A stretch of 38,870 nucleotides of DNA from an uncultured Actinomycetes bacterium (lineage in GTDB: Bacteria; Actinomycetota; Actinomycetes; Nanopelagicales; Nanopelagicaceae). Below, piece after piece: positions 1-38,870 of the stretch. The stretch is taken from NCBI GenBank assembly GCA_903822425.1, contig CAIJOY010000048.1, positions 1 through 38,870 of the forward strand, given 5' to 3'. The notes under the pieces were generated by a model. That model made no database searches. It worked only from the letters and a program-made list of their open reading frames with translations, and was not told the origin of the DNA. Position numbers and translations under genes: made by a program. The first letter of the stretch is position 1. Each line of letters opens with the position of its first letter.

Positions 1-957
1 ATTACTATCAACTCATCCACCGGTGTTGTTAGCGCAAGCTCAAGCACTCTTGCTGGCAGCTATGACATGCGCGTGACTGTGACCGATGCCAATACCTCTA
101 ACGCCTCGGCAACATTGACAGTTCTTGTCAATGCTCGACCAGCAATCTCTGGTGGATCCAACATTGCTACTCCTACTGGAACTGAAGCATCTTCCACCGC
201 CTTTAGCTCATCAGGTGGAACAGGAACGATCACCTTTAGCATCGCCCAAACTTCAGATTCGCAAGCAGTCATTGGAATATCTATCGGTTCAACCTCTGGT
301 GTTGTTACTACATCTGTAAGCACTTCAGCGGGAAGCTACACGATGACAGTCACTGCAACCGATACTAAGGGCGCAACTGCAACCACAACGATGACTGTCA
401 CATCTGGTGTTCAGGCTCCATTAAGCATCACATCAATTACTGGCACGTTTGGTAGAAAATTGACGCTAATAACAAGCGGTGGTTCAACAGGCGGTGCTGT
501 TACCTATGTTGTTTCGGGTAGCAACAATAATGCTGGTTGTACAACAGATGGCGGTTACTTGTCAGCAACTAGCGCTGGTAGTTGTAAAGTCACGGCAACG
601 ATGGCCGGCAACGCAATCTATAACCCTGTCTCATCAGACCTAACAACCATCACATTTTCTACTACATCTTCTACGGTAATAATTGTCCTGTCTCCAACGG
701 TGGTCTATCAAGAGAGCATTTCGATTACCGCAACGGTGGGCACTCCCGGGAAAGTTACTTTCAAGCAAAATGATCGTGTAATTTCTGGGTGTTCTGGTAT
801 CTCCACAACCAAGACGGGCACATTTACAGCAACCTGCATTTGGAGACCATCTACTTTGGGAGCGGCAAATGTGGTGGCAATCCTCAATCCAACCCTCACA
901 TCCTTGCCCGAGGTCACCTCAGAGGCAAAGTGGTCAATAGTGGAGCAGCGTAGATAA
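1..957 (+). CDS. 3' part of a large Ig-repeat surface protein
   Basis: The frame is open from the first base of the window to the TAA at 955-957, so this is the C-terminal piece (about 318 residues) of a longer protein; the ATG at 67 is internal. Two copies of a putative-Ig (He_PIG/cadherin-like) unit are visible: each has a STGVV or TSGVV turn, an AGSY strand, and an (M)RVTVTDA- or MTVTATDT-type strand. A Thr/Ser-rich module follows (from the PLSITSITG segment), with two cysteines about 20 residues apart, of a kind common in actinobacterial surface proteins. The last ~90 residues look like another bacterial Ig-like domain with two cysteines. No LPXTG or C-terminal membrane anchor is present, so attachment is not explained by this end. 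An extracellular adhesive or structural role is inferred. It converges on the minus-strand surface locus downstream. High confidence that it is real, low for exact role. Confidence 0.8.
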   Translation: MTINSSTGVVSASSSTLAGSYDMRVTVTDANTSNASATLTVLVNARPAISGGSNIATPTGTEASSTAFSSSGGTGTITFSIAQTSDSQAVIGISIGSTSGVVTTSVSTSAGSYTMTVTATDTKGATATTTMTVTSGVQAPLSITSITGTFGRKLTLITSGGSTGGAVTYVVSGSNNNAGCTTDGGYLSATSAGSCKVTATMAGNAIYNPVSSDLTTITFSTTSSTVIIVLSPTVVYQESISITATVGTPGKVTFKQNDRVISGCSGISTTKTGTFTATCIWRPSTLGAANVVAILNPTLTSLPEVTSEAKWSIVEQRR

Positions 958-1034
958 GGATTAGCGTTTCTTAGTTGATGTAGGCCTAAGCTAAAAGTTG
1001 ATTGAATCTAGAAAAGGGAAATACCAATCTAATT

Positions 1035-1766
1035 TTAGTGATCGGCTGATTCTAAAATAATCCGATAAGTAAGATTGGCTTTAGCAAAACCAGCAATTGA
1101 ATCTACGCCAGCTCTTGCAGCAGGGTTAAATACAATAGATACAGAGTTATCGTTTGGACTGAGTTTCCAGTAGAGATCCGGATTAGCATAAGGCGGGGTA
1201 TCAGTTGCCCAAGTATCAGGAAGTGGAGTTGCTGTAGGCACCAGTGGACTCGTTGGTAGAACAGTAATTACTGAGTCAGCGATAGTTCCTGTTGAATCCT
1301 TTGTTAAGAGTAGGTACATGTTGGCCATGTTCCCGTTTTCATCGACGCTACTTCCGGCGCCAAAGCGACTGAAGTAAAATCTCACACTATCAATTGGGAC
1401 ACCAGCGGCATCGACTGAGATATCTTGTTTCACACCATTTTGATCCAAAACTTTCAAAATAAAATCTTTTCCAGAGCATTGATCAGAAATACCAGTTAAC
1501 TGCACTTCATTGAGGGTGAATTTGCCCAATAGGTCTTGCGAATAAAAACTCTCGAAAGGAAGCATCGTAATCTCTGAGTCGCAATGTGTTACTGCCACAA
1601 CGCCGTGCCCAAGTTCGGCAGAATTACTATTTGATCCATTAATAGTGATTAATGCGCCAACGGCAAGACCCAGCGATGCAATTGCCGCTGAAATAGCCAA
1701 ACCCAAATAAACTTTAGGGAAACGCTTTTCCTCAATTTCAATGGGTTCGATTTCTATCAGACTCAT
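1035..1766 (-). CDS. exported surface protein, SipW-substrate-like (paralogue A)
   Basis: A 243-aa protein with a charged N-terminus, a hydrophobic segment at about residues 19-39, then a Gly/Asn-rich stretch and ELGHG at 51-55. Cysteines at 62 (in CDSEI) and 97 (in CSGK) are spaced as in the paralogues at 6546-7325 and 7863-8552, whose motif is EFGQG. All three end in a short Thr-rich strand (here LTYRIILES). The leader followed by a G-x-G-type motif resembles SipW-processed TasA/camelysin precursors in layout, not in clear homology. I chose the ATG at 1766 because it overlaps the stop of a small upstream ORF as ATGA; an in-frame GTG at 1796 would add ten residues but has no ribosome site. 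It is the last gene of the surface run. Function unrecognised: probably a secreted or membrane-held structural subunit. Confidence 0.75.
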   Translation of the reverse strand: MSLIEIEPIEIEEKRFPKVYLGLAISAAIASLGLAVGALITINGSNSNSAELGHGVVAVTHCDSEITMLPFESFYSQDLLGKFTLNEVQLTGISDQCSGKDFILKVLDQNGVKQDISVDAAGVPIDSVRFYFSRFGAGSSVDENGNMANMYLLLTKDSTGTIADSVITVLPTSPLVPTATPLPDTWATDTPPYANPDLYWKLSPNDNSVSIVFNPAARAGVDSIAGFAKANLTYRIILESADH

Positions 1767-1828
1767 TGGCCACCCACGATAATGAGGCCCTGGCACAGGG
1801 CGGTCACGGCATACGCTAAGGAGAACAC
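1763..1828 (-). CDS. possible 21-codon leader ORF coupled to the next gene
   Basis: A GTG at 1828 is preceded by a strong purine-rich ribosome site (GAGGAGAGG) at seven bases spacing, and the frame runs 21 codons to a TGA that overlaps the ATG of the exported protein at 1766 (ATGA). The peptide is hydrophobic (FSLAYAVTALCQGLIIVGG). The gene downstream has only a weak site of its own, so its translation may depend on this ORF. Too short for certainty; it could equally be a spurious frame. Confidence 0.35.
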   Translation of the reverse strand: MFSLAYAVTALCQGLIIVGGQ

Positions 1829-1846
1829 AAGAAAACCTCTCCTCAG
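1816..1846 (-). promoter_or_regulatory. hairpin covering the leader ribosome site
   Basis: Positions 1816-1824 and 1838-1846 form a 9-bp stem (one G-U pair in the minus-strand RNA) with a 13-base loop. One arm contains the GAGGAGA ribosome site of the leader ORF at 1763-1828, so the fold could limit access. There is no T-run after it in the minus direction, which argues against a terminator. Regulatory role is inference. Confidence 0.35.
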
Positions 1847-1921
1847 TTAGGGGATGACTGCGAGGGGTAAATTCTAGCGTTTTGAAGAAAAAACTGTCTA
1901 TTGCATGCCTTGGCTAAGCCG

Positions 1922-2281
1922 TTAAAGACCGAATGCCCCCAAGAGCATGCCGATGAAGGGAAAAACCATCACCAGTGAGCCTCGGACATTCTTGATCGGA
2001 ACGCGCTTAAGCCCTTCCATCGTTTGAATATCCACCGTATCGCCATTGACGGTATTAACAAGTGCTAGAACTGGGTCGATGCCCGGGGTATCGGTCATAA
2101 CAATAATTTTTTCACCAGGAGTTAATTGAGCATGGTGCCAGTAAATGGCCACTGATGAACTCGCTGATCCAATGGCGTTGCGAAGGCCAGATTTTGGATG
2201 ATCTACACGCAACCCTAAACTAAATAAAATGACAACAAGCAGGAGCGTAAAGACGATGCCGCGCTTAGTGTTATCGCTCAT
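1922..2281 (-). CDS. signal-peptidase-like membrane protein without catalytic residues
   Basis: A 119-aa protein with membrane segments at about 9-24 and 104-119. The middle and end align by eye with the catalytic-domain tail of the signal peptidase encoded upstream: LTPGEKIIVMTDTPGIDPV against INPGDIILTTPTKNLTPKV, and IKNVRGSLVMVFPFIGMLL against IPDITGVVFFVIPVIGKFL. The Ser of the GSM box and the HRI and GDAN boxes are absent. It could be an inactive companion of the peptidase, a substrate-holding factor, or a relic. The ATG at 2281 has a very good ribosome site (AAAGGAGG at 2291-2298, nine bases away), so it is clearly translated. It is sixth in the minus-strand run. Reality is sure; the relationship to S26 peptidases is a by-eye inference. 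Confidence 0.7.
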   Translation of the reverse strand: MSDNTKRGIVFTLLLVVILFSLGLRVDHPKSGLRNAIGSASSSVAIYWHHAQLTPGEKIIVMTDTPGIDPVLALVNTVNGDTVDIQTMEGLKRVPIKNVRGSLVMVFPFIGMLLGAFGL

Positions 2282-2369
2282 GACGTGCTCCCTCCTTTTA
2301 ATCTAGCCACCCGTGAGAATACCTTCACGGAGTCGAAAATGCTCCTAGTAAGCGAAATTTCTCTTCATT

Positions 2370-3074
2370 TTATTTCTTTTGGCTCTTTTTAGGGAGTGAT
2401 TTCGAGCTTTCTGCGCTGCTGGGCTTCTTTGTCTTGGCAGTTATCGAGGCCAGCCACTGATCTATATCAATGGATTCACTCTCAGTTGAAGGCGTTCGAA
2501 CCTCCTTTTTCGCACTCTGTGCACTCTTGGTCAGTAACTTCTGAGCGATAACCACTTGTGCCGATAGAACTTTTTGAATGTGGGCCAGTGAGGCGGCGAT
2601 CGCCATTTTTTGTTTTTGCGCTGCTTCTTGTACTGGAGCGGCTCCGCCTTGAGAGTCAACAAAAGTAGTCGCAGGTTTTGGTTCAATAATTAATTTCTTG
2701 CTACCTTTGCGAGCGCTATTAGGTTTAGGTGCACTCTGGATATTAAAAAGCCATTTCACAATTTCTATGGGGTAGTTGAGCACTCTTACAAAAATATTGG
2801 CAGATGAGGCAAGAGCTGACTGCTCATGGTGTGGCTCGTTGGCTTCTTCATCGATTTCTGCGCTGGACATACCAAACATCATTCGATTAGTTCGCGAATC
2901 AGGGCGTCCAACTCCACGCCATGTTGCAACTTCAATCACAGTTCCTTGGTTCATTTTACCGATTACCAATTTTTGCCCATCAGGTAGATCAATAACCAAT
3001 GCTGAATCAGAGATTGGCAACGGTACGCGAGAGATGATTGGCTTTACAGGAACCTCGATCTTTTTCGATGCCAT
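2370..3074 (-). CDS. Lys/Ala-rich soluble protein of unknown function
   Basis: A 234-aa protein without signal peptide. The first ~70 residues form a compact beta-rich-looking segment (SALVIDLPDGQKLVIGKM, then VIEVATWRG and a RTNRMMFGMS tail). A hydrophobic patch around 96-112 (IFVRVLNYPIEIVKWLF) may be a membrane-associated helix. The remainder is Ala/Lys/Ser-rich and ends in a very basic tail (LPKKSQKK), typical of a disordered region or a DNA, RNA or membrane-surface contact. I do not recognise the family. It lies 27 bases after the collagen-like gene and before the signal-peptidase-like gene, so it probably belongs to the same operon; an inner-face component of the export or assembly machinery is possible but unproven. 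Confidence 0.7.
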   Translation of the reverse strand: MASKKIEVPVKPIISRVPLPISDSALVIDLPDGQKLVIGKMNQGTVIEVATWRGVGRPDSRTNRMMFGMSSAEIDEEANEPHHEQSALASSANIFVRVLNYPIEIVKWLFNIQSAPKPNSARKGSKKLIIEPKPATTFVDSQGGAAPVQEAAQKQKMAIAASLAHIQKVLSAQVVIAQKLLTKSAQSAKKEVRTPSTESESIDIDQWLASITAKTKKPSSAESSKSLPKKSQKK

Positions 3075-3101
3075 GTTATTCGGCCACTCTCTTCCGGTCG
3101 G

Positions 3102-4028
3102 TCATAACAGTTGAAATCCAAGTATGGAATCCAGAATACGAAGATCCATCACTTCTAGAAGAGGGTCGCACACAAGTGTCACCACTAAGCCTGACTCCCC
3201 ATACTTCAAAGCATACCCAGGTCTAGCCAAATAGAGGTCACGCCCACCTGGGTCTGGCAGGGCAAGAACCGTACATGTGAATGGCAGGTTTGTGCCTAAT
3301 GTATCCGTGGTCGATAAAGTCACATCGAGTCGATGACCCGAGCAATCACTACTGAGATCGCCCACTTTGATTCCATCCAAAATAAAGCGATGGTTGACCG
3401 TGTCAAAATGACTCAACATTCCTAAATTGATTGCACTGTCGCAGGAAGCAATGTCGGCGGTTCCTGTTCCATGACTCATTAAGGCCGAACCATTGCACGC
3501 ATAGGAGATACCGCCATCTCCTCCAATAAATTTGGTTCCCCCTTCAGGGCAATGTTCATCCCCTGGCAAAACTGGCACTACCGCTACCGGTGCTCCCGGC
3601 GGCCCAGCAGCGCCTTGTGTACCCCTGCTTCCTGGCACACCAGGAGTGCCCGGCGTGCCCGGCGTGCCCGGCGTGCCAGCACTACCAGCTGTTCCACTTG
3701 CACCAGCAGCGCCGGCGTCCCCATTTGCACCAGCAACACCAGGTGGGCCACCTGGTCCGATCGGACCGGGCGCTCCATCGATTCCATCCTTTCCGGCTTG
3801 GCCATTGAGTCCTACAAAACCGCTCCTGCCTCCCACGCCACTGACAGTGGGTTTGCCTTGGCGATCAATCATGATTGCCAATACTTGGTTGAGTTTTGTA
3901 TCTGTTCCGACTTGGTATCCCAAGAAAAGATTTTCAAATTGGCTGGTGGTACTTGAGGCAGCACTGGGATAAGAAGCTAAGCCTCGAGAAAATATTAGAA
4001 TCAGGAGAAAGAAGGTTAACTTTTTCAT
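3102..4028 (-). CDS. secreted collagen-like protein with C-terminal two-Cys module
   Basis: A 308-aa protein with a Sec-type signal (KK then a hydrophobic run, residues 2-19). An N-terminal segment is followed by about 27 unbroken Gly-X-Y triplets (G67 to P147), including a run of GTP triplets. Then comes a CPEGG...YACNG segment (residues 160-180) of the kind seen after collagen repeats in other bacteria (DUF7151-like), and a C-terminal domain starting at the CDSAI motif (C196) with CSGH (C229). That last module resembles the cysteine region of the exported paralogues in this locus (CDSEI...CSGK at 1035-1766). A trimeric stalk presenting a head domain outside the cell is the expected structure. 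Its start overlaps the stop of the upstream membrane protein as ATGA. Confidence 0.85.
   Translation of the reverse strand: MKKLTFFLLILIFSRGLASYPSAASSTTSQFENLFLGYQVGTDTKLNQVLAIMIDRQGKPTVSGVGGRSGFVGLNGQAGKDGIDGAPGPIGPGGPPGVAGANGDAGAAGASGTAGSAGTPGTPGTPGTPGVPGSRGTQGAAGPPGAPVAVVPVLPGDEHCPEGGTKFIGGDGGISYACNGSALMSHGTGTADIASCDSAINLGMLSHFDTVNHRFILDGIKVGDLSSDCSGHRLDVTLSTTDTLGTNLPFTCTVLALPDPGGRDLYLARPGYALKYGESGLVVTLVCDPLLEVMDLRILDSILGFQLL
3642..3677. repeat. 9-bp tandem repeat in the collagen region
   Basis: Three perfect head-to-tail copies of CGGCGTGCC occupy 3651-3677, with a degenerate fourth copy at 3642-3650. On the minus strand they encode consecutive Gly-Thr-Pro triplets. The unit length keeps the reading frame, so gain or loss of copies would change stalk length without breaking the gene. 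Confidence 0.8.
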
Positions 4029-5605
4029 TGATTGATACTTTCACCATTGACTTTGATTCGCTGAGAAGCAAGATGAAAGCTACTCAGTATCACATGCAGT
4101 AATGGCAGCAGAAAACCTAAAGTCATGAAAATCTCAGATCGCTGTGTTATTTGAAATGGCAGCTGATCGACATACGAGAAGAGGTAAAAACTAACGAGAG
4201 TAATCGCACCGGCTTCTACTAAAACGTTTCGGCGCCATTGAGAGAATAAATGCAAGTTAACAGGCCGGGAATCGAGCATGAGGGATCCGAAAAGTACTAG
4301 AAAGAGTAATCCGCTAACAATTGCCACTGCCCAACTCTCTGCCCATACAAAAGCTGTGAGCATGGCCGAGGATGCGACTATGGCTACGAAGTTAGGTGAC
4401 ATGAGGTTTTTGAAGTGATAATTCTCAAGAGTGAGCGAATCTGCTTTCTGACCTCTGGCAATACTTGAATCCAATTGCTGACGGGCAAAAATCTTCACTC
4501 CGAAGAAGGCTCCCATGGCAATTGAGAGTCTGATCATAGTTTCTCTATTACTAGATATCCCGATCGATAAACTCTGGGTCAAGACTTGCACTGCAAAGAA
4601 ATACACTCCGATGATCACTGAAATCACAACCAACAGTAAGAAATCACCATCTGTAGAATTCTTCCGCTGCCTGGCAAAAGGAAAATCAAGACGAGCAGAA
4701 GAATAGAGCAAGTTGCCATAGACGCTGGCAAATACCCACATCAAAGCTAATGAAGCCAGCACCATTACTGCGCGCAAACTCATCACCTCGCCGATGAGAA
4801 CTTGTCCAATGGCAAAGCCCAACGTCGCGAAGACCCCACTGAAGGCATCAAAGAGTCCAATGCTCGATAGTGCAAAAAGAAAAAATATAGGGATATTGGG
4901 CAGATTTCCATGGGTGAGGTAGCCGGCATCTACCCCAGCAAATAGGGCGATTGCTGGCAGGAGTGACCACAGCAACGGCGAGATTTTATGGACAAAAGTT
5001 TCATCCAAGCGAAGCAGGAATTTAAAGACCGAAGCTCGATCCGACACTAGTGCGCCATGGCGTAAGAGATAGATGGCGTAGGCAAAACGTGGCAGCCGCT
5101 TATCAAACATCAGAGTCCCGTGTTCAATAAGACTTTTCTGCCGCCACATATCCAACTGTGAATATTTAACACCACGTATGACAGAAAGGCTGACTATGAT
5201 GAAAATTAACACAAGAATCACCAGAGCTAAATCTCGAGGAAGATGAGAGATGGAATAGTGGGTTAAATTCACGACCGAAACTGTGGCTGCGACCGAACCA
5301 GACGTTGCACCATTTTCAAAAATGTAAACGGTGTAATCACCCAGCGGTAGGTCACTGGCAAGCACCGCAGAATAAACCAAAAATCCTTGTGCATTAATTG
5401 AGCTCTTCTGAAAGCTCACAGGCGGCGAGCCTTGGCGCACCATTTTTATCTCCCAAGTGGATGTTGAAGCAACCCCTCCAAGAACGATGTTTTGTTCAAT
5501 TCCCCGCTCCCACGTCAACAGTGGATGATCCTCAGCCCATGCAAAAGGTGTGGAAGAGGTAAAGAAGAAAGTGACTACAAGGCCAGCAAAAATCTTCCTA
5601 ATCAT
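4025..5605 (-). CDS. polytopic membrane protein with exported N-terminal domain
   Basis: A 526-aa protein. It has a signal peptide ending near AWA (residue 24), then an exported domain of ~90 residues with beta-strand character (LPLGDYTVYIFENG, ending TVSVVNLTHY). A membrane segment at about 126-146 is followed by a cytoplasmic stretch of ~65 residues, then roughly nine further hydrophobic segments to the end. I recognise no family. It overlaps the end of the signal peptidase gene by eight bases and the collagen-like gene by four, so it is translationally coupled to both and is likely a membrane component of the same system, for example a scaffold, channel or assembly factor. No ATPase or transporter motif is visible. 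Confidence 0.75.
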   Translation of the reverse strand: MIRKIFAGLVVTFFFTSSTPFAWAEDHPLLTWERGIEQNIVLGGVASTSTWEIKMVRQGSPPVSFQKSSINAQGFLVYSAVLASDLPLGDYTVYIFENGATSGSVAATVSVVNLTHYSISHLPRDLALVILVLIFIIVSLSVIRGVKYSQLDMWRQKSLIEHGTLMFDKRLPRFAYAIYLLRHGALVSDRASVFKFLLRLDETFVHKISPLLWSLLPAIALFAGVDAGYLTHGNLPNIPIFFLFALSSIGLFDAFSGVFATLGFAIGQVLIGEVMSLRAVMVLASLALMWVFASVYGNLLYSSARLDFPFARQRKNSTDGDFLLLVVISVIIGVYFFAVQVLTQSLSIGISSNRETMIRLSIAMGAFFGVKIFARQQLDSSIARGQKADSLTLENYHFKNLMSPNFVAIVASSAMLTAFVWAESWAVAIVSGLLFLVLFGSLMLDSRPVNLHLFSQWRRNVLVEAGAITLVSFYLFSYVDQLPFQITQRSEIFMTLGFLLPLLHVILSSFHLASQRIKVNGESINQ

Positions 5606-6440
5606 TTTTTAAAGCATCAATAACCATCCATAGACCAAAAATCAATGGGACGGTCACCAACAGAGCGCGCGGAGTGAGAAATTTGCCAATCACGGGAATA
5701 ACAAAGAAGACCACACCGGTGATATCTGGGATCTTTGGATGCTGCACATCCGGTGATGGATTGGCATCTCCTTTGACGATAAAACCAGTCTCTGCATCTC
5801 CGCCAATAATGCGGTGAGAGAAAACACCTACGGCGCTTCCATCAAATCTGCGTCCAACGTAGGCAACAATTGTGCCAACTTTTGGTGTTAAATTTTTAGT
5901 GGGCGTAGTCAAGATAATGTCGCCAGGATTGATGGCCGGGACCATCGAACCCGTTAAGACCACGCGCGCTTTGACGGTTCCAGAAAAGGAGAAGACTGAA
6001 AAGGTAAGCAAGACTGTGGCGACAAGGTAGCCAGACCATCTAAAAAAAGTAGAAAGGCGCGTCGAAACAGCGCGTGCTCCAGTTGCAATACGCTCAACAG
6101 GGGCTTGGACAAACAGACTTGCCTTCGTCTCTAAAATCTTCTCACCGGCTAGAAGATAGCTGTGTTCACCCGTTGAATCCGAGACGGTGATCAGCACATT
6201 GGAATCTGCCACTAAACCAGGATTCTCCACCCACATCGCAGTGGCACCAAGCAAGAAAGGTTTCGCAGATGCGATTGGCTCGAGCTCTGCATCCATCGCT
6301 GCCTCCCATTCTTCGCCCAGGAACTTGCGGTAATTAGGCCGTGAAACTTTCGGTGACGTTTTGGCAAAGTACTTCTGAGCCTTCACCCAAAGATCAAGGA
6401 AATACCTTTTCAAGTTTAGAGCACAATAGGTACAAAACAA
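5598..6440 (-). CDS. ER/SipW-type signal peptidase I (family S26B)
   Basis: A 280-aa peptidase that would cleave exported precursors at the membrane outer face. After a cytoplasmic N-terminal region (~130 residues) and a membrane helix at about 136-154 come the family boxes: VLTGSMVPAI with nucleophile S165, PGDIILT, FSHRII with H209, and VKGDAN with D225, then the IPVIGKFL segment and a C-terminal membrane helix at about 257-275. Histidine in place of the usual bacterial lysine base marks the archaeal/ER/SipW subtype, known in Bacillus to process TasA and TapA. Neighbouring genes encode several short exported proteins that are its natural candidate substrates. The listed start is a TTG at 6440, right after a terminator; later in-frame starts (for example TTG at 6413 or GTG at 6386) are also possible. 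Confidence 0.9.
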   Translation of the reverse strand: MFCTYCALNLKRYFLDLWVKAQKYFAKTSPKVSRPNYRKFLGEEWEAAMDAELEPIASAKPFLLGATAMWVENPGLVADSNVLITVSDSTGEHSYLLAGEKILETKASLFVQAPVERIATGARAVSTRLSTFFRWSGYLVATVLLTFSVFSFSGTVKARVVLTGSMVPAINPGDIILTTPTKNLTPKVGTIVAYVGRRFDGSAVGVFSHRIIGGDAETGFIVKGDANPSPDVQHPKIPDITGVVFFVIPVIGKFLTPRALLVTVPLIFGLWMVIDALKND

Positions 6441-6478
6441 GAACGACCCCGCCCTAACTTTCTAGGGCGGAGCCGTTC
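6433..6478 (-). terminator. rho-independent terminator between subunit and peptidase genes
   Basis: Positions 6441-6456 and 6463-6478 form a 16-bp stem with a six-base loop. In the minus-strand RNA all pairs hold (two are G-U), whereas on the plus strand the same positions are A-C mismatches, so selection has acted on the minus RNA. A T-rich tract (TTGTTTTGT) follows in the minus direction. It sits 67 bases after the stop of the exported protein at 6546-7325 and directly at the start of the signal peptidase gene, so it should lower expression of the downstream operon relative to the subunit. Confidence 0.85.
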
Positions 6479-6545
6479 TTCACACTTCTAGCCTTGAGGG
6501 GCTTCTTACTTGTAGTACACGTTTTCTATGAGGTCCTAGGACTTC

Positions 6546-7325
6546 TTAGAGAGCAGTACTTGAATACACACTTGGCAGTGCATCGATAGATTCAACGGTG
6601 ATCTTGCCAACAGCTGAAGCTGGTGGGGCGTAGAAGGCTTTTACGCCAGCATTTGCAGTGCCGTTAGAACCAATTGAGCATGTGATCTTTCCGCCAGAGA
6701 CACCAGCACTCATGGAGCAAGAAATTCCACCTGCATCAGCACTGGCAGAGTTCTCTGTGCTTACAGTGTCTACAACAGATGTGCCCGATGTTGGAATTTG
6801 GATCGCAAATCCTTGATTGTACTTTGCGACAGTTGATACGCCAGCAGAGCCGCCGAAAGCAGTCGCACCAGCACTGCCACCGTAGTTCCAACCCAAGTAA
6901 AGCGGGTTCAAAGCCGAACCATTATAGGCGTAATCAAGGGCGGTACCAGTTGCCCCAGATGCTGTATAGGCGTGGATCAAAAAGAACATATTTCCACAGT
7001 GAGATGAGACTCCATCCGAAGACACAGCAGCGGCTGTATCGATGCCGTCAAGAGTAAGGGATGTGAAAGCAAAGTTAGCATCCGATGAGTTAATAAAGGT
7101 CGCACCTGGAGTCAGTGTGATATCTGAATCACAAGCAGTAGTTGCTGCAACGCCTTGACCGAATTCAACAGAGCTTCCGCCGTTAAGAGAGATGCTCGCT
7201 GCAAGAGTTGAGCCCAAGCCCATCATGCCAGCAAGTAAACCAATACCAATAACAAATTTAATCTTCTTCTTCTTCGAGGTGCGCTCAGATGGCTCGTATG
7301 CTCCACCTAGGTTTAAAATCTCCAT
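6546..7325 (-). CDS. exported surface protein, SipW-substrate-like (paralogue B, likely major subunit)
   Basis: A 259-aa protein. A lysine cluster (18-23) precedes a hydrophobic segment (about 24-43), then SISLNGGSSVEFGQG with the EFGQG motif at 54-58, CDSDI with C65 and a second cysteine at 110. The mature part is small-residue rich (Gly/Ala/Ser/Thr) and ends with a GKITVES strand matched in paralogue C (GRTTVET). This composition fits an extracellular beta-rich fibre or coat subunit. The ATG at 7325 has an excellent ribosome site (GAGGAGG at 7333-7339, seven bases away), a long leader region, and a strong terminator behind it, all of which suggest an abundant single-gene message. It lies immediately before the signal peptidase. 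Family unrecognised; the substrate role is inference. Confidence 0.8.
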   Translation of the reverse strand: MEILNLGGAYEPSERTSKKKKIKFVIGIGLLAGMMGLGSTLAASISLNGGSSVEFGQGVAATTACDSDITLTPGATFINSSDANFAFTSLTLDGIDTAAAVSSDGVSSHCGNMFFLIHAYTASGATGTALDYAYNGSALNPLYLGWNYGGSAGATAFGGSAGVSTVAKYNQGFAIQIPTSGTSVVDTVSTENSASADAGGISCSMSAGVSGGKITCSIGSNGTANAGVKAFYAPPASAVGKITVESIDALPSVYSSTAL

Positions 7326-7837
7326 CTGTTTTCCTCCTCAAGGGGAAATGCTCGACGTTCCATTCACAGGTTGTGAACTTCTCAACTCGGGTGAACCTTG
7401 GGGGCTACCCCGTCAGGCTCAGACCTGTGGTTGATGTCGAGGGTTAGTCAAGCATCTGCATCGCGCGTTGTGCAACACATTCCCACTCTTGGCCCACGCT
7501 CAAATCTGTCAGAGGGTGAGAAACCGTTCGGGTTTTACGGTCATTTTGGGCGTATTTTGCGAGTTTTAACCAATAAGGAAGCCTTTCACCAGGGGCATCC
7601 CCAGCCCTTGGATGCCTAGACCATCTGTAGTTCTGAGGCCAGAGCTGGTTGTCACAGAGAGAGCAAAGACGTTAGCGCAATAAATCAAGGAAATGAATGA
7701 GTGGATGTAAGACACCTTGGCCCGGAGCCGAAATTCTCATTGCTCTGCTTGAAGAATTCATTCATCATTAAAGAATGTGCACATAAATTTTAGAGAGCTG
7801 TTTAAATTGCGCGGAATGTGAAAAAAATGAAATCACA
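7326..7837 (-). other. long structured leader region upstream of paralogue B
   Basis: This 500-base stretch has no supportable gene. It holds several inverted repeats: 7363-7377 (6-bp stem, loop of three), 7401-7411 (GGGG-CTA-CCCC), 7414-7427 (CAGG/CCTG) and 7594-7616 (GGCATCC/GGATGCC). The first three lie within 105 bases of the start codon of the gene at 7325 and could form a structured 5' UTR. I compared them by memory with the c-di-GMP, c-di-AMP, TPP, FMN, cobalamin and SAM aptamers and found no convincing match. I could not place a clear promoter. Confidence 0.45.
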
Positions 7838-7860
7838 CAAAAAACCCTTATTTTATAAGG
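7838..7860 (-). terminator. rho-independent terminator after paralogue C
   Basis: CCTTAT at 7846-7851 and ATAAGG at 7855-7860 form a perfect 6-bp stem with a three-base loop. In the minus direction it is followed by G and a run of six T (complement of the A-run 7839-7844). It begins two bases after the TAA of the gene at 7863-8552. Confidence 0.7.
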
Positions 7861-7862
7861 TT

Positions 7863-8552
7863 TTATCGAGTTGGATTATTTACAGTTTCAACTGTTGTAC
7901 GGCCAATTAATTGCCCATCTAAATTGACGCTCGTAGCTGTGGGATCCAAATAGAAAGTGACATCTGCATTTGTCGCAGAGAGATCAGTACCGTCATAGAT
8001 TGAAGTGCCAGAAACATTTAATGAAACGGCAGCAGACATTGCACTCGATACTGGCGAGCCATCACCAGTTAAATACGTTAAAGCAAGGGCTCCGGCATCG
8101 CTGGTGCTTACAGGTGCATCAACATTAGGAAGAGCAATCTGAAGGACGTGCGCATCCACCGTCGGTCCTATGGAGAGCTCAGCACCAGCAGTATCAATCA
8201 AGCGCACTCGCAATTTCTTGCCATGGCAGGCCATCAAATCAAGGTTGGAAATGGTCACACCCCTCACTCTAAAAAATCCAGCAGAAGTATCTGTAGGTGT
8301 GGGTTGGGAGTGCCACTCTTCACCGATTGCAGCAAAGACGGTGGGATCGCACGCAACGGCTTGCTGTGAACCTTGGCCAAACTCGAGAGCGCCACTTCCA
8401 ACGGTCACACTTGCTGCAAATGTTGAGAGTAAGAACGGAACGACGCCAGCAAGTGCTGCGCCAAAAATAATCTTATTTCGGTGACGTCGTTGTCCGCCGC
8501 CAAAGCCAGAGTTGACCCGCCCGCTTAAGGGGGATTGCAAACCCTGCGGCAT
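7863..8552 (-). CDS. exported surface protein, SipW-substrate-like (paralogue C)
   Basis: A 229-aa protein with a basic N-terminus (QRRHRNK, 21-27), a hydrophobic segment at about 28-46, then SVTVGSGALEFGQG with EFGQG at 57-61, C68 (ACDP) and C109 (CHGKK). The C-terminus ends in GRTTVET plus a short tail, as in paralogue B. The same order of leader, EFGQG, first Cys, second Cys and terminal strand in all three proteins is good evidence for one family. The ATG at 8552 follows GGAG at five bases; a TTG lies one codon upstream. A three-codon ORF (ATG GAG TCT TGA) overlaps the start as TGATG, which may be chance. It has its own terminator, so it appears to be expressed separately from paralogue B. 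Role unknown, probably extracellular structural. Confidence 0.8.
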   Translation of the reverse strand: MPQGLQSPLSGRVNSGFGGGQRRHRNKIIFGAALAGVVPFLLSTFAASVTVGSGALEFGQGSQQAVACDPTVFAAIGEEWHSQPTPTDTSAGFFRVRGVTISNLDLMACHGKKLRVRLIDTAGAELSIGPTVDAHVLQIALPNVDAPVSTSDAGALALTYLTGDGSPVSSAMSAAVSLNVSGTSIYDGTDLSATNADVTFYLDPTATSVNLDGQLIGRTTVETVNNPTR

Positions 8553-8667
8553 CAAGACTCCATTCTCAGGTGAGGGAGTCCTCCAGAATGCACAGAGAAC
8601 TCGCTCGTTACTTTACCTTTGAGCGTGCGAGAAACCCGTGATTGACGCTGCGCGGAAGTGAGTTTTT

Positions 8668-9528
8668 CTAGCGGTTAAGGGAGATACCGTTTTTGATGAG
8701 ATCCATACCAAGACCCAAAGCTCGTAAATAAATCGTGCGTGAATTCATCGCACTTGCTTGGCCGCAGTGGACCGGATCCAAGGATGGAGAAGTCAGAGCG
8801 ATAAGGGTAAGGCTGAGATAGAGGCCGCCAAGGGGCCCGCGAGCGCCCACAATTCGTGTACCTCCCCCACTATTTAATATCGCAACAACTTGATCTGTTG
8901 TACCAGAAATCAGTAGATCGGAGGTGAGATCACCTTCGACAAGTTGTACTTCATTGAAGAATGAATCACGAGAATTTTTTGCATAGACATCAAAAAGTAA
9001 ATTGTTTCCTCGCAAGCAAGCCAGTAGATAGCGCGACCCCGATACGTTGATTGGGGGCAGATAACTAAATAATGCTCGTGGGTCCACTGGTAACACGGTC
9101 GGGATATTTAGTTGCAGCGTTTGAATGCTTTCAGGACTTGCGGTGGCTGATCCACCAACGGTCATCGAGTCAGGTGAATCCACCATCGAATTGGGATCGC
9201 CAGGTGAAGCAGAATTAGCAGATGGTGCAGGACTCGGTGATGGTGCAGAAGGGTCGATGGGAATAATCAAATCTGCGGGAGCATCCGATGCTGACTCAGA
9301 TGGAATGGGCGATGCAGATTGACTTGGTTGTCCAGCAACTTCCTCCATCGGCGGGGGCGTCGCATTTTCATCGGCTATAACGGGCGCGACAATCGTAAGC
9401 ACAATTCCGACCAGTGCTAATGCAAGGAGGCGATAGAGCAGAATCCGTGGCTCTTGGTTTCTCATTACCTCGGCGGCAGCTCGAGCGCGCAGCAGAGGTG
9501 TGCGGCGAGAACCACGGCCAATTTCCAC
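8668..9528 (-). CDS. membrane-anchored protein with Pro/Ser linker and surface domain
   Basis: A 286-aa protein. A basic N-terminus and one hydrophobic segment (about 30-52) precede a Pro/Ser/Ala/Asp-rich linker (about 53-135). A C-terminal domain (~140 residues) follows with YLLACLRGNNLLFDVYA, an early cysteine after which the pattern C-x-x-G-x-x-L resembles the second-cysteine region of the neighbouring exported proteins, and a later CGQ. The topology suggests a protein tethered to the membrane with its domain held away through a wall-spanning linker. The listed start is a GTG at 9528; an ATG at 9465 gives a more usual short N-terminus (MRNQEPRILLYRLL) but its GAGG is only two bases away. 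It is the first gene of the minus-strand surface run and diverges from the response regulator. Unrecognised family. Confidence 0.7.
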   Translation of the reverse strand: MEIGRGSRRTPLLRARAAAEVMRNQEPRILLYRLLALALVGIVLTIVAPVIADENATPPPMEEVAGQPSQSASPIPSESASDAPADLIIPIDPSAPSPSPAPSANSASPGDPNSMVDSPDSMTVGGSATASPESIQTLQLNIPTVLPVDPRALFSYLPPINVSGSRYLLACLRGNNLLFDVYAKNSRDSFFNEVQLVEGDLTSDLLISGTTDQVVAILNSGGGTRIVGARGPLGGLYLSLTLIALTSPSLDPVHCGQASAMNSRTIYLRALGLGMDLIKNGISLNR

Positions 9529-9663
9529 AGCGCAAGCCTACCGTGCAATAAGTTGTATCAACCGAACAAGGGGGTTGGAGCCAATTGCGATCTAGACGTA
9601 AACTTCGAGCCTGCTTCCTTGCAACCCCTTGCCAGTAAAGCGTGAGAGTGATTTGGGAGTGAC

Positions 9664-10311
9664 ATGTCTTCGGAATTTCGCACTCGTGTCCTTGTCGCCG
9701 AAGATGAGGAATTTACTCTCAATCTTTTGCGCGAGATTTTGAGCGATGCCAATTTTGAGGTTAAGGCCGTTAACTCTGTGGCCGATGCGATTGTTGCCGT
9801 AGATAGTTTCGATCCCCATGCCGTTATTAGCGATCTAAATTTTGGAATCAATGCGCCAAGCGGGGCAGATCTGCTCAACTTCCTTGAGCAAGAGCATCCT
9901 TGGATTGGCAAGGTGATTCTGACATCACACGCCTCCCCCGCTCTGGCCCTGCCACGCGGAACCTCGCTACCAGCAAATGTTACTTACCTTGTTAAATCTG
10001 AATTGCAGACGATTGCAAGTTTGAGTGAAGCCGTACGGGAATCTATCGCCAAAGTTGATGCCACCCCTGAGCGTCCGGTCTTGGAAAATACTCGAATCGT
10101 AATCAGCCATACACAAGGTGAGATTTTGCGATTAATGGCAGAAGGATTTACAAATGCAGCCATCGCTGTTCGTCGGGAAACATCCCTGCGAGCTACCGAA
10201 ACTTTGGTTCAGCGCACATTTGCAACTTTAGGACTTAAAAGTGATGAGGAATACAACCCACGCATTTTGGCTGTGCGCATGTGGCAAGAAGACAAGATCG
10301 TGATCCGATGA
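9664..10311 (+). CDS. LuxR-type response regulator
   Basis: A 215-aa two-component response regulator. The receiver domain (about 6-125) has the acidic pair E13/D14/E15 in VLVAEDEE, phospho-acceptor D57 in HAVISDLNFG, a T in VILTSHA and the conserved Lys in YLVKSE. The C-terminal ~65 residues form a LuxR/FixJ helix-turn-helix (SHTQGEILRLMAEGFTNAAIA, positions about 148-168, then a TETLVQRTFATLGL recognition part). It would bind DNA after phosphorylation by the kinase two genes downstream. GGGAG four bases before the ATG is the ribosome site. The stop overlaps the next gene as ATGA. It is divergent from the surface locus, which makes that locus a candidate target, but no operator is demonstrated. 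Confidence 0.9.
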   Translation: MSSEFRTRVLVAEDEEFTLNLLREILSDANFEVKAVNSVADAIVAVDSFDPHAVISDLNFGINAPSGADLLNFLEQEHPWIGKVILTSHASPALALPRGTSLPANVTYLVKSELQTIASLSEAVRESIAKVDATPERPVLENTRIVISHTQGEILRLMAEGFTNAAIAVRRETSLRATETLVQRTFATLGLKSDEEYNPRILAVRMWQEDKIVIR

Positions 10312-11714
10312 AGCATCACTTTTCCGCCTTTCGAACGGCCGTTACTGGCCGATGGGCTATCGCCTTTCCATCTTTTTTAATTATTGCGCCTCTAAGTATT
10401 GGATTTTCTCTCGAACGTGAAAGTGCAATCCAACTTGGGAACTTGTCTACCTGCGTACTTGTCACCGCAGCAGGAGAATTTGTTGGTTACCTGTATCTCT
10501 TCATTGCTCAAGCAGTTTTGCTCAGCGAACGTAAAGAAAAATTGCAAAAGTTAAGTACGTGCGTGTTCGTTTGGTTAAGTACCGGATTGGTACGCGGCCT
10601 TGCTGCTGCCCTTTACGCACATTTTGTCTTGAATCTGCCTATACATTTTCTCTTGCGTGTGGCAAATTCCATGCTCTTCACAGGCATTTCCCTTACTTTG
10701 GCTGCTTTCTATTTCGGATCGGTTTCTGCCAAAAAAATACAATCTGAAGCCCTCTGGAATTTGAGTGATTTGCTTGCCATTGATTCTACAAACCTTTCGA
10801 CCGATCAAATAAGTGCAAAAAAGCAAGCGATTTCATCATTTCAAACTTTTCTCGCACCAAAAGTAAAACAGCTCCAAGAATTAACTGGCGAACTCAGCAA
10901 ATTTGCCACTTCAGAAGAGTTTTCTAACGGGCTGCGTACTCTGAGAGTTCAAGCCGAAAGTCTCAACGAAAAAATGAACGAGGAATTGACGGCAATGGAA
11001 CGCGCTGTTGATATTTCTGCGATTGATTCCATGAAGCCAATAACCCATTCATCATTTATCAAGGGCCTGCTTCCTGAAACAATATCAGTGCGCACCGCTT
11101 TTGTCGCACTTTTTTTTGGCGGCATAGTGGGCCAGCTGCCACGAAACGGTTTCATGGGTGCACTTGCCGCAATAATTTCAAGTCTTCTCATCACTACTTT
11201 CCTGCAGATTGCCTGTGTTGTGGTTCCACTACTTAAGGGCGTCCCGAAGTGGATGAGCACTCCGATTGTTTATGCCGGAGTCTTTGGGATTCAATACTTC
11301 TATTCATCTCACTTATCTCTCTTTGGCCTGAATTTAGCCACACCATTTATGCCTTGGTACTCAGCTACTAAGTGTGTCTTTGCTGTCTATCTAGCCTCTG
11401 TTGTATCGGGATTGCTCACCGAGCAAAACGAAGCATTTTTAACTTTAGGTCTTGCCACTGCTAAAAACCGCATTCAGATCAATGAGTTGAGTAACTCGAC
11501 AGATGACTTTGATCGAGTGAGTTTGGCAGCAAATTTTGGCAACTTGCAAGGCAAAATTTCTGGAGTAATCATCGGTCTCAATATTCTCAAAGAGGGTGCT
11601 AGCGGTAATGGCTCCAAACGTCCTTCTCCAGACTTGATGGCTAATACCAATACACTTCTCTCTGAAGCAATTTGGGAAATTCAACATCTTGGCGTTAAAG
11701 AATTATCTAACTAA
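10308..11714 (+). CDS. 8-TM membrane protein, degenerate kinase-like paralogue
   Basis: About 468 residues from the ATG at 10308, chosen because it overlaps the response regulator stop (ATGA); an upstream in-frame start would add nine residues. Layout: four membrane segments, a cytoplasmic linker (about 145-255) with coiled-coil character, four more membrane segments, and a C-terminal helical tail. The histidine kinase next door has the same layout, and details agree: GQLPRNGFMGALAAI here, GHIAREGFLHGCIGQ there. The tail (LAANFGNLQGKISGVIIGLNIL) lines up with the kinase dimerisation helix (YLHAEVQSQLLACKLLLL) but lacks its histidine, and no ATPase domain follows. It is probably a sensory partner or pseudokinase subunit. 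Paralogy is a by-eye judgement. Confidence 0.75.
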   Translation: MKHHFSAFRTAVTGRWAIAFPSFLIIAPLSIGFSLERESAIQLGNLSTCVLVTAAGEFVGYLYLFIAQAVLLSERKEKLQKLSTCVFVWLSTGLVRGLAAALYAHFVLNLPIHFLLRVANSMLFTGISLTLAAFYFGSVSAKKIQSEALWNLSDLLAIDSTNLSTDQISAKKQAISSFQTFLAPKVKQLQELTGELSKFATSEEFSNGLRTLRVQAESLNEKMNEELTAMERAVDISAIDSMKPITHSSFIKGLLPETISVRTAFVALFFGGIVGQLPRNGFMGALAAIISSLLITTFLQIACVVVPLLKGVPKWMSTPIVYAGVFGIQYFYSSHLSLFGLNLATPFMPWYSATKCVFAVYLASVVSGLLTEQNEAFLTLGLATAKNRIQINELSNSTDDFDRVSLAANFGNLQGKISGVIIGLNILKEGASGNGSKRPSPDLMANTNTLLSEAIWEIQHLGVKELSN

Positions 11715-13452
11715 GGAGAGCGGTCAGATTCGTAGCATCAAAGTGCTAAGTAAAGAGCGAATCGAGATAGATGCGATTCTCGCTCTCATTCCCGTCCGCA
11801 TCATTACCTGGAAGGCTTACTGGGCGCTTGCGCCTTTTTCCGTCCTTAGCGTTTGCGTTTTTGTCCAACAGGAATTCACAACAAAATCTGCATTTTTATC
11901 TTGGTTAGCAATTGGATTTCTCTCCCATGCCAGCATGGCACCTTTTGTCATCTACGCCCATGGAAAATTTGGCCGTCGCACTCATTTCATACTCTCTGCA
12001 TGCATGGGTGCTGCACGTGGCGCGTCAATTGGATTGCTAGCGCCAATTTTATTAGTCCAGGATCCCATCTCACTGATAAGTCGTACTTTTAACTCTTCGC
12101 TAACCGTTTTCTATGCGTTAATTATCACGGGAATCATTTTTTCGGTATGGGCTGGGTTCGAACGAGACTTGAGAACTCTACTCTCTGATGCCATAAATGA
12201 TAGAAAAATAGAGCCTAGTCTTACATCGCTATCGCCTACTGGGCCACAGCATGATTCCAACATACAAGAACTCTTAAGCAAATTGAGCTTCTCGTTATCG
12301 CAAGCTAAAGAGGAGGGCGGCTCGGTTTATACGCTCACAGAGCAAGCCAACGCCATCGATAAACTCATCAAAGATCACATTCGCCCTCATAGTGCAAAAC
12401 GCTGGCGCGAGAGTGAATTGATTTGGCCCAAGATTCAAATACAAAATGTTTTATATCGCTCCCTGGTAAGAACTCCGGCACCCGTCATCTCAGTCCTCAT
12501 TCTCATGCTTCCATTAAGCCTGACTGGACATATAGCGCGTGAGGGATTTTTACATGGGTGTATCGGACAAGTGCTTGGGTTTACTCTCACAATCGCGATG
12601 TTGTTACTATCCCGATTAGTTACAAGGCGATTTTCACAAACGGTAGCAACTAGCAATCTTCTCTTCATGGTTTTCTTTATTTTTCTCCAAGCACCCATTC
12701 TCGTCGCTTTAGGTTGGATGTGGCCCACCACTAATGCATATTCTTCCGTTAGTACGGTGCAAGTGTCATACGCAACAATGCTCACTTTTATAGCCTTAAT
12801 CGGAATTGCCGCAATAACTTTAACCGTTCGTTCAACTCGTAATGACGCACTCAATTTATTACGTGATTCAATCTCAACGCAGGCAATGGAGAGGATGATC
12901 AGTGGCAGTGTGGCATCTACATCCAAATCTGACTACGCCCAATATCTTCATGCTGAGGTGCAATCTCAGCTTCTGGCCTGCAAATTGCTTTTACTCAAGG
13001 CTGCAGAGTCAGACTTTCAACTTTTTTCACCGGAAGTAACACAGAAAGTTGTTAAACGTATAGAACTTCTCAATACTCCATTTGAAAGACGGCCGATACG
13101 AATTCCGGCAGAGCGATTGAAGGAGATGGCAGCAACCTGGAAGGGGTTAGCAAGAATTCACTTTGATTTTCCTACCGAGTTTGAGAAGATCTCTAGCAAT
13201 GGTGAAGTAATTTCACAACTTATCGAAGAATCAATCGTGAATGCGATTCGTCACGGTAAAGCGAAAAACATCCGCGTAACGGCAACTATTGAATCCGGTA
13301 CATGTTTTATGAAAATTCAAGATGACGGAAAGTTCAAATCGACCAAGAGTCAGGGGCTTGGGTCCACGCTCTTTGAAGTTTTTGCTCCCGACTGGAAACT
13401 CACTACAAATGAGATTGGAACTCTTGCGACGCTCAGCGCGAAGTTCTATTGA
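11689..13452 (+). CDS. membrane sensor histidine kinase
   Basis: About 587 residues from the TTG at 11689. Two blocks of four membrane segments are separated by a cytoplasmic linker, followed by a HisKA_3-like dimerisation helix with the probable phospho-acceptor H421 in QYLHAEVQSQLL, and a HATPase domain: N box EESIVNAIRHG (N518), G1 box DDG (545-547) and a GLGS G2 box. It should phosphorylate the LuxR-type regulator of the same operon. The start is uncertain. The TTG has no good ribosome site, while an ATT at 11728 lies nine bases after a strong AGGAG (11714-11718) that begins at the stop of the preceding gene. The 3' end overlaps the convergent FKBP gene by seven bases. Confidence 0.85.
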   Translation: MALKNYLTKESGQIRSIKVLSKERIEIDAILALIPVRIITWKAYWALAPFSVLSVCVFVQQEFTTKSAFLSWLAIGFLSHASMAPFVIYAHGKFGRRTHFILSACMGAARGASIGLLAPILLVQDPISLISRTFNSSLTVFYALIITGIIFSVWAGFERDLRTLLSDAINDRKIEPSLTSLSPTGPQHDSNIQELLSKLSFSLSQAKEEGGSVYTLTEQANAIDKLIKDHIRPHSAKRWRESELIWPKIQIQNVLYRSLVRTPAPVISVLILMLPLSLTGHIAREGFLHGCIGQVLGFTLTIAMLLLSRLVTRRFSQTVATSNLLFMVFFIFLQAPILVALGWMWPTTNAYSSVSTVQVSYATMLTFIALIGIAAITLTVRSTRNDALNLLRDSISTQAMERMISGSVASTSKSDYAQYLHAEVQSQLLACKLLLLKAAESDFQLFSPEVTQKVVKRIELLNTPFERRPIRIPAERLKEMAATWKGLARIHFDFPTEFEKISSNGEVISQLIEESIVNAIRHGKAKNIRVTATIESGTCFMKIQDDGKFKSTKSQGLGSTLFEVFAPDWKLTTNEIGTLATLSAKFY

Positions 13453-13928
13453 ATCGCAATCGCATCTACGACAAAGATCAACGTTTCATTAGGTCCGATC
13501 GGCCCACCGCCTGCTGCGCCGTAACCGAGGTCTGGCGGAATAACTAGTAGTCGTCGACCTCCAACTTTCATTCCAGGGATTCCTTGTTGCCATCCTAAAA
13601 TCACATTAGCTAGTGGGAATGTTGCAGGCTGACCACCATCCCAAGAAGATTCCACAACTTTTCCGGTTGACCATGCCATCAATGTGTAATGCACGGTCAT
13701 CGTTGATGTGGCAACTGCTTCTGGGCCGGTGCCGACAATAATGTCTTTAGTTTGTAGCGTTGTTGGAGGGGTTCCAGATGGGCCACCAATCGTTGGCGCG
13801 CTACCTGCAGCCCCTGTAACTGATGGCAAATTAGCTGAAGCATTTGGCACGGATGAACCTCCACAAGCGCTAAGTGATGCAATGGACATAAACAATACTC
13901 CGACAAGAGCAAACTTCTTCAAGCGCAT
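13446..13928 (-). CDS. FKBP-type peptidyl-prolyl isomerase lipoprotein
   Basis: A 160-aa protein with a lipoprotein signal: basic start, hydrophobic run and lipobox LSAC with C22. A Ser/Pro/Thr-rich linker (about 25-60) leads to an FKBP domain: DIIVGTGPEA, VHYTLMAWSTGKVVESSW, the IPGMKVGGRRLLVIPPDLGYG signature and a final FVVDAIAI strand. It would catalyse prolyl cis-trans isomerisation of exported proteins at the outer face of the membrane. Its ATG directly abuts the stop of argG, so it is the last gene of the long minus-strand run. Length is normal for actinobacterial FKBP lipoproteins. Confidence 0.92.
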   Translation of the reverse strand: MRLKKFALVGVLFMSIASLSACGGSSVPNASANLPSVTGAAGSAPTIGGPSGTPPTTLQTKDIIVGTGPEAVATSTMTVHYTLMAWSTGKVVESSWDGGQPATFPLANVILGWQQGIPGMKVGGRRLLVIPPDLGYGAAGGGPIGPNETLIFVVDAIAIQ

Positions 13929-15269
<1,341 letters not shown>

Positions 15270-15315
15270 CTAACTGATGGAGTTGCTTTGATGAGCCCAG
15301 ATACTTTGTGGCTAA

Positions 15316-16221
15316 TTAATCTCTTGTATATGGAAGTCGCGGATCAATTTCTTGGTTCTTCCAACTTTCGCGCACCCATCCATGGGCGGGATCATCGGTA
15401 ATGAGCCACGTGCGCTCTGGATCAGGGCCAGCCATCACATTTAAGTAATACAAGTCGTATCCCGGAGGTGCAACACAAGGACCATGCCAACCATATGGCA
15501 CCAGGACTATATCTCCAGTACGAACTTCGGCCAATGTATCTATGTCGCCGGCTGATGAACCGTAATTGCGTACATAACCAATGGGGTCGACATCGCCGTG
15601 ACCAACGGTATTTCTATCAACTGCAACTTCAAAATAATAAATTTCCTCAAGGACTGACTCAACGCCCGGTTTATTCTCATCATGTTTATGGGGAGGGTAG
15701 CTCGACCAGTTGCCAGCTGGATTAATAACTTCACAGGCGATGATGCGACTAGCGGCCAAATTTGCAGGAGTACCAAAATTATGAATTTGGCGAGTGGCAT
15801 TTCCGGCACCGCGCATTTCAATGGCCACGCTCTCACGAGGAAGGTAGGCCACTGGAAAAATTTCATGTGCAACTGCTTCGGCCACTGCAACGCGACCATT
15901 GCCACTAATGCGAGCTGAGGTTCCTATCGGCAAGTACAAAGTATCGGTCGGTCCGTGAAAAACATCTTTTCGTCCTATGAGGCTTTGAGAAGCGGTTGTT
16001 CCATCGTGTAAAACATAGGAAATCTCAAAGGATCCAGATAGAGGCAAGATAATTCGTTCTAAGTTTTCTGCTGCAAACTCAACACTTTTCCCAGCAACTA
16101 GCTCTGCCACTCGAACGCCGGTGTATTTCCAACCGTGCGTTGATGAATCAACAATAGATTCCCAGCCATCTCGAGCCAAAGTATTTCGTGCATAAAACCA
16201 ATCATCATTACGAATGTGCAT
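15316..16221 (-). CDS. iolB: 5-deoxy-glucuronate isomerase
   Basis: A 301-aa cupin enzyme that converts 5-deoxy-glucuronate to 2-deoxy-5-keto-gluconate in inositol catabolism. Visible family features are the metal-site segment SSYPPHKHDE, LEEIYYFEV, WHGPCVAPPGYDLYYLNVMAG and the end pattern ITDDPAHGWVRESW. Length is typical. It starts two bases after the stop of the aldolase-type gene and closes the inositol block, consistent with use of the product by the IolC kinase and the aldolase encoded just upstream. Confidence 0.95.
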   Translation of the reverse strand: MHIRNDDWFYARNTLARDGWESIVDSSTHGWKYTGVRVAELVAGKSVEFAAENLERIILPLSGSFEISYVLHDGTTASQSLIGRKDVFHGPTDTLYLPIGTSARISGNGRVAVAEAVAHEIFPVAYLPRESVAIEMRGAGNATRQIHNFGTPANLAASRIIACEVINPAGNWSSYPPHKHDENKPGVESVLEEIYYFEVAVDRNTVGHGDVDPIGYVRNYGSSAGDIDTLAEVRTGDIVLVPYGWHGPCVAPPGYDLYYLNVMAGPDPERTWLITDDPAHGWVRESWKNQEIDPRLPYTRD

Positions 16222-16223
16222 TA

Positions 16224-17105
16224 CTAGCGGATCCCATGTACTAAAGTCACTGCTGTCTCAATGCCACTAGCGACATCGCCCCCGGTGGGAAAGAGCAAAC
16301 TGCGGCCAACAACCATGCCGCGCACACCAGGTAGAGCCAAGGCACTTTCCCAGGAGCCAAATGTTGCACTTTGGTCGTTAGCAACTTCTCCACCCAACAA
16401 TAAAGTTGGCAAAGTGGTTGACTGCATAACGCGCGCCATGTTTGGCACTACAGGAATTTTTAGCCATGTATAGGCACTGGAATTTCCCAAACCTGCAGCA
16501 ATTGAAATAGAGAGAATATTTGCCTCGGTTGTGAGTTGATTCTTGATTGCCCCATTTTCCCATTGAGACATAAATGGTTCAAGCATGATGGGGATCTGTG
16601 CTGCAGCCGCCTCATTAACAGCCCTCGTAGTTGCCTCTAACGTTGCTGCAGTACCAGCATCTTGCAAATTGATGCGCAGCAAAGTTTTGGCAAAATCTAA
16701 ACCGCTCTTTTTGATACCGGCTATGTCATATCCAGTGAAGCGATCATCCATTTCAAAAGATGCGCCCTTAATCCCGCCCCGGTTCATGGACCCAACAACA
16801 ATTTTATTATCCAAAAGTCCTAGGAGGGCTAAATCATCAATAATGTCTGAAGTACCCAAAACACCATCTACACGTGGGTTGCTTAACGCAATTGCTAGGC
16901 GCTCTAACAAGACATGTCTATCTGCCATCGCCCAGGGATCGCTGCCAGCACTGAGTGCTCCGCGTGCAGGATGATCTGCTGCAATGATGAAAAGTTTTTC
17001 ATCTCCCCCAATTACGGAGCGGCGAACACGCTTTTCTAATATTTGAGCAACTAAACCTGGTTGTTGAGCTCGTAAACGCGAAAGTTCAGCAATTTTTGCT
17101 TTCAT
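16224..17105 (-). CDS. Cgl0158-family TIM-barrel aldolase (inositol pathway)
   Basis: A 293-aa protein with a (beta/alpha)8 pattern, including LFIIAADHPARGALSAG near the N-terminus, IPIMLEPF in mid-barrel, YTWLKIPVVPNM with a candidate Schiff-base lysine, and LLLGGEV with GMVVGRSLLFP at the end. It belongs to the Cgl0158 family of DeoC/LacD-like proteins, found with inositol genes and in some bacteria fused to IolC. The likely reaction is cleavage of 2-deoxy-5-keto-gluconate-6-phosphate to dihydroxyacetone phosphate and malonate semialdehyde, replacing IolJ; that assignment is inference from context. Its ATG overlaps the iolC stop as ATGA. Confidence 0.88.
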   Translation of the reverse strand: MKAKIAELSRLRAQQPGLVAQILEKRVRRSVIGGDEKLFIIAADHPARGALSAGSDPWAMADRHVLLERLAIALSNPRVDGVLGTSDIIDDLALLGLLDNKIVVGSMNRGGIKGASFEMDDRFTGYDIAGIKKSGLDFAKTLLRINLQDAGTAATLEATTRAVNEAAAAQIPIMLEPFMSQWENGAIKNQLTTEANILSISIAAGLGNSSAYTWLKIPVVPNMARVMQSTTLPTLLLGGEVANDQSATFGSWESALALPGVRGMVVGRSLLFPTGGDVASGIETAVTLVHGIR

Positions 17106-18046
17106 TTTTTTAGAAACTCCTCAACTTCTGCCGTTGTAGGCATGGCGGTAGAACATTCTCGGCGACTTGCAACAATTGCTCCGGCAACATTGGCAAAAGT
17201 GAGAATCTTTTCCAAATCCCAGCCTTGTGTGAGGCCATAACAGAACGCTCCACCAAAACTATCTCCAGCACCAAGACCATTAATAACGTTGATTTTTACT
17301 GGAGGAACCTGCGCAGTTTGCGTGCGAGATTTTGCCATAACACCCTTGGGTCCCATTTTCACGACAGCTATTTCAACTCCGCGCTCAAGCAAAGCATCGG
17401 CTGCACGATGTGGATCCGTTTCAGCGATGGCGACTTCGCACTCTTCGCGATTTCCAATTGCAATCGTCACTTTGCTCAGAGCAATCTCTGCTTGGGCACG
17501 AGCCTGTTGTGGTGACTTCCAAAACATTGGGCGGTAATCCAAATCTAAAATCGTATGATCGCGGCGTCCGCGTGCATCCCATGCAACATGGTGAGCCGAT
17601 GCACTGGGTTCTTCGGATAAGCCGGTGAGAGTTGACCAATAGATTTTGGCACCCTTGATCGCATCAAGATCTAGCTCTGAAGCATTAATGACCATATCGG
17701 GGGCCTTGGGAGCGCGATAAAAGTAGAGCGGGAAGTTATCAGGTGGGAAAATTTCACAAAAAACAACTGGCGTATTGAGGCCATCAACTGGCGAGACAAA
17801 CCTATCGCTCACGTTAAGGCGAATGAGCTCTTGATGGATATATTTTCCAAAAGGGTCATGTCCTGTGCGCGTGATGATCGCAGATTTAAGACCATGTTTA
17901 GCAGCAGCTACAGCCACATTCGTTGCACTGCCTCCTAAGTACTTGCCAAAGGTTGTAACTTCTTCTAGTCCAACTCCATCTTGTAGCGGATAAATATCTA
18001 CGCTGACCCGTCCAATGGTGATGACATCAAATGCTTGTTCTGACAT
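17102..18046 (-). CDS. iolC: 5-dehydro-2-deoxygluconokinase (PfkB family)
   Basis: A 314-aa PfkB-type sugar kinase. YLGGSATNVAVAAAKHG (residues 36-52) is the N-terminal PfkB signature and NGLGAGDSFGGAF (256-268) the C-terminal one, with catalytic D262. The start segment FDVITIGRVSVDIYP and the phrase IGNREECEVA are characteristic of IolC. It phosphorylates 2-deoxy-5-keto-gluconate. I chose the ATG at 18046: it has GGAAG upstream and overlaps the preceding stop as TGATG; the TTG at 18058 would add four residues. It overlaps the aldolase gene by four bases. Confidence 0.92.
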   Translation of the reverse strand: MSEQAFDVITIGRVSVDIYPLQDGVGLEEVTTFGKYLGGSATNVAVAAAKHGLKSAIITRTGHDPFGKYIHQELIRLNVSDRFVSPVDGLNTPVVFCEIFPPDNFPLYFYRAPKAPDMVINASELDLDAIKGAKIYWSTLTGLSEEPSASAHHVAWDARGRRDHTILDLDYRPMFWKSPQQARAQAEIALSKVTIAIGNREECEVAIAETDPHRAADALLERGVEIAVVKMGPKGVMAKSRTQTAQVPPVKINVINGLGAGDSFGGAFCYGLTQGWDLEKILTFANVAGAIVASRRECSTAMPTTAEVEEFLKK

Positions 18047-18939
18047 CAGTTCTTCCAACCGAATGAATTGAAATACTGGCGAGAGCGCTCAGAGACGAGA
18101 GCGGGGGCGCTCATGGAAGCAACTGGGTACATATCGTGCTCCACGATCGCGTATCCCTTCCATTCCACATCTCGCATCACCGAAGCAATACCAGAGAAAT
18201 CTATGCCACCTTTTGCAGGTTCTGCAATCACACCACGACCGACGGCTTGAGTGAATGCCAATTCTTCTTCTTGTGCGATCTTCAAAACGCTGGAGTCAAT
18301 ACTTTTGAGATGCATGTAAGGAATTCTGGAGTGACGCTCACGCAACAGCGCCGCCGAATCTCCACCGCGATAAAAGTAGTGACCGGTGTCAAGACACAAC
18401 TGGGTGAATCTGGAATCTGTTTGATCAAGCAATCGATCTACTTGTTCTGAATATTCAACAACAGTATCTGCATGAGGGTGAAATGCTAAAATCATTCCAA
18501 ATTCTTCTAAGACTAATTTACCGACCGCATCGCAAGTTTTCACCAGTTGTGACCATTGGGCACCATCTACTGCCGTGGGTGAATTCCAGGATCCATCTAA
18601 ACCTCTGTAGAGATCTCCCATCATTACAAAGTATTTGGCGCCAAGAGGTGCAGCCAAGCTGGCAATCTGCCGGACCTCTGCAATCTTCTTATCAAACAAA
18701 TCAGCCGAATACAGATCTGGCGTCATAAGCGTTGCTGCGATTAAGGAGAGGTCTCTCTTTGCTAATTCATCACGCAGAAGATTTACATCAGTTGGTAGAT
18801 AACCAAAGGGGCCAAGTTCGATAATACGATGCCCCGTTGATGCTGCTTCATCGAGAAATTGAGACCAATGTGGTTGCGCAGGATTATCTGGAAACCAGAC
18901 TCCCCAAGAATCAGGAGCGGTCCCAAAAGTTAACGACAT
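18046..18939 (-). CDS. TIM-barrel sugar isomerase/dehydratase, IolE-like
   Basis: A 297-aa AP-endonuclease-2/xylose-isomerase-type TIM barrel. The N-terminal TAPDSWGVWFP and the ELGPFGYLPTD segment are typical of the actinobacterial inosose dehydratase/IolE-IolH-like group. Probable metal ligands lie in AFHPHAD, CLDTGHYF, YMHLKS and IVEHDMYP. By position in front of iolC it probably acts on keto-inositol or a related intermediate, but the exact reaction (dehydratase or isomerase) is not fixed by sequence. I chose the ATG at 18939; the TTG at 18951 would add four residues. It begins 16 bases after the methyltransferase gene. Confidence 0.82.
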   Translation of the reverse strand: MSLTFGTAPDSWGVWFPDNPAQPHWSQFLDEAASTGHRIIELGPFGYLPTDVNLLRDELAKRDLSLIAATLMTPDLYSADLFDKKIAEVRQIASLAAPLGAKYFVMMGDLYRGLDGSWNSPTAVDGAQWSQLVKTCDAVGKLVLEEFGMILAFHPHADTVVEYSEQVDRLLDQTDSRFTQLCLDTGHYFYRGGDSAALLRERHSRIPYMHLKSIDSSVLKIAQEEELAFTQAVGRGVIAEPAKGGIDFSGIASVMRDVEWKGYAIVEHDMYPVASMSAPALVSERSRQYFNSFGWKN

Positions 18940-18955
18940 GGTGCAATCCAATCAC

Positions 18956-20131
18956 TTAAGCCCTTGACTGTGAAATGGCTTCAATTGCACTTGCTAAATG
19001 AAGTGAAGATGCCAATTCAGGCTCAATTCCCCAAATCTTCAGCATCTCTTGGTAGCGAGATACTTCTTCACGATCTGGGTTTGCCCCAGTTTTGATCGCT
19101 CGGATCATCAAATTGCGAGGCGTATGTTCATCGCTGACAAATTCGATCACTTCTGTGCGATAGCCAACGAGCCTAAGAATCTGGGCTCTTAAAGCATCAG
19201 TCAACAAATCAGCCAAGCGCTCTTTCAGCAATCCATGTTTTGTGAGCAAGTTCCAAGGCTCTGGTGCCAACTTCATCTGACTTTGTATGTCGTGATGACA
19301 ACATGGTGCAATGAGTAAGAGTTTTGCTTCATGATTTACTCCCCACGCAATTGCATCATCGGTTGCGGTATCACACGCATGTAGCGCAATGGCAATATCG
19401 GCTGATTCAAGAGTCGTAGCCGAAATTTCTTGCGCTAGGAAATCCATCGTTGATGTAATTCCTAGTTTTTTGGCTATTTCAATATTGCGATTGCGGGAAT
19501 CCTCGCGAATATCAATTCCAGTTACATGGGCTGGAATACCGATACTTGCGAGGTACTGATGTGCGGCGAACGTGAGATATGCGTTACCACACCCCAAGTC
19601 CACAATGGAAAGTGGGTGCTTCGCCGTTGGAGTGTGTATATGGCCAGCTTCGATTGCGCTTCTGAGCGAAGGTGCAAGTAGGCGAAGAAATTCTTCAATC
19701 TGTTTGTACTTATCTTGCCGTGTTGGCTTAATTTGGCCGCTGCTATCTGAGATTCCAACTTCTTGTAAGAATGGATCGGTGGACTGTAAAAGACGATTCT
19801 TGACGCGATCGTGTTCAAGGTTTTGTTGACGCTCCCCATTTTCAATATGTACAAGTGCAGCGTCCTTTTTCGTTAAGCGAATGGCCATGGATCCGCCGAT
19901 ATGCTCGACTAAAACGTTCGCAAATCCAGAGTTAAGTAATGCAGCAACATCCAGTTCGGTTGGGAGAAAGTTGTTGGTTGTTGTTTGTCGTCCATCATTT
20001 TTCATCACTTGTAACATGAGTGCATCTTTGATCCGCACTGGTCGTATATCAACGCGAACTACACCAGGTTGCATGTTTCGACGGCGACCAGAGAGCACCA
20101 CCCGCACCAAGTTCTCGGTTTGGCCAATCAA
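18956..20131 (-). CDS. SAM-dependent methyltransferase, METTL25/GSTCD-like
   Basis: At least 391 residues. An N-terminal domain (~120 residues) precedes a Rossmann methyltransferase domain with motif I IVDLGCGNAYLTFAAHQYL, an acidic VTGIDIRED strand, ALHACDTATDDAI and APCCHHDIQ. These last two are the hallmark of the Methyltransf_32 group (METTL25, GSTCD). Substrate is unknown. The listed TTG at 20131 has no ribosome site. The frame is open upstream to the stop of the preceding gene, the extra residues (EIDEAFLDAFK) look like real protein, and an ATC at 20167 sits eight bases after an AAAGGG. The true start is therefore probably a non-standard codon near 20167. It sits in the long minus-strand run between a PLP enzyme and the inositol genes. 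Confidence 0.85.
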   Translation of the reverse strand: MIGQTENLVRVVLSGRRRNMQPGVVRVDIRPVRIKDALMLQVMKNDGRQTTTNNFLPTELDVAALLNSGFANVLVEHIGGSMAIRLTKKDAALVHIENGERQQNLEHDRVKNRLLQSTDPFLQEVGISDSSGQIKPTRQDKYKQIEEFLRLLAPSLRSAIEAGHIHTPTAKHPLSIVDLGCGNAYLTFAAHQYLASIGIPAHVTGIDIREDSRNRNIEIAKKLGITSTMDFLAQEISATTLESADIAIALHACDTATDDAIAWGVNHEAKLLLIAPCCHHDIQSQMKLAPEPWNLLTKHGLLKERLADLLTDALRAQILRLVGYRTEVIEFVSDEHTPRNLMIRAIKTGANPDREEVSRYQEMLKIWGIEPELASSLHLASAIEAISQSRA

Positions 20132-20182
20132 TTTAAATGCGTCTAGAAAAGCTTCATCAATTTCGATGGTCCCAACCCTTTC

Positions 20183-21400
20183 TTAGAAATATGTATGAAT
20201 GCAATCTACTACCTGATAGTCGTCATCAATCATGGGGATCAAGCGCCACTTATCCAAGGTTGTACATGGATGCGAAATTCCCAGCGCAACCAAATCACCA
20301 ACGATAATTTCTTGCGTTGAATCCACGTGCATAAAAGCATGCTGATCGTTGAGGTGATCAATCTTGCCTTTCATGGACAATATCTCCCCTGAATATCTCT
20401 TGATTGGCAGAGGTTGATCAAGATCTATGCCCACATCTCGTTTGCCTGTATTTAATATTGCGAGCCCAACTTCGGGTTGAGCTAATACTTGAGACCACAA
20501 TTCAATTGCCGGCAAAAATACTTCATCAGGAGTTGCCCCCACAAAGGGATACCGTCTGGAATAGAAACCATGGTCGTGGGCTATGTAACATCCGCTTCGC
20601 AGGATAACTAACGAATCTGTGCCAAATTTATTAAGCTCTCGCGAGACAATATCAAAGTATGCGCTTCCTCCCGCTGAAATAATTATCGGGCCATCCTCCA
20701 CATAAGATTTAATTTTCGTTGCAGCGTCAACAATTTTTTGACAGAAAGCACTGAGTGCTGCAATGCCTTCACGTTCTCGTGAGTCTCCCGGGACACTTCC
20801 TTCAAAGCCTGCGACTCCCCGCAAAATGAGTTTCGGGTCTTGAGAAATTGCTTCTGCAATTGCCACAACTTGATCATTTTCTCGCACACCTGCGCGGCCC
20901 TTAGCCATTCCGATCTCAATGAGGAGATGAACACTTACATCTGAAACACCGGCGAGTGCTTTCTTGATAATTTCTACACCGGCCAGGGATTCCACGTAGA
21001 AGAGAATTTCATGTTCGGGCTTCGCGTTGATTGCAGCGATTGTGCGGATTGAATCAGGGTCCACCACTTCATTTGCAATAATGAAGCGTTTAAAACCGAA
21101 GTCGAGAAATATGCGTGCTTGAGAAAAATTTGCAACGGTAAGTGCCCAGGCGCCATGATCCATCTGCATCTGAGCAAGTTGCGGCGACATCGTTGTTTTC
21201 GCATGTGGTGCTAGTAAGACTTTTTCATCGTAGCAATACTGTTGCATTCTCTTAAGATTGTGTTCGATTGCACTTTTTCGCAATACTGCAATGGGAAATT
21301 GAAAACCGGATGAAAATAAGTTTGGTTTAGTAGCGAGAAACTTTTCTATAGATTGGCCCATTGCAGCCAAAGGGAAACCCTTATTAACATTGGTTATCAC
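20183..21400 (-). CDS. D-serine deaminase-like PLP enzyme (alanine racemase fold)
   Basis: A 405-aa fold-type III PLP enzyme. The N-terminal barrel has LLAPHAKTTMSPQL with the PLP lysine K68, and FYVESLAG, HLLIEIGMAKGRAGV and IISAGGSAYFD strands. The C-terminal beta domain carries GISHPCTTLDKW and a final VVDCIHTYF, with His and Cys placed as in the zinc site of eukaryotic-type D-serine dehydratase. D-threonine aldolase is the alternative within the same family. The reaction on a D-amino or hydroxy-amino acid is likely; the substrate is not certain. It overlaps the FAD dehydrogenase gene as ATGA. Confidence 0.88.
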   Translation of the reverse strand: MITNVNKGFPLAAMGQSIEKFLATKPNLFSSGFQFPIAVLRKSAIEHNLKRMQQYCYDEKVLLAPHAKTTMSPQLAQMQMDHGAWALTVANFSQARIFLDFGFKRFIIANEVVDPDSIRTIAAINAKPEHEILFYVESLAGVEIIKKALAGVSDVSVHLLIEIGMAKGRAGVRENDQVVAIAEAISQDPKLILRGVAGFEGSVPGDSREREGIAALSAFCQKIVDAATKIKSYVEDGPIIISAGGSAYFDIVSRELNKFGTDSLVILRSGCYIAHDHGFYSRRYPFVGATPDEVFLPAIELWSQVLAQPEVGLAILNTGKRDVGIDLDQPLPIKRYSGEILSMKGKIDHLNDQHAFMHVDSTQEIIVGDLVALGISHPCTTLDKWRLIPMIDDDYQVVDCIHTYF

Positions 21401-22794
21401 AACGCTTCCTTAAAGATTTTCCCTGGGTTTAAAATGGCATTGGGATCTAATGCTTGCTTAATGGCTCTCATCATTTGAACCGCGGGTTCACCGGTTTCTT
21501 CAACAAGTGATTTCATCTTTCCTGAGCCAATTCCATGCTCACCTGTGCAAGTTCCGCCCATCGCAATGATTTTAGATGTCATTGCATGGGTAATCTCTCT
21601 AACGTGCACTTGTTGCTCCGGCTTGTTGGGATCAACCAAAATTTGGCAGTGAAAATTGCCATCAGCCACATGCCCTACTACGGCAAAAAGATATGGAGAG
21701 TTTGTCAACGTTTCTTCAGCCATTTCAACTGCTTGTGCCAGATGAGAAAGTGGAACAGCCATATCAGTACTCACACTTGCCATGCCAGGGTTGGCCCCAA
21801 GAATGGCCCAGTGTGCACTATGGCGTGCTTGCCAAAGTTTGCGGCGTTGGCCTTCATCCGTTGTCCATTCAAATTCGGAACCACCAAATTCACTCACTAT
21901 CTCTCTTACAGATTTTGCATCTTCCTCAACACCTATGGGGCTTCCATGAAATTCAAAAAAGAGAGTCGGGGCCTGAGTCAATGAAAGATTCTCATGAACA
22001 TTGATGTAACCAATGCTCTTTGCATCAAGGAATTCACATCGAGCCACTGCGATTCCAGATCTCACGACGGCAGTGGCTGCAGCAACACCTTCGGTGAGAG
22101 AGGGAAAACGCACCACCGCCGCTGCCATCTTCTCTGGAATACCGAAAAGTCGCACAGTAAGTTCGGTGATTATTGCCAGAGTACCTTCAGAACCAACAAG
22201 CAGTCGCGTTAAGTCATAGCCAGCTGAAAGTTTTCTAGTAGCGCGGCCAGTGTGAATAATTGTTCCATCTGCAAGTACTGCCGTGAGAGCCATTACATTT
22301 TCACGCATGGATCCATAGCGCACCGTTGTCGTTCCGGCAGCTCCGGTAGCCGCCATCCCTCCGATGGTTGCATCTGCCCCTGGATCTACAGAGAAGAAAA
22401 GTCCATGGCTAGATAATTTTTCATTCAGTGCGATCCGATGAACGCCAGGCTGGACGCGCGCAAAAAGATCATCAGCTGAAATTTCTAGAATTTTATTCAT
22501 ACCACTTAAATCTAAACTCACTCCACCCAAAAGTGGAACTACGTGACCTTCAAGCGAGGTTCCTGCACCGAAGGCCACCACCGGGATTTTCTCGCGATTG
22601 CAATAAGCCAATACTTGAGAAACTTCCTGCATCGATTCCACCATCACAACAGCTGATGGAAGCACTGGTGTTGCGGCGGATTCATCATGGGAGTGCAGTT
22701 CTAGAACCGATGAATTCGTGGAGACTTGCCCAGAAACCAAAGTGCGCAAATGTTCAATCTGCAGATCAGTTAAATCTACTCGAGTGCGCGTCAT
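21397..22794 (-). CDS. FAD-linked D-lactate/glycolate-type dehydrogenase
   Basis: A 465-aa GlcD/Dld-type flavoenzyme that oxidises a 2-hydroxy acid. The FAD-binding PCMH domain shows PVVAFGAGTSLEGHVVPLLG, VQPGVHRI and DPGADATIGGMAATGAAG. The C-terminal domain has SVSTDMAVPLS, VVGHVADGNFHCQI, TCTGEHGIGSGK and the end DPNAILNPGKIF. The exact substrate (D-lactate, glycolate or a 2-hydroxyglutarate-like acid) cannot be told. It is coupled to the PLP enzyme gene, so the pair may convert hydroxy-amino acid products. It follows the TolB-like gene by five bases. Confidence 0.92.
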   Translation of the reverse strand: MTRTRVDLTDLQIEHLRTLVSGQVSTNSSVLELHSHDESAATPVLPSAVVMVESMQEVSQVLAYCNREKIPVVAFGAGTSLEGHVVPLLGGVSLDLSGMNKILEISADDLFARVQPGVHRIALNEKLSSHGLFFSVDPGADATIGGMAATGAAGTTTVRYGSMRENVMALTAVLADGTIIHTGRATRKLSAGYDLTRLLVGSEGTLAIITELTVRLFGIPEKMAAAVVRFPSLTEGVAAATAVVRSGIAVARCEFLDAKSIGYINVHENLSLTQAPTLFFEFHGSPIGVEEDAKSVREIVSEFGGSEFEWTTDEGQRRKLWQARHSAHWAILGANPGMASVSTDMAVPLSHLAQAVEMAEETLTNSPYLFAVVGHVADGNFHCQILVDPNKPEQQVHVREITHAMTSKIIAMGGTCTGEHGIGSGKMKSLVEETGEPAVQMMRAIKQALDPNAILNPGKIFKEAL

Positions 22795-22799
22795 GGTCC

Positions 22800-23795
22800 T
22801 TAGTTTAAAGGGAATTTGCCCTTAAGAGACCATGCTGGGCCAAGCTCTTGGAGGTCAGAATTAGCCTCTGGATTAAGAACCGCAAGAGAGGCAATCTGTT
22901 CTCGCTTGAGATCGGCAACCATGACGTTATATCCACCATGCAAGTCAGCAATATCCCCACTCACATAAAAAACGTAATGGCTGGCATCTTTATAGGGATA
23001 GCCATCGGATGTATCCCACGATGTTGAATTAAAGAACAATGGTTGTGCCTCTCGGCCATCGTAATATCCAAACATCAATCGGTCATAATTTTTAGATTGA
23101 ACTTGTGTAAAGATGTATCGTTCTTCATCGATGCCAACTGGATAGTAAGAAGTTAACATTGGGTCATTCCATAACGCCGTCGTAACGCCATTTTTAATTA
23201 ACATGATTTGGCGATCTCGTTCAAAAATCACTCCCTTACCATCTGGAGTGAAAAATGGAATAGATGATTCAGCTTCACCAGAAGTCAAGTAAGTTTTACC
23301 GGACCCATCGGCGTTCATAATTGTTAGCACGCCATCTTCCTTGTAAACAATTCTCTTCCCATCAGGTGAAAACTTCGGATCCTCATCGCGTTTTCCATTA
23401 GGACCAGTTAAATTGATCGGTTCTGCCCAAGCCGAGCCATTCCAGTGCGAAATGAAAACATCCCATTCATTCTGGGGTAGTCCAACTTGGGAACCCATAA
23501 ATGTCATCGACTCGCCATCAACGCTAATGTGGGCATTAATCGGTGAAAGCATTGATGTCCAATTTTTATTTATTTGAGACATCTCGCCAGTGTCTAAACG
23601 CATCATCCATAAAGTGGCATCCCACGCTTTATACGTGGAATAACGGTGATACACGAGAACACCCTCAAGGCGTAAGTCAGACTTTTGCAAATATCGAGTG
23701 GAGTGCACAGGTTGCAGGTTAGCGGCCAGAAATGTGAAAATAGAAAAAGCAGCAATGGCGCTCACCAGTCGGATACTTACGACACGCCCACCCAT
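22800..23795 (-). CDS. exported TolB-like beta-propeller protein
   Basis: A 331-aa protein with an N-terminal hydrophobic segment (about 8-25) that is a signal peptide or anchor. It is followed by WD40-like PD40 blades: DEDPKFSPDGKRIVYKEDG with MNADGSG, and IPFFTPDGKGVIFERDRQI. Others are more diverged (ISVDGESMTFMGS, DASHYVFYVSGD). Probable extracytoplasmic binding or scaffold role; nothing suggests an enzyme. The ATG at 23795 follows AGGGTGA at a good distance, so I prefer it to the GTG at 23804. It is the first gene of the ten-gene minus-strand run and diverges from the sugar transporter operon. Confidence 0.8.
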   Translation of the reverse strand: MGGRVVSIRLVSAIAAFSIFTFLAANLQPVHSTRYLQKSDLRLEGVLVYHRYSTYKAWDATLWMMRLDTGEMSQINKNWTSMLSPINAHISVDGESMTFMGSQVGLPQNEWDVFISHWNGSAWAEPINLTGPNGKRDEDPKFSPDGKRIVYKEDGVLTIMNADGSGKTYLTSGEAESSIPFFTPDGKGVIFERDRQIMLIKNGVTTALWNDPMLTSYYPVGIDEERYIFTQVQSKNYDRLMFGYYDGREAQPLFFNSTSWDTSDGYPYKDASHYVFYVSGDIADLHGGYNVMVADLKREQIASLAVLNPEANSDLQELGPAWSLKGKFPLN

Positions 23796-23816
23796 AAAGT
23801 TCACCCTATCTGAGAC

Positions 23817-23844
23817 TTGACTCGGCTTTGGGGAGATGTAAGGT
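23817..23844 (+). promoter_or_regulatory. sigma-70-type promoter of the sugar transporter operon
   Basis: TTGACT at 23817-23822 and TAAGGT at 23839-23844 are separated by 16 bases, a good actinobacterial housekeeping promoter (TAnnnT -10). Transcription would start near 23851, about 70 bases before the ATG at 23924. Confidence 0.6.
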
Positions 23845-23878
23845 AACCTAACACAAATCGGTAGGTTTCCTAACGCAA
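23841..23878 (+). promoter_or_regulatory. tandem operator pair, probably for the ROK repressor
   Basis: Two direct copies of AGGTWWCCTAACRCAA lie at 23841-23856 and 23863-23878, 22 bases apart (two helical turns). Copy 1 overlaps the -10 element and copy 2 lies just after the expected start site, the usual position for a repressor. Each copy holds a small palindrome (AGGT-A-ACCT and TAGG-TTT-CCTA). The ROK regulator encoded inside the operon is the natural candidate to bind, by analogy with NagC/XylR-type autoregulation. Binding is inference. Confidence 0.6.
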
Positions 23879-23923
23879 CGATAGAGGCATCTTGTGGACC
23901 TACCCCAAAATAAGGGAGTACCT

Positions 23924-25303
23924 ATGTTGAAGAAGCGCATGATTGCGTTATTCGCAGTTTCAGCTCTCATAGTCTCTGGTCAGGCCGCGTTCATGGGTGC
24001 ATCCCATGCCGCTCCTCGCACAGTGACTGTGTGGAGTCCATTTAGCGGTGATGGTCTAGCTATCTGGGATGCTGCAATCGCTCGTTTTGAAAAAACTCAC
24101 CCAGCTATCAATGTGGTTTCAGTTGGTAGCGTAGATATGGCTAAATCACTTGCAGCAATCAATGCAGGCACTGGTCCCGATATCTCTGTCGCAAACGGCG
24201 CTGGAAACGTCGGCTGGTTCTGCTCAACAGGTGCATGGCAAAATCTTAATAAGAACATTGCTAGCAAAACTGTTGGTCTTGATGTGAAATCAATCTTCCC
24301 GGCTTCGGTTCTCTCGTCCACTATTTCTGTGGGTAATCGCTGCGCACTCCCCTTTGCTGCAGAAGTTGTAGGTATGTACTACAACAAAGATATGCTCGCA
24401 AAAGCGGGGTTCACAAAACCTCCAACGACTGTTGAAGAGCTCACCGCCTATTCAAAGAAGTTGACGACATTTGACTCTGCCGGAAATATTAAAACTGCAG
24501 GATTCGTTCCTTGGGTTGGCTACAACAACCCTTACGGATTTGGAGCGCAAGATCTTGGCTTCATGTTTGGTGCTCACTGGTACTCACCTAATGGCGCACC
24601 AGCATTTGGAACAGATCCTCTCTGGGCAAAGGCATTTAACTGGCAGAAGACTTTCATTACTGATGTATTCGGTGGCGGAAACTTCACACTTGGAAAATCA
24701 CGCCTTCTTAAATTCACAGCGGGTGCTGGCGATGAGTGGGGTGGCGATAGCGACTTCATGACTGGTAAAACTGCAATGTGGATTGTTGCTCAATGGATGG
24801 CTGGTGCGTATTGCGATAACACCGGTAACTGGGTTCTCAACCCTTGTAATCATCCATACATCAACTTCGGCGTTGCACCAACACCAGTATTAGCAGCAAT
24901 GAAGTCGACCAACTACGGAGCTGGCCGCTTTAGTGCCCAGCCAATGGGTATTTCAAAGGGTTCCAAGAATCCAACTGATGCGTGGGAAGTTCTTAAGTTC
25001 CTCGCAACAGATACCAAACTGCAAATTGATTACTCCAACTGGGGTACTTCGATTCCTGCAACAAAGGCAGCACTTGCCTCCAAAGACCTTGTCTACCCAG
25101 CGGTTTACAAGACTTTCTTTGACATCGTTGCCCATCCACGCTCTGGTTATCATCCTTTGATGCCAACGGGTGAACACCTTGATGAAGTAGAGCTCGATGA
25201 CTTGATGGCAGGCTGGCAGGCAGGTTCGGTAACAAACCTATCTGATGCACTTACTTCCGCCGGCGCGAACGTCGCAAAAATCATCGAACGCCAGGGCAAG
25301 TAA
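23924..25303 (+). CDS. sugar ABC transporter substrate-binding protein
   Basis: A 459-aa family-1 extracellular sugar-binding protein. A Sec signal peptide ends near SHA-APR (about residue 29), then VTVWSPFSGDG, IAAINAGTGPDISVANG, LPFAAEVVGMYYNKDMLAKAG, PTTVEELTAYSKKL, TGKTAMWIVAQWMAG and SAQPMGISKGSKNPTDAWEVLKFL, all standard for this family. No lipobox cysteine is present, which is unusual for a monoderm binding protein. The ATG at 23924 has AAGGGAG five bases upstream. It is first in an operon with two permeases, GlcNAc kinase and beta-N-acetylglucosaminidase, so N-acetylglucosamine oligosaccharides are the likely ligands. Confidence 0.92.
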   Translation: MLKKRMIALFAVSALIVSGQAAFMGASHAAPRTVTVWSPFSGDGLAIWDAAIARFEKTHPAINVVSVGSVDMAKSLAAINAGTGPDISVANGAGNVGWFCSTGAWQNLNKNIASKTVGLDVKSIFPASVLSSTISVGNRCALPFAAEVVGMYYNKDMLAKAGFTKPPTTVEELTAYSKKLTTFDSAGNIKTAGFVPWVGYNNPYGFGAQDLGFMFGAHWYSPNGAPAFGTDPLWAKAFNWQKTFITDVFGGGNFTLGKSRLLKFTAGAGDEWGGDSDFMTGKTAMWIVAQWMAGAYCDNTGNWVLNPCNHPYINFGVAPTPVLAAMKSTNYGAGRFSAQPMGISKGSKNPTDAWEVLKFLATDTKLQIDYSNWGTSIPATKAALASKDLVYPAVYKTFFDIVAHPRSGYHPLMPTGEHLDEVELDDLMAGWQAGSVTNLSDALTSAGANVAKIIERQGK

Positions 25304-25342
25304 AAAGGTACAAAAAGAAGATGCCTCTAAACATGGGAAAAT

Positions 25343-25375
25343 CACTTGTCCCCTCGCGCAAGCGAGGGACAAGTG
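25343..25375 (+). other. strong GNRA-capped hairpin between binding-protein and permease genes
   Basis: Left arm 25343-25357 and right arm 25362-25375 pair along 14 bp with one bulged C, closed by a GCAA tetraloop. No T-run follows, so it is unlikely to be a full terminator. Hairpins at this place in sugar ABC operons protect the binding-protein message from 3' decay and give more binding protein than permease. It ends five bases before the preferred permease start at 25381. Confidence 0.7.
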
Positions 25376-25380
25376 GTCCT

Positions 25381-26292
25381 ATGCAACCTCGAAAGAAATT
25401 GAAAGTCCCTTGGGTTTTTATTCTTCTGTGTCTTTCGCCATGGATCTTGGGGTTCTTGCTCTTCACTGCATACCCAATGATTGCCAGTTTTTACCAATCA
25501 TTTACTAAATTTAATTTGATTGAATCTCCAAAATGGATCGGCCTGGCTAATTACAAGCGCATGTTTTCTGATGATCCCGATTTTTGGATTGCGATGCGTA
25601 ACACTATCTGGATTTCGGTTATTAGTATTCCCCTTCGTATTGCCTTTGCCACCTTTGCTGCCTGGATTCTAACTAAGCCTAAAAAAGGTATGAAGTTTTA
25701 CAGAACACTCTTTTTCTTGCCAGCGATGGTGCCAACTGTTGCTGCGTCAATGTCTTTTACTTATATTTTCAATCCTTCATATGGGCCAATCAATAATTTC
25801 CTGCAGCACATTGGCATTAAGAATCCACCTTTCTGGTTTTTAGATCCCGTATGGTCAAAATGGGGACTCATCCTGCTTGGCTTATGGGGAATTGGCGACA
25901 CCATGATCATTTACTTAGCAGGACTTTTGGATGTTCCTCGCTCTCTCTATGAAGCGGCAAGCTTGGAAGGTGCTAATTCCTGGCAGTCATTCAGATACAT
26001 CACTCTGCCGCTCATTACACCTGTCATTTTCTTCTCAGGTGTAACAGGAATTATCGGAAGTTTTCAATATTTCACACAAGCCTACGTAGCAGCAGGGCAA
26101 GTGAATGACTACTCACACTCGATGTATTTCTACGCAACCCACGTCTATTTCAGCGCATTTCGTGCCTATGAAATGGGGTACGCCTCTGCGCTAGCTTGGG
26201 TACTTTTGGTGATTACCCTGCTTTGCACCATGGTCATCCTTAAAACTCAAAAACGATGGGTTCATTATCCGAACGGATCCCTATTTAAATGA
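25381..26292 (+). CDS. sugar ABC transporter permease (MalF/UgpA type)
   Basis: A 303-aa inner-membrane permease with six membrane segments. WVFILLCLSPWILGFLLFTAYPM is the first, and the cytoplasmic EAA loop reads LYEAASLEGANSWQSFRYITLPLITP, which docks the ATPase. I prefer the ATG at 25381 because the usual family N-terminus begins here (basic MQPRKKLK then helix one) and because the strong hairpin at 25343-25375 would otherwise lie in coding sequence. The ATG at 25321 is the upstream alternative, adding 20 residues. It overlaps the second permease as ATGA. No ATPase gene is nearby; a shared MsiK-like subunit encoded elsewhere is inferred. Confidence 0.92.
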   Translation: MQPRKKLKVPWVFILLCLSPWILGFLLFTAYPMIASFYQSFTKFNLIESPKWIGLANYKRMFSDDPDFWIAMRNTIWISVISIPLRIAFATFAAWILTKPKKGMKFYRTLFFLPAMVPTVAASMSFTYIFNPSYGPINNFLQHIGIKNPPFWFLDPVWSKWGLILLGLWGIGDTMIIYLAGLLDVPRSLYEAASLEGANSWQSFRYITLPLITPVIFFSGVTGIIGSFQYFTQAYVAAGQVNDYSHSMYFYATHVYFSAFRAYEMGYASALAWVLLVITLLCTMVILKTQKRWVHYPNGSLFK

Positions 26293-27182
26293 GCACCCTG
26301 ACATTTGATCCCGCCACCTACGTCGATCCAGAAGCTAACGCTCGACGTCGCGCCAAGCTGTGGCACGACTTTCTCTATTCAGTTGCCAATCACACCACTC
26401 TCATTTTTATGTCAGTGATTTTCATGATGCCGCTATTTTTCGTTGTCGCTACATCTTTGATGGATCGAAGTCAGACGGTCTCGCATTCGCTCTGGCCACA
26501 TCCATTCATCTGGCACAACTACATCAAAGTTTTCCAGGATGTTCCTTTCTTGCGCTGGACTATGAATACCGTCCTGGTATCTACATTGGGAATGATTGGC
26601 ACCGTTATTTCAAGTGTTCCTCCAGCTTATGTCCTCTCTCGCTTACAGTGGAGAGGTCGCAGCACTGCATTTATCATCATCCTTGCGACCATGATGTTGC
26701 CAGGGCAAGTAACGATGATTCCGGTGTACGTAACCTTTTCCAAAATGGGGTGGATCCCATCCTTGCTCCCACTTATCGTCCCCGCATTCTTTTCGAGTGG
26801 GTTTTCGATCTTTCTCCTGCGCCAGTTCTTTACCAGTATCCCGGATGAGATTTCTGATGCTGCTCGAATTGACGGGTGCAGCGAATTGCAGTTGCTATTA
26901 AAGATCATTGTGCCCCTTGCTAAACCAGCGATCGCAGCAGTAGCGCTTTTTTCCTTCCTTGGCTCTTGGAATGATTTCTTTGGACCGCTTCTTTACATAG
27001 TGGAAAACCCAAATCTTTGGACGCTGGGAATTGGACTTAACGCTTTCCAAGGCGCCCACCATGTTGAAGCCAACTTGATGATGGCAGCATCTGCGTTATT
27101 TATGTTGCCTGTTATTGTTATCTTCTTCCTTTCTCAAAAGGTTTTCATTGAAGGCGTCACGCTTACCGGAGTGAAGGGTTAG
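26289..27182 (+). CDS. sugar ABC transporter permease (MalG/UgpE type)
   Basis: A 297-aa permease with six membrane segments after a ~35-residue cytoplasmic N-terminus. The EAA loop is EISDAARIDGCSELQLLLKIIVPLAKPA, and FLGSWNDFFGPLLY is the typical MalG-type segment after it. It pairs with the permease encoded just upstream to form the channel. The next gene starts directly after its stop (TAG-ATG), which indicates one transcript with the regulator. Confidence 0.94.
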   Translation: MSTLTFDPATYVDPEANARRRAKLWHDFLYSVANHTTLIFMSVIFMMPLFFVVATSLMDRSQTVSHSLWPHPFIWHNYIKVFQDVPFLRWTMNTVLVSTLGMIGTVISSVPPAYVLSRLQWRGRSTAFIIILATMMLPGQVTMIPVYVTFSKMGWIPSLLPLIVPAFFSSGFSIFLLRQFFTSIPDEISDAARIDGCSELQLLLKIIVPLAKPAIAAVALFSFLGSWNDFFGPLLYIVENPNLWTLGIGLNAFQGAHHVEANLMMAASALFMLPVIVIFFLSQKVFIEGVTLTGVKG

Positions 27183-28382
27183 ATGAGCACTTTCGACTCC
27201 CCGGCAGTACCGGCGTTGCTTCGTGAAATCAACGAACGCCGAGTGCTAGATACTTTGCGCAATCAAAGCGCTCTGCACGCTGCAGAAATCGCACGCGTGA
27301 ATGGACTTTCCAAACCGACAACATCACTCATTCTCAGATCACTCGTTGAAGCAGGGTTGGTTCAAGAATATTTTCCAGGAGCCAACGATCCCAAGCGTGC
27401 GCGTTCTGTTTTTGAGGCTGTCAATGATGTGCGCGTAGCCCTCGGGATAGATATCGGCGCACGCTTTATTCGCGCAGGAGTCAGCGACCTCACTGGCGCG
27501 ATCCGTTCGCAAACATCTGTTCCAGTGAAAAATCTCACGTTGGATTCAATACTTTCGGTCATGCAAGAAGCTTCGCATCAGGCCCTCAAAGAGTCTGGGT
27601 TTTCAATGCCACACGTTAACTCCCTGGTAGTGGGTGCACCGGGGGTAGTCGACCAACTATCAGGAGAAATTTCAATTGCAGGTACGATCACAGATCTTGA
27701 CGGCGTCCAATTGTCAAAAGTCGTGGCGAAAAAATTCGGAATAACGCCGATCGTAGAAAACGACATCAATTTAGTGACCCTTGCAGAGCAGGAGCACGGA
27801 TTCGGCAAGGGAATTGAACACTTTGCTGTTTTGTCTGTTGGTTCAGGACTTGGCGCCGGGTTGGTTCTCAATGGCAGACTACTTCGTGGCCATCGTGGCG
27901 CGGCCGGTGAAGTTTTCTATGTTCCTTTTGGTGATCCAACGGACCCGCACAGAAGTTCTACTAACCCCTCTGCCGATCGCATCCCGGAGTTAGCCAGGTC
28001 TCTGGCAAGTAAATACAAAACCACAACTCTCAAATCTCCTTACTCCACCATTTCCATTCTTGCTGCGGCCCGTGAAGGCGACAAATTGGCTAATGCAGTA
28101 GTTCAACTTGAAGCCGAAAGAATTGCACTGTATATATCCACGATTTCATCAGTTGCCGATGTCGAACTCATTGTTCTCACTGGTGGTATTGGACGACAAG
28201 CCGACTTCTTCTTAAAAACTATCCGTGAATTTGTTGCGGGAGTGGTGCCGTTTCCTCCACGCATTGAAATCTCAACACTTGGAGAATCTGGAGTTTTGCG
28301 AGGAGCCTTAGATCTTGCAACTTCTATTGCCTGTGATCGTGTATTCAGCGACCGCACTACACAATTGGCTCAATCTGTCTGA
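27183..28382 (+). CDS. ROK-family transcriptional repressor
   Basis: A 399-aa protein with an N-terminal winged helix (RRVLDTLRNQSALHAAEIARVNGLSKPTTS, about 18-49) and a ROK sugar-binding domain: VALGIDIGARFIRAGV, VVGAPGVVD, VENDINLVTLAEQEHG and VGSGLGAGLVLNG. The zinc motif of ROK kinases (CxCGxxGCxE) is missing and the usual GEIGH is GEVFY here, so it is a regulator and not a kinase. It probably senses N-acetylglucosamine or its phosphate and controls this operon through the repeats at 23841-23878. Its last base overlaps the next start (TGATG). Confidence 0.9.
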   Translation: MSTFDSPAVPALLREINERRVLDTLRNQSALHAAEIARVNGLSKPTTSLILRSLVEAGLVQEYFPGANDPKRARSVFEAVNDVRVALGIDIGARFIRAGVSDLTGAIRSQTSVPVKNLTLDSILSVMQEASHQALKESGFSMPHVNSLVVGAPGVVDQLSGEISIAGTITDLDGVQLSKVVAKKFGITPIVENDINLVTLAEQEHGFGKGIEHFAVLSVGSGLGAGLVLNGRLLRGHRGAAGEVFYVPFGDPTDPHRSSTNPSADRIPELARSLASKYKTTTLKSPYSTISILAAAREGDKLANAVVQLEAERIALYISTISSVADVELIVLTGGIGRQADFFLKTIREFVAGVVPFPPRIEISTLGESGVLRGALDLATSIACDRVFSDRTTQLAQSV

Positions 28383-29665
28383 TGAAGATAGCGGTCATCG
28401 GCGGGGGTTCTACTTACACGCCTGAACTCATTGATGGTGTCCTATCGCGCCACGCACGCCTACCAATTTCAGAGATTTACTTGGTGGATATCGACTCGGC
28501 TCGCGTCGAAATTATTGCTGCATTTGCTCAGCGCATGATCGATGCCAGGAAAGCCCCCATCAAAATCCTTTGGGGCTGCGACCTTCGAGCTGGTATAAAA
28601 GATGCGACCTTCGTAATTAGTCAGTTTCGAGTTGGCAGCCAAGCCGCACGACATCGCGATGAACTCTTGGGTCGCGAATTTAATTTAATTGGTCAAGAAA
28701 CTGTAGGTGTGGGTGGTTTTGCTAAAGCTCTTCGAACAATTCCAGTTGCTCTCAACCTTGCACAATTAATTTTGGAAATCGCACCGCAAGCAATACTTTT
28801 GAACTTCACAAATCCTGCCGGACTTATAACTGAGGCGCTCCGACGTCACGCCCCCGCCCTGACCACTATTGGCTTATGCAACGTTCCCTGGAATCTTCGA
28901 ACCGAAGTTTCACATGCAATGAGGGCGCCACTTGATTCAATCTCTTTAGATTACATAGGTCTTAATCACCTTTCATGGGTACGAGGAATTCACATTGCTG
29001 GTGTTGATCGCACACAGGAATCGTTAACAGGGTTCAAGAACTTAGTGATTAAGCAAGGTGCTCAACAAGATGAGCCCTACTGGAATGAAGAATCTCTTCG
29101 AATCCTTGAGGCAATACCAAATTACTATCTTCTCTACTATTATGAAACACAAAAGTGGCTGCAGTTTCAAGGAAAAAATCCGACTCGTGCAAGTGAAGTC
29201 ATGAAAATTGAAGCCGGTCTCATGGAAAAATTCAAAGATAAGGCGCTTACCGAAAAACCTGCTGAATTGATGTTGCGTGGTGGTGCTTATTACTCAGATT
29301 CTGCCGCCGAACTTATGGCTGATATACATACTGATGCCGGTTCGGTGCACATCGTCAATACGCAAAACAATGGAGCGGTGCCTGGAATGCCAGATGATGT
29401 AGTCATGGAATTGCCAGCTCGGATTACATCTCAAGGAGCTAAAGCCATTAAGACCTCAGCGATGCGTTCGGATGTCGATGCCCTTGTTCGAAACGTCAAG
29501 GATTTTGAATTGTTGACGATCGATGCTGCCGTCACGGGCAATGAAGACTCGGCACTGCGTGCCTTGATCTGCAATCCACTTGGGCCCAATATTTCTCAAG
29601 CCAATCGAGTTTGGAAACGGCTGCGTGAAGAAAATGCCGGCCTGATAGGGGCTTTCAATGTCTAA
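28382..29665 (+). CDS. GH4 family glycosidase (6-phospho-beta-glucosidase type)
   Basis: A 427-aa NAD- and metal-dependent glycosidase acting in the cytoplasm. IAVIGGGSTYTPELIDG is the NAD-binding start, followed by VDIDSARVEI, NFTNPAGLITEA, GLCNVPWN with metal ligand C166 and GLNHLSW with metal ligand H196. The family name suggests a phosphorylated disaccharide, but this operon imports by ABC transport, not PTS, so the natural substrate may be a non-phosphorylated or kinase-phosphorylated GlcNAc disaccharide. It overlaps the kinase gene by eight bases, which supports a direct pathway link. Confidence 0.92.
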   Translation: MKIAVIGGGSTYTPELIDGVLSRHARLPISEIYLVDIDSARVEIIAAFAQRMIDARKAPIKILWGCDLRAGIKDATFVISQFRVGSQAARHRDELLGREFNLIGQETVGVGGFAKALRTIPVALNLAQLILEIAPQAILLNFTNPAGLITEALRRHAPALTTIGLCNVPWNLRTEVSHAMRAPLDSISLDYIGLNHLSWVRGIHIAGVDRTQESLTGFKNLVIKQGAQQDEPYWNEESLRILEAIPNYYLLYYYETQKWLQFQGKNPTRASEVMKIEAGLMEKFKDKALTEKPAELMLRGGAYYSDSAAELMADIHTDAGSVHIVNTQNNGAVPGMPDDVVMELPARITSQGAKAIKTSAMRSDVDALVRNVKDFELLTIDAAVTGNEDSALRALICNPLGPNISQANRVWKRLREENAGLIGAFNV

Positions 29666-30632
29666 ATACTTCATTGGAGTAGATGGCGGCGGGACAAAGA
29701 CCCATGCATGTTTGATCGATTCTGCTGGAAAAGTTATTAGTACGGCCGCAAATGGAGCTGCAAATTGGGAACGAATCGGTGTCGTGTCGGCACAGAGATC
29801 TCTTTCTGAAGTAATTGATGAAGTTATTTCATCGGCGAACCTGAGTTATGCCCAAATAACTGGAATCACTCTTGCACTTGCCGGAATTGATTGGGGCAGC
29901 GACACCGAAATCTTCGTACCATTTGTTGAATCCATCGGCCTTTCACAGGGGGCGGCTTTCATCAACGATGCGATCGCAGCACTATACGCCGGAGTTCCAT
30001 CTGGAATTGGGTGTGCATCCATTGCAGGTACTGGCGGCAAAACGGTGGCACAGGATGGTAAAACTGTTGTGAAGACAATGGGGATGTCACTCGGTGAAGG
30101 CGGTGGCGCAGGTCAACTCATGGATCTAGCAATCCATCGCATGGCCCAAGCTATACACGGCCAAGCCAGCCAGACGGATATGAACCAGATAATCCCAACT
30201 TTTTTTGGAATGGATAATGCAAAAACTTTTTTTAAAGCCATCGCTCGAGACGATCTACACATTCCTGAGGAACTTGCACCACTGGTTTTTCAAGCCGCTG
30301 CTGCACAAGATGCAGGCGCTCAAGAAGTCGTAGCTCACGTGGCTCGCCAACATGCTAAAGACGTCATTGGTCTGGTGGGACAACTTACATTTAACGAAAA
30401 GGGTTTCGATGTAGTGCGAGCTGGTGGTCTGCACACAGCTGGCTCTGAAACTTTCGATAAGACTTTCGAAGAAACACTCACCGCCGCCTACCCCCATGCT
30501 CGGCCACATGTATTGCAAATCGCGCCTGTTATTGGCGCAGCCATTCATGCCGCTACCCAAAATATGGGTCCTCTACCCGATCCCTTCCTTAAAGAAGTAT
30601 TCTCAGGTGCTCGGCAGGCAACGCACTTTTAG
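29658..30632 (+). CDS. N-acetylglucosamine kinase (BadF/BadG family)
   Basis: A 324-aa ASKHA-fold kinase. YFIGVDGGGTKTHACLID is the phosphate-1 motif, GITLALAGID and INDAIAALYAG the connecting strands, and CASIAGTGGKT the phosphate-2 motif. SLGEGGGAGQLMDLAI matches the SLGDEGSG-type segment of the GlcNAc kinase subgroup, and the adenosine part lies near VRAGGLHTAG. It makes GlcNAc-6-phosphate from imported or released GlcNAc. NagA and NagB are not in this window. It lies between GH4 and GH84 enzymes in the same operon. Confidence 0.9.
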   Translation: MSKYFIGVDGGGTKTHACLIDSAGKVISTAANGAANWERIGVVSAQRSLSEVIDEVISSANLSYAQITGITLALAGIDWGSDTEIFVPFVESIGLSQGAAFINDAIAALYAGVPSGIGCASIAGTGGKTVAQDGKTVVKTMGMSLGEGGGAGQLMDLAIHRMAQAIHGQASQTDMNQIIPTFFGMDNAKTFFKAIARDDLHIPEELAPLVFQAAAAQDAGAQEVVAHVARQHAKDVIGLVGQLTFNEKGFDVVRAGGLHTAGSETFDKTFEETLTAAYPHARPHVLQIAPVIGAAIHAATQNMGPLPDPFLKEVFSGARQATHF

Positions 30633-30675
30633 ATAAATTTACGTCTGGGCAATGGCAAGACTAAAGAAAGGTCCG

Positions 30676-32292
30676 ATGATGGCAGAGCACTCGGCAATGA
30701 TTCAAGCCTTTGCGCATCGCCATAAATCGCGACTATCTGGATATGAGCTAAAAATTTCTTCATCACCTCACGAGAGTACCGTTCCAGAATCCTTTAATTT
30801 GGTAGGCGAAAAAAAGGCTCAAGTCATCACTGCAACCATTGCAACAAATAGTGGAGCTGGGCTGCGTTGGGGACTTAACGCTTTATTGCAATGGCACGAG
30901 AGCGGATCAGAGTCCATAAACTTAATCGATGCTCCTGCATTCACAGTGCGAGGGGTTATCGAAGGATTCTATGGAATTCCTTGGACTCACCAGCAACGCT
31001 TGCGGGGAATTGAAACTTTTGCTGACTTTGGAATGAATTCTTACATGATGGCCCCTAAAGATTCACCATGGCAACGATTTGATTGGCGTAAACCTTTCAG
31101 TCAAGAATTATTGGATGTGACCGCAGAATTAGTAGAACGAGGCTCACTGCATGGAGTAAATATCTCAGTATGCGTCTCTCCTGGCCTGAGCGTTAAATAC
31201 TCTGACAATAATGACGTCGAAGCAATCATGATTCGATATCGTCAACTAGCAAAGATTGGTGTCAGCCATTTTGGGCTTCTCTATGATGACATTCCTTGGG
31301 AGCTTCAATTTGATGAAGATATCGCACAATACGCAACGACGGCAGCAGCTCAAGCCAGTTTTACGAATCGTGTATATACGGCACTGAAGAAAATGAATAG
31401 CAATGCACGCCTCACGGTATGCCCGATGGAATATTGCGGACGTGGACATCAACCATACATCGCAGAACTTGGAGAAGAATTAGACACCGATATTGACCTC
31501 ATGTGGACCGGGCGACAAATCTGCTCTGAATATTTAGACATCTCTGATGCCATAATATTTGCAGCCGATGCCAAGCGTCCACCGTTGTATTGGGATAATT
31601 ACCCAGTCAATGATGTGGCCATGACTCACGAGCTACATATTGGCCCACTCAGAGGGCGCGAAGTTGGTTTACACAAACATTCACGTGGACTTTTTTCCAA
31701 TCCAATGGAGAAATTTGAAATGTCACTATTACCTCTAGCAACGATCGGTGATTACTTGTGGAATAGCGAAAGCTATAACCCCGAGCAATCTTGGGATCGC
31801 GCTTTAAGTCTTATGGTGACACCACCTCAGGATTACGAAGCGATGCGACGCTTTCTTCGCAATTCCATGGGATCTTGCTTATCTGGCAACGCTGCCCCAG
31901 ATCTTGGAACGGTGATGGGGCCAGCAGTGAGTGCATGGCGAAATGGTAAACCTGAAATTGCTGCAGAAATTTTTCGTAAAACCGCCGAGGTGATCATTCG
32001 TGATCATCTACATCTCACAAGTCCCAATTTTTCCAGACCAGATCTCATTGCAGAAATCCAACCATGGTTATTTAAATACTCAGCCGCTGGTGAAACATTT
32101 GAAAAATTGTCCATGGTTTTGGCCCAATGCACCTGGAGCAAAGAATCTGGCCTTGGCGGCCCCACAGGCTTGTCCCACGAAGTTCACACCATCCGAAGTA
32201 ATTTTGAGAAAATTCAAACTCGTCTCATGGGAGATGGTCTGGATTTGATGATGGGTGAACTTATCGCCGAGCTAAACGCATCAGAAAAGTGA
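30676..32292 (+). CDS. beta-N-acetylglucosaminidase, GH84
   Basis: A 538-aa glycosidase. Family signatures are FTVRGVIEGFYGIPWTHQQR and FGLLYDDIPW with the catalytic pair D204/D205 (acid and oxazoline-stabilising residue), then VCPMEYCGRG, DLMWTGRQICS and YWDNYPVND. A short N-terminal domain of the GH84 type is present and the C-terminal region is helical. No signal peptide is seen, so it should work in the cytoplasm on imported GlcNAc-terminated oligosaccharides or GlcNAc-modified peptides. I chose the ATG at 30676 because AAGAAAGG lies four bases before it; the ATG at 30652 adds eight residues. It ends the operon. Confidence 0.92.
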   Translation: MMAEHSAMIQAFAHRHKSRLSGYELKISSSPHESTVPESFNLVGEKKAQVITATIATNSGAGLRWGLNALLQWHESGSESINLIDAPAFTVRGVIEGFYGIPWTHQQRLRGIETFADFGMNSYMMAPKDSPWQRFDWRKPFSQELLDVTAELVERGSLHGVNISVCVSPGLSVKYSDNNDVEAIMIRYRQLAKIGVSHFGLLYDDIPWELQFDEDIAQYATTAAAQASFTNRVYTALKKMNSNARLTVCPMEYCGRGHQPYIAELGEELDTDIDLMWTGRQICSEYLDISDAIIFAADAKRPPLYWDNYPVNDVAMTHELHIGPLRGREVGLHKHSRGLFSNPMEKFEMSLLPLATIGDYLWNSESYNPEQSWDRALSLMVTPPQDYEAMRRFLRNSMGSCLSGNAAPDLGTVMGPAVSAWRNGKPEIAAEIFRKTAEVIIRDHLHLTSPNFSRPDLIAEIQPWLFKYSAAGETFEKLSMVLAQCTWSKESGLGGPTGLSHEVHTIRSNFEKIQTRLMGDGLDLMMGELIAELNASEK

Positions 32293-32348
32293 TGGAAATC
32301 TAGGCCAAGTTGGCCGTAGGTCGGGCAACAGATAGTTATCGTTTCACC

Positions 32349-32738
32349 ATGGGAAAAATGAGTCACTTCAATGCTGCTTTGGCCGGCAAGATTACCTCCA
32401 TGGTAGGCACGATGTGGTGTGCTTATATTTTTGCAGCAATCGCTCTGGTTTCCTTGCCCGGGGCCATCAAATCCGGCGATACGATCATTATCGTTGCTTG
32501 GATTGCTCAAACGTTTTTGCAACTTGTGTTGCTCTCGATCATCATGGTGGGACAAACTGTTCAGTCTGAAAGTATGGAACAGAAGATCAATGAAACTCAT
32601 ACAGCCAGTCTTGGAGAATTTGAGCTAGCCAAAGAATCTCGCACCATTGCCACCCAAGAACTTAAAGAGCTCAAGAAAATCTCATCAGAAGTGCACCAGC
32701 TTTTGCGTGAATTAGAGTCAAAAATAAAGAGTTCATGA
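32349..32738 (+). CDS. small two-TM membrane protein with coiled tail
   Basis: A 129-aa protein. It has two membrane segments (about 22-38 and 48-69, with CAYIFAAIALVSLPGAI and WIAQTFLQLVLLSIIMVGQ) and a helical charged C-terminal tail (about 75-129) with coiled-coil character. The pattern is common in actinobacterial hypothetical proteins; no function is known to me. A low-affinity Fe/Cu permease-like relation is possible but weak. I chose the ATG at 32349, which lies six bases after a TATCGT, as in a leaderless message; ATG 32358 and TTG 32310 are alternatives. Its stop overlaps the TerC start as ATGA, so the two are coupled. Confidence 0.7.
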   Translation: MGKMSHFNAALAGKITSMVGTMWCAYIFAAIALVSLPGAIKSGDTIIIVAWIAQTFLQLVLLSIIMVGQTVQSESMEQKINETHTASLGEFELAKESRTIATQELKELKKISSEVHQLLRELESKIKSS

Positions 32739-33640
32739 TTTCACTATCTACGTGGCTGATAACTATTGGCGCACTAACTTTCATCATACTTTTTGATCTA
32801 ACGTTGGCAGTTGTTAGACGAAATAAGGAAACCTCACTGCTTGAAGCAGCATTTTGGACTATTTTCTATATTGGCACCGCCGTCGTGTTTGGATATTTCC
32901 TTCCAGGCTGGACTGATGCTCAAGCTCAAAAGGAATTCTTTGCTGGTTGGCTGACTGAATACGCACTCTCTGTAGACAATATTTTCGTCTTTATTATTAT
33001 TTTGGGTCACTTGCACGTGAAGAAAGAGAAGCAGCAATTGGTTCTGCTCTTGGGGATTATGCTGACGATCGCTATGCGGGGCGCTCTCATTCCTATTGGG
33101 GCGGCGCTCATCGCGCGATTCGCAAGTATCTTCTTTGTTTTTGGAGCATTTTTGATCTACACCGCTTACACCCTTGCTCGAGAGAGTGCTGATGAAGAGG
33201 AGTGGAAGGAAGGTGCGATCGTGACGCGCATGAAAGCGCGTGGAATTAGCACATTTACTATTGCATTGGTTGCACTTGGAATGACTAATTTAGTATTTTC
33301 ATTGGACTCTATCCCAGCAATTTTCGGATTAACTAAAAATCCATACATCGTGACGACGGCTAATATTTTTGCACTTATGGGCTTGCGCCAACTCTATTTT
33401 CTTCTTGAGGGATTGCTCAAACGCTTGATCTACTTGTCTAAGGGGCTCTCAATTATCTTGGCATTTATTGGGGTAAAAATGATCTTGGAAGCACTACACG
33501 GGATTGGTGTCCATGAAGTTGGGGGAATTCACGTTCCCGAGGTTTCACTCGAGTTCAGCTTAGGATCCATCGTCACAATCTTGATCGTTACGACAGTTGC
33601 AAGCTTGGCTGCAACACGTGGAACTGCAAGCACCAAGTAG
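32735..33640 (+). CDS. TerC/Alx-family membrane protein
   Basis: A 301-aa integral membrane protein with about eight membrane segments. The two TerC acidic motifs are EYALSVDNIFVF and NLVFSLDSIPAIFGLT, in inverted topology. Characterised relatives export manganese or support metal loading of exported proteins, and some give tellurite resistance. I saw no manganese (yybP-ykoY) riboswitch in front of the two-gene unit. It converges on the hibernation factor gene, with six bases between stops. Confidence 0.93.
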   Translation: MISLSTWLITIGALTFIILFDLTLAVVRRNKETSLLEAAFWTIFYIGTAVVFGYFLPGWTDAQAQKEFFAGWLTEYALSVDNIFVFIIILGHLHVKKEKQQLVLLLGIMLTIAMRGALIPIGAALIARFASIFFVFGAFLIYTAYTLARESADEEEWKEGAIVTRMKARGISTFTIALVALGMTNLVFSLDSIPAIFGLTKNPYIVTTANIFALMGLRQLYFLLEGLLKRLIYLSKGLSIILAFIGVKMILEALHGIGVHEVGGIHVPEVSLEFSLGSIVTILIVTTVASLAATRGTASTK

Positions 33641-33646
33641 GGATCT

Positions 33647-33982
33647 TTAGACAACTCTTTTGCGAAGTGTTTCCTTGCCTCGATCTTTTGACTTTTCATG
33701 TATTTTGCGGATTTGTAATTCAAAGTTCTTGATTGCCAAATCAAAGGCAGCAACATCGTTAAAGGCTGCAGCCTCTGCTCGCAACAAGGGACCGGCACCA
33801 TGCGCGGTCAAAATTACACGATGCGATTGCTTGCCTTGCCTGGGGTTGGGTTCGTGAACTACTTCGACCTCCACTCGTTCAATAGTCACATTAAAACGTT
33901 CCATTGATTTTAGCTTTTCATTGACGATAGTTTTGAAATCTTCAGCAACATTAGCTTGTCGTGTATGAAGAACGATATTCAT
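33647..33982 (-). CDS. hpf: ribosome hibernation promoting factor, short form
   Basis: A 111-aa protein with the beta-alpha-beta-beta-beta-alpha fold of HPF/YfiA: MNIVLHTRQANVAEDFKTIV, VEVEVVHEPNPRQG, and the terminal helix DLAIKNFELQIRKIHEKSKDR. It binds the 30S decoding region in slow growth and inactivates ribosomes. Most actinobacteria carry the long form with a C-terminal dimerisation domain; this one stops after the first domain, so it should not make 100S dimers alone. An AAGGAGA lies six bases before the ATG. Confidence 0.9.
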   Translation of the reverse strand: MNIVLHTRQANVAEDFKTIVNEKLKSMERFNVTIERVEVEVVHEPNPRQGKQSHRVILTAHGAGPLLRAEAAAFNDVAAFDLAIKNFELQIRKIHEKSKDRGKETLRKRVV

Positions 33983-34065
33983 TTCGATCTCCTTCTGTTC
34001 GTATCTAACAATGGCACAAATGAAGGTACTGCGGAAGATTATTTACCCAGATCTGACTGTGAGTT

Positions 34066-34443
34066 TTAGAGTGGGAGGGCAAAAACGACTAACGTGAGGG
34101 CAAGTGCGAGCCCTACAGATTGGCCAAGAATTCCAAGAGCGGTGGCCCTATCGGCAGCACGCGCAACAGGATCTGATACTCGTGAAATTTCGCCAAGTTT
34201 GCCAAAGTTAAATGTCCCCATAAAACCATACGCTAAACAGAATTTTTTGCGCGATTGCACCCAGCCAACAGCTGTGACAAGCAGGGGTATGAAAATTGAT
34301 AGACGTGCACCTCGCGGCACACTTGCAGAAATGAAACCTATAAGTGAGATGACAGAAAAAATTAATCCACCCAGTGCTACCAATTGACGACGGCGAATCT
34401 CACCAGAACCTATATTGCAACTACCAGGTAAATACTCAGGCAT
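34066..34443 (-). CDS. small integral membrane protein
   Basis: A 125-aa protein with three membrane segments (about 23-42, 48-62 and 101-122) and the soluble motif GFMGTFNFGKLGEISRVSDPVARAADRATALG between the last two. It is not a family I know. I chose the ATG at 34443 because it overlaps the end of the 49-aa gene upstream by eight bases, which indicates coupling. The longer frame reaching 34521 runs through that gene in another frame and is unlikely. Confidence 0.65.
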   Translation of the reverse strand: MPEYLPGSCNIGSGEIRRRQLVALGGLIFSVISLIGFISASVPRGARLSIFIPLLVTAVGWVQSRKKFCLAYGFMGTFNFGKLGEISRVSDPVARAADRATALGILGQSVGLALALTLVVFALPL

Positions 34444-34585
34444 CTTCGAATTCGTCTTCATCCACCCAGACATTTTGTGGTCCATCTTCTTGTTTTTCCA
34501 TCCAAGAAAGAAATGACCCAACAGCGCGGAAGGACAAAATAGCCAGCGCTATGATCCCGGCTGTTCGTCGAATGAATTTCAACAT
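34436..34585 (-). CDS. 49-aa membrane microprotein
   Basis: An ATG at 34585 opens a 49-codon frame ending in TGA at 34436. The protein has a basic start (MLKFIRRTAG), a single hydrophobic helix (IIALAILSFRAVGSFLSW) and an acidic tail ending VWVDEDEFEDA, a sensible type of small membrane protein. The stop overlaps the next gene by eight bases. No ribosome site is seen. A TATTTT box ends six bases before the ATG, which would fit a leaderless transcript. Function unknown; perhaps a regulator or partner of the 125-aa membrane protein. Confidence 0.6.
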   Translation of the reverse strand: MLKFIRRTAGIIALAILSFRAVGSFLSWMEKQEDGPQNVWVDEDEFEDA

Positions 34586-34637
34586 AGGTTAAAAATACTC
34601 TATCGGCGGACTTTTTTCCTCTTGATTTCCTGTGTGG

Positions 34638-35753
34638 CTAAGCCTTCATAAGTGCAGATTGGATATCAGTCCAAAGGTCTTCAATGTTTTCACACCCAAC
34701 CGAAAGTCGAATGAGGTTTTCAGGAACACTCACACTCTCCCCCGCCCAACGCCGGCGTCGCTCCCATAAGGATTCAACTCCACCCAAGCTTGTTGCTTGG
34801 GTAATTAGGGTAGAAGAGGCGCACACCTTATCGGCAGTAGCCGCATCGCCATGAACCAAGAAAGAGACCATCGCGCCATACCCGTTCATGAAACTCTTCG
34901 CCCTTAGGTGGTGTGGGTCGTTGGCCAAGCCTGGGTAATGAACTATGGAGACCTTTGGGTGAACGCTGAGTCGGGTTGCAAGCGCCATCGCATTGCTCTG
35001 AGCTTTCTCAAAACGAAGCGCGAAAGTTCGAAGTCCTCGAAGAGCCAACCATGCTTCAAAGGGACCAGCTATCGCGCCGCCTAGTTTGCGGGCAGTAGAA
35101 ATCTTTTCTAGAAGCGCTGGGTTTTGCGTGGAAATTGAGCCCATTAATACATCGCTGTGACCGGCTAAGTATTTCGTCACCGAATGCATAACAAAATCTG
35201 CACCCATCAGCAGTGGTTGCTGATTGAGTGGTGTTGCAAAAGTGTTATCCACCGCTACAAGGCAGCCCAATTTCTTTGCTGCCGATATCAAGGAAGGTAA
35301 GTCAGCAATGGTCAACGTTGGATTAGTGGGAGATTCAAGCCATAGTAAGTGTGTACCAGGCAAGGCATCTAAAACTTCTTGCGTGTTGGCCACATCCACG
35401 AACCGCACCTCTAAATGACCGCCCTCTTGCATGGATTTCAGCAAATTCATAGTTCCGTTGTATCCCTGATGGGAAGTTGTCACCACTGACCCAGCTGGCA
35501 GAATGGAAAAGACGGAATTGATTGCGGCCATTCCGGATGAAAAAACTAAGGTCGAACCTTGCTCAAGTGCACCAATGGCATCTTCAAGAGCGTGCCATGT
35601 TTGATTGCCGTAACGTCCATATCCAATCGGTCCACCAACTACAAAAGTGGCGCTGAGTTCTATCGGAAAATTAACTGGCGCATCTGGACTCGGCGCAGGT
35701 CTGCCAGCACTGACAGCAATGCTCTCAGGATGCAATTTCTTCTCGTTGCTCAC
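34638..35753 (-). CDS. cystathionine gamma-synthase/lyase-type PLP enzyme
   Basis: A 371-aa fold-type I Cys/Met-metabolism enzyme. IGYGRYGNQTWHALEDAIGALE is the substrate-side start, FSSGMAAI the PLP phosphate loop, WLESPTNPTL and VDNTFATP the cofactor strands (D169), and MHSVTKYLAGHSDVLMG carries the PLP lysine K194. It makes or cleaves cystathionine or a related thioether. Synthase, beta-lyase or gamma-lyase activity cannot be told by eye. The start is a GTG at 35753 without an obvious ribosome site. It follows the oxidoreductase gene by nine bases. Confidence 0.9.
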   Translation of the reverse strand: MSNEKKLHPESIAVSAGRPAPSPDAPVNFPIELSATFVVGGPIGYGRYGNQTWHALEDAIGALEQGSTLVFSSGMAAINSVFSILPAGSVVTTSHQGYNGTMNLLKSMQEGGHLEVRFVDVANTQEVLDALPGTHLLWLESPTNPTLTIADLPSLISAAKKLGCLVAVDNTFATPLNQQPLLMGADFVMHSVTKYLAGHSDVLMGSISTQNPALLEKISTARKLGGAIAGPFEAWLALRGLRTFALRFEKAQSNAMALATRLSVHPKVSIVHYPGLANDPHHLRAKSFMNGYGAMVSFLVHGDAATADKVCASSTLITQATSLGGVESLWERRRRWAGESVSVPENLIRLSVGCENIEDLWTDIQSALMKA

Positions 35754-35762
35754 TGGGTAAGC

Positions 35763-37301
35763 CTAATCCTTCGCCAGCACTGCCATTGCCGCATTATGCC
35801 CCGGGATCCCACTGACCCCGCCGCCTCGAACTGCTCCTGCTCCACAGATAAATATCCGTGGGTCATCGGTTTCCACTCCCCATCCAATCGGATCATCATC
35901 CTCACGAAATGGGAATGTTAGATCCTGATGAAAGATGTTGCCTCGGGGTAAACCAATAGCCTCTTCCAAATCCAAGGGAGATTTAGCCTCAATGCACAAG
36001 GAGCCATCAGAATTTGTCGCAAGCACCGACTCAATCGGATCCAGAAGATAGTGATTTAAAGATGCAACCGTTCCTTGTAACGCATGGTCACGAGCTCCTT
36101 GTGCATCATCATCAAACAACGAAGCCGGGGTATGGATTCCGAAAAGAGTCAAAGTATGGAAACCCTTACTCTGCAGTTCTGGACTTAAAATTGAAGGATC
36201 TGTCACAGTGTGGCAATAGATCTCAGATGGAAAACTTGGCGGCATTTGACCATTTTTTGATGCGTGATATGCGTGTTCAAGTTGTGAGTAGCTCTCATTG
36301 ATATGGAAAGTTCCCGAGAAAGCTTTATGTGGATCATCTCCGGATTTCAGGCGAGGCAACTTCTTAACCAGCATGTTAATTTTCATTTGAGAGCCATCCA
36401 AACTTGGTTCCACCGAATCTCCCCGTAACTGTGCAAGCACTTGAGGGGCTAAGTTAGCGAGTAGATATTGAGCATGCACCGGTTGGCCATCTGCCACCTC
36501 AACCTGAACGTGATCTGCATCTGTATAGATACCTATAACAGGACTGTTGCATTGAATAACAACACCTGCAGCTAATGCAACGCGCTCTAGTTCTAGAACA
36601 AGTGCACCCATTCCGCCCCGCGGTACACGCCACTCACCAGTTCCATTACCAACAAGATGGTAGAGAAAACATCTGTTTGCTTGCAGCGAATCTGCGGAAA
36701 TGTGAGTGCCGATCAAAGCATCTGTCAGAACTACACCTCTGACTAGATCACTAGCAAATCGTTCTTGGATCACTTGGCCAATAGGATTTTCAATCATAAA
36801 ATCCCACGTCGCCGGCATGTTGACTAAAGAACGTAACTCGCGTCGGCTTTTGAGTGGTTGCAACATTGTTGGGGCAAATCTTTTTGCAAATTGCGAAATC
36901 TCGGTATAAAACTCTTGCCATGCCTTGCCTTCTGCCTCATCACCTGTGAGATCGCGGAAAGAATCCTCACTTTCCTTATTCCAGTCGCGCGCAATGTAGA
37001 GTCCTTTGTCGGATCCAGATTGAGAATACGGAGTGTAGGAAGAGACAGTTCTTGGTAGCGTCACAAAATTCACACCTAAATCACGAATGATCTGATCGGG
37101 TAGGAGTGAAACCAAATAGGAATATCGCGATACATGAGCATCGAATTCCGGAAATGCTCTGACGCTTGCGGTGGCGCCACCAATTTCCGGGTTTTTTTCT
37201 AAAATTAAAACGCTCTTACCAGCTTTAGCCAAGTAAGTTGCGGCAACTAATGCGTTGTGTCCGCCGCCGGCGATTACGACATCGTAATCGAGTGGTTTCA
37301 T
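35763..37301 (-). CDS. FAD-dependent oxidoreductase, PYROXD2/phytoene-desaturase-like
   Basis: A 512-aa flavoprotein. The dinucleotide-binding start is YDVVIAGGGHNALVAATYLAKAG with a second-strand acidic LILEKN and GGATAS. VPRGGMGALV and the C-terminal FAD motif IFICGAGAVRGGGVSGIPGHNAA follow. The family includes carotenoid desaturases and PYROXD2-like proteins. The GHNAL version and the C-terminal motif fit the PYROXD2 group better than CrtI. No other carotenoid gene is in the window, so a pigment role is not supported. It lies nine bases from both neighbours in one minus-strand unit. Confidence 0.88.
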   Translation of the reverse strand: MKPLDYDVVIAGGGHNALVAATYLAKAGKSVLILEKNPEIGGATASVRAFPEFDAHVSRYSYLVSLLPDQIIRDLGVNFVTLPRTVSSYTPYSQSGSDKGLYIARDWNKESEDSFRDLTGDEAEGKAWQEFYTEISQFAKRFAPTMLQPLKSRRELRSLVNMPATWDFMIENPIGQVIQERFASDLVRGVVLTDALIGTHISADSLQANRCFLYHLVGNGTGEWRVPRGGMGALVLELERVALAAGVVIQCNSPVIGIYTDADHVQVEVADGQPVHAQYLLANLAPQVLAQLRGDSVEPSLDGSQMKINMLVKKLPRLKSGDDPHKAFSGTFHINESYSQLEHAYHASKNGQMPPSFPSEIYCHTVTDPSILSPELQSKGFHTLTLFGIHTPASLFDDDAQGARDHALQGTVASLNHYLLDPIESVLATNSDGSLCIEAKSPLDLEEAIGLPRGNIFHQDLTFPFREDDDPIGWGVETDDPRIFICGAGAVRGGGVSGIPGHNAAMAVLAKD

Positions 37302-37310
37302 CGCTCTAAG

Positions 37311-38462
37311 TTAGATTGATTTAAGAATCCGGTCAACTGCTTCGATCAGCACTTCTTCACTGGTGGCAAAATTTAAGCGCACAAATTGTGGAGTGTGGGG
37401 GCTAAAATCTTGTCCTGCATTGAATGCGACTTTGCCACGTTCAAGAAGAGTTTGCGTGGGATTAGGGCCCAAGTTAAGGGCGGATAGATCCAGCCATGCC
37501 AGATAACTGCAATCAGGAACGTGGTATCCAACTGCTGGAATCTTCTTGGCAAGTAACTCTTGCAAGAAATATCTGTTGTGATCAAGGGTGCGAATTGCCG
37601 CGTCTAACCACTCCACTCCGTGGGAGTACGCTGCCGCCGTTGCAAATCCGCCAAGCAATGATGCTCGGTAATGCACAGCCGGTGGAAGCTTTTCTAACTT
37701 CTTGGCCATAACTTGGCCTTGAGTAATAATGATTGCGCATTTAAGTCCAGCAATATTCCAGCCTTTGCTTGCCGCAGTCACTGTTACGCCAATTTCCTCG
37801 GCAACTTCCCCAAGTGAAAGAAATGGGATGAAATTTGAATCACTATAGGTTAGTGGGGCGTGAATCTCATCGCTAATAACTATTACGCCATGTTCTTTTG
37901 CCAAGTGTGCAATTTTCAAAAGTTCTTCGCGGCTATATACGCGCCCAAGTGGATTATGAGGGTTGCAGACCATGTGAACTTTGATACCGGTCTTATATGC
38001 GGCCTCCAGTGCAGGCCAATCGATTTTCCAACCATCACTCTCTAGCAGATGTGGAACATCTACCTTGGTTACATGCGTTTCTTCAATCCACGTGTAAAAG
38101 TTATGGTAAATCGGAGAATTAATCAGCACTCGATCACCAGGTTGGGTAAACAAACGAAGGAGCTCAACAACTCCAACTCCGACATCTGTGGACATGTAAA
38201 CCTGATTCGGATCTAAATTCCATCCCCAACGAGCCATCGCAAATTGTGAAAAACTTTCACCAACTTCAGGGATTGCACCCAGATACCCCAGATCGGAGTG
38301 CTCGACCATTTCAATGAGTACCTTGCGAATTGGTTCGGCAACTGGGAAATCCATCTCGGCAACCGGCAGAGGGAGAACATCTGCCGGAAAATCTCGCCAC
38401 TTGGTACTGCGATGTGTACGCATCTCCGTAAGGGAAAGCGCCTTTACTTCAAGGGGGCTCAT
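37311..38462 (-). CDS. MalY/PatB-type aminotransferase (cystathionine beta-lyase-like)
   Basis: A 383-aa fold-type I PLP enzyme. LPLPVAEMDFPVAEPI is typical of the MalY/PatB group, followed by VCNPHNPLGRVYSREEL, VISDEIHAPLTY and TAASKGWNIAGLKCA with the PLP lysine. Such enzymes cleave cystathionine or other C-S bonds, or act as aminotransferases; in E. coli MalY also acts as a regulator. The presence of a cystathionine gamma-synthase-type gene in the same unit suggests sulfur amino acid metabolism. A LacI-family gene lies just upstream. Confidence 0.88.
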   Translation of the reverse strand: MSPLEVKALSLTEMRTHRSTKWRDFPADVLPLPVAEMDFPVAEPIRKVLIEMVEHSDLGYLGAIPEVGESFSQFAMARWGWNLDPNQVYMSTDVGVGVVELLRLFTQPGDRVLINSPIYHNFYTWIEETHVTKVDVPHLLESDGWKIDWPALEAAYKTGIKVHMVCNPHNPLGRVYSREELLKIAHLAKEHGVIVISDEIHAPLTYSDSNFIPFLSLGEVAEEIGVTVTAASKGWNIAGLKCAIIITQGQVMAKKLEKLPPAVHYRASLLGGFATAAAYSHGVEWLDAAIRTLDHNRYFLQELLAKKIPAVGYHVPDCSYLAWLDLSALNLGPNPTQTLLERGKVAFNAGQDFSPHTPQFVRLNFATSEEVLIEAVDRILKSI

Positions 38463-38495
38463 AGTCGTCAGTATTCCACTTACCTGATCAAAAAC

Positions 38496-38870
38496 CTAAG
38501 CGCTGATTCGCCGCGTAGAATTGCGAACAATCAGGGTGGTCGGCAATGTGAGCGACGTACTTGCCACACCTTGTCGCTTGAGTTGGTCCATAATCGATTT
38601 TGCAGCCATCTCACCCATTAAGGATGCGGGTTGTTCGATCGTTGTGAGATCTGAAAACTCTGCCATTTCGTGACCATCAAAACCCACGATCGAAATATCT
38701 TTGGGAACGTTAAGACCATGTCGTTTGACGGCTTGCATCGCGCCAATAGCCATCTCATCGGATTCACAAAAAATTGCTGTGGGCCGACTCGGGCGAGCCA
38801 GGAGTTCATCCATCGCGCGAGCTCCTCCATGCATCGTAAAATCTCCATGAACTTCTCGGCCCGGCAACCA
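38496..38870 (-). CDS. LacI-family transcriptional regulator, 3' part
   Basis: The frame is open to the right edge, so only the C-terminal ~124 residues are present; the DNA-binding domain lies outside. LLARPSRPTAIFCESDEMAIGAMQAVKRHGLNVPKDISIVGFDGHEMAEFSDLTTIEQP is the standard effector-domain segment of LacI/GalR regulators. It ends in TAG at 38496-38498, 33 bases before the aminotransferase start, and may regulate the following genes or a cluster outside the window. Confidence 0.9.
   Translation of the reverse strand, partial: WLPGREVHGDFTMHGGARAMDELLARPSRPTAIFCESDEMAIGAMQAVKRHGLNVPKDISIVGFDGHEMAEFSDLTTIEQPASLMGEMAAKSIMDQLKRQGVASTSLTLPTTLIVRNSTRRISA

What the first reader, a model, noticed from the sequence alone, without database searches (positions are those of the whole stretch)
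1035..9528. SipW-type signal peptidase locus with a new family of paired-cysteine exported subunits
Seen: a Ser-His-Asp type signal peptidase (S165, H209, D225) sits among three short exported proteins sharing a hydrophobic leader, an EFGQG/ELGHG motif shortly after it, two cysteines 35-45 residues apart and a Thr-rich last strand. A collagen-like protein, a membrane-tethered protein and a polytopic membrane protein lie in the same run. Known: in Bacillus, SipW processes TasA/TapA/camelysin, whose precursors also carry a leader then an F-x-x-G motif. Inference: this is an actinobacterial surface fibre or coat system with its own peptidase and subunits not recognisable as TasA.
Basis: partly seen in the sequence, partly recalled or inferred. 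Interest (0 to 1): 0.85.

Follow-up and report, generated by a model that had tools for sequence, protein, structure and literature searches.

The report
Signal-peptidase-linked modular surface protein system
A freshwater actinobacterium carries a conserved nine-gene set that exports and probably assembles an undescribed family of surface proteins, using its own signal-cutting enzyme plus a disabled copy of that enzyme; the same protein module also carries sugar-binding and other display domains elsewhere in related genomes.

Summary
F (5598-6296) is an S26B (SEC11/archaeal/SipW-type) signal peptidase with invariant Ser-His-Asp. A, G and H share a leader, an E[FL]G[QH]G motif and two cysteines 35, 45 and 41 residues apart. 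Nine genes, I-H-G-F-E-D-C-B-A, stay together across Nanopelagicaceae (acI), and F follows H in 17 of 17 loci with enough sequence. The paired-Cys module has no Pfam or NCBIfam family and also ends collagen-like D. Elsewhere it is the N-terminal part of at least 57 proteins, many carrying Lcl_C, laminin-G/ConA, RCC1, sortilin/BNR, C-lectin or LRR domains. In seven genomes of other families in the phylum, compact versions sit within about 1.5 kb of an S26B peptidase. B models best on human SEC11 and also matches streptococcal SipA, but lacks catalytic His and Asp: probably a dead signal peptidase. H models as a beta-sandwich whose most conserved mature segment is unfolded in the monomer, as a donor strand would be. 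TasA/camelysin membership was tested and not met. Fibre formation is inferred, not shown. Eight of 37 module-bearing genomes lack F, so not every module protein needs it.

The parts
8668..9528 (-). I: exported protein, leader + Pro/Ser-rich linker + C-terminal domain with two Cys (likely start 9465)
   Evidence: Found directly upstream of H in nearly all 37 loci; no Pfam family; start
7863..8555 (-). H: core single-module subunit, best conserved exported protein of the locus (82-85% near, 57-67% far)
   Evidence: AF2 beta-sandwich 70-225; found only in genomes with F
7326..7862 (-). H-G intergenic leader with conserved element GTAAWACCCG and a conserved TTGACT-like stretch before G
   Evidence: Alignment of 7 loci; exact motif not a genome-wide regulon
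6546..7325 (-). G: single-module subunit, closest to the dispersed display proteins; strong Shine-Dalgarno
6439..6480 (-). Intrinsic terminator between G and F (stem about 19 bp, then T run)
   Evidence: hairpin kept with changed sequence in all 7 near orthologue loci, -17 to -34 kcal/mol
5598..6296 (-). F: S26B signal peptidase, Ser-His-Asp, with a conserved N-terminal domain before its first TM
   Evidence: TIGR02228 above cut-off; SEC11A/C by profile; alignment; start
4025..5605 (-). E: leader, exported N-terminal beta domain, then polytopic membrane part
   Evidence: A7, 18 orthologues with invariant W32 E33 D253 R278 R459 E464 H504; no Pfam, NCBIfam or PDB match
3102..4028 (-). D: collagen-like stalk (residues about 60-150) followed by a copy of the paired-Cys module (179-253)
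   Evidence: PF01391 8.9e-12; module profile built without D hits window D at 2.6e-10 and 13 of 18 D family sequences
2370..3074 (-). C: protein without TM, conserved N-terminal ~60 aa (LVIDLPDGQKLVIGKM..EVATWRG.GRPDSR); fused to B in a distant relative
   Evidence: fusion in L050:7156-7959; hydropathy
1922..2281 (-). B: small S26-fold membrane protein lacking catalytic His/Asp (pseudo signal peptidase)
   Evidence: AF2 + Foldseek: SEC11C 7p2q E 1.3e-3, VIA Z 9.1 over 116 aa; SipA 4n31 Z 7.6; profile-profile with F
1035..1796 (-). A: single-module subunit (likely start 1766)
9664..13452 (+). Divergent LuxR-type response regulator (9664-10311) and two membrane proteins (10281-11714; 11689-13452, weak HATPase): probable regulators
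   Evidence: same block beside the cluster in many orthologous loci

Best explanation
A Sec-exported modular surface-display system, probably a thin fibre or linked coat. SHOWN by sequence: a conserved nine-gene cluster; a dedicated S26B peptidase (F) in addition to the housekeeping signal peptidase; a new module family with leader, TLA/A-type cleavage site, conserved mature N-terminal stretch (x-I-x-I-N-x-G-x-x-V-E-F-G-Q-G) and two near-invariant cysteines; the same module at the N-end of many lectin or propeller proteins. PREDICTED by model: the module is a beta-sandwich (H), and B has the signal-peptidase fold without catalytic His/Asp. INFERRED: F cuts precursors of G, H, A and the display proteins and frees the mature N-terminus; that strand is donated to the next module, so single-module subunits make the chain and multidomain members join it and carry their lectin or propeller outwards; B (with C and E) binds the fresh N-termini without cutting and feeds them into assembly, as SipA is proposed to do; collagen-like D is a stalk ending in the same module. 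The terminator after G keeps subunits in excess over machinery.
For: Synteny of I-H-(1-3 modules)-F-E-D-C-B(-A) across acI genera; F within 0.7-2.8 kb of H in 17/17 loci that extend 4 kb or more; 29/29 F-positive genomes carry modules and H occurs only with F. F is additional to a canonical SPase I, G000:C36. In seven genomes outside the family compact modules lie next to an S26B peptidase, several with another exported protein between them. Module-cargo fusions. D carries the module. AF2 of H: 70-225 mostly pLDDT near or above 90, but 39-62 below 50, although residues 41-70 are the best conserved of the family (2.8-2.9 bits against 1.2-2.2). Only three residues of 86 members are invariant: G62, C69, C110. 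B fold. SipA precedent: fold without catalytic residues, essential for pilus assembly (PMC4049620). TasA precedent: SipW-cut subunit polymerises by its N-terminal strand (PMC9674648). Terminator G/F.
Against: No direct evidence of filaments, cleavage or disulphides. Low pLDDT at the mature N-terminus may only reflect alignment quality or a flexible linker. The model of H has no significant fold match, so an incomplete sandwich was not demonstrated. Eight module-bearing genomes lack F, so some module proteins are presumably cut by ordinary SPase I. Multidomain members with cargo at the C-end fit a chain only if the cargo points outwards. Co-occurrence counts were not corrected for phylogeny.
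Confidence: 0.5

Rival explanations
1. Membrane-tethered display: the leader of module proteins is a stable N-terminal anchor; the module is a disulphide-locked spacer that lifts lectins and propellers through the wall. F trims or sheds the proteins under control of the neighbouring regulator rather than building a polymer.
For: Long conserved n-regions (MEILxF, LQSPLSGR) and one N-terminal TM in every member examined; the best conservation includes the h-region end and cleavage site; F-less genomes still keep module proteins; no C-terminal anchor.
Against: TLA/A-type cleavage sites in most members (176 of 195 match a loose AxA-like pattern); EFGQG stretch conserved beyond cleavage; B and E look like assembly factors; single-module subunits carry no cargo to display.
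Confidence: 0.22
2. Lateral coat or S-layer-like array: cleaved modules pack side by side through surface contacts and the wall, without strand exchange; multidomain members are inserted as decorations.
For: Many module proteins per genome (13 or more in several) and subunit-type gene dosage; terminator suggests a major product.
Against: Conservation is concentrated at the mature N-terminus, not over a whole sandwich face; the dead S26-fold partner suggests handling of N-terminal peptides.
Confidence: 0.13
3. A diverged TasA/camelysin system: same family, too distant for profiles.
For: Same peptidase class, leader followed by F-x-x-G, exported fibre-type neighbours.
Against: No PF12389 match in 86 members nor in the genome while B. 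subtilis rings; no TasA chain in a profile search of PDB sequences to E 10; paired Cys and terminal strand signature differ. Fold comparison gave no TasA but is inconclusive.
Confidence: 0.1
4. Unrelated neighbours: F serves general secretion and the modules merely sit nearby.
For: Dispersed modules far from F; eight F-less genomes.
Against: 17/17 linkage, 29/29 co-occurrence, linkage repeated in other families of the phylum; separate canonical SPase I in the genome.
Confidence: 0.05

Closest known systems
Bacillus tapA-sipW-tasA operon (SipW, TasA, TapA)
   Same: Dedicated S26B signal peptidase beside short exported subunits with leader then F-x-x-G; TasA polymerises through its freed N-terminal strand (PMC9674648)
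   Different: Subunits match no TasA/camelysin profile, carry a near-invariant Cys pair, come with a second dead S26-fold protein, polytopic E, a collagen-like member, and a large set of module-lectin/propeller fusions
Streptococcus pyogenes SipA (4n31)
   Same: Signal-peptidase fold without catalytic residues in a surface-structure locus (PMC4049620)
   Different: B is much smaller, keeps a Gly-Ser at the Ser site, sits with an active S26B peptidase, and no sortase or LPXTG pilin family was found among the nine genes
Archaeal/ER signal peptidase SEC11 (7p2p, 7p2q)
   Same: F: profile match 8e-9 and Ser-His-Asp; B: best fold match
   Different: F has an extra conserved N-terminal domain; B has no His/Asp
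Sulfolobus thread filament (Saci_0406) and other donor-strand filaments
   Same: Sec-exported beta subunits cut by signal peptidase I and linked by N-terminal donor strand (PMC9715654)
   Different: No sequence or significant fold match found here; here the peptidase lies in the same locus
Collagen-like adhesins Lcl, SclA, SclB
   Same: D has Gly-X-Y repeats; many module fusions carry weak Lcl_C-type domains
   Different: Far below NCBIfam cut-offs for Lcl/SclA/SclB, ends in the new module

Membership tests
S26B signal peptidase (TIGR02228) - gene F | Profile score over the curated cut-off | tested here: met
   54.3 against 51.85 bits; SEC11A 8.4e-9
S26B signal peptidase (TIGR02228) - gene F | Ser-His-Asp catalytic residues conserved | tested here: met
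   S165, H209, D225 invariant in 11 orthologues incl. a 31% one
Bacillus SipW equivalog (NF046067) | Score over the equivalog cut-off | tested here: not met
   21.7 against 190 bits
TasA/camelysin (PF12389) - A, G, H | Profile match | tested here: not met
   None of 86 members at E<=1; none in own genome, positive in B. subtilis control
TasA/camelysin (PF12389) - A, G, H | Jelly-roll fold of TasA | tested here: inconclusive
   H modelled as beta-sandwich; no significant Foldseek match; TasA not among rows
TasA/camelysin (PF12389) - A, G, H | Encoded with an S26B peptidase | tested here: met
TasA/camelysin (PF12389) - A, G, H | Polymerises by donor-strand exchange | not testable with these tools
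   Only indirect: conserved mature N-terminus unfolded in monomer model
SipA-like dead signal peptidase - gene B | S26/S24 peptidase fold | tested here: met
   SEC11C Z 9.1 over 116 aa, E 1.3e-3; many LexA-family chains; SipA Z 7.6; model mean pLDDT 74, so a prediction
SipA-like dead signal peptidase - gene B | Catalytic residues missing | tested here: met
   No conserved His, Asp or suitably placed Lys after S39; S39 itself is Thr in L055 and L061
SipA-like dead signal peptidase - gene B | Sits in a sortase pilus locus | tested here: not met
   No sortase or LPXTG-anchor family among the nine genes
SipA-like dead signal peptidase - gene B | Needed for polymerisation of the surface structure | not testable with these tools
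   Needs a knock-out

The most novel reading that the evidence does not exclude
A previously undescribed class of Gram-positive surface filament found in several lineages of Actinomycetota: one polymerising beta-module, freed by a dedicated S26B peptidase and handed on by a catalytically dead peptidase, forms the chain and at the same time serves as a plug-in N-terminal docking module for interchangeable lectins and propellers in abundant freshwater bacteria.
Probability: 0.35. Interest if true: 0.88.

Novelty: new variant of a known kind. Interest (0 to 1): 0.72.

Why it matters
acI (Nanopelagicaceae) are abundant freshwater bacteria with tiny genomes, and little is known about how their surface meets phages, grazers and particles. 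This gives a named gene set, a module signature, and a catalogue of module-lectin and module-propeller fusions to test. It also suggests that pairing an active signal peptidase with an inactive one may be a recurring way of assembling surface polymers, since streptococcal SipA would then not be alone.

Tried and rejected
1) Known family for A/G/H: Pfam and NCBIfam on 86 members, PDB sequence search; only chance-level rows (the viral fusion glycoprotein rows, best E 0.003, cover a short stretch only and were dropped). 2) Fold of H: Foldseek best E 0.08, VIA Z 6 to antibody V domains, which is common background; FimA, type 1 pilus and Pyrodictium cannulae rows have E 0.2-0.4 and were not used as evidence; TasA absent. 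3) C as another S26 relative: hhalign negative. 4) GTAAWACCCG as a regulon: three exact hits in the genome, same as the control pattern. 5) Structured RNA in the H-G gap: no Rfam match. 6) E: no relative of known function; distant E-like proteins stand beside giant proteins. 7) Literature: no paper found in the held library describes this locus in Nanopelagicales; most subscription papers are not held.
Full report
SETTING. The window lies in a 1.43 Mb genome assembly (48 contigs, 98% complete). The GTDB matches with organism titles are actinobacterial MAGs, several titled Candidatus Nanopelagicaceae or Planktophila, i.e. the freshwater acI group.

OBSERVATION. F is an S26B-type signal peptidase over the TIGR02228 cut-off, with invariant Ser, His and Asp. 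A, G and H carry a leader, E[FL]G[QH]G and a Cys pair 35, 45 and 41 residues apart; they are homologous to each other.

A CONSERVED CLUSTER. Nine genes on the minus strand, I-H-G-F-E-D-C-B-A, are kept in order in near genomes and, with one to three module genes between H and F and often no terminal A, in distant acI genomes. In all 17 GTDB loci with at least 4 kb beyond H, F is present; most loci without F end too early to tell. Of 201 genomes of the order, 29 have an F orthologue (over 130 bits), all 29 have module proteins, and 8 others have module proteins without F. H was found only together with F. These counts ignore shared ancestry and MAG gaps.

THE MODULE. The profile of 86 cluster members (A5) shows three invariant residues: the last Gly of EFGQG and the two cysteines. 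Conservation per residue peaks over positions 41-70 of H, that is the leader end and the mature N-terminus. No Pfam or NCBIfam family and no PDB sequence fits. The AlphaFold2 model of H is a confident beta-sandwich from 70 to 225, with 39-62 below pLDDT 50. A strongly conserved segment that has no place in the monomer is what a donor strand looks like, but this is inference. No significant fold match was found.

THE MODULE IS A BUILDING BLOCK. Among 195 distinct members collected, 58 have more than 90 residues of C-terminal extension, 57 of them apart from D. Pfam finds Lcl_C-like (20, those seen in full below the curated cut-off), laminin-G/ConA (6), RCC1 (3), sortilin/BNR (3), EPTP (2), BspA LRR, IPT/TIG, C-type lectin and Gly-rich domains. 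Some genomes have 13 or more members. D, the collagen-like protein, ends in the module: a profile made without any D hits window D at 2.6e-10 and 13 of 18 D family sequences. In L059/L095 a Gly-rich/cadherin-like/fn3 surface protein sits inside the cluster.

BEYOND acI. Over about 390 genomes of the phylum, seven from other families have compact 130-155 aa relatives, often in tandem. The compact profile, built from outside sequences only, finds window H at 8e-8. All seven genomes have an S26B-type peptidase within about 1.5 kb of a member, and several have another exported protein between. Peptidase-module linkage is thus not a quirk of one lineage.

B, A DISABLED PEPTIDASE. B (119 aa) aligned to F only at its C-end by profile (E 7e-5 to 5e-4). 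Its model finds human SEC11C and SEC11A first (E 1.3e-3 and 3.5e-3; VIA Z 9.1 and 8.6 over 116 aa), then LexA-type chains, and streptococcal SipA (Z 7.6). Small-barrel folds such as Tudor also score Z 8-9 over about 50 residues, so the barrel alone is not decisive; the full-length match to SEC11 together with the profile hit and the locus context is what persuades. The alignment shows no conserved His or Asp and Ser39 is Thr in two orthologues, so it should be inactive. In L050 B is fused behind C, which suggests that C and B act together. [quoted passage not shown]

EXPRESSION. A strong intrinsic terminator lies between G and F and is kept as a hairpin with changed sequence in all seven near loci, which would make subunits outnumber machinery. 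A divergent LuxR-type response regulator and two membrane proteins, one with a weak kinase ATPase match, flank the cluster.

MECHANISM. Shown: cluster, homologies, linkage, fusions. Predicted: folds of H and B. Inferred: cleavage by F, disulphide, N-terminal strand donation, chaperone role of B/C/E, cargo display. The general claim (dedicated S26B export system for a new surface module) I hold at about 0.85; the polymer by strand donation at about 0.45-0.5.

COMPARISON. It works most like tapA-sipW-tasA (PMC9674648) with a SipA-like helper. It is not filed as TasA/camelysin: the profile test failed with a positive control. The genome also has a canonical SPase I, so F is additional.

LIMITS. 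Two structure jobs only, no multimer; genome sampling rather than all genomes; record titles of some MAGs are plainly wrong; literature held is open-access only.

Noticed in passing
L045:9104-10437, L068:16595-17781, L074:6746-7995, L081:11136-12394, L060:5476-6736, L086:7822-9102: A pair of membrane proteins (162-192 aa with 'GWMYADLLLALMVIFL', weak MotB_plug/ZorB match; and 232-258 aa) lies beside the cluster on either side in a sublineage; not found in the window's genome and most near relatives. Looks like a small ion-driven stator pair; evidence weak.
   Followed up: partly
L090:6113-7783, L091:6996-8666, L092:7361-9010, L094:7243-8955: Distant E-like polytopic proteins (549-570 aa) in acI genomes sit next to 2000-2400 aa giant proteins: E may be one of a family of partners for large surface proteins.
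   Followed up: partly
window 7527-7538 and upstream of G in L033-L036, L055, L061: Conserved GTAAWACCCG element followed by a TTGACT-like stretch in the H-G gap; possible operator for the neighbouring regulator.
   Followed up: partly
window 67-957: Surface protein with Ig/PKD-like repeats running in from the window edge and convergent to A; relatives lie at the same place in other loci.
   Followed up: no
L050:7156-7959 and L050:990-1952: In a distant acI genus C and B are one fused protein and F carries a much longer N-terminal part.
   Followed up: partly
L153:8637-9488, L155:8695-9507, L156:10307-10960, L158:6949-7626, L160:326-1081: In genomes of other families an exported protein that reads like a DNRLRE-type domain (recalled, not tested) with a similar leader sits between compact modules and the S26B peptidase.
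   Followed up: no
L055, L058, L061, L064 record titles: MAG records titled 'Bifidobacterium breve' or 'Streptomyces griseus' carry acI clusters; the organism names are clearly wrong.
   Followed up: no
G057 (genus g2) and G157 (g16) compared with g1 genomes: The cluster is patchy (29 of 201 genomes) and two genomes of other genera carry versions as close to the window's as same-genus ones, which hints at transfer between genera.
   Followed up: no
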